The notes below the pieces were generated by a model. That model had not been told where the DNA came from and did not search any database. It saw nothing but the letters and a program-made list of their open reading frames with translations. Positions 1 to 57,281 of a stretch of 57,281 bases of DNA are shown here, piece after piece. The position numbers and the translations under genes are program-made. The DNA lies in the NCBI GenBank assembly GCA_021768625.1, contig JAETUM010000012.1, positions 1 through 57,281 of the forward strand. Direction: 5' to 3'. The stretch's first letter is position 1. Each line of letters starts with the position of its first letter. Origin of the DNA: Candidatus Stoquefichus sp. Its GTDB lineage: Bacteria; Bacillota_I; Bacilli_A; Erysipelotrichales; Coprobacillaceae.

Positions 1-40
1 CATTACACAAGCAGTTCAACTTTAACTGCATAAAGAAAAT

Positions 41-63
41 GAAGTTGTCTGCTCGACAACTTC
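41..63 (-). terminator. Rho-independent terminator of the SIR2-like fragment
   Basis: A perfect 9-bp stem (GAAGTTGTC / GACAACTTC) encloses a 5-base loop. On the minus strand it is followed by a T-rich stretch (ATTTTCTTT). It lies 18 bases past the stop of the minus-strand SIR2-like ORF, as expected for its terminator. Confidence 0.7.
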
Positions 64-80
64 AATAAAAACAATTTTAA

Positions 81-422
81 TTATTTCATCTGTCTACTTG
101 ACAGGGGCGGTTCATTGAAAGCCTCTTTTAAAATAGAATAATAATTCTGATGATTTTCTGACTGATCATAACTGTAATAATATTGAGGTATCTTAATATA
201 CTCATCAGTAGAAAAATAATATTTATGGTGACAGCTTTGTTCGCATTGAGAAGTTTTAAAATGACATGATAAACATTGTGTATAATGAAGTTCTTTAGCA
301 TATTTTCTGACAAGGCTTCCCCATGTTGGAACATGCGAGTTTTTAGATACGCCTGCACCAACAAAAATAACAAGTTTATTTTGTTTTATTGCTTCTTTGA
401 TATGATGAATATTGTCTTTCAA
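81..422 (-). pseudogene. Truncated SIR2-like domain protein (N-terminal fragment)
   Basis: The N-terminus shows the NAD-binding signature of SIR2-family proteins (LVIFVGAGVSKNSHVPTW), followed by a DEYIKIPQYYY stretch seen after this motif in bacterial SIR2_2-type proteins. It stops after about 113 residues, whereas such proteins usually run several hundred, so most of the SIR2 fold and any C-terminal effector are missing. A Cys cluster (CLSC, then CEQSC seven residues on) may bind metal. GTG at 431 is possible, but TTG at 422 is preceded by a better ribosome site (AAGAGGTGA). Many full-length relatives are NAD-depleting antiphage effectors. The fragment may be an inactive relic or a stand-alone small protein; I favour a relic because the last residues (EPPLSSRQMK) look unrelated to the family. 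Confidence 0.6.
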
Positions 423-469
423 GTAAATCACCTCTTACTATTATTATAACAAATTTTTATATAAAGAAA

Positions 470-494
470 CATAGAGATATTATCTACCTCTATG
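470..494 (-). terminator. Terminator overlapping the end of yjdF
   Basis: A 7-bp stem (CATAGAG / CTCTATG) with an 11-base loop is followed on the minus strand by TTTCTTTATAT. The hairpin contains the stop codon of yjdF, so the gene ends inside its own terminator. Confidence 0.55.
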
Positions 495-896
495 CTTCTT
501 TTTCTTTTTTTGTTGTTTTTGTTCAAATGATTGTTTCTTTTTAATTGCCATCTTTTCTTTCATTGATTGTTGAGAAGCAATTTTGTTTTGTTCATGTTGC
601 TTTTTTAAAGCTTGCTGAGATTTTGTTCCTAAGTTTAACTTTGTTATTTCTTTATGAATTTCTCTTTGCTTTCTTTTAGGGTTAACATGTTCTTTTTTTA
701 CTATCATTTGAACATTTGGACTAAATTGTAATTGATTATATTTTTTGAGTATAAAATCATAGATTTCTGAATCATTTGGTAATTGACCAAAAGTTATTTT
801 TGAAACAGATAGCTTTTGATTTTCAATTCTTTCAAATAATCCAATATAAAATGGATCTTCAAAAAATACTTTCAATGTTATTGAAACTTTGTCCAT
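480..896 (-). CDS. yjdF: YjdF family protein (DUF2992)
   Basis: About 138 residues, starting MDKVSITLKVFFEDPFYIG, which is the characteristic YjdF/DUF2992 opening. The C-terminal third is extremely basic and Gln/Lys-rich, ending in a KKKKKHRGR-like tail, which suggests RNA or nucleic-acid contact; the molecular function of the family is not established. I chose the ATG at 896 and not the longer reading start at 944, because AAAGGAGG lies just upstream of 896 and the family begins there. The leader carries a structured RNA matching the position of the yjdF riboswitch, reported to respond to azaaromatic compounds. Expression is therefore probably induced by such compounds at the level of translation, since the RNA ends next to the ribosome binding site. 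Confidence 0.85.
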   Translation of the reverse strand: MDKVSITLKVFFEDPFYIGLFERIENQKLSVSKITFGQLPNDSEIYDFILKKYNQLQFSPNVQMIVKKEHVNPKRKQREIHKEITKLNLGTKSQQALKKQHEQNKIASQQSMKEKMAIKKKQSFEQKQQKKKKKHRGR

Positions 897-924
897 AACA
901 AATCCTCCTTTAAAAACTGTTATA

Positions 925-1012
925 AACAAAGATGGGACAACCAAGGAGGCAGGTTACTGATATCATATTGATACGTCTGGACTACCAACCAGACTGTGTT
1001 TTTATCTTTGTT
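925..1012 (-). promoter_or_regulatory. Probable yjdF (azaaromatic) riboswitch
   Basis: Read on the minus strand, a perfect 9-bp closing stem AACAAAGAT / ATCTTTGTT (1004-1012 with 925-933) encloses an internal 6-bp hairpin GTCTGG / CCAGAC (975-994), a weaker hairpin near 960-972, and a conserved-looking AACCTGCCTCCTTGG stretch. It ends 29 bases before the yjdF start codon and close to its AAAGGAGG site. Position directly upstream of yjdF plus this architecture support the yjdF motif RNA class. I could not run a covariance model, so the class is an inference from context and folding. Confidence 0.7.
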
Positions 1013-1036
1013 ATTTATATAAAGCGTAAGAACGCG

Positions 1037-1381
1037 TTATATATGTTGTTCGTGATCATAAATGATAAGAGCCATGACTTGTAATTCTTCATCTTCTAAA
1101 TTCGTAAGACTATGCCCTTTCCCAGAAGGAGTAAAGTAATGGTCTCCAACATGTAAAGTCAGTGTTCTTTCATGGTTATCATCAATGGTTGCTGTACCTT
1201 TTAAAACATAATAATCTTCACCATCACCTTGATGAACGTGATAACCAACAGAACATCCTTTTTGTAATGTAACTTTTGCATAGACTCTATTCATGCCATG
1301 CATTTCATTTGCTTCTAATATATGATCAAAGTGAACAATACCTTCGCCACCTTGAAAATTTTTAACATCTATACTCTTCAT
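1037..1381 (-). CDS. Small cupin-domain protein
   Basis: A 114-residue single-domain cupin. Motif 1 is GYHVHQGDGEDYYVLKG and motif 2 is GDHYFTPSGKGHSL, so the usual metal ligands (HxH, Glu, and a later His) are all present and a divalent metal is probably bound. The substrate is unknown. AGGTTTTTTT precedes the ATG. It is read divergently from the next cupin gene, which is related in fold but not close in sequence. Such small cupins act as enzymes, isomerases or ligand sensors; the sequence does not decide between these. Confidence 0.75.
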   Translation of the reverse strand: MKSIDVKNFQGGEGIVHFDHILEANEMHGMNRVYAKVTLQKGCSVGYHVHQGDGEDYYVLKGTATIDDNHERTLTLHVGDHYFTPSGKGHSLTNLEDEELQVMALIIYDHEQHI

Positions 1382-1512
1382 AAAAAAACCTCCATTTATA
1401 AATATATTTTAGTATTGAATAGTTAAAAAAACAATAATTATCTGTATTTTTAATTATACTTTAGGGAAAATAAAAAATATGGTAAAATACGATAAGAAAA
1501 GGAGAGAATGAT

Positions 1513-1836
1513 ATGTTAAAGAATATTGATAAAGCAAAGCTTTTATGTTTAAAAGAGGAAATTGATTATTTAGATGGGCAAGTTGTTAGTAAAACATTGG
1601 TTCAAAATGATTCTGTCAGTATCACTTTGTTTTCTTTTGATAAAGGGGAGGAAATTAGTACTCATGAATCTGGTGGAGATGCTTTTGTTATTTGTTTAGA
1701 TGGATGTGGAAAAATAACGATTGATGGTAAGGATTATGAGTTAAATGAAGGAAAATCTATTGTAATGCCTGCAAAGCATCCACATGCTGTAAAAGGAAAA
1801 GAAAGATTTAAGATGTTGCTTGTTGTGATATTTTAG
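1513..1836 (+). CDS. Small cupin-domain protein
   Basis: A 107-residue cupin, preceded by AAAAGGAGAGAATGAT. Cupin motif 1 is degenerate (STHESGGDAFVICLDG): only one His of the usual HxH pair remains, and the Glu position reads Asp. Motif 2 (GKSIVMPAKHPHAV) keeps its His. Metal binding may therefore be altered relative to the neighbouring cupin. It is transcribed away from that cupin and towards ddh, with about 100 bases between it and ddh that hold a TATAAT box near 1885, so ddh likely has its own promoter. Function unknown. Confidence 0.75.
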   Translation: MLKNIDKAKLLCLKEEIDYLDGQVVSKTLVQNDSVSITLFSFDKGEEISTHESGGDAFVICLDGCGKITIDGKDYELNEGKSIVMPAKHPHAVKGKERFKMLLVVIF

Positions 1837-1934
1837 ATATGTATAGATTTATTGAAAAGTATTTTATTAAAGAAGATAATAGTGTATAATATCCAACAAT
1901 GAAAAGGATAAATTTTTTGTGAAGGAGAGATAAA

Positions 1935-2921
1935 ATGAGTATAAGAATTGGAATACTGGGTTATGGAAATTTAGGACGTGGAGTAGAATGTGCAATTAAA
2001 CAGAATGATGATATGGAATTGGTTGCTGTTTTTACAAGAAGAAATCCTCAAGATTTAAGTATATTAACAGAGGGAGTAAAAGTGTGCTCGATTCAAGAAG
2101 CAAAAGAATGGAAAGATAAAATTGATGTTATGATTTTATGTGGTGGAAGTGCGACAGATTTACCACATCAAACACCAGAGTTTGCTTCTATGTTCAATGT
2201 TATTGATAGTTTTGATACACATGCTAAAATACCTGAACATTTTGACAATGTAGATCATGCTGCAAAAGATGGAGGAAACGTGGCTATTATTTCTTCTGGA
2301 TGGGATCCTGGTATGTTTTCATTAAATAGACTTTATGCAAGTGCTGTATTACCTCAAGGGAAAGATTATACTTTTTGGGGAAAAGGTGTAAGTCAAGGAC
2401 ATTCAGATGCTATTAGAAGAATTGAAGGAGTTAAAGATGCAAGACAATATACAGTACCTGTAGAAGCTGCTTTAGAATCAGTACGTAGTGGTGAGAATCC
2501 TGAACTTTCAACTCGCCAAAAGCATACAAGGGAGTGTTATGTTGTTTTAGAAGAAGGAGCAGATGCTCAAAAGGTAGAAGAAGAAATTAAGACAATGCCA
2601 AATTATTTTGCTGACTATGATACAACTGTATATTTTATAAGTGAAGAAGAATTACAACGTGAGCATAGTGGTATTCCACATGGTGGTTTTGTATTACGTA
2701 GTGGAAAAACAGGATGGAATAATGAAAATTCTCATTTAATTGAATATAGTTTAAAATTAGATTCAAATCCTGAATTTACAGCAAGTGTCATTGTTGCATA
2801 TGCAAGAGCAGTTTATCGTTTATCACAAGAAGGGCAAAGTGGATGTAAAACAGTCTTTGATATTGCCCCTGCATATCTTAGTGTATTAAGCAACGAAGAG
2901 TTAAGAAAAATGATGTTATAA
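1935..2921 (+). CDS. ddh: meso-Diaminopimelate D-dehydrogenase
   Basis: 328 residues, the usual length. It opens with a Rossmann motif (IRIGILGYGNLGRGVE) for NADP(H), and contains the family segments SSGWDPGMFSLNRLYA and FWGKGVSQGHSDAIRRI. The enzyme makes meso-diaminopimelate in one step from tetrahydrodipicolinate, ammonia and NADPH, feeding peptidoglycan and lysine synthesis in the cytoplasm. A good ribosome site (GAAGGAGAG) precedes the ATG. It stands alone here. The dapF-dapH-dapL-aminotransferase operon at 19.9-23.8 kb encodes the competing acetylase route, so this strain can make DAP in two ways. Confidence 0.95.
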   Translation: MSIRIGILGYGNLGRGVECAIKQNDDMELVAVFTRRNPQDLSILTEGVKVCSIQEAKEWKDKIDVMILCGGSATDLPHQTPEFASMFNVIDSFDTHAKIPEHFDNVDHAAKDGGNVAIISSGWDPGMFSLNRLYASAVLPQGKDYTFWGKGVSQGHSDAIRRIEGVKDARQYTVPVEAALESVRSGENPELSTRQKHTRECYVVLEEGADAQKVEEEIKTMPNYFADYDTTVYFISEEELQREHSGIPHGGFVLRSGKTGWNNENSHLIEYSLKLDSNPEFTASVIVAYARAVYRLSQEGQSGCKTVFDIAPAYLSVLSNEELRKMML

Positions 2922-2950
2922 AAAAATTCCCATTCTTGGGAATTTTCTTT
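2921..2950. terminator. Bidirectional terminator between ddh and the LppM-like gene
   Basis: A symmetrical hairpin (AAAATTCCC / GGGAATTTT) flanked by A-runs on the left and a T-run on the right lies between two convergent genes, so it can end transcription from both sides. Confidence 0.8.
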
Positions 2951-3849
2951 TACTCATTGTTTTCAGTTGGTTCTTCTTGTTGAATTTCTTCAACTTTTTC
3001 TTGTTCAACTTCTTCAATATTTTCTTGTTGAATCTCTTCAACATTTTCTTGTTGAACATCTTCAACTTTCTCTTGTTCAACTTCTAAAGTTTCTTCTTGT
3101 GGATTTTCTGGAGTATTCTCTTCTGCAGGGACAGTTGCTAATACTTCAGTATCTTCAACAGGTTGTTTTTTCTTTTTCATAAAGATAACAGCTCCTATAA
3201 TAACAACTATTGCAGCAACAACACCAATAATAAGTGCCATATTAGGACCACCAGATGAAATATCAGATGTGACGACAATATCTTGACCTTTTCCGTTAAC
3301 CATGACTTCAAGCAAGTCAATAGTCACAGTATTATCTTTTACTTCTCCTATATTACTAGAAGCTTTACCAGGCATTTTTATAGTTACATTCATTTCCATT
3401 CCAAGTTTTTTCATTTGATCTACAGAATAACCAGCAGAAGCCATTGAACTAGGATCGAAATCATCAGATAAATTATCCATTGGTAAAGTTAAACTTATTT
3501 GTTCTTTACCGTCAACTGTTTTCTTTTCAACTCTTGCAGAATCTCCATCATTCTTTGCAATACCAGAAATAGAAACACCTCTCCATTTTGCTCCATCAAT
3601 TGTTTTTTCAATTGTATCAACTTTAGCATCTTTAAATTGATCTTCAGAAAGCATTTCTTCTTGCATTTGTTTAATAGCAGTATCTGGATCTTCACCTTGA
3701 GCAGATAACAACTTTTCATCAACTAAAAGTTCCAAGCTCATCTTTGTTGTTAAATCTGACTGTACTTCAATATTCATATTTATTTTCATACATCCAGTTA
3801 ATGCAACAACCATTAATACCATAACTAAAAATTTTAATGTTTTTTTCAT
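2950..3849 (-). CDS. LppM-like lipoprotein with C-terminal membrane anchor and acidic repeat tail
   Basis: 299 residues. A lipobox (VVALTGC, Cys at about 20) predicts cleavage and lipidation. Residues 20-200 are an extracytoplasmic domain that opens like LppM-type proteins (MKINMNIEVQSDLTTKMSLELLVDE). A membrane segment at about 204-224 is followed by KKKKQ and an acidic tail of some 70 residues, so the protein is tethered at both ends with a cytoplasmic tail. The tail ends in five copies of an 8-residue Glu/Gln-rich unit (VEQEKVED, VQQENVEE, IQQENIEE, VEQEKVEE, IQQEEPTE) that is likely helical. Function unknown. It is a single-gene unit. Confidence 0.75.
   Translation of the reverse strand: MKKTLKFLVMVLMVVALTGCMKINMNIEVQSDLTTKMSLELLVDEKLLSAQGEDPDTAIKQMQEEMLSEDQFKDAKVDTIEKTIDGAKWRGVSISGIAKNDGDSARVEKKTVDGKEQISLTLPMDNLSDDFDPSSMASAGYSVDQMKKLGMEMNVTIKMPGKASSNIGEVKDNTVTIDLLEVMVNGKGQDIVVTSDISSGGPNMALIIGVVAAIVVIIGAVIFMKKKKQPVEDTEVLATVPAEENTPENPQEETLEVEQEKVEDVQQENVEEIQQENIEEVEQEKVEEIQQEEPTENNE
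2962..3081 (-). repeat. Five 24-bp in-frame tandem repeats
   Basis: Within the lipoprotein gene, five consecutive imperfect 24-bp units encode residues about 257-296. The period is a multiple of three, so copy-number changes would keep the frame. The spacing and coding sense exclude a CRISPR array. Confidence 0.75.
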
Positions 3850-3978
3850 TTATTTTCCCCTTTCAATTTGATAAGAATATTCTAACATATTTAGACTTAT
3901 TTTTGTTAATAAATACAGAATATTTTCGTATTCTTTATTCGATTTGTTCAGACTCCAATATATTTTTTAAATTTTTAC

Positions 3979-4007
3979 TTTACAAACTACCAGAAATCCT
4001 TTATAAT
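3979..4007 (+). promoter_or_regulatory. Sigma-A-type promoter of tRNA-His
   Basis: TTTACA, 17 bases, then TATAAT, placed 24 bases before the tRNA. Both boxes are near consensus with ideal spacing. Confidence 0.7.
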
Positions 4008-4031
4008 CTTATTTGCCTAATTAAAGAATAT

Positions 4032-4108
4032 GGCGGACGTGGCGAAGTGGTTAACGCACCGGATTGTGGCTCCGGCATTCGTGAGTTCGATTCTCATCGT
4101 CCGCCCCA
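4032..4108 (+). tRNA. tRNA-His (anticodon GTG)
   Basis: The sequence folds as a full cloverleaf with an encoded G at position -1, the 7-bp acceptor stem GCGGACG / CGTCCGC, anticodon GTG in the loop ATTGTGGC, the T-loop GTTCGATTC, discriminator C and an encoded CCA. G-1 pairing with C73 is diagnostic of tRNA-His. Its last 18 bases lie in the 19-bp repeat that bounds the integrated element, so insertion left the gene intact. Confidence 0.95.
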
Positions 4109-4109
4109 G
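4091..4109 (+). repeat. attL core (tRNA-His 3' end)
   Basis: TTCTCATCGTCCGCCCCAG, identical to 11,016-11,034. The similarity continues imperfectly for about 50 bases through the following terminator hairpin in both places. Confidence 0.85.
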
Positions 4110-4119
4110 ATAACAGTCA

Positions 4120-4148
4120 AAACCTTTGTATATCAAGGGTTTTTCTTT
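4120..4148 (+). terminator. tRNA-His terminator
   Basis: AAACCTTTG / CAAGGGTTT hairpin with one G-T pair and a T-rich tail, just past the tRNA. A near copy follows attR at 11,045. Confidence 0.7.
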
Positions 4149-4160
4149 ATATTTAAAAAT

Positions 4161-4182
4161 ATTTTCACCAAATTTTCACCAA
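4161..4182 (+). repeat. Candidate integrase arm-type sites, left end
   Basis: Two perfect tandem copies of ATTTTCACCAA lie between attL and the integrase stop codon. Two near copies lie inside the right end at 10,883. Paired direct repeats near both ends of an integrase-driven element are typical of arm-type integrase binding sites; binding here is an inference. Confidence 0.5.
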
Positions 4183-4196
4183 AAAAAGAAAAAATT

Positions 4197-5537
4197 TCAA
4201 ATCATCATTTGATTTGAAATCATTTCATTTTCTATAATTGTATCAAAATCAGAAATCAATGCTTGTTCGGTTTCATTAAAGAAATGAGCATATGTTTTTA
4301 ACATTGTATCAACAGTATGCCCAAAATGATGTGCTAGTGCCACTAATGATTGTTGAGTTTTCATATTATTAATCATAAGACTTACACAACTATGTCTAAG
4401 ATCATGCAATCTAACATATGGTAAAGCAATACTCACAACATAATTCAATCCATTTGGATTATCTATAATATCAATAATTTGAACATGAATATTAAAATCT
4501 TTATAACCACCCGCTTTCTTTTCATTAAAATAAACTCTGCCTTTTAAAAGAACAATTTCATCTACTTCAAATTTTCCAATTAAACTATTTTCATCAGTGA
4601 AACCATATCCTTTTGTACCTATTCTTAAATAACTTCTAAATTGATTGTAAACAGTATTTCGTGCAAGTGGATATATAAATCCAAATACAAATGCATTATC
4701 ATCAAAATGGTATTTTTTTCGTTCATGCTGATACCATTCTTTCATGATTTGAATTGAAACTTGTGGCATATGAATAAGTCTAATTGAGTTTTTAGTTTTA
4801 GGTGGTGTTAGAACTGGCTTTTTAATAGAATGTACATTAGATAACGTTTGTTTTATGTTGATTGTTCCTTTATTCAAATCAACATGTTTCCATTGAAGTC
4901 CTAACGCTTCTCCTCTACGCATTCCCGTATAATATAATAATGAGAATAGTGTATAATACATAGGGTCTTTGACATTTTGAATATATTCTTGAAATTGATA
5001 TAATTTCCATACATTAAATTCTTTATCATCAACTTGATCAGGTTTTTTAATTCTTCTGACTTTGTTTAATGGGTTAGATGTTATATAATCATTTTCAAAT
5101 GCATATTTAAAAACAAGATTTATTTTATAGTAAACTTTATCTATTGTTGATAATGATAATTCCTTTTTTTCTAATTCTAATATGATTTTTCTTAAATCTT
5201 GTGGTGTGATTTCATCAATATATTTATCAAATATTTCTTTTGCATGATTTAATGCTTGTTTTGTTGTCTTGATTGATGTTTCTTTCATATAATAACTGCA
5301 TTCTAATAACGTTTCATTCATAACTTCCTCAAATGTTTTCTTATTTTCATTATTTTGTTGCATTAACAATTGTGTTTGAACTTCTTGAATAACTTGTTTT
5401 TCTTTTTCTAGAGCATCTTTCTTCTTTTTGAATCCACTTTTTCCAGTATTTGAAACTTTTTGTTTCCAACAATCATTGTTATCTTTATATTTAAACCTTA
5501 TTGACCACAATCCATTTTTGTTTTTATATACTGCCAT
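4197..5537 (-). CDS. int: Tyrosine recombinase/integrase with an extra segment in the catalytic domain
   Basis: 446 residues. An AP2-like DNA-binding N-terminus (about 1-50, VYKNKNGLWSIRFKYKD) is followed by a basic coil, a SAM-like core-binding domain (about 70-165) and the catalytic domain. Catalytic residues are visible: Arg207 in TGMRRGE, Lys near 247-249, His378/Arg381 in LHDLRHS, His407 in FGH and Tyr416 in LKTYAHF. Between the KTKN block and box II there is an extra segment of about 55 residues (roughly 314-371) that Tn916-like integrases do not usually have. It lies next to attL with its 3' end towards the tRNA. It should excise and integrate the element at the tRNA-His 3' end, with the small protein at 8,061-8,291 as likely directionality factor. 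Confidence 0.93.
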   Translation of the reverse strand: MAVYKNKNGLWSIRFKYKDNNDCWKQKVSNTGKSGFKKKKDALEKEKQVIQEVQTQLLMQQNNENKKTFEEVMNETLLECSYYMKETSIKTTKQALNHAKEIFDKYIDEITPQDLRKIILELEKKELSLSTIDKVYYKINLVFKYAFENDYITSNPLNKVRRIKKPDQVDDKEFNVWKLYQFQEYIQNVKDPMYYTLFSLLYYTGMRRGEALGLQWKHVDLNKGTINIKQTLSNVHSIKKPVLTPPKTKNSIRLIHMPQVSIQIMKEWYQHERKKYHFDDNAFVFGFIYPLARNTVYNQFRSYLRIGTKGYGFTDENSLIGKFEVDEIVLLKGRVYFNEKKAGGYKDFNIHVQIIDIIDNPNGLNYVVSIALPYVRLHDLRHSCVSLMINNMKTQQSLVALAHHFGHTVDTMLKTYAHFFNETEQALISDFDTIIENEMISNQMMI

Positions 5538-5593
5538 AGTTATAACTCCATATTTTTAAAATGTGGTTCTTTATGTTGTTTAACAACAATATC

Positions 5594-6784
5594 TTAGTTT
5601 GTAATTCCTTTTTGATCTAAAAAATCTATTCTTTCTTTTAAATACTCAAATAATGTAGATACTTTTTTATATATCTTTTCACACATATCTTTGAAAGAAT
5701 GAATATCTATTCTATAGTCTTGATTTATAAACATTTTTTTAAATGATTTGTAAATATTATCTAATTTAAATAAAGATATAAAAGATTTATGAATATATAA
5801 TTCATGTTCGAGTTTATCTATTTTTTCATCTAAATAAAAATTATGATTTCTTAATTGTTGATTATCATACTCATAATCGTTAATTCTATTCTCTAATTGA
5901 TTTATAGATGAATATAGATTATCAATTTCTCTATCTTTTTCTTTTAATCGCTTAGCAAGTGGCATTTCTCGATACATATCTATTTCTTTTTTCTGCACAT
6001 TAACTAATTTCATAAGTGATAAATTATTAGTTTGTAATTCTTTATTATTATTTTTTAATTTATCAATAACCTGATGTGACTTTTTAAGAGATTTTGTTTT
6101 TTCAATAATATTTGTCACCTCAAAATTAATTTGATGACTTTCATTAATGATATTTTCAGTAGCTTGTATATTGTCATAAACATTTTTCATGCTTGTTTTA
6201 AAAGATAAATCTTCTTGATTTTTAAGTTCCTTTATTGTGCGATTTCCGTTGATTGTGGCATTATTTTGTATAGATGGCATATAACCTAGGTATTGTTCTA
6301 AATATGCTGACAATTCGGGATGAAATTGCTTTAGTGCTGTCTTTGTTAAAACTCTCTTACAATTTAATTTTTCAATTCCATCTTCTACAATCACTGGAAT
6401 AAATGAAAAATGAATATGTGGTGTTGCTTCATCATTATGCACCCAAGCACTGACAACATTTTTTCTACCATATTTATTTTCTAAAAATTGAAATGTCAAT
6501 TCAAAAATTTTCTTATGATCCTCTTGAGGGACATTTTTGGGTACTGTCACAATCCAATCAGCCATATAAACAATATCTTTTCTATTCATATGTTTAACCT
6601 CTTTCATACGATTGTTCACATATGATTCTGGTCTTAATGGTTGAATATCTTGTGCTAAATTATAATTAAGATGTGTTCGGCTACTGTCTATATCTTTATT
6701 TGAAAGTTCGCAACCTTCTCGTCTTTCACAATGAATAGCCAAGCCGACGACACCATTTCTTTTAACTTTTTCTACATGTGCCAT
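5594..6784 (-). CDS. mobV: MobV-family relaxase (plasmid recombination/mobilization enzyme)
   Basis: 396 residues. The N-terminal relaxase domain (about 1-185) contains the MobV motifs: SRTHLNYNL near the N-terminus and the metal-binding HNDEATPHIHFSF (HxDExTPHxH). The rest (about 220-390) is a long coiled coil rich in Lys, Asn and Glu, as in Pre/Mob proteins, for dimerization or DNA contact. It would nick oriT and pilot the excised element through a helper conjugation apparatus. A large nested palindrome lies just upstream at 6,819-6,860, the expected place for oriT. It reads in the same direction as the RepA-like gene upstream and the integrase downstream. Confidence 0.92.
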   Translation of the reverse strand: MAHVEKVKRNGVVGLAIHCERREGCELSNKDIDSSRTHLNYNLAQDIQPLRPESYVNNRMKEVKHMNRKDIVYMADWIVTVPKNVPQEDHKKIFELTFQFLENKYGRKNVVSAWVHNDEATPHIHFSFIPVIVEDGIEKLNCKRVLTKTALKQFHPELSAYLEQYLGYMPSIQNNATINGNRTIKELKNQEDLSFKTSMKNVYDNIQATENIINESHQINFEVTNIIEKTKSLKKSHQVIDKLKNNNKELQTNNLSLMKLVNVQKKEIDMYREMPLAKRLKEKDREIDNLYSSINQLENRINDYEYDNQQLRNHNFYLDEKIDKLEHELYIHKSFISLFKLDNIYKSFKKMFINQDYRIDIHSFKDMCEKIYKKVSTLFEYLKERIDFLDQKGITN

Positions 6785-6818
6785 TTTATCTTAGCTCCTT
6801 TTCAAAAGCACTCGGCAG

Positions 6819-6860
6819 AGCAAGTTTCCAAAATGCTTTAGCGTTTTGGTATAACTTGCT
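6819..6860. other. oriT candidate: nested palindrome upstream of mobV
   Basis: An outer 8-bp perfect inverted repeat AGCAAGTT / AACTTGCT encloses a 9-bp repeat with one mismatch (CCAAAATGC / GCGTTTTGG) around a TTTA loop. It lies 35 bases upstream of the relaxase start. MobV relaxases act at palindromes just upstream of their own gene, so this is the best oriT candidate. A second hairpin (AGACCAAA / TTTGGTCT, 6,861-6,879) abuts it. The nick site cannot be assigned from sequence alone. Confidence 0.6.
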
Positions 6861-6928
6861 AGACCAAATTTTTTGGTCTTTTCTTTTAAAGATTGCCGAT
6901 AGGCGTTATATTTAATTTTCAATGTACT

Positions 6929-6997
6929 GATAAGACACTTTAGACAGTTAAGACAGTTTTTATTTTACAGAAAAGAAACTGTCCAACTGTCCTTATC
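6929..6997. repeat. Compound inverted repeat built from GACAGTT units
   Basis: Two GACAGTT units (6,943-6,959) face their complements (6,976-6,991), and an outer GATAAG / CTTATC pair extends the fold. It lies between the RepA-like gene and the oriT candidate. There is no good T-run, so it is not a clear terminator. It could be a replication or protein-binding site for the excised circle. Confidence 0.45.
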
Positions 6998-7000
6998 TGT

Positions 7001-7951
7001 CTATGGTTCGTATGTGATAATATCTATTCTTTGATTTCCTTTTTGTTGGTCAAAGAATACATGATTTTGATTTAAATATGTTTTGTTTTTTCTTAAATAT
7101 TTTAGTAAACCTTTAGGATTAATTTCCATCATTGTTTGTTGTACAATTTCTTGACATGTTCCTTTTATCATATGATTAGGTGATGAAACAACTTTATTAA
7201 TAAGAAGTAATATATTTTTAGGAATCGTTTCTTCTATATCATCTTCATCACTTTTATTCCAACCAATACCATTTTCATCCTTAGCAATGGGAATAATTGT
7301 TTTTTTATGTCTAAGAATAAATTGTAATTTTCCAGTTGTACTAAAATCATTTTCTACATCTGCTATAATCGTTCCAGTAGTAGAACCCGATAATGCTTTT
7401 GATCCAAGTAAAGAATCTTGCCCTACTGATAAACCTTTTTTAGTATGATGTAACATAATACACACAAGTTCCTTTTTTATAATAAAATCTCTAAATTCTA
7501 TAAGAATGGGATAAATAGAATTATATTTCCCATCACATTCAATAAATTCATCTAAATTAATTAAACAGTCAATAATAATAAGATTATAGTCTTTGATATT
7601 TTGAACATTATCAATATATTCTTTAATATTATAAAGACTAGAAATATCTTCACCAAAAACATATATAACTGCTTCATTAAATGAAAGATCAAGTGCTTTA
7701 ATTCTTCCTTGAGTTTCATGTTCATAATTATCATTATCAAAATAAATGACTTGACCTTTTTCATTATGTCTACCTAAATAATCACTACCTTCTGCAACTG
7801 CATTGGTAAGTTTTGTAGCAATCATTGATTTTCCAATTTTACTTGTTGCTCCTAAAATATATAAACCATTTATAAGCAAACCATCTAATACACCTTTATT
7901 GATAATTGGAAAGTCAGATTTTAAAAGTTGTGTTTGTGTAAAACTAGACAT
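7001..7951 (-). CDS. RepA-like AAA/RecA-fold ATPase of the mobile element
   Basis: 316 residues. Walker A is GATSKIGKSM (about 34-43) and Walker B is NLIIIDC; HHTKKG and SKALSGSTTG match the motifs of hexameric plasmid RepA helicases (AAA_25 group). The C-terminal 80 residues look like a winged-helix or primer-binding part. It may support replication of the excised element or unwind DNA during transfer. It is preceded by a good ribosome site (AGGAGTTAGC) and follows the excisionase-like gene on the same strand, so they probably share an operon with the relaxase and integrase. Confidence 0.82.
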   Translation of the reverse strand: MSSFTQTQLLKSDFPIINKGVLDGLLINGLYILGATSKIGKSMIATKLTNAVAEGSDYLGRHNEKGQVIYFDNDNYEHETQGRIKALDLSFNEAVIYVFGEDISSLYNIKEYIDNVQNIKDYNLIIIDCLINLDEFIECDGKYNSIYPILIEFRDFIIKKELVCIMLHHTKKGLSVGQDSLLGSKALSGSTTGTIIADVENDFSTTGKLQFILRHKKTIIPIAKDENGIGWNKSDEDDIEETIPKNILLLINKVVSSPNHMIKGTCQEIVQQTMMEINPKGLLKYLRKNKTYLNQNHVFFDQQKGNQRIDIITYEP

Positions 7952-8060
7952 GCTAACTCCTTTCTAAAAATAAAATTGAAAGGAAACATATTTTTTGATA
8001 TACTATAAAAGAAAAGAGCATTATAAAAATATGTTTCTTTCGATGATAACCATTCATGTC

Positions 8061-8291
8061 TTACTTGGCGGTTGGATTGAATGGTTCTTTTCTTTTCTCA
8101 ATAGGGTGCGTGACATCAAAATATTGTTCACATGCTTCAATAGGAAGCAATCCACTCTTTGGCAATCTTTGTCTATCAATATTAAACAATTCAATGATTC
8201 TTTTTGCATGAACTTTAGCAATTTGTTGATAACTACACCCTACAGCGTCTGCTAACTCTTGGTAGGTACAGAACTTCTGTCTTATTTCCAT
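8061..8291 (-). CDS. Small DNA-binding protein, probable excisionase
   Basis: 76 residues with a helix-turn-helix-like segment (CTYQELADAVGCSYQQIAKV), preceded by AAAGGAGGTTT. Size, and position at the head of the integrase/relaxase strand opposite a repressor-like gene, match directionality factors or small activators of integrative elements. A Rep-accessory role is the alternative. The tail (EKRKEPFNPTAK) is basic. Confidence 0.65.
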   Translation of the reverse strand: MEIRQKFCTYQELADAVGCSYQQIAKVHAKRIIELFNIDRQRLPKSGLLPIEACEQYFDVTHPIEKRKEPFNPTAK

Positions 8292-8360
8292 ATATATAAA
8301 CCTCCTTTCTATTCAATACCGATAAATAAAATATATACTTTAAAATATCATCAAATATTT

Positions 8361-8391
8361 ATCGTATATTTATTATATCACAATATACGAT
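8361..8391. promoter_or_regulatory. Operator-like inverted repeats between excisionase and repressor genes
   Basis: A perfect 9-bp inverted repeat ATCGTATAT / ATATACGAT with a 13-base spacer lies in the 195-base divergent region. Two further TCGCAAT-containing direct repeats (ATCGCAATGATTTAT near 8,393 and TTCGCAATACTTTAT near 8,434) follow. This arrangement is typical of a repressor switch controlling both directions. Confidence 0.55.
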
Positions 8392-8486
8392 TATCGCAAT
8401 GATTTATAAGTAAAGATATCATACATTATGATTTTCGCAATACTTTATATAAAATATAATGTATAATATTTCTAGGAGGTACTTTT

Positions 8487-9143
8487 ATGTCACTAACAAC
8501 ATACATATATAAATTAAAAGAACAAAAGAACATATCATTTAGACAATTAGCAATTGAATCCAAAATTAGTTATAGTAATATTATGGATATAAAAAATGAT
8601 CGTATAGCATTTCCAACTGATACGATTTTAACAAAACTTTCTAAATATTTAGATAAATCCAAAGAAGATGTACTATTTGAAATATTAGAAGATGATGTTG
8701 ATGAAAATTATTCTTTAACATCACTTCGTTATTTATGTTATTTAAATACACACAATTATACTATCGCAATCAATCCTAATTTCTCTAATCCATTAAAAGT
8801 AGGAACTATGACATTTGATGGATACGCTTATAAAAAAAGATCAGGAAATACTTTTACAATTGTAGATTCTTGGTCACATATAAAAAAAGAACATTGGAAA
8901 ATGTTCAAGATTCATTATCATACAGATTTAAATAGAGATTCATGGGCTGAATTGTTTGTCAATGAAAACATGTATGTATCCAATGTTTTATACTTTGAAA
9001 TATTAAGAATAGAAAGCAGTGAATTCAATAATGTAAAAGAAGTTATCATTACATATGATGAAAATGATTATGATGTTGAATATGCAAAACAATACATTTA
9101 TCAAAAAACGAAATTCACAATCAAGTTTTGGAAAAGTAAATAA
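8487..9143 (+). CDS. HTH (Xre-like) regulator of the element
   Basis: 218 residues. An N-terminal Cro/C1-type HTH (about 5-60: ISFRQLAIESKISYSNIMDIKND) is fused to a C-terminal domain of about 140 residues that I do not recognise. It has no visible Ser-Lys protease dyad, so it is not obviously LexA-like. A strong AGGAGGT precedes the ATG. It is divergent from the excisionase-integrase strand, with operator-like repeats between, and most likely represses that strand. A broken close relative of residues about 48-145 lies at 11,105-11,407, just outside attR. Confidence 0.8.
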   Translation: MSLTTYIYKLKEQKNISFRQLAIESKISYSNIMDIKNDRIAFPTDTILTKLSKYLDKSKEDVLFEILEDDVDENYSLTSLRYLCYLNTHNYTIAINPNFSNPLKVGTMTFDGYAYKKRSGNTFTIVDSWSHIKKEHWKMFKIHYHTDLNRDSWAELFVNENMYVSNVLYFEILRIESSEFNNVKEVIITYDENDYDVEYAKQYIYQKTKFTIKFWKSK

Positions 9144-9354
9144 AAAATCCACAAATCAATATAAAAAAACAAAAATGAAATACGATCAATGTAAATAAGT
9201 TTTTATAAGTTATAATTTTTAAAATTATTAATACTTTTATTAATTGATTTCAATTATATAGTAGAAATGATTAATTCTAACTAAAAAGATATTACAAAGA
9301 TTTAAAATACTTTTGATAAATTTTAATATTTTTAATTTTTTATTTAAATATTAT

Positions 9355-9404
9355 TTCAATATTATTAAAATAATATTGAATAATATTAAAATACATGTTA
9401 TTCT
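9355..9404 (+). promoter_or_regulatory. Promoter with overlapping operator for the cargo genes
   Basis: TTGAAT, 17 bases, then TATTCT form a sigma-A-type promoter 35 bases before the secreted-protein gene. A perfect 12-bp inverted repeat (TTCAATATTATT and its complement, 2-base spacer) covers the -35 box, so a repressor could block it. The rest of 9,144-9,438 is AT-rich with no gene seen. Confidence 0.45.
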
Positions 9405-9438
9405 ATTAATAGAAATATAGTAGGAGGAATGATGAATT

Positions 9439-10017
9439 ATGAAAAAAGTTAATTTATTTATTTTATCTCTTTGTTTAATGTTTTCAATAATACCTAGCTT
9501 ATCATTAAAAAATGTTATGGCTTTAGAAAATGATAAGAGCGATGAAGTCATTGAAGGATTTGTTGATTTAGATTTAAATAATATTGAAGTAGGAGATTCT
9601 ATAACAGTTTATGAAAATCCAAATACTGGCGGAAAATTAATTATTGATTTTTTGCCAACTTCTAAATCAAGACTTACTACTGGAACTGGCTCTTGGTCAG
9701 GTGGAACAATTCCTAGTAAAACAGTAACCATGTATCCACATTATGAGGATAAAAATTATAATTACTCAGATATAGGTTTTTATGTTACATATGATGGTAA
9801 AAACAAAAAATATCTTGATACTTATGGTGCATCAGTTGGTGTATTAGATGGAACTATAAGTGGATTAAGTACCAAAATCGTAACAGCAAAACCAACGACA
9901 TCAAATCCAGCAAAGGCTCAAATGTCATGGGTATATAAAAAAGGTTCATCCATATCTTGTTATCTTAGACAAGACATTAATTATAAGAACCAATCTAGAT
10001 TAGCATGGAGATTTTAA
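9439..10017 (+). CDS. Secreted protein, cargo of the element
   Basis: 192 residues with a clear signal peptide (MKKVNLFILSLCLMFSIIPSL, cleavage likely near Ala29), preceded by TAGGAGGAATG. The mature part, about 160 residues, is rich in Gly, Ser, Thr and Tyr (GTGSWSGGTIP, YNYSDIGFYVTYDG, LDTYGASVGVLDG), suggesting a beta-rich fold, with one Cys near the end. No family recognised. It is followed after 6 bases by a DUF2089 regulator and then by a three-TM protein. A secreted protein followed by a membrane protein resembles bacteriocin/immunity pairs, but no bacteriocin motif or double-Gly leader is visible. Confidence 0.75.
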   Translation: MKKVNLFILSLCLMFSIIPSLSLKNVMALENDKSDEVIEGFVDLDLNNIEVGDSITVYENPNTGGKLIIDFLPTSKSRLTTGTGSWSGGTIPSKTVTMYPHYEDKNYNYSDIGFYVTYDGKNKKYLDTYGASVGVLDGTISGLSTKIVTAKPTTSNPAKAQMSWVYKKGSSISCYLRQDINYKNQSRLAWRF

Positions 10018-10023
10018 AGATTA

Positions 10024-10323
10024 ATGATTAAAAGTGATCAATTTGCATTTCCACAATGGTTGTCAGAACTTGAAAGTGAGGACATAGAATTTATTAAGCA
10101 ATTTGTATTGTCGTCTGGATCCTTAAAAGAAGTTGCGAAATTATATGATGTTTCTTATCCAACCGTACGATTAAGACTTGATAGATTAATCAACAAAATA
10201 AAACTAGCAGATAACATTGAAGATGATTCTTTAATATCATTAATCAAATATTTGACTATTGAAGAAAAAATAGATTTTGATGTTGCAAAGATTTTAATAG
10301 AGGCATATAGAAAGGAGAAATAA
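10024..10323 (+). CDS. DUF2089-family HTH regulator
   Basis: 99 residues. PQWLSELESEDIEFIKQFVLSSGSLKEVAKLYDVSYPTVR is typical of DUF2089 proteins, with a helix-turn-helix for DNA binding. It starts 6 bases after the secreted-protein gene and ends 3 bases before the membrane-protein gene, so the three are one operon. It probably regulates this operon, perhaps through the inverted repeat over the -35 box at 9,355. The start ATG lacks a strong ribosome site and is probably translationally coupled. Confidence 0.82.
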   Translation: MIKSDQFAFPQWLSELESEDIEFIKQFVLSSGSLKEVAKLYDVSYPTVRLRLDRLINKIKLADNIEDDSLISLIKYLTIEEKIDFDVAKILIEAYRKEK

Positions 10324-10326
10324 AAA

Positions 10327-10659
10327 ATGTTATATACATTTAAAATGTTTGTTGTAAGTATGATTGCTATAGCTGTTTTGCTAGTAGTGATGTATTTGTT
10401 TAAGCAACTTATGAAAAAATATTCAATGATGATTTTAATCCTAAGTATTTTATTTTCAATATTTTGTATTTTGAATCATTATAATAATTTCTCAACTATT
10501 CTTAGTTCAAGTTCAGATATTGGATTTATAGTATTGTTCATTATAAACATACTTCTTTCTGTATTACCATCAATTATTATAGTTATCACTTATTTTAAAA
10601 CAAGAACAGAAAATGAAATTGTTAAGGAATATGATAAAATGAGGATACAGGACTTATGA
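10327..10659 (+). CDS. Small integral membrane protein (3 TM)
   Basis: 110 residues with three hydrophobic segments (about 5-25, 32-50 and 65-92) and a charged C-terminal tail of about 20 residues. AGAAAGGAG precedes the ATG. It is last in the operon of secreted protein and DUF2089 regulator. No family recognised. In this place it could be an immunity protein, a sensor that sequesters the DUF2089 regulator, or an export factor. Confidence 0.65.
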   Translation: MLYTFKMFVVSMIAIAVLLVVMYLFKQLMKKYSMMILILSILFSIFCILNHYNNFSTILSSSSDIGFIVLFIINILLSVLPSIIIVITYFKTRTENEIVKEYDKMRIQDL

Positions 10660-10780
10660 TTAATTAATTGTATTGTTCTTTAATTGTTATTGAAAAATCA
10701 ACTTATATTTATAAAACTTTTAAATATTTTATTTTAATTAGTGTGGATTTGTATGACAATCATATAAGAAGTTATTATTT

Positions 10781-10807
10781 GAAAAAGCATCATAGTTATG
10801 CTTTTTC
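10781..10807 (+). terminator. Terminator of the cargo operon
   Basis: A 10-bp stem GAAAAAGCAT / ATGCTTTTTC whose T-rich arm runs into TCATTTG, 120 bases past the last cargo gene. The remaining 10,660-11,015 holds no gene: only AT-rich sequence, the arm-type repeats, and ATACCAT / ATGGTAT inverted repeats near 10,941-10,985 that may bind integrase or excisionase. Confidence 0.65.
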
Positions 10808-10882
10808 ATTTGTTTAATGATATTTTTTGAAAATATAATCTATATAATATTTTTTTCATAAAACACTTTACTTTATTAAATT

Positions 10883-10904
10883 AAATCCACCAGATTTCCA
10901 CCAA
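10883..10904 (+). repeat. Candidate integrase arm-type sites, right end
   Basis: Two adjacent 11-bp units, AAATCCACCAG and ATTTCCACCAA, match the left-end pair ATTTTCACCAA in the same orientation. They lie about 110 bases inside attR. A single similar unit (AAATCCACCAA) recurs at 16,955. Confidence 0.45.
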
Positions 10905-11015
10905 TTTTTATACAAAATTATAAAAAATTATAAAATTACATACCATAATATAGCAATCATGGTATATTTTACATGATTATACCATCATATATATGAAAAA
11001 TTTTATATAATTAAG

Positions 11016-11034
11016 TTCTCATCGTCCGCCCCAG
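11016..11034 (+). repeat. attR core
   Basis: TTCTCATCGTCCGCCCCAG, an exact copy of the tRNA-His 3' end at 4,091-4,109, with no tRNA body in front of it. This is the displaced 3' end left by integration. Confidence 0.85.
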
Positions 11035-11044
11035 GTAATAGACT

Positions 11045-11072
11045 AAACCCTTGTATATCAAGGGTTTTTCTT
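11045..11072 (+). terminator. Displaced tRNA-His-type terminator
   Basis: AAACCCTTG / CAAGGGTTT perfect hairpin with a T-run, nearly identical to the terminator after tRNA-His. Being downstream of attR, it is either the original chromosomal terminator or the left end of an older element. Confidence 0.7.
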
Positions 11073-11104
11073 TTTATTGAAATATAAATCTACTGGAAAA
11101 AGAA

Positions 11105-11407
11105 ACAATTATGATCCTAACAAAACTTTTTAAATATTTAGATAAAAATAAAGAAGATGTACTATTTGAAATATTAGAAGATGATGTTGATGAATATTAT
11201 TCTAACTGATCTTTAAAATATATTTCTTATTTAGGTGCAAATAACTATACAATAGCAATCAATCCATTTTGCCAATATCTATTTAGAACTAAATATATGT
11301 ATTTTGATGACTATGCCTATAAGAAATGTTCTGGTAATACATTTAGCGTTATTGATTCTTGGTCATATATAAAAAAGAACATTGGAAAATGTTCAAGTTT
11401 TATATAG
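11105..11407 (+). pseudogene. Broken copy of the element's HTH regulator
   Basis: Translation gives LTKLFKYLDKNKEDVLFEI, then LEDDVDEYYSN, a stop, and then SYLGANNYTIAINP, DDYAYKKCSGNTFSVIDSW and YIKKNIGKCS. These parallel residues about 48-145 of the regulator at 8,487. The N-terminal HTH is missing, a stop (TGA) interrupts it near 11,209, and a frameshift near 11,378 breaks the match. It starts about 35 bases after the attR terminator, as if an older related element had been deleted down to its repressor. Confidence 0.8.
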
Positions 11408-11441
11408 ATATTAACTTAAAAAGAAGAAAAATATTTTTTTC

Positions 11442-11903
11442 TTATGAAAGAACTCCTGTTGCACTACAAGTAAGTGTAACTGAAGGATATTTAGTTTGAA
11501 CGACTTTACCCTCTATGTATTGTTTTACAGTTGCTTTTCCTGTTGCTTTATTTCCTGATTTTGATGCACTTTTAGAAATAACTTTCCAATCATTGATTGA
11601 AGTAGTAGCATTGACAGTTGCACTTGTACATGTTGAAGAACTACCAGTATATTTAAATGTTCCAGTAACACTTACAGTATAAAGAACGGTTCCTTTAGAA
11701 TTTTTATATCTATTTGTCTTTGTTTTAGTTATAGTATTGGTTGCATATGTAGAAATGTTTGGACTTTCAATTGTAGTTTCAACATAGATGCCATCACCTA
11801 GATATTCTATTGTTCTGCTTTCTACTGTACTTTCTAATGCAAATGTATTTATAGGTGTTAATCCTAGTAATAATACAAATATAATCGTTAAAATTTTTTT
11901 CAC
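11442..11903 (-). CDS. Small secreted protein of a PadR operon
   Basis: 153 residues with a signal peptide (MKKILTIIFVLLLGLTPINTFA). The mature part is Thr/Ser/Lys-rich and beta-like (TKTKTNRYKNSKGTVLYTVSVTG), with two Cys (about 91 and 147) that could form a disulfide once exported. It is last in an operon behind a PadR regulator and a HAAS-like membrane protein, 18 bases after the latter. No function recognised. This operon type commonly couples a PadR repressor to a membrane anti-regulator and an exported product. Confidence 0.72.
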   Translation of the reverse strand: MKKILTIIFVLLLGLTPINTFALESTVESRTIEYLGDGIYVETTIESPNISTYATNTITKTKTNRYKNSKGTVLYTVSVTGTFKYTGSSSTCTSATVNATTSINDWKVISKSASKSGNKATGKATVKQYIEGKVVQTKYPSVTLTCSATGVLS

Positions 11904-11921
11904 TTTCTTTTTTTCTTTCTT

Positions 11922-12296
11922 TTATTCTATAGTAGTTTCAACTTCAACTGGTTGGTTTTGTCTTACTTCATCACATAATTTTTTATACTCATATAACTTA
12001 TAAGTTGTTACAATTATAGAACAAGATAGAATGATGACTATAATAGCTATAGCAGTTTTTCTAATAATATTGGTTTTTTTAATACTTTTTATAAGAGTAT
12101 TTGTGTCAATATCATCTATAAATGATGAAGCTAATTCATTTGGTTTTCCAAGTTCATTAACGATTTCTTCATAAGGAGATAAATGAGTTTCATTGATTCT
12201 TTTTTCTAACATAAGTAAAAAATCTTGTTTTTCTTTTGAGTTTAATGGAATAATTATTTTTACTTCTTTTAAATATCTTTTTATATCGTTATTCAT
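11922..12296 (-). CDS. HAAS-like membrane protein of a PadR operon
   Basis: 124 residues from the ATG at 12,296, which has GAAAGGAAAACG before it and overlaps the PadR stop by 8 bases. The longer reading from 12,314 would lie further into padR. The N-terminal half (NDIKRYLKEVKIII ... EIVNELGKPNELASSFID) looks like the HAAS/DUF1700-type helical domain found beside PadR regulators. One TM segment (about 78-100) precedes a short tail. It probably interacts with PadR or the membrane. It is translationally coupled to PadR. Confidence 0.72.
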   Translation of the reverse strand: MNNDIKRYLKEVKIIIPLNSKEKQDFLLMLEKRINETHLSPYEEIVNELGKPNELASSFIDDIDTNTLIKSIKKTNIIRKTAIAIIVIILSCSIIVTTYKLYEYKKLCDEVRQNQPVEVETTIE

Positions 12297-12621
12297 TTTC
12301 GTTTTCCTTTCCATAGTTTAAAATTGCAAGAGTACCTAGGATGATTTGTTTTTGTTTTTCACGAGCCTGATATAGATACTCTTTTCCTAAGTCTTCAATT
12401 TTGTAATAAACTCTTGTTCTGTTCTGAATTGTTTTATTATAACTACTAATATAGTTGTCTTTAAGTAATCTATAAAATATAGGATATAAAGATCCTTCTT
12501 TAAGAATGATTGATCCATTAGAAATTTCTTTAGCTAATTTAACGACTTCATAACCATAACAATCATTAACATTAAGAATACTTAATATGATTAAATCAAT
12601 ATTTCTATTTACTTTTGCCAT
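12289..12621 (-). CDS. PadR-family transcriptional regulator
   Basis: 110 residues with the PadR winged helix: DLIILSILNVNDCYGYEVVKLAKEIS, EGSLYPIFYRLLKDNYI and RTRVYYKIEDLGKEYL are all typical. It is the first gene of a three-gene minus-strand operon (regulator, HAAS-like membrane protein, small secreted protein) that it probably represses. TATGATATCACCACC lies upstream as its leader. Confidence 0.88.
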   Translation of the reverse strand: MAKVNRNIDLIILSILNVNDCYGYEVVKLAKEISNGSIILKEGSLYPIFYRLLKDNYISSYNKTIQNRTRVYYKIEDLGKEYLYQAREKQKQIILGTLAILNYGKENENE

Positions 12622-12817
12622 GATATCACCACCATTAGAATAACATAATGAAAATATTTGTACAATACTATATGAAAATAAGTATTTATATTGAATATAT
12701 ATAGTTTTGATGTATAATAAAATTAGAAGACGTTTTCAAGAATGTAACATATAATATTATAGCTATTTTTTAGAAATTTTGGTTTTAGTTTTTTTATGGA
12801 ATAAGGAGGTAACTAGA

Positions 12818-13660
12818 ATGAAATTTAAAAAACTCAAATTATAGGTGTTTTCATTTGTATTAATAGTAGGAATTGTTAATTTAACGAGTATTACTGCGAA
12901 TGCTACTAATACAATAATTATTAATGAATATGAAGAATTAAAATCGGAATATAATATGTTGAAGGCAAAACAATCTATTATGAAATCAAATGAAATATCA
13001 AAAAAAATAGAAGAAAGTGGGAATAAAATCAATAAATTCAAAAATCACATTTATGAACTTAAAGAGTTCTCTGTTGAAGAATTAAAGCAACATAATTACA
13101 ATGATGATCAAATTGAAGCAATTAAAACATATGATGGATCAGAAGAGAAATCCATAAAAGCAGCAGCAACAATTAAATTTACTGTTAAAAAGAATACTTT
13201 TAGTTATAATTCAAAAACAGGATTAACAACAGTTAAAGCAACTGTTAGCTTTACTTGGAGTGGAGGCCCAGAAGAATATGGTAAAGATGCTTTTGCAATG
13301 GCCTATGAAGCAGATAATAATCATAATTTCAAAAAAATTTCAACAGTAAGTTCATCTTTAAAATATAAAGAATATATAGCTGTAGGTAATGTTAAAACTT
13401 GGTCAAAATCAGCTACTGGAAAAGGAAATCAAGGTGTTACTGGATCTTATGGTTGGGAATTTCCGTTTAAAGTAATGGGTGATAAATACTATGCCTATTT
13501 ATCAAGTGGAACTTTCACAACAACAGGGGTAGTAAGTGGAAAGCTTAAATATTTCAATGTGCGCTATCTATATAGTCATAGAACATCATATTTAGCAGGT
13601 GGTCTAGGGATTAGTATTTCAAAATCTGGAGTATCAGCTGGTATAACTCTTACTCATTAA
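12818..13660 (+). pseudogene. Secreted protein gene with an in-frame TAG in the signal peptide
   Basis: A strong ribosome site (TAAGGAGGTAACTAG) precedes ATG 12,818, which encodes MKFKKLKL, then TAG (12,842-12,844), then 271 open codons beginning VFSFVLIVGIVNLTSITANA. The basic start plus hydrophobic core and ANA cleavage site form one signal peptide split by the stop, so a single base change probably inactivated the gene. The GTG after the TAG could only start a protein lacking the basic N-region. The mature part has a helical, charged N-terminal third and a Gly/Ser/Tyr-rich remainder. No family recognised. A two-TM protein gene follows about 100 bases later. Confidence 0.75.
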
Positions 13661-13757
13661 AGTTATTTTACTCCATATCCAGGGAAAACTGGTGGTGTAG
13701 AAACATTTTCTTAGATTGTTTCGTCTTAATCAATAATCTTCTTAAGGAGGAATAAAA

Positions 13758-13946
13758 ATGAAGAAACTCATAACAATGGTTGGTATATATTTATTAACAG
13801 CAATAAGTGTATTTTTAGTTCATAATATATTTCTAGTTATCTATTATAACATTCATGAACTAGAATTTGATTCAGTAATTTCTGGTATATATACAGTTGC
13901 AGGTCTAATAGGAGTTTGCACATATATAATATGTAAAAGAAAATAA
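13758..13946 (+). CDS. Small membrane protein (2 TM)
   Basis: 62 residues: two hydrophobic segments (about 5-28 and 40-57) ending in KRK. TTAAGGAGGAATAAAA is a strong ribosome site. It follows the interrupted secreted-protein gene, like the 55-residue protein that follows the secreted protein at 15,712. Such tiny proteins behind secreted proteins could be immunity proteins; no family recognised. Confidence 0.65.
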   Translation: MKKLITMVGIYLLTAISVFLVHNIFLVIYYNIHELEFDSVISGIYTVAGLIGVCTYIICKRK

Positions 13947-13952
13947 TTGGAG

Positions 13953-14579
13953 GTGTCAAATTATTCTGCGACTGATTGGTATAATATTAGTTCATCATAT
14001 GTAGAAGATATTTATATACCAATTGCTCGAGTGACAACATATGGTGGATTAAAGGCGGGTATAAATTTTGAATCATCATATGTATGGTAAATATCTGGAA
14101 CAAGTATATTAGGATTTGGAACGTATTCAAGTTCGGGGTTTAGTGGCAAAATTATTAATTTATGCTCTACAAATTCGTTTAAATGGATGAATATATTTGG
14201 GCTTTATGCTAGATATAAAGTAGTTGAAGTTTATCCAGAACAGGAGAGAAAAGAACACAATATTTTATTACTGGTAAGTGTTTAGAATTAAAAAATGAAT
14301 ATTCAATTAGAACTACAGGAACAACAGTAAGTATCATTCAAAGAGAAATCATTTTTAATAAAAATAAAATATATGCTGAACAAACCATTTGGTAGTAGTA
14401 CAAATTATTCATTTAGTTTTAGTGGAACTTTAAAAACATCAGAGAATAAAAGTTATGCAATAAAAGCTTCTGAAATGATGAAGTTATCCAGTGGAAACAG
14501 TATTATTTATACTTATAGTGTACCAAAAGTAGTTAATAGGAGGTATACAATTGGATTCAATAAAATTCAAATCTCATAA
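13953..14579 (+). pseudogene. Degenerate gene for a secreted or surface protein
   Basis: Three reading frames continue one protein-like sequence: SATDWYNISSSYVEDIYIP with a TAA near 14,087, then continuing to EVYPEQERKE; after a frameshift near 14,250, RTQYFITGKCLELKNEYSI to IYAEQT; after another near 14,390, STNYSFSFSGTLKTSENKSY to the stop at 14,579. Ribosome site GGAGG lies at its start. No intact start or signal peptide remains. It overlaps the next gene's start by 29 bases. Tyr/Ser/Gly-rich composition resembles the neighbouring secreted proteins. Confidence 0.6.
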
Positions 14580-15135
14580 AAAATATATAATACTTTTAGC
14601 AATCATTATAATTTTAGGTTTTATGTTGAATGAATTTGTTAAATTTAATGATAATACATTAACTGAAATTACATCAAAAGAATATGGACAAGTTTACGAC
14701 ATACCAACATATTATAAATATAATCAAATCAAAATTAATATTTATTCATATGATAATGGATGGAATCTTGAGAAGAAGATGATATTAGATCATGATGAAA
14801 TAAAGTCTCATCAATTATGTTTAAACTTTTATGAAAAGGATGGTACAGTTTATCTTAACTATAAAAATAAACCTATATTGACATTAGAAAATAATTTTTC
14901 TTCAAGTTCTAGTATATATTCTCTTAATGATAGATTAATTAATGATGAAGAAGAAACGCCATTAATGATGTGTATCAGATTTGATGAGTATAAAATGGGA
15001 GAATCTAAATATCAAGGCTATATAGATGAAAACGAAGAAAAACAAATAGATTTTGATAAGTATCAATTGAAATATCCATTAATTATAGAAGACCCTGCTA
15101 AAGCTACACTTGTGACATATCAATTTATGAAATGA
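14551..15135 (+). CDS. Membrane-anchored extracellular protein, TTG start
   Basis: 194 residues. The TTG at 14,551 follows AGGAGG with 6 bases between and gives DSIKFKSHKKYIILLAIIII, a basic stretch plus one TM segment (about 12-28). The remaining 165 residues are outside the cell, acidic and Tyr-rich, without a recognised domain. It starts inside the end of the degenerate gene before it, so it was probably the downstream member of a secreted-protein/membrane-protein pair. Function unknown. Confidence 0.65.
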   Translation: MDSIKFKSHKKYIILLAIIIILGFMLNEFVKFNDNTLTEITSKEYGQVYDIPTYYKYNQIKINIYSYDNGWNLEKKMILDHDEIKSHQLCLNFYEKDGTVYLNYKNKPILTLENNFSSSSSIYSLNDRLINDEEETPLMMCIRFDEYKMGESKYQGYIDENEEKQIDFDKYQLKYPLIIEDPAKATLVTYQFMK

Positions 15136-15169
15136 AATGTCTATTAATTATTCATAAACAGTATGTCAA

Positions 15170-15454
15170 ATGTTAATATTTACAGAAGTTATTGGCCTGA
15201 TAATTACAATAATATGCAAATCAGTTATTAATGAAAATAAATCACTTTCTTATAGCAAGAAATTTAAATTCAAAGAATTATTAGTTATCTATATTCTTTT
15301 GATTATAACTGTAATACATATGATGATTTATTATCATATACAGCTTTATAACTTCTTAATTTATATTTTTATAACACTTCAAATTTTAACGATAGAAGGA
15401 AAGATAAATGAAAGAAAAACTAAAAGACAAAATCTTAACAATGGTTTCATCTAG
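15170..15454 (+). pseudogene. C-terminal fragment of an AgrB-like quorum-sensing protease
   Basis: 94 residues: a TM segment, then ICKSVINENKSLSYSKKFKFKE, then two more TM segments and a basic tail. This matches the C-terminal half of AgrB proteins (hydrophobic, N-K-x-L/I, Lys-rich loop, two TM). The N-terminal half that carries the catalytic His and Cys is absent: an in-frame TAA stands at 15,155 and no ribosome site precedes the ATG. Its 3' end overlaps the agrD-like gene by 47 bases, an arrangement common for agrB/agrD. It is almost certainly inactive. Confidence 0.6.
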
Positions 15455-15551
15455 TTTATTACTAATTGCGATTCAAACTGTCAATAATGTATCAGCTAGA
15501 CATTGTCATCAAGAAAAAGAACCAAAAAGTCTAAAAAAATATGAAATATAA
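15408..15551 (+). CDS. AgrD-like cyclic-peptide precursor
   Basis: 47 residues: an amphipathic/hydrophobic N-terminus (KILTMVSSSLLLIAIQTV), NVSARHC, then HQEKEPKSLKKYEI. The tail matches the conserved AgrD C-terminus (HQPxxPKSL-type) except that the first Pro is Glu. Cys33 is the expected thiolactone residue, but the three or four residues that normally lie between it and the tail are missing, so a normal ring could not form. AAGGA lies 7 bases before the ATG. It overlaps the end of the agrB fragment. No AgrC or AgrA lies nearby. Confidence 0.6.
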   Translation: MKEKLKDKILTMVSSSLLLIAIQTVNNVSARHCHQEKEPKSLKKYEI

Positions 15552-15666
15552 ATGGATATTTTAGCTTTCAAAAAGAAAAAATCAAAATTCATTGACTGTT
15601 TCATCTAGTTCGTTATCCATCATTAGTTATATAACTAATTGTACTTCAACTAGATATTACTATTAA
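15552..15666 (+). pseudogene. Second, decayed agrD-like copy
   Basis: After a frameshift the sequence reads NSLTVSSSSLSIISYITNCTSTRYYY and then stops, parallel to the hydrophobic half of the agrD-like gene. The 13-base string GTTTCATCTAGTT occurs in both (15,444 and 15,598). The conserved acidic/proline tail is gone. It looks like an old tandem duplicate. Confidence 0.4.
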
Positions 15667-15711
15667 AAAAATAATTTGTTAATTTAAAGAGACGAAAGGA
15701 GATAAAAATTT

Positions 15712-16473
15712 ATGAATAATATTAAAAGTATTTTATTAACATGCATAACAGGAGTTTTGATAATTCAAAATAGTATAAGTTTTTCAAATGCTTTAGAAAA
15801 AATTGAGAACTATTCATATACCTACGAAGACTATGACACAGAAATTCTTGATTATGAATCAAATAACAATCTTATTTATTCAGAGTTCATTGAAAATGGT
15901 GAGCTTATTTTTTTAGAAGTAGATGAAAATATGAACTATGTTAAATTGAATAATGTTTATTATACGTTTGATGACTATAATGCAGGATTATTAAAACAAG
16001 CTAAAGATTTATATGATAATGGGATTAGCAAAACAATTGTAGAAGAAATGGAATCTTACAATTGTATAACTAATATAGATAATTATATTAATCAACTAAG
16101 AACTAAAAATCCAACTAATTTAGAAATTATACCTAATAATAATTCAATATCACCATTAGCAAGTTATGGAACATTTTATTATATAGGAGAATACAAAAAA
16201 GTAAATGTTGCAGTATCTCTAGCATCTGGAGCAATATCAGTAGTTCTTGGATTTTTATCTGGAGGTCTATCTGGAATTTTTACAACTACTGCAGCAAAAA
16301 CGTTTGTTTCTGGTTTTTTGGTAGCAGTAGGATTAGATTATTTAACAACAACACTATATTATAAAAAATGGCAAGCTGTTTTAAATTCACATGGAACCAC
16401 TACTGAAAGAAGACAAGCAGGAGCATTAAGAGATGATGGTAAAACAAAATATTGGGATACAAAAAAAATATGA
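15712..16473 (+). CDS. Secreted protein with a Gly-rich hydrophobic hairpin
   Basis: 253 residues with a signal peptide (MNNIKSILLTCITGVLIIQNSISFSNA). Residues about 30-150 are acidic and Tyr/Asn-rich, followed by a PLASYG boundary that may be a processing site. Residues about 168-212 form a strongly hydrophobic Gly/Ala-rich stretch (ASGAISVVLGFLSGGLSGIF), then a basic tail. A pro-region with a membrane-active C-terminal part is reminiscent of large antimicrobial proteins, but I recognise no family. GAAAGGAGA precedes the ATG. A 55-residue two-TM protein follows, which would suit an immunity role. Confidence 0.68.
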   Translation: MNNIKSILLTCITGVLIIQNSISFSNALEKIENYSYTYEDYDTEILDYESNNNLIYSEFIENGELIFLEVDENMNYVKLNNVYYTFDDYNAGLLKQAKDLYDNGISKTIVEEMESYNCITNIDNYINQLRTKNPTNLEIIPNNNSISPLASYGTFYYIGEYKKVNVAVSLASGAISVVLGFLSGGLSGIFTTTAAKTFVSGFLVAVGLDYLTTTLYYKKWQAVLNSHGTTTERRQAGALRDDGKTKYWDTKKI

Positions 16474-16558
16474 TAGAACCTTTGAAACACAAAGACCATT
16501 ATAGTATAATGTTAAAAGCATATAAATTTTAATAGACTTTTAAAGGAGTTGAACTATT

Positions 16559-16726
16559 ATGAAATATATGTATCAAATATTCTCATTTTCGATTATTGTC
16601 ATTTCTATATTGTCAATGAACTATTTTCATTTAAGCACTTTACAAACTATTTCACTTATGGTTATTTTAAGTTTTATATCGCTAATTATTATTCATTTTA
16701 TAAAAAAAAGTAATAATTCTAAATAA
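16559..16726 (+). CDS. Tiny membrane protein (2 TM, 55 residues)
   Basis: ATG 16,559 follows TTAAAGGAGTTG and encodes MKYMYQIFSFSIIVISILSM, a short loop, a second hydrophobic segment and a basic end (FIKKSNNSK). It sits 86 bases after the secreted protein with the Gly-rich hairpin and is followed by a strong terminator, so the two are probably one unit. Possible immunity protein; no family recognised. Confidence 0.6.
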   Translation: MKYMYQIFSFSIIVISILSMNYFHLSTLQTISLMVILSFISLIIIHFIKKSNNSK

Positions 16727-16752
16727 CTATTTGGCTATTCTATTTATAATTG

Positions 16753-16813
16753 AAAGGAACTGTAACAAAATAACTTTCTAGTAAATAAATTATTTGTTTC
16801 AGTTCCTTTTTTT
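16753..16813 (+). terminator. Long-stem terminator
   Basis: AAAGGAACTGTAACAAA faces TTTGTTTCAGTTCCTTT: 10 plus 6 paired bases with one T-T mismatch, loop of 23 bases, then a T-run. It ends the transcript of the tiny membrane protein gene. Confidence 0.7.
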
Positions 16814-16814
16814 A

Positions 16815-16836
16815 ATATTCATACTAGTATGAATAT
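16815..16836. repeat. Perfect 22-bp palindrome
   Basis: ATATTCATACT and its exact complement meet without a spacer, directly after the T-run of the preceding terminator. It could be a protein-binding site or a junction scar; function unknown. Confidence 0.5.
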
Positions 16837-16878
16837 ATAGACTTTAGTCAGTTGAGCATACGAAGTATGTGAAATAAA

Positions 16879-16940
16879 AAACCACCTGCTATTGAACTGA
16901 ACCCCAAAAGTTGAACTAACAACAGGAGGGGTTTTATTAG
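16879..16940. mobile_element. Relic of an IS3-type insertion-sequence end
   Basis: TTGAACTGAACCCCAAAAG followed by TTGAACT resembles the TGAACTGACCCC-AAAAGTTG ends of IS3-family elements. It is enclosed in a larger imperfect stem (CCACCTG near 16,882 with CAGGAGGGG near 16,923). No transposase remains. The stretch 16,727-17,191 otherwise has no gene. Confidence 0.45.
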
Positions 16941-16954
16941 AAAATCCTTGTATT

Positions 16955-16965
16955 AAATCCACCAA
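16955..16965 (+). repeat. Single arm-type-like unit
   Basis: AAATCCACCAA matches the two units inside attR of the intact element. It may mark the decayed right end of an older element covering 11,035 to about 17,000. Confidence 0.3.
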
Positions 16966-17191
16966 ATTTTGAAAGATATTATCATATAATACTTTATTGC
17001 TTGTGAAGGACTTTATAAAGTATATTCTATAAATAAAAAGAGCATATATAGTTATTATTTGAACTATGTAATGAGTTTTTAATAAGATTTTTTATAAATA
17101 TTGTTATATGTATAACATTGAATCAATAAACTATGTGATATATAATTAAGTTATAGAAAATATGAAAATTTTGGGGGAGGAGAATACCAAG

Positions 17192-19666
17192 ATGAAGAAG
17201 TTAATGAAAATATGTTTAACAGTATTAGTGGCATTAACAATGATATCTATAAATCCAATTAAAGCAGCGAGTAGTGTTTCACCAACTGCTCAAGATAATC
17301 TTAATGTAAGACTAAGAAGAACATCTCAATTAGTTACAACTAGTACAGGTTATATGAGAGTATTTTATGATGGTAAGAAAGTTGGTATAGAATACTATGA
17401 TAATAACTTTAATATTCAAAGTAAGAAATCTATTGCTATGGAATTAAGTATTTGGGGTGGTTTCTATGCAAGTTCAGATGCATATTATTTAGTTGAGGGT
17501 CAAAATAATACTAAAGAAAGTGATACAGCAGAAGTTATTCGTGTCATTAAGTATGATAAAAATTGGAATAAAAAAGGAACAGCCAAAGTAACAGGCAATA
17601 CTGAGCTTTTTGGTGGTGAGGTTCGTTATCCATTTGATGCTGGTTGCGTGGAAATGACTGAATATGATGGAACACTTTATATAGTGACAGGACATGAGGG
17701 ATATGTTGATCCACAATATAATCAAGGACATCAGGGATTCTTAATGATAGCTGTTAATATGACAACAATGAGTGGAAAGATAGTGGATAGTGATCTTTGG
17801 CACTCATTTGCTCAGTATATAACTTGTAAAGATTCGAATCTATATGTATTAGAACAAAGTGAAGGATCAAGATATACAAAACTTTCAAAATATAATGCGA
17901 ATAATTTAGAAAATACTTCTTTCTCAGTCCTTGATTATGGAGGTTCTCGAGATTCAGCGTGGGCTATTTCTTGTTATGCAAGTGTAGATGGTATGGCATT
18001 ATCTTCAAATAATGTTCTTTGTCTAGGAACGTCTATTGATCAATCAAAATATGATAATGTGACTTCAGATACAGCACATAATATCTATTTAACAATAACT
18101 CCAATGGGTAACTTTTCTAAAGATGCCACAACAGTTAAATGGTTAACAAATTATAGTGGTGGAGGAAAGTGTTTCTTAGGTACTAAAATTACCAAAGTTA
18201 ATAATAACCGTTTTATGGTTTCTTGGGAGGAATTTAATACAAGTAAAACAGTGAGTATAGATGATGGGTTATCTGGAAGTATTCTTCATTATGTATTTAT
18301 TGATGGAAATGGAAATAAAATAAGCAAGGAATTTACAGCATCAGCACCAATGTCTGAGTGTCAACCTATTGTTAAGGGAACAAAAATTTCATATTATGCA
18401 TCAAATGCTAATATGGTCAATTTTTATTCAATAGATGCACAAACTGGTCAATTTAGTAAAAAGGTATATCGAGTAGCAGGAGAAAAGATTACATGGAAAT
18501 TGAGTAACAATGTACTTACATTATCTGGAACTGGTCCAATATCTATTGACACAGAAGCTCATTACAGATATCCTGTATCATCAACGGTTAATTCATATTC
18601 TTATTCTTCAAGTGATAATGCATGGAAACCAATTAGAGATAAGGTGAAAAAGATTGTTATTGGAAAAGGAATAACGAGTATACCTGAAAGTGCTTTTGAA
18701 TATTATAATAATTTGACAGAAGTACAGATAGAACCAGGATTAAAAAGTATTGGGAAAAAAGCTTTTTATAGTTGTGATGCTTTAAGAAAAATTACAATAC
18801 CTTCTAGTGTATCAAGTATAGGTGAAGATATTTTGTGGACTGGTTATTACTGGGTATCTGATAATAGTCATGTTGTACGTGCAAAGATATATGCCCCACG
18901 TAATTCTTATGCAATAACATATGCAAAGAACAATAAAATAGGTTATGTGTTAGATATATCAACTATGAGTGTAAGTGGTATAAAAGCAAGTTATACTTAT
19001 AATGGAAAAGCACAAAAACCAACTGTAACTATTACTGGTTTAAAAGCAGGAACAGATTATACTGTAACATACTCAAATAATACCAGTGCAGGTAAGGCAA
19101 CAGTAAGAATTACTGGACAGGGTAATTATGTAGGAACAATTACAAAAACGTTCACAATTGCAAAACGTAATGTATCTACATTAACATATTCAAAAATAAG
19201 TAATAAATCTTATACAGGAAAACAAATCAAACCAAGTCTAACTGTTAAATATAATGGAAAGACTTTAACAAAAGGAACGAGCTATACAGTTAGCTATGGA
19301 ACAAATAAATCAACAGGAAAAGCAACAGTCAAAATTACAGGAAAAGGAAATTATACAGGAAGTGTTACAAAGACATTCTACATTGTTCCAAAGAAAGTAT
19401 CTACACCAACACTAAAGGCTGGTAAAAAATCTATAACAGTAAAATATAAAAAAGTGACAGGAGCAAGTGGATACCAAATTGCTTATCAAAAGAGTGGAAG
19501 CAAGAGCTGGACATATACAACAGTATCAAGTAAAAGTGCATCAAAGACACTGACAAAACTAACAAGCAAAAAGAATTATAAAGTGAAAGTAAGAGCGTAT
19601 AAGACAGTCAGTGGCAAAAAGTACTATGGAACATATAGTGCTACAAAAACTGCGAAAGTGAAATAG
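17192..19666 (+). CDS. Large secreted protein with LRR_5, Ig-like repeats and FN3
   Basis: 824 residues from ATG 17,192; GGGGGAGGAG lies 9 bases upstream, so the earlier ATG at 17,162 is unlikely. The signal peptide ends near PIKA. Residues about 25-455 are a beta-rich region of unrecognised fold. About 490-560 is a BspA-like leucine-rich segment (ITSIPESAFEYYNNLTEV, LKSIGKKAFYSCDALRKI, TIPSSVSSIG). Two Ig-like repeats follow (YTYNGKAQKPTVTITGL and YTGKQIKPSLTVKYNG, each ending in a GNY-GTITKTF-like strand), then a C-terminal Lys/Ser/Thr-rich FN3 domain. There is no LPxTG or S-layer anchor. Probably an adhesin or binding protein at the cell surface. It is a single-gene unit. Confidence 0.8.
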   Translation: MKKLMKICLTVLVALTMISINPIKAASSVSPTAQDNLNVRLRRTSQLVTTSTGYMRVFYDGKKVGIEYYDNNFNIQSKKSIAMELSIWGGFYASSDAYYLVEGQNNTKESDTAEVIRVIKYDKNWNKKGTAKVTGNTELFGGEVRYPFDAGCVEMTEYDGTLYIVTGHEGYVDPQYNQGHQGFLMIAVNMTTMSGKIVDSDLWHSFAQYITCKDSNLYVLEQSEGSRYTKLSKYNANNLENTSFSVLDYGGSRDSAWAISCYASVDGMALSSNNVLCLGTSIDQSKYDNVTSDTAHNIYLTITPMGNFSKDATTVKWLTNYSGGGKCFLGTKITKVNNNRFMVSWEEFNTSKTVSIDDGLSGSILHYVFIDGNGNKISKEFTASAPMSECQPIVKGTKISYYASNANMVNFYSIDAQTGQFSKKVYRVAGEKITWKLSNNVLTLSGTGPISIDTEAHYRYPVSSTVNSYSYSSSDNAWKPIRDKVKKIVIGKGITSIPESAFEYYNNLTEVQIEPGLKSIGKKAFYSCDALRKITIPSSVSSIGEDILWTGYYWVSDNSHVVRAKIYAPRNSYAITYAKNNKIGYVLDISTMSVSGIKASYTYNGKAQKPTVTITGLKAGTDYTVTYSNNTSAGKATVRITGQGNYVGTITKTFTIAKRNVSTLTYSKISNKSYTGKQIKPSLTVKYNGKTLTKGTSYTVSYGTNKSTGKATVKITGKGNYTGSVTKTFYIVPKKVSTPTLKAGKKSITVKYKKVTGASGYQIAYQKSGSKSWTYTTVSSKSASKTLTKLTSKKNYKVKVRAYKTVSGKKYYGTYSATKTAKVK

Positions 19667-19693
19667 AGGGAAACAACATGTTTCTCTTTTTTT
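19665..19693 (+). terminator. Terminator of the large secreted-protein gene
   Basis: GAAACA / TGTTTC core extended by AGAG / CTCT with a two-base bulge, then seven T. It begins at the stop codon. Confidence 0.75.
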
Positions 19694-19727
19694 ATAAGAT
19701 ATAAAATATGTATGAAAGACATAGCTT

Positions 19728-19817
19728 TCATACAAGATGATAATAGAAAATCATAAAAAATAAAGTAATAATAAATATGGAAAGTAGTTGATTAACACGT
19801 TTTAACATATATTTCAT
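19728..19817 (-). CDS. Possible 29-residue membrane peptide
   Basis: On the minus strand TTGAGGTGTTATT precedes ATG 19,817, which encodes MKYMLKRVNQLLSIFIITLF, MIFYYHLV and TGA. TATAAT lies 26 bases upstream of the ATG, so the leader is very short. The stop codon lies in a perfect 9-bp hairpin (GTATGAAAG / CTTTCATAC, 19,710-19,733) that could end the transcript. A one-TM peptide with a basic N-terminus recalls type I toxins and small regulatory membrane peptides. Otherwise 19,694-19,913 is empty. Confidence 0.45.
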   Translation of the reverse strand: MKYMLKRVNQLLSIFIITLFFMIFYYHLV

Positions 19818-19913
19818 AATAACACCTCAATGTATTATATGCTGAAATGATACAAAAGTCTTTTCATGATGATAAAAAAATGGTAATATATCAAATAAAG
19901 ATGGGGTGAGAAC

Positions 19914-20756
19914 ATGTTAAAATTCACAAAAATGGAAGGAATAGGCAATGATTATATTTATTTTGATGGGATAAATCAAGATATACCTATGAATAAAACC
20001 TTTATTTCAAAGATAAGTGATCGTCATTTTGGGATAGGAAGTGATGGTATGATTGTTATTCTTCCTTCACAAAAATATGATTTTAAAATGCGTATGTTTA
20101 ATATTGATGGTAGTGAAGCAAAAATGTGTGGAAATGGAATTCGTTGTTTTGCCAGATTTGTTTATGATCATCATTTAACTGATTCTACATATTTAGAAGT
20201 CGAAACATTAGCAGGTGTGAAAAAGATTTGGTTAAATATAGAGGATAATTGTGTTTCTTCAGTGAAAGTTGATATGGGTCAACCTTCTTTGGATGTTAAA
20301 GACATACCTTGTCTTTATGAAAAAGAACAGATGATTAATGAAAAAGTAATGATTGATGGAAATGAGTATTATCTTACTTCTGTTTCTATGGGAAATCCAC
20401 ATACAGTAACATACGTCGATAGTCTTGATTTTGATATAGAAAAAATAGGTCCATCATTTGAGAAGAGTCATTTATTTCCTGAGTCAGTTAATACTGAATT
20501 TGTTGAAGTAGTGAATAAGAAATATTTGAAAATGAGAGTTTGGGAACGTGGTAGTGGAGAAACAATGGCGTGTGGAACAGGAGCGAGTGCTGTTATGTAT
20601 GCAAGTTATGTGAATGGACTATGTGATAGTCATGTACAAGTTGAGCTTCTTGGAGGTGTTCTTGATATAGAATACTTAGATGGAACAATTTGGATGACTG
20701 GTCCAGCAAGAATAGCTTTTGAAGGAACAATAGATGAGGAGAATTATAATGTATAA
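19914..20756 (+). CDS. dapF: Diaminopimelate epimerase
   Basis: 280 residues, the normal length. The two catalytic cysteines are Cys72 (in [17 protein letters not shown]) and Cys220 (in [14 protein letters not shown]). It opens [15 protein letters not shown], the usual start. It converts LL- to meso-diaminopimelate. It is the first gene of a four-gene operon; its stop overlaps dapH by 8 bases. GATGGGGTGAGAAC precedes the ATG. Confidence 0.97.
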
Positions 20757-21453
20757 TACAGCAGAAGAAATTATTCAATATATTAGAGATGCAAAAAAGC
20801 AAACACCAATTAAAGTTTATATTAATGGATATGATTTACCAGAATGTCATGATTTCAAAGTGTTTGGAACAAATACAAGTCGTATACTTATTGGAGATCA
20901 AGAGTTGGTTAGAAAATATATTGAAGAGAATCAAGAAAAAATTACTGATTTATATTTAGAACAGGATCGCCGTAATAGTGCTATACCAATGTTAGATATA
21001 AGAAATATTAATGCTCGTATCGAACCAGGATGTTTTATTAGAGAAAATGTGACTATTGAGGATAATGCTGTTATTATGATGGGGGCTGTTATTAATATTG
21101 GAGCAAAGATAGGCGAAGGATCTATGATTGATATGGGTGCTATTTTAGGTGGACGTGCTGAAGTTGGAAAACATTGCCATGTTGGAGCAGGAGCTGTTTT
21201 AGCTGGAGTTATTGAACCACCAAGTGCTAAACCAGTTGTTCTAGAAGATGATGTTTTAATTGGAGCGAATGCAGTTGTTGTTGAGGGTGTTCGTATTGGA
21301 AAAGGTGCAGTTGTAGGAGCTGGAAGTATTGTTTTAAGTGATGTTCCAGCTGGTGCTGTCGTAGCTGGAAATCCGGCTAAAATTATCAAAGAAGAAAAAT
21401 CAGAAAAGACAAAAGAAAAGACAAAGGTAATGGATGACTTGAGAAAAATATAG
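20749..21453 (+). CDS. dapH: Tetrahydrodipicolinate N-acetyltransferase
   Basis: 234 residues. The N-terminal domain (about 1-85) matches DapH; the rest is a left-handed beta helix of hexapeptide repeats ([45 protein letters not shown]). It transfers acetyl from acetyl-CoA to tetrahydrodipicolinate. I chose ATG 20,749, which has GAGGAG at the right distance; the earlier ATG at 20,734 has none. A Lys-rich tail of about 20 residues follows AGNPAKII. Overlap with dapF suggests translational coupling. Confidence 0.93.
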
Positions 21454-22572
21454 GTGAATAATGTGGAAGAGTTAAAGAAGTGGCGTAGAGATTTGCATCA
21501 GATTCCAGAAATTGGATTAAAGGAAGTAAAAACAGCAGCATATATTAGAAGTGTATTAGAAACTTTAGGTTATCAATGGGAAAGTATTGTTGAAACAGGA
21601 ACGTATGTTTTTATTGATAATCATCAAAAAGAAACAATTGCTTTTCGTAGTGATATTGATGCTTTAGAGATGACAGAAAAAAATCATGTTGATTATGTTT
21701 CTAAACATGAAGGAATGATGCATGCATGTGGACATGATGGACATGTGAGTGCTTTGTTAGGACTTGCAAAGAGGTTAAAAAATTCAAAGGCTAACTTTCC
21801 ACATAATATTTTATTGATATTTCAACCAGCTGAGGAGTCACCAGGTGCTGCAAAGTATATTGTAGATTCAGATCTTTTTGAAAAGTATCATGTAAAAGCA
21901 ATATTTGGAATGCACTTGATGCCATTTATAGAAGAAGGGAAAATAGCTTGTAAAGAAGGTCCATTAATGGCTATGTGTGGAGAATTGGATGTGACAATTC
22001 ATGGAAAAGGGGCACATGCAGGGTTGCCACAAAACGGAATAGATAGTATAGCTATTGCTAGTGATGCTATTCAACGATACCAATCTTTAATGGCAAGGCA
22101 AATGACACCATTTCAGCCAGTTGTATTGAATATAGGTAAGATTCAAGGTGGAACAGCAAGAAATAGTGTCGCAGGTTCTACAGAACTTCATGGAACAATA
22201 CGTTGTTATAGTGAAAAGATATTTGAAAGTTTGAATACACATATTGAAAAAATTCATCAAGGTTTAGAAGTATCATATGGTTGTCATATAGATTGGAGTT
22301 GTCCACCACTTTATCCACCAGTTATTAATGATAAGGAACTATATCAAAAGTTTACCACTTGTGTGGAAGATGACTATATCGAATTAAATGAACCATTGAT
22401 GTTATCAGAAGATTTTTCATATTATCAAAGGGCTATCCCAGGGATTTTCTTTTTCTTAGGGACAAAGAGTGAAAAATATACAAGTGGATTACATACAGAA
22501 ACATTTAATTTTAATGAAGAGGTTTTGAAAAAAGTAGTTGATCTTTATTATCAATTAGCTTTACATATATAG
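21454..22572 (+). CDS. dapL: N-acetyldiaminopimelate deacetylase (M20 family)
   Basis: 372 residues of the M20 amidohydrolase family. Metal-binding motifs are visible: MHACGHDGH, PAEESPGAA, and HAGLPQNGID in the lid domain, and a late SEDFSYY. Starts with GTG directly after the dapH stop; a second GTG nine bases on is an alternative. In this operon it removes the acetyl group in the third dedicated step, giving LL-diaminopimelate for DapF. Generic aminoacylase activity is the alternative, but the context decides for DAP. Confidence 0.88.
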   Translation: MNNVEELKKWRRDLHQIPEIGLKEVKTAAYIRSVLETLGYQWESIVETGTYVFIDNHQKETIAFRSDIDALEMTEKNHVDYVSKHEGMMHACGHDGHVSALLGLAKRLKNSKANFPHNILLIFQPAEESPGAAKYIVDSDLFEKYHVKAIFGMHLMPFIEEGKIACKEGPLMAMCGELDVTIHGKGAHAGLPQNGIDSIAIASDAIQRYQSLMARQMTPFQPVVLNIGKIQGGTARNSVAGSTELHGTIRCYSEKIFESLNTHIEKIHQGLEVSYGCHIDWSCPPLYPPVINDKELYQKFTTCVEDDYIELNEPLMLSEDFSYYQRAIPGIFFFLGTKSEKYTSGLHTETFNFNEEVLKKVVDLYYQLALHI

Positions 22573-22584
22573 GAGGTTATGAAA

Positions 22585-23769
22585 ATGAACGAATATCAAA
22601 GAGGGGAAGAAGCGTTTTTAAAGGCTTATGGAAGATATGATACAGTTATAGAAAAAGGTGAAGGTGTTTATCTTTATGATACAAATGGTCATCAATATCT
22701 AGACTTTTATTCAGGAATAGGTGTGAATTCCTTTGGTTATGGTTACAAGCCATATGTTGAAAATTTAAAAAAACAATTAGAAACACTTACACATGTTTCT
22801 AATTACTTTTATACACCCGTCTCTGTTGAAGCAGCAGAGGCAGTTAAGAAAGCCACACAACTAGAAGGTGTCTTTTTCTGTAATTCTGGAGCAGAAGCTA
22901 CAGAGGGTGCATTAAAATTAGCTAGAAAATATTATTATATGAAAAATAAAACAGCAGATAGTGAAATCATTTCATTTCATCACTCATTTCATGGACGTAC
23001 AACAGGATCAGTGAAGTTAACTGGAAATCCTCATTATCAAGAAGCATTTGGTCCTTTGATATCTGGTGTTCGATATGCAACATTAAATGATATCGAAAGT
23101 GTGAAAGCTTTGATCAATGATAAGACAGCAGCTATTATTGTTGAACCTGTTCAAGGTGAAGGTGGAGTCTATCCATGTGAACAATCTTTCTTAAAAGAAT
23201 TAAGACAACTATGTGACCAACATGATATATGTTTGATTTTAGATGAAGTTCAATGTGGAATGGGACGTACAGGAACAATTATGACATATTTCCAATATGA
23301 TATTTTACCTGATATTGTATGTTTAGCTAAAGGTATTGGAGCAGGAGTTCCCGTAGGGGCTTTTGTTGCGAATAAAAAATACGCTGAAGCTATGCAACCA
23401 GGAGATCATGGAAGTACATATGGAGGAAATCCATTTGTATGTGCTGCAGTGAAAACTGTTTTTGAAATTATTAATAATGAAAATATGTTAGAACATGTTC
23501 GAGATATATCTCAATACTTGATTTGTCAATTAGATCAAGTTGTGGAAGAATTTGATATTGTTGAATCAAGAAGAGGACTTGGATTAATGCAAGGACTTGT
23601 TTTAAATCAAGATGCAAAACCAATCGTTAAAAGATTATTAGAAGATGGTGTGATTGTTATAACAGCAGGAGTCAATGTTATAAGAATGTTACCTCCATTT
23701 ATTATTGAAAAGCAACATGTTGATGAATATATTGGAAAATTAAAAAATATTTTAAAAGATTTTAAATAA
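22585..23769 (+). CDS. Class III aminotransferase, probably N-acetyl-LL-diaminopimelate aminotransferase
   Basis: 394 residues, fold type I PLP enzyme of the ArgD/acetylornithine group. The PLP Lys lies in CLAKGIGAGVPVGA; LDEVQCGMGRTG and NSGAEATEGALKLAR are typical. AGGAGG is only 2 bases from ATG 22,579 but 8 from ATG 22,585, so the latter is chosen. By sequence it would be called acetylornithine aminotransferase, but no arginine gene is near and it closes the operon dapF-dapH-dapL, which otherwise lacks its aminotransferase. I infer that it transaminates N-acetyl-2-amino-6-oxopimelate. It may also serve arginine synthesis. Confidence 0.82.
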   Translation: MNEYQRGEEAFLKAYGRYDTVIEKGEGVYLYDTNGHQYLDFYSGIGVNSFGYGYKPYVENLKKQLETLTHVSNYFYTPVSVEAAEAVKKATQLEGVFFCNSGAEATEGALKLARKYYYMKNKTADSEIISFHHSFHGRTTGSVKLTGNPHYQEAFGPLISGVRYATLNDIESVKALINDKTAAIIVEPVQGEGGVYPCEQSFLKELRQLCDQHDICLILDEVQCGMGRTGTIMTYFQYDILPDIVCLAKGIGAGVPVGAFVANKKYAEAMQPGDHGSTYGGNPFVCAAVKTVFEIINNENMLEHVRDISQYLICQLDQVVEEFDIVESRRGLGLMQGLVLNQDAKPIVKRLLEDGVIVITAGVNVIRMLPPFIIEKQHVDEYIGKLKNILKDFK

Positions 23770-23777
23770 AAAAAGAA

Positions 23778-23818
23778 AATCCTCTTATTTCTTCGTATAT
23801 AGAAGTAAGGGGGTTTTT
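23778..23818 (+). terminator. Terminator of the dap operon
   Basis: AATCCTCTTA pairs with TAAGGGGGTT (three G-T pairs), extended by TTCT / AGAA, then five T. The 3' arm also carries the GGGGG ribosome site of the next gene, so the hairpin could lower translation of the ABC transporter on read-through mRNA. Confidence 0.65.
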
Positions 23819-23820
23819 AT

Positions 23821-25833
23821 ATGCAAAAATATCCAATCTATATTCAAGATGAAGAAATGTCTTGTGGAGCTTATTGTATTTTGATGATATTAAAGTATTA
23901 TGGATATAATGAAGAAATAAGAGAAATTAAACAAAAAACAAGATTAAATCAAAATGGGATATCTATAAAAGGTATTGTTGAATGTTTCAAAGAATATCAA
24001 ATAGAATCTCAAGCCTATGAAGCAACACTTTATGATATTCAAGAACAAGTTCAATTACCATGTATTCTTTATATGGTTTATGAGAATTTAGGGCATTATG
24101 TTGTATTATATGAAATCAAAGATGACGAATATATTATAGCAGATCCAGCCAAAGGTTTGATTTCTATGTATAAGGAAGATATGGAACAGTATTATGCACA
24201 TAGAATGATAGCAATCACTCATATAGGAAGAGTTCCTGAACTTCATTATCAATCCTACTATCGTTTTTTATTATCAACTTTTGCTTCTTATCGTAGACCA
24301 ATAATGAAGCTAATATATAAAGGAATATTTATTTCTTTTTTGAGTTATTTAAGCAGTTACTTTTATCAGATTTTAATTGATGATATTCATCAAAAAACAC
24401 ATTTCTTTTATATGATTATTTTAGCTATAACATATGGAATGATTGAAATAATAAAAATTACAATAGATCAATTAAAAAATAAAGAAATTATACGTCTTTC
24501 AAGAGCTATTGATGAAGATTATGTATTTCAAACATCTATGAATCTTTTTTCATTACCGTATTCATTCTTTTATCAAGATAAAGGACAAATCCAAAGTCAA
24601 ATTTCAACATTTTATCAATTAAGTGAAATGAGTATAGAGTATTTTAGTAAGATCTTTTTAGATGGCTTTATGTTTGTTATTTTTATGGTAGGTATGTTTA
24701 TATTACAACCAATCATGACATTATGTGTTTGTATAATGATGATTATGATTTGTTTTTTAAGTTATCATTATTTACAGAAACTCCAACAAATACATAAAGT
24801 ATATTTAGAAGCTCATTTTAAATATCAACATCATCTTTTAGAACTTATTGAAAATCAATTTCTTATTCGTAGACATTTATTAGTACAATCAACAAGAGAA
24901 AGAAGTTATCATTATTTTTTAGATGAATCACTTACAAAAGAAAAGCAATCTATATATATGAATCATTTTCAACATCTTATACAATATATTATTTATATTT
25001 TCTATGTTGTTGTTATGATTTTAGGATTTTATTATTTTCAAAGAAAAATATTATCTTTAGGACAAGTTTTAATGTTTTATATGTTAATGTCATATTGTAT
25101 TGAACCATTATTTCATTTGATAGAGGTTTTCTCTGAGTATAAACAAACAAGTTTGATTTATGAAAAATATAAGTCATTTGAAGTGAAAAGAGAAGACAAA
25201 GAGATAATTCATGAAAAAATAACATCAATAACATTTGATAATTTAGGATATTCATATGGGTATCAAATGCCTTTATTTGAACATATTGATTATAAAATTG
25301 ATAAACATGTTTTATTAAAAGGGAAAACTGGAAGTGGAAAATCAACATTGTTAAAATTATTAATGGGATATGATATGAATTATAAGGGGGATATTTATAT
25401 CAATAATCAAGAATTAAGAGATATTTCATTAGAATCTTTATATCAACATATAGGTTATGTATGTGAAACACCTACCTTTTTACATTTAACTTTATATGAT
25501 AATTTTTTGTGTGATGATGAAAAGAAAATAAGAACATTATTAAAAGCATTTCATCAAGAAGAGCTGATTAATATGTTTCATATAGTATTAGATGAAGATG
25601 GAAGTCCTTTGTCTTTAGGGCAAAGACAAGTTGTTGCCATTATACGTATGCTATGTCAAAATTATGATGTATGTATTTTGGATGAGGCTTTTTCACATAT
25701 GGATGCAAAACTTTCTGCAAGTGTACAACGTTATTTATTTCAACATGATCAAGAGAGAATATATGTTGTTGTGAATCATCAAACGAGAACTATGAAGAAG
25801 GGATGGGATTGTTTGTTGTTGGATAAAAATTAA
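23821..25833 (+). CDS. Peptidase-containing ABC transporter (C39 peptidase, permease, ATPase)
   Basis: 670 residues in the order C39 peptidase (1-135), six-TM permease (about 150-440) and ATPase (about 460-670). Catalytic triad: Cys15 in EEMSCGAYC, His92 in GHYVVLYE and Asp108 in ADPAKG. Walker A GKTGSGKST, Walker B YDVCILDEAF; the ABC signature reads LSLGQRQ in place of LSGGQ. Such exporters cut double-Gly leaders and export bacteriocins or signal peptides. No double-Gly precursor, modification enzyme or accessory protein is encoded beside it, so the substrate is unknown and may be encoded elsewhere. The N-terminus is intact. Confidence 0.92.
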   Translation: MQKYPIYIQDEEMSCGAYCILMILKYYGYNEEIREIKQKTRLNQNGISIKGIVECFKEYQIESQAYEATLYDIQEQVQLPCILYMVYENLGHYVVLYEIKDDEYIIADPAKGLISMYKEDMEQYYAHRMIAITHIGRVPELHYQSYYRFLLSTFASYRRPIMKLIYKGIFISFLSYLSSYFYQILIDDIHQKTHFFYMIILAITYGMIEIIKITIDQLKNKEIIRLSRAIDEDYVFQTSMNLFSLPYSFFYQDKGQIQSQISTFYQLSEMSIEYFSKIFLDGFMFVIFMVGMFILQPIMTLCVCIMMIMICFLSYHYLQKLQQIHKVYLEAHFKYQHHLLELIENQFLIRRHLLVQSTRERSYHYFLDESLTKEKQSIYMNHFQHLIQYIIYIFYVVVMILGFYYFQRKILSLGQVLMFYMLMSYCIEPLFHLIEVFSEYKQTSLIYEKYKSFEVKREDKEIIHEKITSITFDNLGYSYGYQMPLFEHIDYKIDKHVLLKGKTGSGKSTLLKLLMGYDMNYKGDIYINNQELRDISLESLYQHIGYVCETPTFLHLTLYDNFLCDDEKKIRTLLKAFHQEELINMFHIVLDEDGSPLSLGQRQVVAIIRMLCQNYDVCILDEAFSHMDAKLSASVQRYLFQHDQERIYVVVNHQTRTMKKGWDCLLLDKN

Positions 25834-25899
25834 AGTGATGAAGAAATAAAATGAATATGTTATAATTGAGAATATAAGAATGAGTAAAAGGGTGAATAT

Positions 25900-26358
25900 A
25901 TGGTTATTGATTTTGTATATGAAGATGAAAAAGAATTATGTGAAGTGAATTATGAAGAACAATTCATAAAAATTATTGAAAGAACTTTAAATCATTTAAA
26001 AATAGATGATGATATTGAATTATCATGTATTCTTGTTGATGATGAAGATATTCATCATATAAATAAAGAATATAGAGATATGGATCGTTCAACAGATGTG
26101 ATTAGTTTTGCATTGGAGGATAATGAACAATTTTATGTTGAAGGTATGCCAAGAAGTATTGGAGATATTTTTATATCTGTTGATCATGCAAAAATGCAAG
26201 CTAAAGAATATGGACATTCTTTAAAAAGAGAAATGTGTTTTTTATTTACACATGGATTATTACATCTTTTAGGTTATGATCATATGAATGAAGAAGATGA
26301 AAGAGTAATGTTTTCTTTACAAAAGGAAATTCTTGAAAGTTTACATATTGAAAGATAA
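25900..26358 (+). CDS. ybeY: Endoribonuclease YbeY (16S rRNA maturation)
   Basis: 152 residues. The zinc-binding signature HGLLHLLGYDH is intact, and STDVISFALE and GDIFIS are typical. It matures the 16S rRNA 3' end and acts in ribosome quality control. It starts GTGAATATATGG-side at ATG 25,900 with AAAGGGTG before it, and TATAAT near 25,862 is a probable -10 box. Followed by era after 10 bases, as in many Firmicutes, though dgkA and cdd, usual between them in Bacillus, are missing. Confidence 0.97.
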   Translation: MVIDFVYEDEKELCEVNYEEQFIKIIERTLNHLKIDDDIELSCILVDDEDIHHINKEYRDMDRSTDVISFALEDNEQFYVEGMPRSIGDIFISVDHAKMQAKEYGHSLKREMCFLFTHGLLHLLGYDHMNEEDERVMFSLQKEILESLHIER

Positions 26359-26368
26359 GGAGAAAGTT

Positions 26369-27262
26369 ATGACATTTAAATCTGGGTTTGTAAGTATTGT
26401 TGGAAGACCTAATGTTGGAAAATCAACATTATTAAATCATATTTTAAAGACAAAATTGGCTATTACATCGTCAACTGCACAAACAACAAGAAATACAATT
26501 CAAGGTATTTATACAGATGATGATGCTCAAATTATTTTTATGGATACACCAGGTATCCATAAACCACAAGATGGTTTGGGTTCTTTTATGAATACAAATG
26601 CTTTAAATAGTATATATGGGGTAGATTTGGTTTTGTTTATTGCTCCTGCTAATGAGAATATCGGTAAGGGAGATCGCTTTATTGTGAATCGTTTAAAAGA
26701 AGCAGATGGACCAGTTTATTTATTACTTAATAAGATTGATTTATTGAGTAAAGATGAGTTAATTAAAAAGTTAAGTGAGTGGAAAGAACTTTTTGATTTT
26801 AAAGAAATAATTCCTATAAGTGCATTGAATGGTGATAATATCAATCAATTGATGACAATGATTAAGAATGATCTACAAGAAGGAGTTATGTACTATCCTA
26901 AAGATCATATTACAGATCATCCAGAACGATTTATTATGGCTGAGTTTATTCGAGAAAAAATCTTGTATTTCACACATGAAGAGGTTCCACATAGTGTAGC
27001 TATTGTGATTGAAAGAATGGAAGAAGATGAAGATGGAGTACATATCATGGCTGCTATTGTTGTTGATCGTCCTAGTCAAAAAGCTATTATTATTGGTAAA
27101 CAAGGAGCCATGATTAAGAAGATTAGACAAAATGCAAGACGTGAAATGAAACGTTTTTTACAAGTTCCAGTCGATCTTGAACTTTTTGTAAAAGTAGAAA
27201 AAAATTGGAGAAATAAACAAAAGTATCTTAAGGAGTTTGGATACGATGAAAACGACTATTAA
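26369..27262 (+). CDS. era: GTPase Era
   Basis: 297 residues from ATG 26,369, which follows AAGGAGAAAG; the longer reading from 26,333 lies in the end of ybeY. G1 GRPNVGKST, G3 DTPG and G4 NKID are present, and the C-terminal KH domain has IIIGKQGAMIKKI. Era binds the 3' end of 16S rRNA during 30S assembly. Its end overlaps recO by 17 bases. Confidence 0.97.
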   Translation: MTFKSGFVSIVGRPNVGKSTLLNHILKTKLAITSSTAQTTRNTIQGIYTDDDAQIIFMDTPGIHKPQDGLGSFMNTNALNSIYGVDLVLFIAPANENIGKGDRFIVNRLKEADGPVYLLLNKIDLLSKDELIKKLSEWKELFDFKEIIPISALNGDNINQLMTMIKNDLQEGVMYYPKDHITDHPERFIMAEFIREKILYFTHEEVPHSVAIVIERMEEDEDGVHIMAAIVVDRPSQKAIIIGKQGAMIKKIRQNARREMKRFLQVPVDLELFVKVEKNWRNKQKYLKEFGYDENDY

Positions 27263-27983
27263 TGAAGAGGTTGTAGAAGCCATTATTTTAAAACGAACTT
27301 TTTATAAAGAAAATGATGTGATCTTACATGTTTATACAAAGGATTTTGGGAAAATTGGAATTCATGCAAGAGGTGTTCGTAAATTAACAAGCAAGAATGC
27401 AAGAGCTTGTCAAGAGATGATGATAAGTGAAATGACAATCCACCTAAAAAAGGGATTAAGTTCTTTGATGAAAGCAACACCACTTCATTACTTAAGACAT
27501 ATTAAAGAAAACTTAGAAAGTGAAATTGTAGGAAATTATATTTTAGAGTATTATTATCGTTATATTGAAGAGAATATGCCCTCTTTAGAAGAATATGATA
27601 TGCTTGTTACATCGTTAAAAGTATTAGATCAAGGATACCCACCTTTATTAGTATATTTGTTATTTAATGTTTTTATTTTAGAACATAATGGTATTATGAT
27701 TAATGTAGATGGATGTGTAAAATGTGGCTCTACAAAAGTCGTTTCTCTTTCAATAGAAGATGGTGGATTTTTATGTTCAGACCATCTTTTGCAACATCGA
27801 ACATATTCTATAGATTTTTTAAAAGCTTTTAGACATATTCATAAATTATCGATTCATCAAATAGATTCTTTACATATTGATGAGAAGATTATGAGAGAGC
27901 TTATTGAAGTTATGGATTATTGTATTGAAGAATATACGGGGATTTCACTTCGTACAAAGATATTTATTCAACAAATTGTGTAG
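27246..27983 (+). CDS. recO: DNA repair protein RecO
   Basis: 245 residues from ATG 27,246, with AAGGAG 12 bases before; TTG 27,237 is less likely. An N-terminal OB fold (EAIILKRTFYKENDVILHVYT) is followed by a helical domain with a zinc finger (CVKCGST, then FLCSDH, where the last ligand is His). It loads RecA with RecF/RecR and anneals strands. Translationally coupled to era. Confidence 0.95.
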   Translation: MKTTINEEVVEAIILKRTFYKENDVILHVYTKDFGKIGIHARGVRKLTSKNARACQEMMISEMTIHLKKGLSSLMKATPLHYLRHIKENLESEIVGNYILEYYYRYIEENMPSLEEYDMLVTSLKVLDQGYPPLLVYLLFNVFILEHNGIMINVDGCVKCGSTKVVSLSIEDGGFLCSDHLLQHRTYSIDFLKAFRHIHKLSIHQIDSLHIDEKIMRELIEVMDYCIEEYTGISLRTKIFIQQIV

Positions 27984-28003
27984 AAAACTGCACAATTTTA
28001 TTT
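27973..28003 (+). terminator. Terminator of the ybeY-era-recO operon
   Basis: AAATTGTG / CACAATTT with a 10-base loop and a TATTTTTC tail. The 5' arm includes the last codons of recO. Confidence 0.65.
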
Positions 28004-28053
28004 TTCTTCTGAGAACTTTGTTGTATAATATGTGAATATAAAGGGGAAAGAGC

Positions 28054-29865
28054 ATGGGAAATTTTTTACCAACAACAAAAGAAGAAATGTTAGAAAGAGG
28101 TTGGGAACAACCAGATTTTGTATATATTAGTGGTGATGCTTATGTTGATCATCCATCGTTTGGTGCTGCTATTATTACAAGAACACTTGAGAGCAGAGGG
28201 TTCAAAGTGTGTTTTTTAGCTCAACCAGATTGGCGTTCATTGGATGATTTTCAACGTTTTGGAAAACCAAGATTAGGATTTATGATTTCTAGTGGAAATA
28301 TAGATTCAATGGTTAATCATTATAGTGTATCTAAAAAGAAAAGAAAAAAAGATAGTTATTCAAATAATGGTGAAGCAGGTCATAGACCAGATAGAGCTGT
28401 TATTGTTTATAGTCAAAAAGTGAGAGAAGTTTATAAGGATGCTACTATATTAATAGGTGGTATTGAAGCCAGCTTAAGAAGATTATCTCATTATGATTAT
28501 TGGGATGATAAAGTTAGAAAATCTATACTTGTTGATTCTGGTGCTGATTTATTAATGTATGGCATGGGTGAAAATAGTGTTGTGGAGATTGCTGAGGCAT
28601 TGGATGCAGGTATTGATGTTCAGTATTTAACATATCTTGACGGAACTGTTTTTAAAACAAAAGATTTATCAATGGTTCCTGATTATGTGATGTTGCCAAG
28701 TTATGAAGATGTTACAAAAAGTAAGAAGGCATATGCAAAATCATTTGCTATTCAATATCATAATACAGACCACTTTAATGCAAAAACATTAGTAGAACCC
28801 TATGATGGATTTTATATTGTTCAAAATAGACCAAATCGTCCATTAACACAAATGGAATTTGATGATACTTATGCTTTGCCATATGAAAGAACATATCATC
28901 CATCATATGATTATATTCCTGCTATAGAAGAAGTTAAATTTTCTTTAATTAGTAATAGAGGTTGCTTTGGTGCATGTAATTTCTGTGCTTTAAATTTCCA
29001 TCAAGGAAGAATCATACAAACACGTTCACATGAATCTCTTATTGATGAAGCTAAGATGATTATTCAAGATAAAGATTTTAAGGGATATATTCACGATGTG
29101 GGAGGGCCAACGGCTAACTTTAGACAGCCAAGTTGTAAGAAACAAGAAGAACATGGTGCTTGTCCAACAAAGCAATGCCTATGGCCAAAACCATGTCATA
29201 ATTTAAATGTGGATCATAGTGATTATTTGTCATTATTAAAGAAATTAAGAGAATTAGATGGGGTAAAGAAAGTCTTTGTAAGATCCGGAATCAGATATGA
29301 TTATTTGATGTATGATAAAGATGATACTTTTTTCAAAGAACTTATTAAACATCACATTAGTGGACAATTAAAAGTTGCTCCTGAACATATTAGTGATCAG
29401 GTCTTAGATAAAATGGGAAAACCAAGAAGACAATTGTATGAAAAGTTTGTCGATAAATATCAGTATTTGAATAAAGAAATGAATATGAACCAATTTTTAG
29501 TACCATATCTTATGTCATCACATCCAGGAAGTGATTTAAATAGTGCTATAGAATTGGCAGAATATTTAAGGGATATTCATCATCAACCAGAACAAGTTCA
29601 AGATTTTTATCCAACACCTGGAACGTTATCTACAGCTATGTACTATACAGAATTAGATCCACGTGATATGAAACCTGTTTATGTTGCAAAAACAGCAAAA
29701 GAGAAAGCAATGCAACGTGCTTTGATGCAATATCGTAATCCTAAAAATTATCATTTAGTTTATGAAGCACTTGTTGAAGCAAAAAGACAAGACTTAATAG
29801 GTTTTGATAAAAAATCACTCATTAAGCCTAAAGGACAAAAAAGACCATTGAAAAGGGGGAAATAA
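28054..29865 (+). CDS. YgiQ-family radical SAM protein (UPF0313)
   Basis: 603 residues. The [4Fe-4S] cluster motif CFGACNFCAL (CxxxCxxC, about 305-312) lies in the radical SAM domain, with an upstream cobalamin-binding-like domain and the YgiQ signature KRPLKRGK-type basic tail. Extra Cys (CPTKQCLWPKPC) follow the core. Function in the family is unproven. GTTGTATAATATGTG upstream is a probable -10 box. The next gene begins 2 bases after its stop, so they are co-transcribed. Confidence 0.9.
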   Translation: MGNFLPTTKEEMLERGWEQPDFVYISGDAYVDHPSFGAAIITRTLESRGFKVCFLAQPDWRSLDDFQRFGKPRLGFMISSGNIDSMVNHYSVSKKKRKKDSYSNNGEAGHRPDRAVIVYSQKVREVYKDATILIGGIEASLRRLSHYDYWDDKVRKSILVDSGADLLMYGMGENSVVEIAEALDAGIDVQYLTYLDGTVFKTKDLSMVPDYVMLPSYEDVTKSKKAYAKSFAIQYHNTDHFNAKTLVEPYDGFYIVQNRPNRPLTQMEFDDTYALPYERTYHPSYDYIPAIEEVKFSLISNRGCFGACNFCALNFHQGRIIQTRSHESLIDEAKMIIQDKDFKGYIHDVGGPTANFRQPSCKKQEEHGACPTKQCLWPKPCHNLNVDHSDYLSLLKKLRELDGVKKVFVRSGIRYDYLMYDKDDTFFKELIKHHISGQLKVAPEHISDQVLDKMGKPRRQLYEKFVDKYQYLNKEMNMNQFLVPYLMSSHPGSDLNSAIELAEYLRDIHHQPEQVQDFYPTPGTLSTAMYYTELDPRDMKPVYVAKTAKEKAMQRALMQYRNPKNYHLVYEALVEAKRQDLIGFDKKSLIKPKGQKRPLKRGK

Positions 29866-29867
29866 AT

Positions 29868-30785
29868 ATGAAAATAACAGAAACATATACATCCTGTATG
29901 CATGTTCATGTTCGATATCATATTTATCATCCTAAGGTTATTTTACGTGTAAAGGGTGTCATTCAAATACACCATGGTATGGGAGAACATGCTGATCGTT
30001 ATGATCACTTTGCATCATTTTTATTAAATCATGGATTTGTCGTTGTTGTTAGCGACTTTGTAGGACATGGGAAATCTCTGATTGATTTTGAACAAGGTTA
30101 TTTTGGAAAAGAAAATGGCTCTAATAGTATTGTGAAAGATATGTTTCATCTTTTTGAGATTATAAGAGAGGACTATCCAGACGCTCCTTACTTTATGTTG
30201 GGAGTAGATATAGGTTCTATATTTATAAGAAAATTTGTGAGTGAGTATGGTGATTTTATAGACGGTGTTCTTCTCATTGGAACACTTGCTAAAGTAGAAC
30301 ATAGATATATTCAAAATACTTACTTATCTCTTATGAAAATGATAAAAGGTCCAGTACATAGAGCACAAAGGTTATTTCAAGGATTGAATACAACATGGAA
30401 TAGAAGACTATTTAAAGTAAGTCGAGGAACACATTGGTTGACAAGTGATTCACAAGAACGACAAAGTTATCGTAATGATCCATTATCATACTTTGCATAT
30501 ACTATTCAAGGGTATAGAGACATTTTACAGACTATTCTTGAGGTAAATGCAGATGATTGTATTCAAAAGATACCTAACTATCTTCCTATTTATATAGCAG
30601 AAGGGGAATATGATCCATTAGCTAGAGGTGTAAAACAATTAGTAGAGAAATATAAAAATAAAGGAATTCGTGATTTGACATATCATGTTTTTGAAAAAAG
30701 AAGACATGCTTTGCTTTTTGAACAAAATAAAAAAGAAATATATTTTGATATATTAGATTGGTTAGAGGAAAGAACTTATTTATGA
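29868..30785 (+). CDS. Alpha/beta hydrolase with Asp in the nucleophile position
   Basis: 305 residues of the Hydrolase_4 / monoacylglycerol-lipase-like group. HHGMGEHADRY and SDFVGHGKS are typical. The nucleophile elbow reads LGVDIGS (Asp114) where relatives have GHSMGS, while the acid (Asp249 in GEYDPLA) and His280 (RRHALLFE) remain. Asp nucleophiles occur in epoxide hydrolases and haloalkane dehalogenases with the same G-x-D-x-G pattern, so the protein could have a different reaction, or be inactive. Cytoplasmic: no signal peptide. GGGGGAAATAAAT precedes the ATG. Confidence 0.85.
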   Translation: MKITETYTSCMHVHVRYHIYHPKVILRVKGVIQIHHGMGEHADRYDHFASFLLNHGFVVVVSDFVGHGKSLIDFEQGYFGKENGSNSIVKDMFHLFEIIREDYPDAPYFMLGVDIGSIFIRKFVSEYGDFIDGVLLIGTLAKVEHRYIQNTYLSLMKMIKGPVHRAQRLFQGLNTTWNRRLFKVSRGTHWLTSDSQERQSYRNDPLSYFAYTIQGYRDILQTILEVNADDCIQKIPNYLPIYIAEGEYDPLARGVKQLVEKYKNKGIRDLTYHVFEKRRHALLFEQNKKEIYFDILDWLEERTYL

Positions 30786-30802
30786 TATACTCTTATAGTT
30801 GG

Positions 30803-30831
30803 TTGACAAATAACTACTATAAGGGTATAAA
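30803..30831 (+). promoter_or_regulatory. Sigma-A-type promoter of glyS
   Basis: TTGACA, 17 bases, TATAAA, giving a leader of about 90 bases. Confidence 0.65.
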
Positions 30832-30860
30832 TAGTGTGTTATCACATAATAGGTATGATT

Positions 30861-30885
30861 ATGACTTAGTTAAGCACTAAGTCAT
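30861..30885 (+). promoter_or_regulatory. Leader hairpin of glyS
   Basis: Perfect 10-bp stem ATGACTTAGT / ACTAAGTCAT, loop TAAGC, followed by TCATTCTTTTATAG. It is in the glyS leader and may be a weak attenuator. The T-box consensus (AGGGTGGNACCGCG) is absent. Confidence 0.5.
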
Positions 30886-30930
30886 TCATTCTTTTATAGA
30901 GGTATAAAATAAAGATAAAGGGGTATAAAT

Positions 30931-32307
30931 ATGGCAAATAAAGATATGGAAAAAATAGTTGCACATGCAAAAAATTCAGGGTTTGTATATCAAGGTTCTG
31001 AAATTTATGATGGTTTAGCAAACACTTGGGATTATGGTCCTTTAGGTGTTGAAATGAAGAATAATATTAAAAGATTATGGTGGAAAAGATTCATTCAAGA
31101 ATCACCTTATAATGTAGGGTTGGATTCTGCTATATTTATGAATCCTAGAGTATGGGAAGCAAGTGGACATGTTGGTGGTTTTAGTGATCCATTGATTGAC
31201 TGTAAAAAGTGTAAAACAAGACATCGTGCTGATAAGTTAATTGAGGATTATGATCCAGAGATCCATAGTGATGGATGGGAACCAGAAAAAATGATGGAAT
31301 TTATTAGAGAACATCATATTCAATGTCCAGATTGTGGAAGTGAAGATTTTACAGATATTCGTGAGTTTGAATTAATGTTTAAAACAGAGATGGGGACTGT
31401 TAAAGGAGAAAAAAATATTGTTTATTTACGACCAGAAACAGCACAAGGTATTTTTGTGAATTTCAAGAATATTCAAAGAACTTCTCGTAAGAAAGTTCCT
31501 TTTGGAATTGGACAAATTGGAAAGTCATTTAGAAATGAAATTACACCAGGTAACTTTATTTTTAGAACAAGAGAATTTGAACAAATGGAACTAGAATTCT
31601 TCTGTAAACCAGACACAGACTTAGAATGGTTTGATTATTGGAAGAATGGATGTATGCAGTTCTTATTAGATTTAGGATTAACTGCAGATAATTTACGTTT
31701 TAGAGATCATGAACAAGCTGAACTTTCATTTTATTCAAAAGCAACAAGTGATATAGAATATTTATATCCTGCACCTTTGAATTGGGGAGAACTATGGGGA
31801 ATTGCTGATAGAACAGATTATGATTTATCTCGTCATCAAGAATTCTCTAAGAAAAATTTAGAATATTTAGATCCAGAAACAAATAAAAAATATATTCCAT
31901 ACGTTATCGAACCATCAGTTGGAGCAGATCGTCTATTCTTATCTGTTTTAGCTGATGCATATGATGAAGAACAACTAGAAAAAGATACACGTATTGTTAT
32001 GCATTTACATCCTGCTGTTGCACCAATAAAAGCAGCAATATTACCACTGACAAAGAAACAAAGTGATAAAGCTATGGAAGTTTATGCAATGCTTGCTAAA
32101 GAATTTAATGTTGAATTTGATGTTGCAGGGCAAATTGGAAAACGTTATCGTCGTCAAGATGCAATTGGAACACCATTTTGTATAACTGTTGATTTTGATA
32201 CTGACAATGACCAATCAGTGACATTAAGAGATCGTGATACAATGGAACAAGTTCGTTTGCCAATAAGTGAACTTGAGAGTTATATAGCTCAAAAAGTAAA
32301 ATTTTAA
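30931..32307 (+). CDS. glyS: Glycyl-tRNA synthetase (homodimeric type)
   Basis: 458 residues, class [33 protein letters not shown] and [10 protein letters not shown] are the family motifs; CKKC and CPDC form a zinc ribbon. The C-terminal domain binds the anticodon. It charges tRNA-Gly. The alpha2 type replaces the separate glyQ/glyS found in many Bacillales. AAGGGGTATAAAT precedes the ATG, with its own promoter, and dnaG follows after 15 bases. Confidence 0.96.
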
Positions 32308-32322
32308 TAAAGGAGGACAGTT

Positions 32323-34080
32323 ATGGCACGTCTATCACAAGAGAAACTTAATGAAATAAGACAAAGTGTTGACATTGTCGATGTGATAGGACAATATCTT
32401 CCTTTAGAAAAAAAAGGAAGAAATTACATAGCATTATGTCCTTTTCATGATGATAAACATCCTTCTATGTCTGTCTCTCCAGACAAACAAATCTTTATGT
32501 GCTTTGTTTGTCACACGGGAGGAAATGTTTTTACATTCTTACAAGAATACTTAAAAATATCATACATAGAAGCAGTTAAAAAAGTTGCTGAAATGGGTCG
32601 AATAGATTTAAGTGAATATCATTTGGATGTCGAAAAAAGACCTGTTAAACAAGAAAATGTTGCATTTTATCAAATGCACAAAGAAGCACAGAAAATTTAT
32701 AGTTATTATTTAAATACAAAATTAGGATTAGAAGCAAAAGCTTATTTGAATAAACGTCATTTTACAGATGAATTAATTAAAGAATTTCAAATTGGATATG
32801 CACCAATAGATTCTATTCTCTATCAAGCTTTTACAAAGTTACAATTTCAAGAAATCGATATGGTTAAATCAGGTTTAATTGTTGAATCCCAGCACCATTT
32901 TGATAGATTTCAAGATCGTATTATGTTTCCACTTTATAATCAACAAGGAGAAGTTGTTGGTTTTAGTGGGAGAATTTATAAGCCTACGCAACATGATAGT
33001 AAATATATCAATTCTCCTGAATCAGATATATTTATTAAAGGTGAAACCTTATATCACTATCATCAATGTAGAGAAGCTGTAAAAAAAGCTGGTTTTGTTT
33101 ACTTGTTAGAAGGCTTTATGGATGTTATTGCTATGTATAAAGCGGGAATAGAAAATACAGTTGCTATTATGGGAACTGCTCTTACAAAAGGTCATATTCA
33201 AGCTTTGAAAAGATTAACCTCAACTATCTATCTTTGTCTTGATGGAGATAATGCAGGACAAGTGGCGATGAGTAAGGCAGCAAGACAATTGGAAGATGCA
33301 GGTTTGTCTGTAAAAATTATTATTTTACCAAATGGTAAAGATCCAGATGAAATTTATGAATCAGATGGAAAAAATGGGTTGTTAGAAATATTGAAAAGGC
33401 CATTAAAAACAATAGAATTTCAAATGGATTTTGAGTATCAATTGGTAGATGAACAAAATTATGATGATCGAAAAAATTATTTAGAAAAAATGTGTCTTGA
33501 AATTTCTCGAATTCAAGACGATGTAGATAGAGATTACTATATGCATGTTTTATCTCAAAAGTCTGGTTTCTCTTATGAAATTATTCAACAAAGAGTTATT
33601 GGAATAAAACCTAAAAGAGAAGATGAGTTTTTACATCGTGAAGTCAAAAGAACCATTCAAATGGTTGATAAATATAATAAAGCAGAACATGATTTATTAT
33701 TTTATATGTTAAATAGTAAAGAAGTTGCTTCAAAATATGAAGCAAAAGCTGGCTTTATGTATAATGATCAATATCGAGTAATTGCTTCATACATTATTGA
33801 CTATTATCGTAAACATAATCAATTGGTTATAGCTGATTTTATTAATAGTATGCCTAAAGAGGAATTTATCCAAACTATTATTGAAATCTCAAACGCTCAG
33901 TTACCATTACCATATGATGAGAAAGCGATTGATGATTATATTCATACAATTGCTTCAAATGCTAAAAAGATGAAAAAAGAACAATTATTAGAACAATTCA
34001 ATTATATTTTGGATCCAACACAAAAGGCAGAAATATTAAAAGAGATTGTGAATTTATCAAATACAAAGGAGTCTATATGA
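32323..34080 (+). CDS. dnaG: DNA primase
   Basis: 585 residues. The zinc finger [13 protein letters not shown] plus CFVC (C-H-C-C) is at about 40-65; the TOPRIM core has [15 protein letters not shown] and [10 protein letters not shown]. The C-terminal part binds DnaB helicase. It lies between glyS and rpoD in the standard macromolecular-synthesis order. Its stop overlaps the rpoD start (ATGA). Confidence 0.96.
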
Positions 34081-35333
34081 AAAAAGAAACAAAGAAAGCA
34101 GCACCAGTCACATTTGATGACTTAAAAAATTTAATTAAAGAAACAGCAGATGCTTTAGGTGGAACATTGTCTCAAGATGATTTAGATGCTTTTTTAACAA
34201 AGTATGATCTTGATGATGAATCAGCAGAAGAACTTTTACAATTTATTACTGATAGTCAAATTGTTATAGAGGACGGTTTAGATATATTAGATGTAGATGA
34301 TGAAGAACTTTTAAAAGGTGAAGTTGTTGGTGATTTAGAAGATTTAGAAGGATTAGAAGATTTAAACTTAGATGAAGGTTTTGATGAAGAAGTTCCTGAT
34401 TTGGATTTTGTTGGCGACTTTGATATGATGACAACAGATACTGTTAATATGTATTCAGAAGATGAAGAAGATGACAATACACAGTTGGGAAGCAATGTTA
34501 AAATTAATGATCCAGTCAAAATGTATCTAAAAGAAATTGGACGTGTAGAGTTGTTAAATCACGAAGAAGAAATTGATCTTGCTAAACGTATTCTTGATGG
34601 TGATGAAGATGCAAAGAAAAAACTTGCTGCAGCTAACTTACGTTTAGTTGTTTCTATCGCAAAAAGATATGTTGGTAGAGGCATGTTATTCTTGGATTTA
34701 ATTCAAGAAGGGAATATGGGATTAATTAAAGCAGTAGAAAAATTTGATTATACAAAAGGTTTCAAATTTTCTACATATGCTACGTGGTGGATAAGACAAG
34801 CTATTACACGTGCTATTGCAGATCAAGCGAGAACAATTCGTATTCCTGTACATATGGTTGAAACTATTAATAAATTAACACGTGTTCAAAGACAATTAAT
34901 TCAAGAGTTGGGGAGAGAACCTACAGCAGAAGAAATATCAGATAAAATGGATGGTATGACTGCAGATAAAGTAAGAGAGATACAAAAGATATCGTTAGAG
35001 CCAGTTTCTTTAGAAACACCAATAGGAGAAGAAGATGATTCTCATTTAGGTGATTTTATTGAAGATGAAGGCGCGATGTCACCTGATGATTATGCTGCTA
35101 ATGAATTATTGAAAGATGAATTAAACGAAGTTTTATTAGAATTAACAGACCGTGAAGAAAAAGTTTTACGTTTAAGATTTGGTTTAGATGATGGACGTAC
35201 AAGAACATTGGAAGAAGTAGGAAAAGAGTTTAATGTAACACGTGAACGTATTCGACAAATTGAGGCAAAAGCTTTAAGAAAGTTAAAGCATCCTTCTCGT
35301 TCTAAGCGTTTGAAAGATTTCTTGGATCGTTAA
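34077..35333 (+). CDS. rpoD: RNA polymerase primary sigma factor (sigma-A/RpoD)
   Basis: 418 residues. Region 1.1 is present, followed by an acidic Glu/Asp linker (about 75-130). Region 2 has [19 protein letters not shown] and [10 protein letters not shown], region 3 EEISDKM, and region 4 [30 protein letters not shown]. It directs RNA polymerase to housekeeping promoters, matching the TTGACA/TATAAT pairs seen in this window. Overlaps dnaG by 4 bases. Confidence 0.97.
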
Positions 35334-35334
35334 T

Positions 35335-36030
35335 ATGAAACTATCAAAAAGATTACAAGCTATTGCAGATTTAATAGAAAAATATAAACAAGGGGAAATA
35401 CTTGCAGATATAGGAACTGACCACGCTTATTTACCATGCTATTTGGTAGAACAAGGTATTATTGATAAGTCATATGCTTGTGATATTGCAAGTGGCCCAA
35501 TTAATGCATCTATAGAAACAATTCAACAATATGAATTACAAAAATATGTCATACCACTTCTTGGAAGTGGTATGAATCCTATTATTGATAAAAAAGTGGA
35601 TATGATTAGTATTTGTGGAATGGGTGGAAAACTCATTGTTGATATATTAGATGAACATAAAGATTTTTTAAGTAATCATCGTTTTATTTTACAAGCAAAT
35701 GTTGGATTAGAAGTGTTACGTGAATATTTGTATAAACAAGGTATGAGGATTATTGATGAAGCAATTGTTAAAGATGCTCATCATATTTATGAAATTATGA
35801 TTTGTGAAAAAACTAATGAAGAGTTTACTTATGATTATCATGATTTTATTTTTGGACCTTGTTTAAGAAAACAGAAAAATGATTTGTTTTATGAAAAATG
35901 GAAATATCAATTAGAAATACAAAAAAGAATATTGACTTCTTTACAACAAGAACACCCTCGTTATCAAGAAGTCAAAGATATGATAGAAATGATAGAAGGT
36001 GAATTAGGTGAAAGCACAACAGATTATTGA
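35335..36030 (+). CDS. trmK: tRNA (adenine-22-N1)-methyltransferase
   Basis: 231 residues. The SAM-binding start ILADIGTDHAYLPCYLV and CGMGGKLIVDIL are typical of TrmK (YqfN). It methylates A22 of certain tRNAs. It starts directly after the rpoD stop with no clear ribosome site, so it is probably coupled, and overlaps nif3 by 23 bases. Confidence 0.93.
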   Translation: MKLSKRLQAIADLIEKYKQGEILADIGTDHAYLPCYLVEQGIIDKSYACDIASGPINASIETIQQYELQKYVIPLLGSGMNPIIDKKVDMISICGMGGKLIVDILDEHKDFLSNHRFILQANVGLEVLREYLYKQGMRIIDEAIVKDAHHIYEIMICEKTNEEFTYDYHDFIFGPCLRKQKNDLFYEKWKYQLEIQKRILTSLQQEHPRYQEVKDMIEMIEGELGESTTDY

Positions 36031-36754
36031 GATAATGGAAAAACACTTTCCGTTATCATTACAAGAATCATGGGATAAGTGTGGTTTACAAATAGGTGAT
36101 AGAAATCAAGAGGTTAATAAAATCATGATTTCACTTAATGCTGATATTCAATCATTAGAGGAGGCTATTGAAAACCATTGTCAAATGCTTATTACTCATC
36201 ATCCATTCTTATTAGATGAAATTGTGAATATCGATAAAGATAATTTTATGGGGAAATTTATTTATAAAGCTATTGAGAATAAAATAGTTGTTTATAGCTC
36301 TCATACAGCATTAGATAAAGTTTCTATGAATCAGTGGCTTATCGAACAATTGAAAGTTCATGATATACAAATAGGTGATGAATCTGGTATTACTAAAATA
36401 GCAACATTAGATACTCCAATGGGAAAAAATTTGTTTATAAATTATGTTCAAGGGACTTATGGATTAGAACATTTTAAATATGCTGGACATGTTGATAAAA
36501 TTGAAAAAGTTGCTGTATGTGGTGGAAGTGGTGGAGATTTTATAGAAGAATTTTACGGTAAGGCTGATGCTTATTTGACTGGTGATACAAAATATCGTCA
36601 TGCCAAAAATGCTGTAGATCATCATATTTTACTTATTGATATTAATCATCACGTTGAAAATATTATGGTAAAAAAATTAAAAGAACTCTTAGAGAAGGAA
36701 GTGAATGTAGATATAATAATGGGATCATCTCCTGATTATTATAGCTATCGATAA
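36008..36754 (+). CDS. Nif3-like dinuclear metal-centre protein
   Basis: 248 residues; start GTG 36,008 follows GAAGGTGAATTA. LLITHHPFLL, YSSHTALD and CGGSGGDFIEEF are the Nif3 metal-site motifs. Family proteins bind two metals and are reported as GTP cyclohydrolase-like or nucleotide hydrolases; the role is unsettled. It is fused neither to PII-like nor other domains. Conserved partner of trmK (yqfN-yqfO in Bacillus). Confidence 0.92.
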   Translation: MKAQQIIEIMEKHFPLSLQESWDKCGLQIGDRNQEVNKIMISLNADIQSLEEAIENHCQMLITHHPFLLDEIVNIDKDNFMGKFIYKAIENKIVVYSSHTALDKVSMNQWLIEQLKVHDIQIGDESGITKIATLDTPMGKNLFINYVQGTYGLEHFKYAGHVDKIEKVAVCGGSGGDFIEEFYGKADAYLTGDTKYRHAKNAVDHHILLIDINHHVENIMVKKLKELLEKEVNVDIIMGSSPDYYSYR

Positions 36755-36756
36755 AT

Positions 36757-37215
36757 ATGATTTTAACAACAATGTGTTACATCCAAAGGAACCAACAAAC
36801 ACTTTTATTACATCGCATAAAAAAGAAGAATGATATTAATGGTGGAAAATGGATAGGTGTTGGTGGTAAATTTGAAGCTGGTGAAAGTGCTGAAGAGTGT
36901 ATGCGAAGAGAAATTTTTGAAGAAACAGGACTTGTTGCTAAAAAATTACAATTGCATGGATTTGTATCTTTTCCAGAGCTTTATTATGGCGAAGATGAAA
37001 TGATGTTTATTTATACATGTCATGATTTTGATGGAGAAATACATGATTGTGATGAAGGAGTCTTGCAATGGGTTGATAATGATAAAATTCATTCTTTACC
37101 AATGTGGGAAGGTGATTATCATTTCTTTGAATGGATTAAAGATGACAAAATTCATAGTGCTAAGATTATCTATGAAAATGATCATGTTATAGAATATCAA
37201 GAAAATTGTTATTAA
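36757..37215 (+). CDS. NUDIX hydrolase (8-oxo-dGTPase-like)
   Basis: 152 residues with a complete Nudix box, GGKFEAGESAEECMRREIFEETGL. The start MILTTMCYIQRNQQTLLLHR and the later EWIKDDK resemble MutT/MTH1-like 8-oxo-dGTP hydrolases. It begins 2 bases after nif3, so it ends the dnaG-rpoD-trmK-nif3 operon. Substrate inferred from similarity only. Confidence 0.88.
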   Translation: MILTTMCYIQRNQQTLLLHRIKKKNDINGGKWIGVGGKFEAGESAEECMRREIFEETGLVAKKLQLHGFVSFPELYYGEDEMMFIYTCHDFDGEIHDCDEGVLQWVDNDKIHSLPMWEGDYHFFEWIKDDKIHSAKIIYENDHVIEYQENCY

Positions 37216-37238
37216 GCATTCATATGAATGCTTTTTTT
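37214..37238 (+). terminator. Terminator of the rpoD operon
   Basis: AAGCATTCAT / ATGAATGCTT with essentially no loop, then seven T. It begins in the stop codon of the NUDIX gene. Confidence 0.85.
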
Positions 37239-37276
37239 GTTTTAAAAAAATATTGATAAAATCGATAAAATTTGAG

Positions 37277-37299
37277 AATCTTAAGAATTTCTTAAGATT
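37277..37299. promoter_or_regulatory. Inverted repeat upstream of the CHAP-domain gene
   Basis: AATCTTAAG / CTTAAGATT, 9 bp each with an AATTT spacer, about 60 bases before the start codon and just upstream of a GATATACTT -10-like box. Operator candidate. Confidence 0.45.
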
Positions 37300-37357
37300 T
37301 ATGTGTACTTTCTGTGAATGTTTTGATATACTTATAATTGTTATTAAGGGGAGAAAT

Positions 37358-38200
37358 ATGTTGAAAAAATTAACAAAAGTGTTGTGCATTCTTATGTTGG
37401 CAATAGGAATCATACAATTGAATATCAAGAAGACAGAAGCAAAAACATTAGTTCAAGATAAAATGGTTTCTATAGCAATGAAAGAAAAGGGAAGTCGTTA
37501 TAAGAAAAAATATGGTCCTAGCCCATGGTGTACAGCATTTGTAAATTGGTCAGCGAGAAAAGCCAAAGTATCAACAAAAGTCATTCCTAACGCTACAAAT
37601 AGTACAACAATGTATAAAAAATTATTAAAATGTGGAGCTAAAGTTGTTAAAAAACCTAAAAAAGGAGATATTGTTTTTTATAAAAGGAGTTCTAAGTCTA
37701 ATAGTATGATGCATACTGCTTTGATGACAAGTTCAACAATGTCTATTCATGGGAATTATTCTCATAAGGTTTCTTATATTAAAGCAACAGATTATAGAGC
37801 TGGAAAAGGAAAGATTGCTAAAAATAGAATTGTTTATGTTAGACCTAACTATCCTTCAGCACCTGCCAAACCACAATTAAAAACAGCAACAATGAGTAAG
37901 GAGACTGTTACTTTGTCTTGGAAGAAAGTCAGTCATGCAACAAGCTATACAATATATATGAAGAATGCTGATAACAAGGTCGTTTATCAAAAGAATATTA
38001 AATCAACATTATCAAAGTATTCATTTATATTTGACAATAAGAAATATGGAATATATTCAATAGCAATAAAAGCAAATAATAGTATTGGAAGTTCACCATT
38101 AAGCTCTATAAAGAAAATACAATATATAAATCCTGTATTAAGAGAAGGAGAAACTAAAATAAAGATTGGTTCTAATAATCAATCTTTTTTGATAATTTGA
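37358..38200 (+). CDS. Secreted CHAP-like amidase with FN3 domain
   Basis: 280 residues from ATG 37,358 (AAGGGGAG before it; the open frame from 37,253 has no ribosome site). A signal peptide ends at KTEA. Residues about 35-165 look like a CHAP/NlpC-type Cys-His domain: YGPSPWCTAFVNWSARKA holds the Cys, and MMHTALMTS the His. An FN3 domain follows (about 175-260), with the same Lys/Ser-rich style as the FN3 of the 17.2-kb protein. Probably a peptidoglycan hydrolase that remodels the wall. Last residues (LREGETKIKIGSNNQSFLII) are unexplained. Confidence 0.8.
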   Translation: MLKKLTKVLCILMLAIGIIQLNIKKTEAKTLVQDKMVSIAMKEKGSRYKKKYGPSPWCTAFVNWSARKAKVSTKVIPNATNSTTMYKKLLKCGAKVVKKPKKGDIVFYKRSSKSNSMMHTALMTSSTMSIHGNYSHKVSYIKATDYRAGKGKIAKNRIVYVRPNYPSAPAKPQLKTATMSKETVTLSWKKVSHATSYTIYMKNADNKVVYQKNIKSTLSKYSFIFDNKKYGIYSIAIKANNSIGSSPLSSIKKIQYINPVLREGETKIKIGSNNQSFLII

Positions 38201-38240
38201 ACATATTTTCATGAAGATTTTTGACAAATAATTCAAAATA

Positions 38241-38269
38241 TTGACATGTTTTTTTTGGATTGTTAGAAT
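38241..38269 (+). promoter_or_regulatory. Sigma-A-type promoter of the hybrid kinase gene
   Basis: TTGACA, 17 bases, TAGAAT, about 50 bases before the ATG. A second TTGACA lies 20 bases upstream. Confidence 0.6.
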
Positions 38270-38320
38270 AATATTATAGTGAAAGAAGTAGAAGACTTGG
38301 ATATAGGGAGGAAATAAAAT

Positions 38321-41300
38321 ATGTATCATTGTCATATTTGTTTTTACTTGTTGGGGAAATATAATAATGGATTTGAAATTATAAAAAATGCAATACCACT
38401 TGAACATTTTACCCACGAGTTCTGTGAAAGTGATAAACTTGAAAAAGAATTTATAAATCAAGCCGATGTGATTATAGCAAATCTGAAAGATATGGATGTT
38501 AAGGAAACATTAGAAATATTAGTTTCAAAGAAAAAAGAAACAGAGTTGATTGTACTCATAGAAGATCATCAATCTGATTTATTAATTGACTATCTTTCTA
38601 TAATTAAAGATGTATGGAAAATGCCAATGTCTCATGAAGAAATCAAGTTTCGTTTTTTAAGATGGCAAGAAACCTATAAAATAGGAAAAGATTACTGGCA
38701 AACAAGTCATTTTTTTGAATCTACTATTAATAATATTCCAAATCTCATTTGGTATAAAGATAAAGAGGGAATACACCAAAAAGTCAATGATAGTTTTTGT
38801 AAAACTGTTAATAAGACAAAGCAACAAGTAGAGGGAAGAGATCATTGTTATATTTGGGATGCTGAGCCTGATGAAGCTAACGTTTGTATGGAATCTGATT
38901 TTGAGGTTATGACAAAGAGAAAAACTTGTGTATCTGAAGAACTTGTTAAGTCTGGTAATAAAATGAAATTGTTCACAACTTATAAGTCACCATTATATGA
39001 TTTAGACGGAAGTGTTATGGGAACAGTAGGTGTAGGAATAGATATTACACAAGAACGTGCATATGAAGAAGAACTTATTAAGAAGAATCATACCTTAGAA
39101 GCTATATTTACAACTATAGATTCAGGAGTATTATGTTGTACAATAGATGGTAATGAAATCTTGAGTGTCAATAGAGCAGCACTTAATATTTTAGGATATG
39201 AATCTAAAGAAGATTTAATGAAAAATGGTTTTAATCTTATTACTTCATCTGTTATAAAGGATGATAAGTTAAGACTCCAAGAATATATTCATCAATTAAA
39301 AGATGAGGGGGATAGCATTAATGTTGAGTATAGTGTAGAGCATCAAGGTGGAGAAATTCTGCATGTTATGGGGAATGTAAAACTTTTAAGAAAAGAGGAT
39401 GGTCAATTATTTTATCAACACTTACTTATAGATTGTACTCATCAAAAAAGAGAAGAAAAGGAAAAAGAAAGACGCCAAATGGAATTGGTTCATGCATTAA
39501 GTATTGACTATAATTTAGTATGTTTCTTTGATCTTGATACAGGAAATGGTACAACTCTTAGAGTTGCAAATGATCATCATATGTTAGATACTATTTTTAA
39601 TGGTCAAATTCAACTTCAAGAAAGTATGAAAGCATATATGGATAAATACGTATATGATGACGATATAGAAACATTTAAAGAAGCAACAACTTTAGAAAAT
39701 TTAATGAAAGAATTAGAAAAAAGGAAACTGTATTATGTGAATTATCGTACTTTCGAAAATGGTGAAATTAAGTATTTTGAAATGAAAGTTGTGAGAACAA
39801 ATATTGGAGACCAACATCATGGAGCAGTATTAGGTTTTAGAAGTGTAGATGAAGAAACACGTAAAGAGATGGAACAAAAGAAATTGTTAGAAGATGCTCT
39901 TCTACAAGCTAATAGAGCAAATAAGGCAAAAAGTGTATTCTTGTCAAATATGTCTCATGATATTCGTACACCAATGAATGCTATTGTGGGATTTACAGCT
40001 TTAGCAGTTACACATTTTGATGATAAAGACCTTGTACAAGAATATTTAAAAAAGATTATGACATCAGGTAATCATTTATTAAGTTTGATCAATGATATTT
40101 TAGACATGAGTCGTATTGAAAGTGGTAAAATGCATTTAGATGAAAAGATATGTAGCTTACCAGAAATTTTGCATGAATTACATAATATTATACAAACAGA
40201 TATACATGCTAAACAGCTTGAATTATTTATTGATACTGTAGATGTATTAGATGAAAATATTTATTGTGATAAATTACGTTTAAATCAGGTTTTATTAAAC
40301 TTATTAAGTAATGCAGTTAAATATACACAAGCTGGTGGTATTGTGAGTATGAGAGTTACAGAAAAAATAAGCTCATCTTCAGATTATGCGCATTATGAAT
40401 TCTGTATAAAAGATACAGGAGTAGGTATGAGCGAGGAATTTGTATCACATATTTTCGAACCATTTGAAAGAGAAAAGAATAGTATGGTAAGTGGTATTCA
40501 AGGTACAGGATTGGGAATGGCTATTACTAAAAATATTGTAGATATGATGAATGGATCTATTGAAGTCAAAAGCAAACAAGGTGTTGGAACGGAGGTTACA
40601 GTTTGCTTCACATTTAAATTGCATTCTGAACCAAGAGAAGAAAAGAAGATACCAGAATTAAAAAATTGTAGAGCACTGGTTGTAGATGATGACTTTAATA
40701 CATGTGATAGTGTTTCTTATATGCTTCAACAAATAGGCATGAGAGCTGAATGGACATTATCTGGAAAAGAAGCTGTTTTACGTACACGACAAGCAGTTAT
40801 GCGTGATGATAATTATAGTGTATATCTTATAGATTGGCTATTACCTGATATGAATGGTATTGAAGTAACACGAAGAATACGTAAGGAAATTGGAGATGAT
40901 GTTCCAATTATCGTTTTAACTGCATATGACTGGTCAGATATTAAAGATGAAGCGAAAGAAGCAGGTGTTTCAGCATTTTGTAGTAAACCATTATTTTTAT
41001 CAGAATTGAGAAATTGTTTATATTCTGTTGTTAATAGTGATGAAAAAGACAATAAAGATAATAAAGAAGATGAAAAAATATATAATGAACATATTTTGTT
41101 AGTTGAAGATAATGAACTGAACCAAGAGATTGCTATGGCAATTTTAGAGGATGAGGGATTTACTATAGATGTTGCAGATAATGGACAGATTGCTGTAGAA
41201 ATGGTAGCAAATTCTAAGCCAGGATATTATCAATTGATACTTATGGATGTACAAATGCCTGTTATGAATGGTTATGAAGCAACAAAAGCTATTAGAAAGC

Positions 41301-41461
41301 TTGAAAATAAAAAACTTTCTTCAATCCCAATTATTGCCATGACAGCGAATGCGTTTGAGGAAGATAAGCAGGAAGCATTAAAGTGTGGAATGAATGGTCA
41401 TATAGCTAAACCAATAGATGTTAAAAACTTGTTCGATACTTTAGATAAAGTGTTAAAATAA
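38321..41461 (+). CDS. Cytoplasmic hybrid sensor histidine kinase (PAS-PAS-HisKA-HATPase-REC-REC)
   Basis: 1,046 residues without TM segments. The N-terminal 110 residues look like a worn receiver-type domain. PAS domains lie at about 125-250 (IPNLIWYKDKEGIHQKVND) and 255-370, and a further sensor-like region follows. HisKA has His at about 546 (LSNMSHDIRTPMNA). The ATPase has NLLSNAVKYT, DTGVGM and GTGLGM. Two receivers follow: Asp at about 836 (IDWLLPDMNG) and about 974 (LMDVQMPVMNG). No Hpt domain and no DNA-binding partner next door, so its output is unknown. PAS content suggests sensing of a small molecule or redox state. AGGGAGGAAA precedes the ATG. Confidence 0.92.
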   Translation: MYHCHICFYLLGKYNNGFEIIKNAIPLEHFTHEFCESDKLEKEFINQADVIIANLKDMDVKETLEILVSKKKETELIVLIEDHQSDLLIDYLSIIKDVWKMPMSHEEIKFRFLRWQETYKIGKDYWQTSHFFESTINNIPNLIWYKDKEGIHQKVNDSFCKTVNKTKQQVEGRDHCYIWDAEPDEANVCMESDFEVMTKRKTCVSEELVKSGNKMKLFTTYKSPLYDLDGSVMGTVGVGIDITQERAYEEELIKKNHTLEAIFTTIDSGVLCCTIDGNEILSVNRAALNILGYESKEDLMKNGFNLITSSVIKDDKLRLQEYIHQLKDEGDSINVEYSVEHQGGEILHVMGNVKLLRKEDGQLFYQHLLIDCTHQKREEKEKERRQMELVHALSIDYNLVCFFDLDTGNGTTLRVANDHHMLDTIFNGQIQLQESMKAYMDKYVYDDDIETFKEATTLENLMKELEKRKLYYVNYRTFENGEIKYFEMKVVRTNIGDQHHGAVLGFRSVDEETRKEMEQKKLLEDALLQANRANKAKSVFLSNMSHDIRTPMNAIVGFTALAVTHFDDKDLVQEYLKKIMTSGNHLLSLINDILDMSRIESGKMHLDEKICSLPEILHELHNIIQTDIHAKQLELFIDTVDVLDENIYCDKLRLNQVLLNLLSNAVKYTQAGGIVSMRVTEKISSSSDYAHYEFCIKDTGVGMSEEFVSHIFEPFEREKNSMVSGIQGTGLGMAITKNIVDMMNGSIEVKSKQGVGTEVTVCFTFKLHSEPREEKKIPELKNCRALVVDDDFNTCDSVSYMLQQIGMRAEWTLSGKEAVLRTRQAVMRDDNYSVYLIDWLLPDMNGIEVTRRIRKEIGDDVPIIVLTAYDWSDIKDEAKEAGVSAFCSKPLFLSELRNCLYSVVNSDEKDNKDNKEDEKIYNEHILLVEDNELNQEIAMAILEDEGFTIDVADNGQIAVEMVANSKPGYYQLILMDVQMPVMNGYEATKAIRKLENKKLSSIPIIAMTANAFEEDKQEALKCGMNGHIAKPIDVKNLFDTLDKVLK

Positions 41462-41462
41462 T

Positions 41463-41486
41463 AAAAATGCTCGTATGAGCATTTTT
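41463..41486. terminator. Bidirectional terminator
   Basis: AAAAATGCTC / GAGCATTTTT with loop GTAT, between two convergent genes. Confidence 0.85.
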
Positions 41487-41493
41487 ATTATGA

Positions 41494-42345
41494 TTAAATG
41501 AGATTGTGTTTTTTCATAGAGTTATAAATACCATCATTTGCAATATCATCAGTTACTTCATCAGCCACTTTTTTAAGTTTTTCTTTAGCATTTCCAACAG
41601 CAATACCATATTGGCAGTATTCTAACATATCCATATCATTTAATCCATCACCAAAAGCATAAGTATTTTCTTTGGGAATATTTAAATATGTAATTAAAGT
41701 TTCAATGGCAGATGCTTTATTAACACCAGGAACTGATAATTCACCACTATTATCACCAAATGAAGGAACAGTACAAGAAATAACATTAAACTCTTTTTCA
41801 AATTCTTTCTTTATCCTTTCAAAAGAAAATCCTTCTTTTTCTAAAAAACAAATTTTATTAACATCACTTCTATGAAGATCATATCCTTCTTTTAAAGATG
41901 GAATAAAGTGACTAGGTGTTTCTTCTTTTTTCTTCCTAGCTTTAGGATCATTCTCTAAATCGCCATATGTGATCCATTCTAATCTTTTTACAAGATTTTG
42001 ACTTGCATATAAACCTCCATTACTTTCTATGTAATAATCAAAATCATGGTGATTAAAAAAGTTAACAACATGATCAATAGCTTTTTGAGAAACCATCTTG
42101 TGATATAACATTTGATTACCAATTTCAACAAATCCTCCACCAGCACCAATAATACCATCAAATCCTACATCTAAAATATATGGATAAATTTCTGCTTTAC
42201 TTCTACCAGTACATAAAAAACAAAAATTGCCTTTTTTTCTTGTTTCATGAATAGCTTGAATTGTAGATTCAGGTATATATTCTCTTGAAGGTCTAACATC
42301 AACTAATGTTCCGTCAACATCAAAAAATATAATATTCTTGCTCAT
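41494..42345 (-). CDS. HAD-superfamily phosphatase, Cof type
   Basis: 283 residues. Motif I FFDVDGTLVD, motif II LCTGRS and motif IV FGDGLNDMDMLEYC are intact; a C2-type cap lies between. It hydrolyses small phosphate esters such as sugar phosphates or flavin nucleotides; the exact substrate cannot be told. TGGAGGAAAAATT precedes the ATG. Divergent from the MATE gene. Confidence 0.92.
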   Translation of the reverse strand: MSKNIIFFDVDGTLVDVRPSREYIPESTIQAIHETRKKGNFCFLCTGRSKAEIYPYILDVGFDGIIGAGGGFVEIGNQMLYHKMVSQKAIDHVVNFFNHHDFDYYIESNGGLYASQNLVKRLEWITYGDLENDPKARKKKEETPSHFIPSLKEGYDLHRSDVNKICFLEKEGFSFERIKKEFEKEFNVISCTVPSFGDNSGELSVPGVNKASAIETLITYLNIPKENTYAFGDGLNDMDMLEYCQYGIAVGNAKEKLKKVADEVTDDIANDGIYNSMKKHNLI

Positions 42346-42472
42346 AATTTTTCCTCCATGCTATTATTATACTGAAAATAAATATGAATAAAAATTATTT
42401 TCAAAAAATGTAATTATTCTTTCTTTTTGATAAAGAAGTGTATAATATCACATGAGGAAGAGGGATGAACTT

Positions 42473-43822
42473 ATGAGAAAAGGTGGAACAACTGATTTAA
42501 TACATGGTTCAATAGCAAAATCAATCTTTTGGTTTTCGATACCGTTATTAGTTGGAAATTTATTTCAACAACTCTATAATACTTTTGATTCTTATGTTGT
42601 AGGAAATTATGTAGGTAAGGAAGCACTTGCTGCTGTGGGAGCAGCTTCACCCATTATTAATATGTTAATTGGTTTTTTTATGGGATTGGCGACAGGAGCA
42701 GGTGTTATTATTGCTCAATATTTTGGAGCAGGTGATAATAATCATTTAAAAAAAGCAGTTCATAGTTCTGCGGCTTTAACACTTGTTATGTCTGTATTGT
42801 TAACTGTTTTAGGTATTTTTGGAACTGATCCAATGTTACACGCAGTAGGAATTCCTGCTGATGTATTTCCAGAATCTTCAACATATTTATCAATATATTT
42901 TGCTGGTATTTGTTTTGCTCTTATTTATAATATGGGTTCAGGAATATTAAGAGCTATTGGTGATTCAAAAAGACCATTATATTTTTTAGTTATTGCATGT
43001 ATTGTTAATATTATTCTGGATTTTTTATTTGTTAAATATTTGAAGTGGGGTGTAGCTGGAGCAGGATATGCGACATTAATTGCCCAGGCAATAAGTGCTT
43101 TAATGATTGTATATGTTTTGATTAAGTCAGAGGGAGCACATCAACTGATTATAAAAGATATTCGTTTTGATATGCCAATTCTTAAAAAGATTATTATGGT
43201 GGGATTGCCAACAGGATTACAACAAAGTATAGTTTCTTTATCTAATTTAGTTGTTCAGTCTTACGTCAATGCCTTTGGATCAAGTGTTGTTGCTGGATAT
43301 TCAGCAAGTATAAGAATTGATGGATTTGTCAATTTACCATTACAAAGCTTTAATATGGCTATTACGACTTTCGTTGGTCAAAATATTGGTGCTAAGCAAT
43401 ATGATCGTGTTAAGCAAGGAACGAAGAGTGCTATGGCAATGACATTTGCAGTTATTGCTACAATAGCTGTGATCTTATTCTTATATGGAGAGAGTTTTAT
43501 AGCAGTCTTTAATAGTGAACCTGATGTTATACAAGCAGGACGTACAATGCAATTAGCATTTGTTCCTTTCTATATTGTTTTACCAATTGTTCAAATCTAT
43601 AATGGTGTATTAAGAGGAGCAGGAAAATCATCTGTTCCAATGTATATTATGGTTTTCAATTTTGTTATATTAAGACAAATTTATTTATTATTTGTTACAA
43701 AAATAACAACAAGTGTTTATTATGTGTTTATGGGATGGCCAGTAACGTGGGTAACTTGTGCTCTTATGTTTATTGTTTATTATCATAAAGTGAATTGGCT
43801 AAATGAAAATAGCGCTCTATAG
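42473..43822 (+). CDS. MATE-family efflux transporter
   Basis: 449 residues from ATG 42,473; AGAGGG lies 8 bases before it, whereas the ATG at 42,452 has none. Twelve TM segments in two homologous halves; opens SIAKSIFWFSIPLLVGNLFQQLYNTFDSYVVGNYVG, typical of DinF/NorM-like MATE pumps. It exports drugs or metabolites using a Na+ or H+ gradient. GTGTATAATATC upstream is a likely -10 box. Confidence 0.93.
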   Translation: MRKGGTTDLIHGSIAKSIFWFSIPLLVGNLFQQLYNTFDSYVVGNYVGKEALAAVGAASPIINMLIGFFMGLATGAGVIIAQYFGAGDNNHLKKAVHSSAALTLVMSVLLTVLGIFGTDPMLHAVGIPADVFPESSTYLSIYFAGICFALIYNMGSGILRAIGDSKRPLYFLVIACIVNIILDFLFVKYLKWGVAGAGYATLIAQAISALMIVYVLIKSEGAHQLIIKDIRFDMPILKKIIMVGLPTGLQQSIVSLSNLVVQSYVNAFGSSVVAGYSASIRIDGFVNLPLQSFNMAITTFVGQNIGAKQYDRVKQGTKSAMAMTFAVIATIAVILFLYGESFIAVFNSEPDVIQAGRTMQLAFVPFYIVLPIVQIYNGVLRGAGKSSVPMYIMVFNFVILRQIYLLFVTKITTSVYYVFMGWPVTWVTCALMFIVYYHKVNWLNENSAL

Positions 43823-43833
43823 AGCGTTATTTT
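43811..43833. terminator. Bidirectional terminator between the MATE gene and ispH
   Basis: CGCTCTA / TAGAGCG, extended by A-T and G-T pairs, with a T-run to the right. It overlaps the last MATE codons. Confidence 0.75.
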
Positions 43834-44744
43834 TAGTCTAATATTTTAGATTTTTCAATAGTTGGCTTGATAAAAGTTTCTTTATTTGTTTCATCAAATT
43901 GTTTTAAAAATTCAATAACTTGATTTGTAAGATATGTAGGTGTGGATGCACCAGAAGAAACTGCAGCCTTTTTCTTTCCTTTCAAGCAATTAATATTGAG
44001 ATCCTGTAAACTTTCAATCATATGAACTTCTTTGTTTTGGCCTGCAATAGAAGCAAGTTTTTGAGTATTGTGAGAGTGAGGATCTCCTACAATAAAAACA
44101 ATATCTACATCATTATCAATATTGTGAATAGCTTCTTGTCTAATTTGTGTGGCTGTACATATTTCTTTAGCTATTTCAAGATGAGGGAGAATACCCTTGG
44201 CATACTCGCATAAATCATATACATCATATAAAGACATAGTTGTTTGATTTGTAATAATGTAATGCTTTTGTTTGTCCATTTTATGAATATCTTCTTTACA
44301 AGTGATTAAGTGAATTTTTTCTTTATCGATAGAAATAGCTCCTTCAGCTTCAGGATGTCCATTCTTACCAATATATAAGATTTCATAACCTTGATTTAAC
44401 TTATCTTTTATTAAATCATGTGTTTTAATAACATCTAGACATGAAGCATCTATAATATTTAAATTTTTTTCTTTAGCTTTTTTAAAGACTTGATCACTTG
44501 CTCCATGAGCAGTAATAATAACAGTACCTTTATCAATTTCATCTAATAATTCTAAACGTGTTTTTCCTTTTGCATCAATTGTTTGTATTCCCAAATCTTC
44601 TAATGCTTTAACAATATATTGATTATGAACAATCATTCCAAGAATATAAACATTTTGGTATTGTTGACTTGCCTTTTTAGCAATATTAATAGCTCTTACG
44701 ACTCCTTTACAATATCCTCTAGGCACTATCGCTTTAACTAACAT
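43833..44744 (-). CDS. ispH: 4-Hydroxy-3-methylbut-2-enyl diphosphate reductase
   Basis: 303 residues. The three [4Fe-4S] Cys are at about 13 (RGYCKGVVRA), 102 (DASCLDV) and 196 (EICTATQIRQEA); VHN and AHGAS bind the substrate. The middle motif is ASCLDV where most have ATCPxV. Last step of the MEP isoprenoid route; ispG is also in this window. It is followed by yqfQ upstream on the same strand. Confidence 0.95.
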   Translation of the reverse strand: MLVKAIVPRGYCKGVVRAINIAKKASQQYQNVYILGMIVHNQYIVKALEDLGIQTIDAKGKTRLELLDEIDKGTVIITAHGASDQVFKKAKEKNLNIIDASCLDVIKTHDLIKDKLNQGYEILYIGKNGHPEAEGAISIDKEKIHLITCKEDIHKMDKQKHYIITNQTTMSLYDVYDLCEYAKGILPHLEIAKEICTATQIRQEAIHNIDNDVDIVFIVGDPHSHNTQKLASIAGQNKEVHMIESLQDLNINCLKGKKKAAVSSGASTPTYLTNQVIEFLKQFDETNKETFIKPTIEKSKILD

Positions 44745-44796
44745 GGAATATCACCTCTATATTATTATAGCATAGTTTATTTTTATTTATAATAAT

Positions 44797-44816
44797 AAAA
44801 GCCTTTACAGGCTTTT
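44797..44816 (-). terminator. Terminator of yqfQ
   Basis: AAAAGCCT / AGGCTTTT with loop TTAC; T-run in both directions. It contains part of the yqfQ stop codon. Confidence 0.75.
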
Positions 44817-45153
44817 ATAACATATTTTCAAAAACTTCACTTTCTTCATTAACGCTATTATCTATTTCATTGTCAATTTCATCAAAGTCAAATTGTTTGA
44901 CTGCTTTCACAACTCTAAAGGCAGTAGAAGCATTATGCAAAACTGGTCTTAATTGATTGATAATAGGAATCATTTGATTAACTGTATATAAAGTCTTTTG
45001 TGCAGTTCTTAAAGTTGATGACATTGAGATTTGATTTAATGAGTATTTCATAGATTGCAAAAGTGATGGCTTTTGGTACATAGGCATCATTGGATATTGA
45101 GGATAATATGGTGGCATAAATTGGTTGAAATCATTAGGATATTGTGGGTACAT
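44815..45153 (-). CDS. yqfQ: YqfQ/VrrA-like protein
   Basis: 112 residues. A Pro/Tyr/Met-rich N-terminus (about 1-30, PPYYPQYPMMPMYQKP) precedes an amphipathic helical part (RTAQKTLYTVNQMIPIINQLRPVL) and an acidic tail. This is the YqfQ-like layout, and the place next to ispH and before cshB-nfo is the same as yqfP-yqfQ-yqfR-yqfS in Bacillus. Function unknown. AGGAGGTGTTATTTT precedes the ATG. Here a terminator stands between it and ispH. Confidence 0.75.
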   Translation of the reverse strand: MYPQYPNDFNQFMPPYYPQYPMMPMYQKPSLLQSMKYSLNQISMSSTLRTAQKTLYTVNQMIPIINQLRPVLHNASTAFRVVKAVKQFDFDEIDNEIDNSVNEESEVFENML

Positions 45154-45265
45154 AAAATAACACCTCCTATATTAGTATATGGATAAAGTGAAGGATTGTG
45201 ATATTTTATTTGTTTTGCAAGTGAAAAGACAATATTTTATAATAGAGAATAAGGAGGATAAGAGA

Positions 45266-46618
45266 ATGTTTAAGAAAATCATATGTATCTTATTAGTGAT
45301 ATTTATAGTAGGGTGTCATCATCAATCATCAAATGATAAACAACAGTCTCAATTAAAAGAAGAAACAATACAGGATAACCAATCTAAAAAGTTATATTTG
45401 AAAGGGACTCAAATAGTAGATAAACAAGGGAATAATGTGCAGCTTAAAGGTCTTTCAACACATGGATTATCATGGTTTCCAGAATATGTAACGAAAGAAA
45501 CATTTCAAAGTTTAAAAGAAGATTTTCAAATTAATACAATTCGTTTAGCAATGTATACTGAAGAATATAATGGATATTGTAGTGGAGATGAAAAGAATAG
45601 AGAAGAATTAAAACAATTAATTGATAGAGGGGTACAATATGCTAAAGAATTAGATATGTATGTTATTATAGATTGGCATATTTTAAGTGATGGAAATCCT
45701 CTTAAAAATATAGAAGAATCTAAAAAGTTTTTTGATGAAATGGCTCAAAAGTATAAAGATGAAGAACATATACTCTATGAAATATGTAACGAGCCTAATC
45801 AAACATCATGGCAAGAAATAGAAACATACGCCAAAGAGATTATTCCTATTATTAGAAAATATAATAAAGATGCTCTTATAATTGTTGGAACACCTAATTG
45901 GTCACAAGAAGTAGACACAATAACAAAATTAGATGATCAAAATATATTATATGCTTTACATTTTTATGCTGATACACATAAAGAAGATTTACGTCTTAAA
46001 TTTAAAACAGCTTTAGATAAAGGAATACCAATTTTTGTCAGTGAATTTGGAATATGTGATGCAAGTGGAAATGGAAGTATTAATAAAGAAGAAGCAACAA
46101 AGTGGTTGAATTTATTGGATGAGAATCATGTGAGTTATGTAGCTTGGAATATATCACATAAAAGTGAAACAAGTGCTATTTTTAATTCACAAGTTAATAA
46201 AACAAGTGGTTTTTTAGATGATGATTATTCTGAATCTGGAAAGTGGTTAAAGGATTATTTTACACATAATGAAGTATCTTCTGATAAAAAGAATGAAAGT
46301 TTGAATAATGGAGATATAGAAATTATTGTAAATAAAGAAAACTCATGGCAAGAGAATCAAAAGAACATGGCACAATGGGTTGTTTCTATTGATAATCACA
46401 AAGAGACAATATCTGATTGGACGATTCAGATAACATTTGATAATCCTTTTGAAGTTTCACAATATTGGAATTTTGAATATCAGATTGATGGCAATACATT
46501 AATTATGAAACCAACTGATTATAATCAAGAAATTAAAATAAATGAAACAATTGGTCAGTTAGGTATGATTTTAAAGAGTGATAATGAATTAAAGGTAAAA
46601 AGTGCCATTATAAAATAG
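45266..46618 (+). CDS. GH5 endoglucanase-like lipoprotein with C-terminal cellulose-binding-like domain
   Basis: 450 residues from ATG 45,266 (AAGGAGGATAAGAG before it). The lipobox IFIVGC (Cys at about 14) predicts a lipid anchor on the outer face. The GH5 barrel (about 50-340) has LKGLSTHGLSWFP, the acid/base Glu in EICNEPNQ (about 176) and the nucleophile Glu in FVSEFGICD (about 259), closest to bacterial GH5_2 cellulases. Residues about 360-450 resemble a CBM2-type beta-sandwich. It should cut beta-1,4-glucans. It interrupts the otherwise conserved order ispH-yqfQ-cshB-nfo, suggesting later insertion. Confidence 0.9.
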   Translation: MFKKIICILLVIFIVGCHHQSSNDKQQSQLKEETIQDNQSKKLYLKGTQIVDKQGNNVQLKGLSTHGLSWFPEYVTKETFQSLKEDFQINTIRLAMYTEEYNGYCSGDEKNREELKQLIDRGVQYAKELDMYVIIDWHILSDGNPLKNIEESKKFFDEMAQKYKDEEHILYEICNEPNQTSWQEIETYAKEIIPIIRKYNKDALIIVGTPNWSQEVDTITKLDDQNILYALHFYADTHKEDLRLKFKTALDKGIPIFVSEFGICDASGNGSINKEEATKWLNLLDENHVSYVAWNISHKSETSAIFNSQVNKTSGFLDDDYSESGKWLKDYFTHNEVSSDKKNESLNNGDIEIIVNKENSWQENQKNMAQWVVSIDNHKETISDWTIQITFDNPFEVSQYWNFEYQIDGNTLIMKPTDYNQEIKINETIGQLGMILKSDNELKVKSAIIK

Positions 46619-46677
46619 TTTTTTGCTTTTTTTAGTTTTTTAGTGTATAATCAAGTGGCTTGAAAGGAGGCGTTATA

Positions 46678-48048
46678 ATGAAATTATTTGAAAATTACCA
46701 ATTTCAACCATTTGTTAAAGAAACGATAGCTGAGATGAAATTTCAATCTCCTACACAAATACAAAAACAAATTATACCATTAGTTTATAAACGTAGAGAT
46801 GTTATTGGAATATCTCAAACAGGTACAGGGAAAACACATGCATTTCTTATACCTATTATGGATATGATAGATGTAGAAGAGGATTGTGTTCAAGCAGTTA
46901 TAACTGCACCAACAAGAGAGTTGGCATCACAAATTTATGAAAATGCAAAATTATTTATGAAGTATAATAAGGAACTAAGAGTTTCATTGATTATAGGTGG
47001 GAGTGATAAGCAAAAGGCAATTGATAAATTATCAACACAACCACATATTGTTATAGGGACTCCTGGAAGAATAAAGGATTTATCCTTAGATGAGCAAGCT
47101 TTGAAGATTACAACAGCAGATATTTTTGTGATTGATGAAGCTGACATGACTTTGGAATTTGGTTATCTAGAGGACATAGATGCTATTTTAGGAAAGATGA
47201 AAGAAAATCTTCAAATGATGGTCTTTTCAGCAACAATACCACAGACATTAAGACCATTCCTTCAAAAATATATGCATACTCCTAAAATTATTGAAATTGA
47301 TGAAAAATTAACATCATCACGAAATGTTGCTCATTACCTTGTTCCAACAAAACATAGAGATCGTTATGTTGTTTTAAGAGAAATTATGAATATTATTGAT
47401 CCATATATATGTATTATTTTTTGTAATAAAAGAAAAGAGGCTGCAACATTAACACATCAATTAAGAGAAGATGGGTTTAAGGTTGGAGAAATTCATGGAG
47501 ATTTAGAACCAAGGGAAAGACGTCAAATGATGCGACGTATTAAAAACATGGAATATCAATATATTGTAGGAACAGATATTGCAGCAAGAGGAATTGATAT
47601 AGATGGTGCAAGCCATATTATTAATATGGAATTTCCTACAGAATTAGACTTCTATATTCATCGTAGTGGACGATGTGGAAGAGGTAAATATACTGGTGAA
47701 TGTTATAGTATGTATGATACAAGTAATGAAAGTATTGTTCATGCTTTAGAGAAAAAAGGTATTACTTTTGAAATGAAGGAACTGAAAGGGAATCAATTTG
47801 TTGATTCTAAAGATAGAGAAAAACGTAAGTCAAGAGTTAAACATCAAAGTGATTTAGAAAAGAAAATTTCTTCTATTGTGAGAAAACCAAAAAAAGTAAA
47901 GCCAGGATATAAAAAGAAAAGAAAAAGAGAAATTGATCAATTAGTGCGAAAAGAAAGACGTGCAATGATTCAACAAGATATTAAACGTCAAAAGAAAGAA
48001 CGTGCAAAACAAGCACAAAGAGAAAAGAGAGAAAGAGAGGCTGAATAA
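46678..48048 (+). CDS. cshB: DEAD-box RNA helicase CshB
   Basis: 456 residues from ATG 46,678 (AAAGGAGG before it). Q motif [10 protein letters not shown], Walker [16 protein letters not shown] (variant DEAD), [14 protein letters not shown] and HRSGRCGRG are all present. The C-terminal 80 residues are very basic ([16 protein letters not shown]), for RNA binding, as in CshB. Acts in ribosome assembly, mRNA decay and cold adaptation. nfo starts 1 base after its stop. GTGTATAATCAAG upstream holds the -10 box. Confidence 0.92.
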
Positions 48049-48049
48049 G

Positions 48050-48913
48050 ATGTTAAAAATTGGTAGTCATGTATCAATGAATGGTAAAGAAATGATGTTA
48101 GGATCTGTAAAAGAGGCTCTTTCTTATGGAGCAACAACATTTATGTTTTATACTGGTGCTCCTCAAAATACAGCAAGAAAGCCAATTAGTCAATTACGAG
48201 TTGAAGAAGCAAAGGCGTTAATGGAAGAAAACAATATGAATATTGATGATATTGTTGTTCATGCACCTTATATCATTAATTTAGCAAATACTATTAAGCC
48301 AGAAACATTTGATTTAGCAGTTAGCTTTTTAAAACAAGAAATTGAAAGATGTGAAGCGATTGGTGCTTCAAGACTTGTTTTACATCCAGGTTCACATGTT
48401 AAAGCTGGGGATGAAGCTGGACTTGAACAAATTGTCAAAGGATTAAATATGGTTTTAAAACCTGATCAAAAAGTTAGAATTGCTCTTGAAACAATGGCAG
48501 GTAAGGGAAGTGAATTGGGCAGAACTTTTGATCAAATTCAATATATGATTAAAAACGTTGAATATAATGAACTTCTTGGTGTTTGTTTAGATACATGTCA
48601 CTTAAATGATGCAGGGTATGATTTATCTCAATTTGATGAGTTATTAGAAGAATTTGATGAAAAAATTGGTCTTGATCGTTTATTGGTTGTTCATGTTAAT
48701 GATTCTAAAAATGAAAGAGGAGCACATAAAGATCGTCATGAAAATATTGGATATGGTCATATTGGATTTGAAATTCTTAATAAGGTTGTTCATCATCCAA
48801 AATTAAAAGATGTTCCTAAAATATTAGAAACACCTTATATTGATGGTAAGGCTCCTTATAAAGAAGAAATTGAAATGTTTAAGAATCAAACTTTTAATAG
48901 TGGGCTGAAATAA
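48050..48913 (+). CDS. nfo: Endonuclease IV (AP endonuclease)
   Basis: 287 residues from ATG 48,050. Opens [19 protein letters not shown]; zinc ligands are visible in [63 protein letters not shown]. It cuts abasic sites in base-excision repair. Linked to cshB as in Bacillus. Its last 28 bases overlap the convergent small gene. Confidence 0.96.
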
Positions 48914-49140
48914 TGATTTAATAAAAATATAATTTTTTGACAAGTGTGTTCACTTGTCAATTTTTTTATATAGTTCTCTATAACAAATTGGTATTCATCA
49001 TTCACTATAGCATAAGAATTATTTTTAATCATTTGAAAAATCTGATGCTTTAAATGATCATCAATATCTATATCAAACTCATTTAAAAGTATTATAAATT
49101 CATTAATTTCCAGTTTAGATATACATTCGCGTTTGGTCAT
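48886..49140 (-). CDS. Small protein of unknown function
   Basis: 84 residues, preceded by AAAGGAGGAAGTCA, a strong ribosome site. The body (about 1-58) is helical and charged ([28 protein letters not shown]); the end ([19 protein letters not shown]) is encoded across the nfo terminator hairpin, so it may be read only when the hairpin fails. No family recognised. Confidence 0.6.
48937..48967. terminator. Terminator of cshB-nfo
   Basis: TTGACAAGTG / CACTTGTCAA with loop TGTT and seven T. A-rich sequence on the other side makes it usable from the minus strand too. Confidence 0.85.
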
Positions 49141-49184
49141 TGACTTCCTCCTTTAAAACATCATATGCCTTAAAGAAGAAAATA

Positions 49185-49206
49185 GAACTCTAATTATTTA
49201 GAGTTC
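49185..49206 (-). terminator. Terminator of the EIIB-ROK gene
   Basis: GAACTCTAA / TTAGAGTTC, loop of 4, followed on the minus strand by TATTTTCTTC. Nearly the same hairpin ends ispG at 50,703. Confidence 0.75.
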
Positions 49207-50617
49207 ATGATTTCTTATCAAAGTAATCAACACATAATTGAGTGACACCATCTAACATATAAGAACTAGCATCTTTAATGTAATAAAACTTTGGTAAAAA
49301 TTCTTCAGGAATAAAAGAATTTAATTTATTTTTAATCTCATCCATATTTGGAGTCATAGGAGAACATATTGCGACAGCTTCAGGCCCCATTGTACAAATA
49401 GTAGGTAAAAGGGCTTTGGTAACAACTTCTACCGCTCCTTGTTCTGTTAAAACAAGTTTATGCAGATTGTCAGAAAACTGCATACGTTTAATAAAATACT
49501 TCAATTCACCAGCAACACCATTTTTTCCTAGGATAAGCTTTTTGTTTGCGATAATACCTTGACCACCAACACCAAAACCAAACTGTTGTGAATGATATAC
49601 AATATTTTCATATTCAGGATGTTCTAATGAAAACCCAATAGCAGCAGCATTTGCATTATTACAAATAACAACATCAATATTATATTTCTTTTCAAATTCT
49701 TCTTTAATATCAAAGGCTTCTTCTTTATAAGTTAAATTTTTTAATTTATTATCATCACTTATAATACCAGGTGTTGCTATACCTATAATGTCAACATAAG
49801 AATACTTTAATAATATTGTGTCTATAATATCACATAAATCATAAATATTCATCGAAGGTTTAATAATAAGATTGCTGTCAATAACTTCACATTTCTCTTT
49901 TAAACGATAGAATATTTTGGCTTGTGCTTTATTTAATGAAATGACAATTGATAAAATACGTTTTGTATATTCAATACAATGAGAAGACTTTTCTGTTTTT
50001 TCTTCCTTTTTATTTGTATGGAAAGATTCTAGTTCATTTTGTATAAATTTAATTGTGGATAAAGCATCATATGAAGCAAAAACAGCTGTTGGAATTTGAA
50101 GAACCAGTTTTTCAGGTAAACTTTCTTTTAAACGATTAAGCATATATCCTATCTGAGGGGCAATTAAAACAACATCATATTGATCAACTTCTTCGTATAT
50201 ACTTAAATACGAAACAGCATTAAAATGATAATCTAATCCTAGCATTTCAACCATTGAGTTTAAATTTTCAGCAAACATCGATGTTGTAAGTCCAGCACTA
50301 CAAGATAATAAGACTTTTAATGTTTTTTCATTTTTTAAATTGATAAGTGTTTCTACCATTTCATCATATAACTGTTTGGCATGAGCTTCATCACTTAATT
50401 CAAAATGTAAGTAGAATTTAACAGAATCATCTTTTTTTGAAACAATAGAGAACTCAACGATAGTTCCTTCATCAATCTGAGTAAATTGAATTGATGCTTC
50501 CCCATATTCTGTTAATAATTTAATGTTATCATCATTTTCTAATTTTATGTCATAATCATCTCCATTATGCTCCAATACCCATGCTTTAAAATCAAAAACA
50601 TTATTTTCTTCACTCAT
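49205..50617 (-). CDS. Fusion of a PTS EIIB (cellobiose/lactose-type) domain with a ROK domain
   Basis: 470 residues in three parts. Residues 1-95 are a beta-rich domain of unknown type. About 98-195 is a Lac/Cel-type EIIB: phospho-Cys106 in VLLSCSAGLTTSMFAENL, then DVVLIAPQIGYML. About 215-470 is a ROK fold (VDIIGIATPGIIS, GVGGQGIIANKKLILGKNG). In ROK kinases the catalytic Asp lies in NDxNAAA; here it reads NNANAAA (Asn321), and the zinc motif CxCGxxGC is absent, so it should not phosphorylate sugar. There is no HTH. It may sense both a sugar and the PTS phosphorylation state. No PTS permease lies nearby. AAAGGAGGTTATATA precedes the ATG. Confidence 0.82.
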   Translation of the reverse strand: MSEENNVFDFKAWVLEHNGDDYDIKLENDDNIKLLTEYGEASIQFTQIDEGTIVEFSIVSKKDDSVKFYLHFELSDEAHAKQLYDEMVETLINLKNEKTLKVLLSCSAGLTTSMFAENLNSMVEMLGLDYHFNAVSYLSIYEEVDQYDVVLIAPQIGYMLNRLKESLPEKLVLQIPTAVFASYDALSTIKFIQNELESFHTNKKEEKTEKSSHCIEYTKRILSIVISLNKAQAKIFYRLKEKCEVIDSNLIIKPSMNIYDLCDIIDTILLKYSYVDIIGIATPGIISDDNKLKNLTYKEEAFDIKEEFEKKYNIDVVICNNANAAAIGFSLEHPEYENIVYHSQQFGFGVGGQGIIANKKLILGKNGVAGELKYFIKRMQFSDNLHKLVLTEQGAVEVVTKALLPTICTMGPEAVAICSPMTPNMDEIKNKLNSFIPEEFLPKFYYIKDASSYMLDGVTQLCVDYFDKKS

Positions 50618-50702
50618 TATATAACCTCCTTTATTTATTATTCTAAAAAAATTATATCATAGTCTTTTCATTCTATAAAATAAAAAAGTAAACAAAGAAA
50701 AA

Positions 50703-50726
50703 GAACTCTAAAATGATTTAGAGTTC
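50703..50726 (-). terminator. Terminator of ispG
   Basis: GAACTCTAAA / TTTAGAGTTC, loop of 4, then TTTTTCTTTG on the minus strand. It overlaps the last ispG codons. Confidence 0.8.
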
Positions 50727-51775
50727 GTCATAAGAATAATTTCTTCCTTTAAAACATCAACAATATCTTCTTGTTTTACTTTTCTAATAATTTCTCCTTT
50801 TTTAATCAATAATCCCTCTTTTACTCCACCAGCAATAGCTATATCTGCATGTTTTGCTTCACCTGGACCATTGACAGCACATCCCATAACAGCCACAGTT
50901 ATATCTTTATGTATTGTGTTTAAAAAATCTTCTATTTCATGAACAATAGGGATAAGGTCATATTGTATTCTCCCACACGTCGGACATGAAATAAGCGTTG
51001 GAACATTTTGTATTAAGTTTAATTCTTTGAGTAAAATCTTAGCAACCTTAATTTCTTCTACAGGATCATCACTTAAAGAAACGCGAATTGTATTTCCAAT
51101 CCCTTGATATAATAAAGTTCCAATTCCTAAACTTGATTTAATTGTTCCACCAAGTGCAGTTCCTGCTTCAGTGACACCAATATGTAAAGGACAATCAAAT
51201 GTTTCACTTGCTAATTGATAAGCTTCTATAGTTAATAATGTATTTGATGATTTTAAAGATATGGCATAATCATGAAAATCAAGAGACTCTAAAATATCAA
51301 TATGTTTTTGAGCACTTTCAATCATCCCTTGAGCAGTAGGCTTACCATATTTCTCAAGAATATCTTTTTCAATAGAACCACTATTAACACCAATACGAAT
51401 AGGAATATGTTTCTCTTTACAAGCTTCAACAACAGCCTTTACCTTTTCAATAGAACCAATATTACCAGGATTAATTCTAATCTTATCAATTCCATTTTCA
51501 ATAGCAGTTAATGCTAATTTATAATCAAAATGTATATCAGCAACTATAGGAATATGAATGCTTTTTTTAATAGTAGAAATAGCTTTAGCATCTTCTTGGT
51601 CAAAAATAGCAACCCTAATTAATTCACATCCGGCTTCCTCTAATTGTAAAATTTGTTTAATAGTTTCTTCAGTATTTTTTGTTTTTGTATTACACATAGA
51701 TTGAATGATTACGTGATTATTACCACCTAATGTTAAATGACCTACTTGAAATGATCTTGTTTGATTTCTTAACAT
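50708..51775 (-). CDS. ispG: 4-Hydroxy-3-methylbut-2-en-1-yl diphosphate synthase (flavodoxin type)
   Basis: 355 residues. The TIM barrel opens [23 protein letters not shown]; the [4Fe-4S] ligands lie in [10 protein letters not shown] and [15 protein letters not shown]. Seventh enzyme of the MEP isoprenoid route; together with ispH it shows that this organism uses that route. AAAGAGAGGTTATTTT precedes the ATG. Confidence 0.96.
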
Positions 51776-52071
51776 AAAATAACCTCTCTTTTTTGTTTAT
51801 ATTATACCTTTGATTTCATTTGTTGTATACAAAAAGAATATTGAATTTTATTTACATTAGTTGAAAATCTAAGATGATTCAGTTAAACACCTCATACTAG
51901 GATGGGTATCTCTTGCTTTGAAAACTACAGCAGTTGTTATAATTTATCAAACGTGTTATATTAAGTATTGCAAGTGTTAGATAAAAATAAAGTGCTGGTA
52001 TGATAAACCTAATTATACTAACTTTGTTAAAGAAAGAATCATTGAGTTTAGTAAGGATAGAGTATTAGATT

Positions 52072-52230
52072 ATGGAGAGAAAATATAGAAATGCGTACTA
52101 TACAGGATTAATTGCTAGTTGTTTATATTGTCTTTATTTGTTAATAAATGAAGGGCTGGAAAGTGCTATACCTATTGTGTGTATATTCACTTTAATGAAT
52201 CTCGCTTTTTTTATAACAAAAGAAAATTGA
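52072..52230 (+). CDS. Possible 52-residue membrane protein in a degraded spacer
   Basis: ATG 52,072 encodes MERKYRNAYYTGLIASCLYC, LYLLINEG, then a second hydrophobic part (AIPIVCIFTLMNLAFFI) and stops at 52,230. The ribosome site is weak. Just before it, another frame holds a fragment (CWYDKPNYTNFVKERIIEFS) that stops at 52,089, so the spacer 51,776-52,278 looks like remains of lost genes. Otherwise I see nothing there. Confidence 0.35.
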   Translation: MERKYRNAYYTGLIASCLYCLYLLINEGLESAIPIVCIFTLMNLAFFITKEN

Positions 52231-52278
52231 TGTAATTATTATAGGTTTTTAAAATGTTTTTGTTGTTTGAAAATATTT

Positions 52279-52316
52279 AAAAGGAACAGTTTTTAATCCA
52301 ATGTCATTAAGTTAAG
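52279..52316 (+). repeat. Left terminal inverted repeat of the IS
   Basis: Begins AAAAGGAACAG and ends ATGTCATTAAGTTAAG. Inside it, 52,333-52,375 holds an ACCAGAA / TTCTGG hairpin followed by a T-run, which can stop read-through into the IS. Confidence 0.8.
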
Positions 52317-52436
52317 ATGACAATATTTTTACCAGAAACAATAGCGAATGAGAATTGTCTTCTGGTTTTTCATTTGTGCAAGCTGAAAAAGTGTAGTATT
52401 GATACTACATTTGTTAAGGTATATAATAAATAATGG

Positions 52437-53747
52437 TTAGTCAAATCTATAGTTAAAGCACACGACTGTTTTTGACTGGACGTTCCGTGTATTTGATCTG
52501 CCTGGGCGAATTGGCAGAATCTCTTTAGCTATAAGATGATCTACTGGTGGAGTCTCTCCACCTTTTTTATTTAAAAAATGTCTTAATATATGAAATGATC
52601 TTGTAAAATTAACTTGATATTCGTATTTTCTTTTATCTTTCTTTGGAATTTTGATTTCCTGAACGATACGCTGACAGAAATTATAAAGAATCATTCGTGC
52701 ATATATTTCCTGCTGGATGAGTTTTCTTTTCTTGGAATGCAATGCATTTAATCCAATCGCATATTTCAGTTCTCGAAATGAGTTCTCTATACCCCAACGC
52801 ATATGATATAAATCCTTAATATCATCTATAGAGAATTCTTCTCTGTCAAGATTAGTAATAATACATTCATATGTATCATCAGTTATTTTAAATCTTACGA
52901 CCCTGCAGTTAAATTCATGCCATGGATTTTCTTTTGACATAAAGTCAAATCGCATTTTTGAAGGTATGAACTTATAGATTTGAGGACATGCTTTGATCAT
53001 ATTTGTTTGTTTTAAAGTCAGCATTCTAAAAACATCAATATCAAATTCATCATCAGGAAAAGGGCCTAGAGATTGAGTGATACTTGATTTTGACTGAATA
53101 TCCTTCACTCTTATAAGATAATGATTTCTTGATTGAACAACATGCTCAAATCCATTGTATGATTCGTAATTTCTATCAGCCATGAAGATGACCTTCTTCC
53201 CTTTATATCTATCAACAAGCTGGCAAAAGGCATCATTTTCATTCTTTTTAGCTTCACCTTGTATAATCAGATCATCATAAGTACATTCCAACAAACCATA
53301 GCTTGCATTTAAGTGATAAGCAGAATAGGCTTTTGCATTAGTCCCATATCTTAACTCTGTAGTTTCCTCATCATATATCGTATTATCAATTGGTAATTCA
53401 CTTCCATCTATAGCTAGTAATCTATAACCCTTAAACAATTTATCCTTATGAGTTTTATCATTGAATCTGTCAAACAGTATTTTAAATGCATCTACTCTGA
53501 TTTTACTTCTAGCTTGTACAAATGCAGAAGCAGTTGGAGTATCTACAGAGTAATCATTGAGTTTGAGAAGTTCATCTTTTAAAGAACCAGTCTCCATACA
53601 AATGACATTCTTGATAGTCATTTCAAAGTTGAGATTTCTATTGCGTGTGAAATCAACTTCAGGATTCTCACAGAAAAGAGACGAGCATTCAGAAATTTTC
53701 TTGATGCAGTAATTCAAGACTTTTTTTAAATGTTTATAGTTATTCAT
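52437..53747 (-). CDS. IS4-family transposase
   Basis: 436 residues from ATG 53,747 (CGGAGGTACAAC before it; the frame opens at 53,792 inside the hairpin and has no ribosome site). DDE catalytic domain: Asp in LLAIDGSELPI, Asp in IFMADRNYES, and Glu in the YREK-like signature YHMRWGIENSFRELKYAIGL, diagnostic of IS4-group transposases. It cuts and pastes its own element. Full length, no frameshift, so the element may be active. Confidence 0.92.
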   Translation of the reverse strand: MNNYKHLKKVLNYCIKKISECSSLFCENPEVDFTRNRNLNFEMTIKNVICMETGSLKDELLKLNDYSVDTPTASAFVQARSKIRVDAFKILFDRFNDKTHKDKLFKGYRLLAIDGSELPIDNTIYDEETTELRYGTNAKAYSAYHLNASYGLLECTYDDLIIQGEAKKNENDAFCQLVDRYKGKKVIFMADRNYESYNGFEHVVQSRNHYLIRVKDIQSKSSITQSLGPFPDDEFDIDVFRMLTLKQTNMIKACPQIYKFIPSKMRFDFMSKENPWHEFNCRVVRFKITDDTYECIITNLDREEFSIDDIKDLYHMRWGIENSFRELKYAIGLNALHSKKRKLIQQEIYARMILYNFCQRIVQEIKIPKKDKRKYEYQVNFTRSFHILRHFLNKKGGETPPVDHLIAKEILPIRPGRSNTRNVQSKTVVCFNYRFD

Positions 53748-53779
53748 GTTGTACCTCCGACATATACCTATAAACAATT

Positions 53780-53812
53780 GGCCTATTATCAATCAATGAT
53801 TGATAATAGGCC
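53780..53812. repeat. 33-bp perfect hairpin upstream of the transposase start
   Basis: Two 16-bp arms (GGCCTATTATCAATCA and its complement) around a single A, 33 bases before the transposase ATG. In a read-through transcript from pepF it would form a very stable stem next to the ribosome site. Confidence 0.8.
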
Positions 53813-53905
53813 ACATACCTTTGTGTTGATGTCAATGTTTTTAATGAAATTTAAAATAAAAAAAGAGGGATACATTTTTATGTATTCCTCAACTGTCATT
53901 AAATC

Positions 53906-53943
53906 CTTAACTTAATGACATTGGTTTTTAATCTGTTCCTTTT
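53906..53943 (-). repeat. Right terminal inverted repeat of the IS
   Basis: On the minus strand it starts AAAAGGAACAG and so supplies codons AAA-GGA-ACA-GAT-TAA, the last residues Lys-Gly-Thr-Asp and stop of pepF. Confidence 0.8.
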
Positions 53944-55706
53944 ATCAATTCTTCAAACTCATTAAGTATTTTTTCAAAGTAATGGAAAGCATCGTCATAA
54001 AGTTGATCTTCTAATGGATTCACTAATGCATCTTTTAATAAATCAACAGGATCTTTACTTCCACCAGATTTTAGGAAGTTAAGATAAGCTTCTTTTTGTT
54101 TATTATCACCATCTAAAATACGAGAAACAATAGCTAAAGCTACGGTCATTCCTAAAGTATACTTATAGACATAGTAATTGTAATAGAAGTGTGGAATATA
54201 GAAACAAGAATGTCCTACATATTCATCCATCGTCACATCTGGTCCAAAGTATTCAGCATTCTTTTTCATATATAAATCAGTTATCATTTGTGCAGACATT
54301 GGTTGTCCATCTTTTGCCCAAGTATGCAGAATATGTTCAAAGTCAGCATACATTGGTTGCCTATAAATAAGACCTACACAATTTTCTAATAATTCATATA
54401 AGAAATAAGTTTTTTCTTCTTTGGAAGAAGCATGTTCTAACATATAATTAATAAGCAATGTTTCATTAACTGTTGAAGCAACTTCGGCTACAAAAATACG
54501 ATAATCACAGTTAACTGGTGATTGATGATGACATGATAAATAAGTATGACAACTATGACCTAGTTCATGAATCATAGTAGATAATGAATTATAATCACCT
54601 ATAAAGTTCATTAAGATGTATGGTCTTGTATCATAACAACCACTCGAATAAGCTCCAACTCTCTTACCACTATGTGGATAGAAATCAATCCATCTTTCAT
54701 CTCTTGCTTGTTTAATAATATTGACATATTCATCACCAAATACTTTAACAACATCTAAGATAATATCAAAACATTCATCTATTGTATATTTTTTTGTTTG
54801 ATATTTTACAAACGGAACACTTAAATCATAGTTATACATTGTATCTAAATGAAGAACTTTTTTCTTTAATGCATTATATTTATGAAATAAAGGACGATAT
54901 TCTTTATTTGCTTTTTCTAATATTTTAAAGAATAACTCTGTAGGCACATTATCGTCAAATAGACTTGCTTCTAATGGGCTGTCAAACTTTTTCACATCAG
55001 CATAAAATGCATCTTTTTTCATAACTCCAGATAATGTTGCAGCAAATACATTTTCATACTTCTTATATTCTTTAAAAAAGTTATGATAAGCTTCTTTTCT
55101 TACTTCAGGATCTTTATTCTTTAAAAATTCAGAAAGTGTTGCACTATTTAAGAACTTCTCTTCACCATTCACATGTACAGGATCATAATCTAAACGTAGT
55201 GCATCAAAGACTTGTGATGATGTGTCTGAAATAGACACTGTTTTAGAAATGAGAGTTTCCATTTCTTGTGATAATGTATGTTTCTTTTGTCTTAGTATTT
55301 CACGAATTGTATAGCGATAGTCAGCAAGTTGATCATCTTTAAGATATGTTTGTACTGTTTCACTATTTTCAATCATTTTGACAGTATAAAAGTCTAAGGC
55401 TGAAGAAACTTGATCATAGAATGTTAAGATAGAAGCATACATTGTTTGGTATTCTTGATTGTTAGGTTCAACATCACAATGTAAGTGAGCAAAACAATGA
55501 AGTTTTTGTATATATCTTCCCATATTAATATAGTCTTCATGAAATTGTAAAAATTCATTGAATGTATTTAAAAAAGTATCTTTTTTTTGTAATAATTGAT
55601 TTAATAATACTTTGGCCTTATCTAAATCTATATAAAAGTCTTGATTGTTTTGATAAATTAAAGATAAATTCCAAGTGTCTTTTTCTAATATATCTTTTCT
55701 TTCCAT
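53928..55706 (-). CDS. pepF: Oligoendopeptidase F
   Basis: 592 residues, M3B family. Zinc site HELGH in TMIHELGHSCHTYL (about 378-391), with the later Glu in VAEVASTVNE. It digests short peptides in the cytoplasm. The last four residues (KGTD) and the stop lie in the IS terminal repeat, so the native C-terminus and terminator were replaced; the catalytic core is untouched. GGGAGGACATT precedes the ATG. Confidence 0.95.
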   Translation of the reverse strand: MERKDILEKDTWNLSLIYQNNQDFYIDLDKAKVLLNQLLQKKDTFLNTFNEFLQFHEDYINMGRYIQKLHCFAHLHCDVEPNNQEYQTMYASILTFYDQVSSALDFYTVKMIENSETVQTYLKDDQLADYRYTIREILRQKKHTLSQEMETLISKTVSISDTSSQVFDALRLDYDPVHVNGEEKFLNSATLSEFLKNKDPEVRKEAYHNFFKEYKKYENVFAATLSGVMKKDAFYADVKKFDSPLEASLFDDNVPTELFFKILEKANKEYRPLFHKYNALKKKVLHLDTMYNYDLSVPFVKYQTKKYTIDECFDIILDVVKVFGDEYVNIIKQARDERWIDFYPHSGKRVGAYSSGCYDTRPYILMNFIGDYNSLSTMIHELGHSCHTYLSCHHQSPVNCDYRIFVAEVASTVNETLLINYMLEHASSKEEKTYFLYELLENCVGLIYRQPMYADFEHILHTWAKDGQPMSAQMITDLYMKKNAEYFGPDVTMDEYVGHSCFYIPHFYYNYYVYKYTLGMTVALAIVSRILDGDNKQKEAYLNFLKSGGSKDPVDLLKDALVNPLEDQLYDDAFHYFEKILNEFEELIKGTD

Positions 55707-55788
55707 AATGTCCTCCCTATATAAATTATATGATATGTCTTTAAGAAATCTTTGTCAATTATAGTGAGAATAATTGTATATATAATAA

Positions 55789-55814
55789 AAACTCTATCTT
55801 ATGCGATAGAGTTT
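55789..55814 (-). terminator. Terminator of rpsT
   Basis: AAACTCTATC / GATAGAGTTT, loop of 6, T-run on the minus strand; overlaps the last rpsT codons. Confidence 0.85.
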
Positions 55815-56062
55815 ACTAATTTAGCTAATCTTGATTTTTGTCTGCTAGCATAGTTCTTATGATGAATTCCTTTAGATACAGAAGCATCTAAACGAGAAGC
55901 AGCGATTTTATAAGCTTCAACTGCAGCTTCTTTATTTCCAGCTTCAACTGCAACTTTTACATTTTTAATAGCAGTTTTTAAAGCTGTTTTATATGATGTA
56001 TTGATAGCACGTTTCTTATCTGCATTTTTATAACGTTTAATTTGTTGTTTCATGTTTGCCAT
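55799..56062 (-). CDS. rpsT: 30S ribosomal protein S20
   Basis: 87 residues, Lys/Ala-rich three-helix protein: MANMKQQIKRYKNADKKRAINTSYKT is the usual start, and GIHHKNYASRQKSRLAKLVN the usual end. Binds 16S rRNA early in 30S assembly. AGGTGAAGAAT precedes the ATG. Divergent from gpr, as in Bacillus. Confidence 0.97.
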   Translation of the reverse strand: MANMKQQIKRYKNADKKRAINTSYKTALKTAIKNVKVAVEAGNKEAAVEAYKIAASRLDASVSKGIHHKNYASRQKSRLAKLVNSIA

Positions 56063-56183
56063 TCTTCTTCACCTCGCTTTTATCTTTCGCCTAGATATTC
56101 TATCAAAAATATACGATAAATGCAAGTTTTATTAACAAATGATTAATTTTTTTAAATTTGGCAAAGATTATTATGGTGAGAAT

Positions 56184-57152
56184 ATGAAAAAGTATTATAC
56201 ACGAAGCGATTTGGCTATAGAATCATTAGCTTATGCAACAAAAGATAAGGATTACAAACATCATGTTGAAAAGGAAAGTGATATTACAATTGAAACATTT
56301 GAAATTTTAACAAAAAGTGAATTGTATCCCCATGAAATAGGACAGTATGTAGAAATGAGTTTTCCTGATTATCAAGATATTTCTACACTTTCTTTTCACT
56401 TTAAAAAACAATTGAATCAATTTATTAAAGCTCTAACTCAAAAACTAGATCCACGTATTTTATTTGTAGGATTAGGAAATGAGACTCTAACGAGTGATGC
56501 TATCGGTCCAAGAACATTAAAACATATTAGAGCAACACACCACTATCCATTAGATGAGAGACACCAAAATCAATATTACGATACAATGTGTATTGCTCCT
56601 GGAGTTATGGCTCATACTGGAATGGAAACGGCAGATATTATACAGTGTCTAGTGAATGAATTTCAACCAGATGTCATTATCGCAATTGATGCATTGTGTG
56701 CACAAAGTTATGAAAAAGTATGTCATGTGATTCAAATGAATAATGTAGGGATTTATCCTGGAAGTGGTATTGGAAATCATCGCAAAAGCATCACACAAAT
56801 GTCTATGGGAGTTCCAGTTATTGCAATTGGTGTTCCAACAGTTATTCATGTTTCTAGTTTAGTAAGTGATGTTTATAATTTATTAGAAGGTTACTTTAAG
56901 GAATCATTAGATCCATCTACTGCTTTAAAGGTAGGAAAAAGGAAACGTTATGAAGGAAGATTAAATGAGGTTCAAAGACGTTTGATTTTAGGTGAGATAG
57001 GTCAACTAGATGAACAAAAGAGAATTCAATTATTGAATGAGGTTTTAAATCCTTTAGAAAATCAATTTGTAATGAGTGATAAACAAATAGATTTTGATAT
57101 AGAAATGCTTTCAAAAATATTATCACAAGCTATTAACGATTTACGATATTAA
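56184..57152 (+). CDS. gpr: Germination protease (spore protease GPR)
   Basis: 322 residues from ATG 56,184 (ATGGTGAG before it). YYTRSDLAIE is the usual N-terminus with the pro-peptide cleavage region after it; ILFVGLGNETLTSDAIGPRT, PGVMAHTGMET and AIDALCA are the family motifs. GPR degrades small acid-soluble spore proteins during germination, so this organism makes endospores. In spore formers it is usually under sigma-G/F control. No Bacillus-style lepA is visible before the window ends. Confidence 0.95.
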   Translation: MKKYYTRSDLAIESLAYATKDKDYKHHVEKESDITIETFEILTKSELYPHEIGQYVEMSFPDYQDISTLSFHFKKQLNQFIKALTQKLDPRILFVGLGNETLTSDAIGPRTLKHIRATHHYPLDERHQNQYYDTMCIAPGVMAHTGMETADIIQCLVNEFQPDVIIAIDALCAQSYEKVCHVIQMNNVGIYPGSGIGNHRKSITQMSMGVPVIAIGVPTVIHVSSLVSDVYNLLEGYFKESLDPSTALKVGKRKRYEGRLNEVQRRLILGEIGQLDEQKRIQLLNEVLNPLENQFVMSDKQIDFDIEMLSKILSQAINDLRY

Positions 57153-57166
57153 ATATTTAATATCGT
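57143..57166. repeat. Perfect 24-bp palindrome at the end of gpr
   Basis: ACGATATTAAAT and its exact complement, spanning the gpr stop codon. Confidence 0.6.
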
Positions 57167-57167
57167 C

Positions 57168-57203
57168 AGAGTGTTGACAAAGTTCAATACTCTTTTCTTT
57201 TTC
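57168..57203 (+). terminator. Terminator of gpr
   Basis: AGAGTGTTGA / TCAATACTCT with one G-T pair, loop of 6, then TTTCTTTTT. Confidence 0.8.
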
Positions 57204-57215
57204 TAAAATATATTG

Positions 57216-57281
57216 TATAATGAGACTGCGAGATAGAACTTTATTCTAACCAAATAAAAATTACTTGCTATCTCGTTTTTT
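57216..57281 (+). promoter_or_regulatory. Promoter and short leader/attenuator at the window edge
   Basis: TATAAT (57,216-57,221) with TTG in front is followed 8 bases on by CGAGATAG, which pairs with CTATCTCG (57,268-57,275) and runs into six T. This could be a 60-base small RNA or an attenuator for the gene beyond the edge. Confidence 0.45.

What the first reader, a model, noticed from the sequence alone, without database searches (positions are those of the whole stretch)
49205..50617. EIIB-ROK fusion without kinase residues
A cellobiose-type EIIB with its phospho-Cys is joined to a ROK fold that lacks both the catalytic Asp and the zinc motif, with a new N-terminal domain and no HTH. This would link PTS phosphorylation to sugar sensing in a single protein. 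I know of no described function for this layout.
Basis: partly seen in the sequence, partly recalled or inferred. Interest (0 to 1): 0.75.

Follow-up and report, generated by a model that had tools for sequence, protein, structure and literature searches.

The report
PTS domain fused to sugar-sensor pseudokinase
A gut-type bacterium and its relatives carry a protein that joins a piece of the sugar-import phosphorylation machinery to a dead sugar-kinase-like sensor and a domain of unknown type; family trees suggest that it arose from a DNA-binding sugar regulator whose DNA-binding part was swapped for the phosphorylation domain, so it most likely reports the sugar-uptake state of the cell to a regulatory partner.

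Summary
The ORF at 49205-50617 (-), 470 aa, is an uncharacterised N-terminal domain (NTD, 1-97), a lactose/cellobiose-type EIIB (98-201, Cys106) and an HTH-less ROK fold (217-470) without an ATP site, zinc motif or catalytic Asp. The fusion is real and conserved: 30 of 36 other genomes of the family carry one, all three domains are under purifying selection, and 64 of 64 NTD-EIIB proteins keep the Cys motif. The Asp is missing mainly in this ortholog group; the ATP and zinc motifs are also missing in related HTH-bearing ROK regulators. And the parts do occur as two adjacent genes: NTD-EIIB followed by an HTH-ROK regulator. The fused ROKs split off as one group next to those paired regulators (100/100). 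So NTD-EIIB stands where an HTH stood. The best explanation is a PTS-phosphorylation-responsive, non-DNA-binding ROK regulator that acts on a partner protein: a covalent version of the Mlc/EIIB(Glc) switch, with MecR2 as precedent for an HTH-less ROK. Ligand, partner and the phosphorylation itself are untested. It is a lineage-restricted new variant of a known kind.

The parts
49205..50617 (-). Complete gene for the NTD-EIIB-ROK protein, 470 aa
50327..50617 (-). N-terminal domain, residues 1-97: helix, five-stranded sheet, long helix; no Pfam or NCBIfam match, only a weak PHROG match (E 0.023), no clear PDB match; His71 invariant
50015..50326 (-). EIIB domain of lactose/cellobiose type, residues 98-201
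   Evidence: (Z 17.6, rmsd 1.4 to 1iib; Z 18.1, rmsd 1.3 to 2wy2)
50300..50302 (-). Codon of Cys106, predicted phospho-acceptor; motif kept in 64 of 64 NTD-EIIB proteins
49970..50014 (-). Linker, residues 202-216, lower model confidence and loosely constrained; no room for an HTH
49208..49969 (-). ROK fold, residues 217-470, without DxGGT, GExGH His or zinc motif
49655..49657 (-). Codon of Asn321, at the position of the ROK catalytic Asp
49505..49507 (-). Codon of Glu371, the kept Glu of the ROK GExGH motif
50651..50679 (-). Promoter-like site TTTATA-17-TATAAT with a TG before the -10 box; candidate start of a one-gene transcript (promoter-like hits are not above chance in this region)
50625..50632 (-). 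Ribosome-binding site AAAGGAGG, 7 bases before the ATG
49185..49206 (-). Terminator-like hairpin at the end of the gene, found on both strands
50703..50726 (-). Terminator-like hairpin of the upstream gene (50708-51775, ispG by my reading), which separates it from this gene

Best explanation
It is a regulatory protein, not a kinase and not a transporter part. Shown here: EIIB keeps its phospho-Cys and predicted fold; ROK has lost ATP and zinc motifs and carries no HTH; the fused ROK is the closest relative of HTH-ROK regulators encoded next to a separate NTD-EIIB gene. Inferred: an EIIA of the lactose/cellobiose type phosphorylates Cys106 when PTS sugars are scarce, and the phosphate leaves when they are taken up. 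The phosphorylation state, together with a sugar-like ligand in the remnant ROK pocket, sets the conformation of the protein, which then binds or releases a regulatory partner (for example an HTH-ROK or RpiR-type regulator), as EIIB(Glc) does with Mlc and as HTH-less MecR2 does with MecI. The NTD is either the partner-binding or the dimerising piece.
For: Domains and Cys. Five loci with NTD-EIIB and HTH-ROK as neighbours 4 nt apart, abutting or overlapping, same order as in the fusion; HTH above the Pfam cut-off in L047 and L048. ROK tree: fused rows one side of a branch, 100/100, against the paired and other HTH-ROKs; also 99*; EIIB tree agrees, 95*, bar one ROK-less member. The fused gene of C134 sits in an EIIB-RbsD-acetyltransferase-fused-PHP cluster; an HTH-ROK in another genome sits with the same RbsD and acetyltransferase genes. 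Two EIIA(Lac) genes exist in this genome as possible donors. Purifying selection on all three domains. Precedents: Mlc is inactivated by dephosphorylated EIICB(Glc), not by a small molecule (PMC3901232; PDB 3bp8 appears); MecR2, a XylR homologue, works in a form without its HTH by binding MecI (PMC3406092; PDB 4ija, Z 18.3, rmsd 3.0 over 235 residues).
Against: No direct evidence of phosphorylation, ligand or partner. Within the ~1.5 kb of flank held for the window's orthologs there is no conserved neighbour; an fmt-like gene (my reading) follows in four, so genome context names no target for this copy. NTD-EIIB genes also occur without a ROK (L044, L096, L097, L099; L050 and L053, where neighbouring genes are kept but the ROK is missing), so the ROK is not needed for all NTD-EIIB functions. 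Rooting on ROK kinases is unstable, so HTH-first is parsimony plus the commonness of HTH-ROK, not a rooted tree result.
Confidence: 0.6

Rival explanations
1. Transport-side role: the EIIB works as a real EIIB for a lactose/cellobiose-type EIIC, and the ROK part is a sugar-binding brake or docking piece that tunes uptake rather than transcription.
For: EIIB fold and Cys kept; some fused genes lie behind free EIIB genes (L031, L036, L040).
Against: I recognised no lactose/cellobiose-type EIIC next to the fused genes whose flanks I read (PTS genes of other types lie near L054 and L057); the genome has free EIIBs for that job; closest ROK relatives carry an HTH.
Confidence: 0.17
2. The NTD-EIIB-ROK protein still binds DNA, with the NTD as an unusual DNA-binding domain in place of the HTH.
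For: NTD-EIIB occupies the position of the HTH; a strongly conserved domain with no known family.
Against: The model is helix-sheet-helix with no HTH; weak fold matches include PUR repeats, but at E >= 0.17, and Z values are background.
Confidence: 0.1
3. PTS-driven soluble sugar kinase: phospho-Cys106 hands its phosphate to a sugar held by the ROK pocket, replacing ATP.
For: ATP motif lost while Asn320, Glu371 and, in 26 of 44 fused proteins, Asp321 are kept.
Against: The window group has Asn321 in place of the catalytic base; the same ATP-site loss is present in HTH-ROK regulators without any EIIB.
Confidence: 0.06
4. A relic without function.
For: No conserved operon partner for this copy; one relative has a frameshifted paralogue (L045).
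Against: dN/dS 0.05-0.21 over the gene, low in each domain; orthologs in 15 other genomes of the family.
Confidence: 0.02

Closest known systems
Mlc with EIICB(Glc) of Escherichia coli (PDB 3bp8)
   Same: A ROK protein whose activity is set by the phosphorylation state of an EIIB domain instead of a small inducer (PMC3901232); same ROK fold (Z 15.2, rmsd 3.3 over 246 residues).
   Different: There the EIIB is of the glucose family, on a membrane transporter and a separate protein, and Mlc has an HTH; here a lactose/cellobiose-type EIIB is covalently joined and there is no HTH.
MecR2 of Staphylococcus aureus (PDB 4ija)
   Same: XylR-derived ROK regulator that can work without its HTH, by binding a repressor (PMC3406092); ROK fold Z 18.3.
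   Different: No EIIB and no NTD; its target MecI is an antibiotic-resistance repressor.
HTH-ROK regulators encoded beside NTD-EIIB genes (L047, L048, L049, L052, L055)
   Same: Same NTD, EIIB and ROK modules in the same gene order; nearest relatives of the fused ROK.
   Different: Two genes, ROK with HTH (degenerate in L052 and L055).
Cellobiose/chitobiose EIIB (1iib, 1h9c, 2wy2)
   Same: Fold and phospho-Cys loop.
   Different: Free transport subunits of about 105 aa without NTD or ROK.
PRD regulators with EIIB-like domains (LicR, MtlR, CelR, AtxA; own knowledge, and papers)
   Same: A regulator that carries an EIIB-like domain and is PTS-controlled.
   Different: They carry PRDs and HTHs; none is found here.

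Membership tests
ROK family (Pfam PF00480) | Sequence profile match above the curated cut-off | tested here: met
   50.4 bits against 22.9
ROK family (Pfam PF00480) | ROK fold | tested here: met
   Model residues 216-470, Z 18.7 to 2hoe, rmsd 2.9 over 244 residues
ROK sugar kinase | DxGGT phosphate motif and catalytic Asp | tested here: not met
   SLNKAQ region and Asn321; DxGGT found only in two of the three outgroup ROKs
ROK sugar kinase | CxCGxxGCxE zinc motif and GExGH His | tested here: not met
   No motif; Tyr374 instead of His
ROK transcriptional repressor (NagC/Mlc/XylR type) | N-terminal winged HTH | tested here: not met
   No HTH in Pfam, NCBIfam or in the model; the position is taken by NTD-EIIB
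PTS EIIB of lactose/cellobiose type (PF02302) | Profile above cut-off, fold, Cys loop | tested here: met
   41.4 bits against 23.6; Z 17.6 to 1iib, rmsd 1.4 over 103 residues; Cys106
PTS EIIB of lactose/cellobiose type (PF02302) | Accepts phosphate from EIIA on the Cys | not testable with these tools
   EIIA(Lac) genes are present in the genome; the reaction needs an assay
NCBIfam TIGR00853 transport EIIB | Score above the curated cut-off | tested here: not met
   61.4 bits against 110
Mlc-type switch | ROK protein bound by unphosphorylated EIIB | not testable with these tools
   Fused here; contact between EIIB and ROK not measured
MecR2-type anti-repressor | HTH-less ROK that binds a repressor | not testable with these tools
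   HTH-less is met; a partner is unknown
PRD-type PTS regulator | PRD domains | tested here: not met
   Pfam shows only PTS_IIB and ROK

The most novel reading that the evidence does not exclude
A one-protein PTS sensor that replaced DNA binding by an EIIB switch: ROK regulators first teamed with a neighbouring NTD-EIIB protein, then fused with it and lost the HTH, giving a family of cytosolic PTS-state reporters with a new partner-binding domain, several copies per genome.
Probability: 0.4. Interest if true: 0.7.

Novelty: new variant of a known kind. Interest (0 to 1): 0.58.

Why it matters
The Mlc/EIIB(Glc) pair is a rare known case of a PTS domain controlling a ROK regulator by its phosphorylation state. 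This family points to a second route to the same link, with another EIIB class and a covalent joint, and the split and fused forms show the steps. It gives a direct test of whether EIIB state controls ROK proteins more widely, and adds a conserved domain without a clear known relative. It may be a main layer of sugar sensing in one family of gut-type Bacillota (Erysipelotrichaceae relatives), where one genome can hold four fused copies.

Tried and rejected
Viral contigs: no relative. One scan of genome contigs gave only two loci, so the comparison rests on the genome search. Same-class and same-phylum samples (247 and 392 genomes): full-length fusions only in this family and two genera of one sister family. 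NTD fold search: no PDB match below E 0.17, best Z 7.6, which is background; viral library best E 4.8e-3, not convincing; so no fold name is claimed. ROK tree with kinase outgroup: outgroup placement unstable and fused monophyly neither rejected nor supported (p-AU 0.53); rebuilt without the outgroup. Promoter-like sites are no more frequent than in shuffles. Considered and rejected: sequencing artefact or chance ORF (conserved fusions in 30 of 36 genomes); pseudogene (dN/dS). RpiR genes near several NTD-EIIB loci are suggestive but none is near this copy, so they are not used as evidence for its target.

Full report
What is there. The ORF 49205-50617 (-) codes for 470 aa and stands alone: a terminator-like hairpin (50703-50726) closes the upstream gene, which I read as ispG, a promoter-like site and a ribosome-binding site precede the ORF, and a hairpin (49185-49206) follows it. 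Pfam finds PTS_IIB at 101-179 and ROK at 275-372, both above the curated scores, and nothing on residues 1-97. NCBIfam's transport EIIB model is matched only below its cut-off, which fits a diverged EIIB.

Structure. The AlphaFold2 model from 35 homologues (pLDDT 85.8) has three parts. Residues 99-201 superpose on cellobiose EIIB (1iib, Z 17.6, rmsd 1.4) and chitobiose EIIB (2wy2, Z 18.1, rmsd 1.3). Residues 214-470 superpose on ROK proteins: 2hoe Z 18.7, MecR2 4ija Z 18.3, Mlc/EIIB complex 3bp8 Z 15.2. The N-terminal domain, modelled alone (pLDDT 86.8), is a helix, five strands and a long helix, with no PDB match below E 0.17 and only background Z. It is not an HTH.

Residues. Cys106 is invariant in the 35 aligned fusions and its motif is kept in all 64 NTD-EIIB proteins. 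In the ROK part the DxGGT motif, the His of GExGH and the zinc motif are gone in the fused proteins and equally in the HTH-ROK regulators, so these losses are not tied to the fusion. Asn320 and Glu371 are nearly always kept. The catalytic Asp position is D in 26 of 44 fused proteins, in all 11 HTH-ROKs and all 5 paired ROKs, and N in 16 fused proteins; the N is typical of the window's ortholog group.

Distribution; 30 of 36 other genomes of the same family hold at least one full-length or contig-cut fusion (without: G001, G002, G003, G013, G020, G027). Orthologs at 57-71% identity occur in 15 of them. The window's genome has four fusions (C112, C134, C109, C53) plus free NTD-EIIB genes on C7. 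In samples of the class and phylum, full-length fusions appear only in this family and two genera of one sister family. Named records put relatives among Erysipelotrichaceae metagenome assemblies.

Split form. In five loci (L047, L048, L049, L052, L055) an NTD-EIIB gene is followed directly, 4 nt apart, abutting or overlapping, by a ROK gene whose first 60-80 residues hold, or once held, an HTH (HTH_24 above the Pfam cut-off in L047 and L048, below it in L049, degenerate in L052 and L055). Residue 217 of the fusion aligns with residue 60-80 of these ROKs. In the ROK tree without distant kinases the 45 fused rows (one of them frameshifted) form one side of a branch with support 100/100, HTH-ROKs another (99/95), with the paired ROKs between them (90/58). 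The EIIB tree agrees, with fused rows together at 95 apart from one ROK-less member, L056, inside them. The simplest reading is one fusion of neighbouring genes with loss of the HTH. The order of events is parsimony: with kinases as outgroup the root is unstable.

Selection. dN/dS for the pairs tried is 0.05-0.21 over the gene and 0.04-0.23 in NTD, EIIB and ROK taken apart; only the linker is loose. Synonymous sites are near saturation in the pairs with the window protein, so those ratios are rough. All three domains appear to matter.

Context. Within the flanks held (about 1.5 kb), the window's orthologs share no neighbour beyond an fmt-like gene in four. Paralogs do better: L040 has EIIB, RbsD-like, maltose-type acetyltransferase, the fusion, then a PHP protein, with an RpiR regulator on the other strand; L036 and L059 keep the PHP gene behind the fusion. 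An HTH-ROK in L091 sits with RbsD-like and acetyltransferase genes, and other HTH-ROKs lie beside PHP proteins (L094, L103 confirmed). Fused and HTH-bearing ROKs thus occur in alike gene company, which favours a regulatory role for the fusion.

Mechanism. A PTS EIIB passes phosphate from EIIA to sugar; its Cys is phosphorylated when sugar is scarce and free when sugar flows (established PTS knowledge). The genome has two lactose/cellobiose EIIA genes as possible donors. Mlc, a ROK repressor, is inactivated by the unphosphorylated EIICB(Glc) and by no small molecule (PMC3901232). MecR2, a relative of XylR with a ROK fold, works without an HTH by binding a repressor (PMC3406092). Put together: phosphorylation of Cys106 most likely toggles a partner-binding state of an HTH-less ROK. 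Shown: anatomy, conservation, kinship with HTH regulators. Inferred: phosphorylation, ligand, partner. Confidence 0.6.

Known or new. It belongs to ROK by profile and fold, but not to ROK kinases (motifs absent) and not to ROK repressors (no HTH). It carries a predicted EIIB fold but is not a transport EIIB by the NCBIfam cut-off. It works most like Mlc with EIIB(Glc), without being that system. I found no description of the layout in the library of papers; most subscription papers are not held there, so this is weak evidence of absence.

Noticed in passing
L045:7952-9360 (genome G034): Paralogue of the C134-type fusion is broken by a frameshift between EIIB and ROK while its RbsD, acetyltransferase, EIIB and PHP neighbours stay in place.
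   Followed up: partly
L050:8498-9115 and L053:8241-8855, compared with L047 and L049: In two genomes of one genus the NTD-EIIB gene and the downstream small ORF and ABC-F-like genes are kept but the HTH-ROK between them is missing, so NTD-EIIB persists without its ROK partner.
   Followed up: partly
L044:6778-7964, L096:3955-5128, L097:4274-5451, L099:4235-5406: Free NTD-EIIB genes overlap by a few bases with a maltose-type acetyltransferase gene in several genomes: a second recurrent NTD-EIIB pairing.
   Followed up: partly
L040, L042, L044, L048, L056, L058, L031: RpiR-type regulators lie within about 1.5 kb of many NTD-EIIB or fused genes; this genome has 22 RpiR-type HTH matches in 2.9 Mb, so this looks above chance.
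   Followed up: partly
L042:2519-2890 (own genome, contig C109): Truncated NTD-EIIB behind a normal EIIB and before an RpiR gene, probably a decayed copy of the arrangement in L056.
   Followed up: no
window 45179-46618: Secreted cellulase-like protein (reads like a GH5 endoglucanase with a C-terminal binding domain), about 2.6 kb from the EIIB-ROK gene; no family search was run.
   Followed up: no
window 52437-53792: Transposase-like ORF (IS4-type by reading) between the ispG-like gene and an oligopeptidase-like gene.
   Followed up: no
window 48886-49140: Small ORF just downstream matches DUF2624 (2.2e-05).
   Followed up: partly
L027:945-1373, L028:978-1406, L041:9057-9485, L046:11241-11669: A 142-aa P-loop/AAA-like protein is a recurrent neighbour of one fused paralogue clade.
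   Followed up: partly
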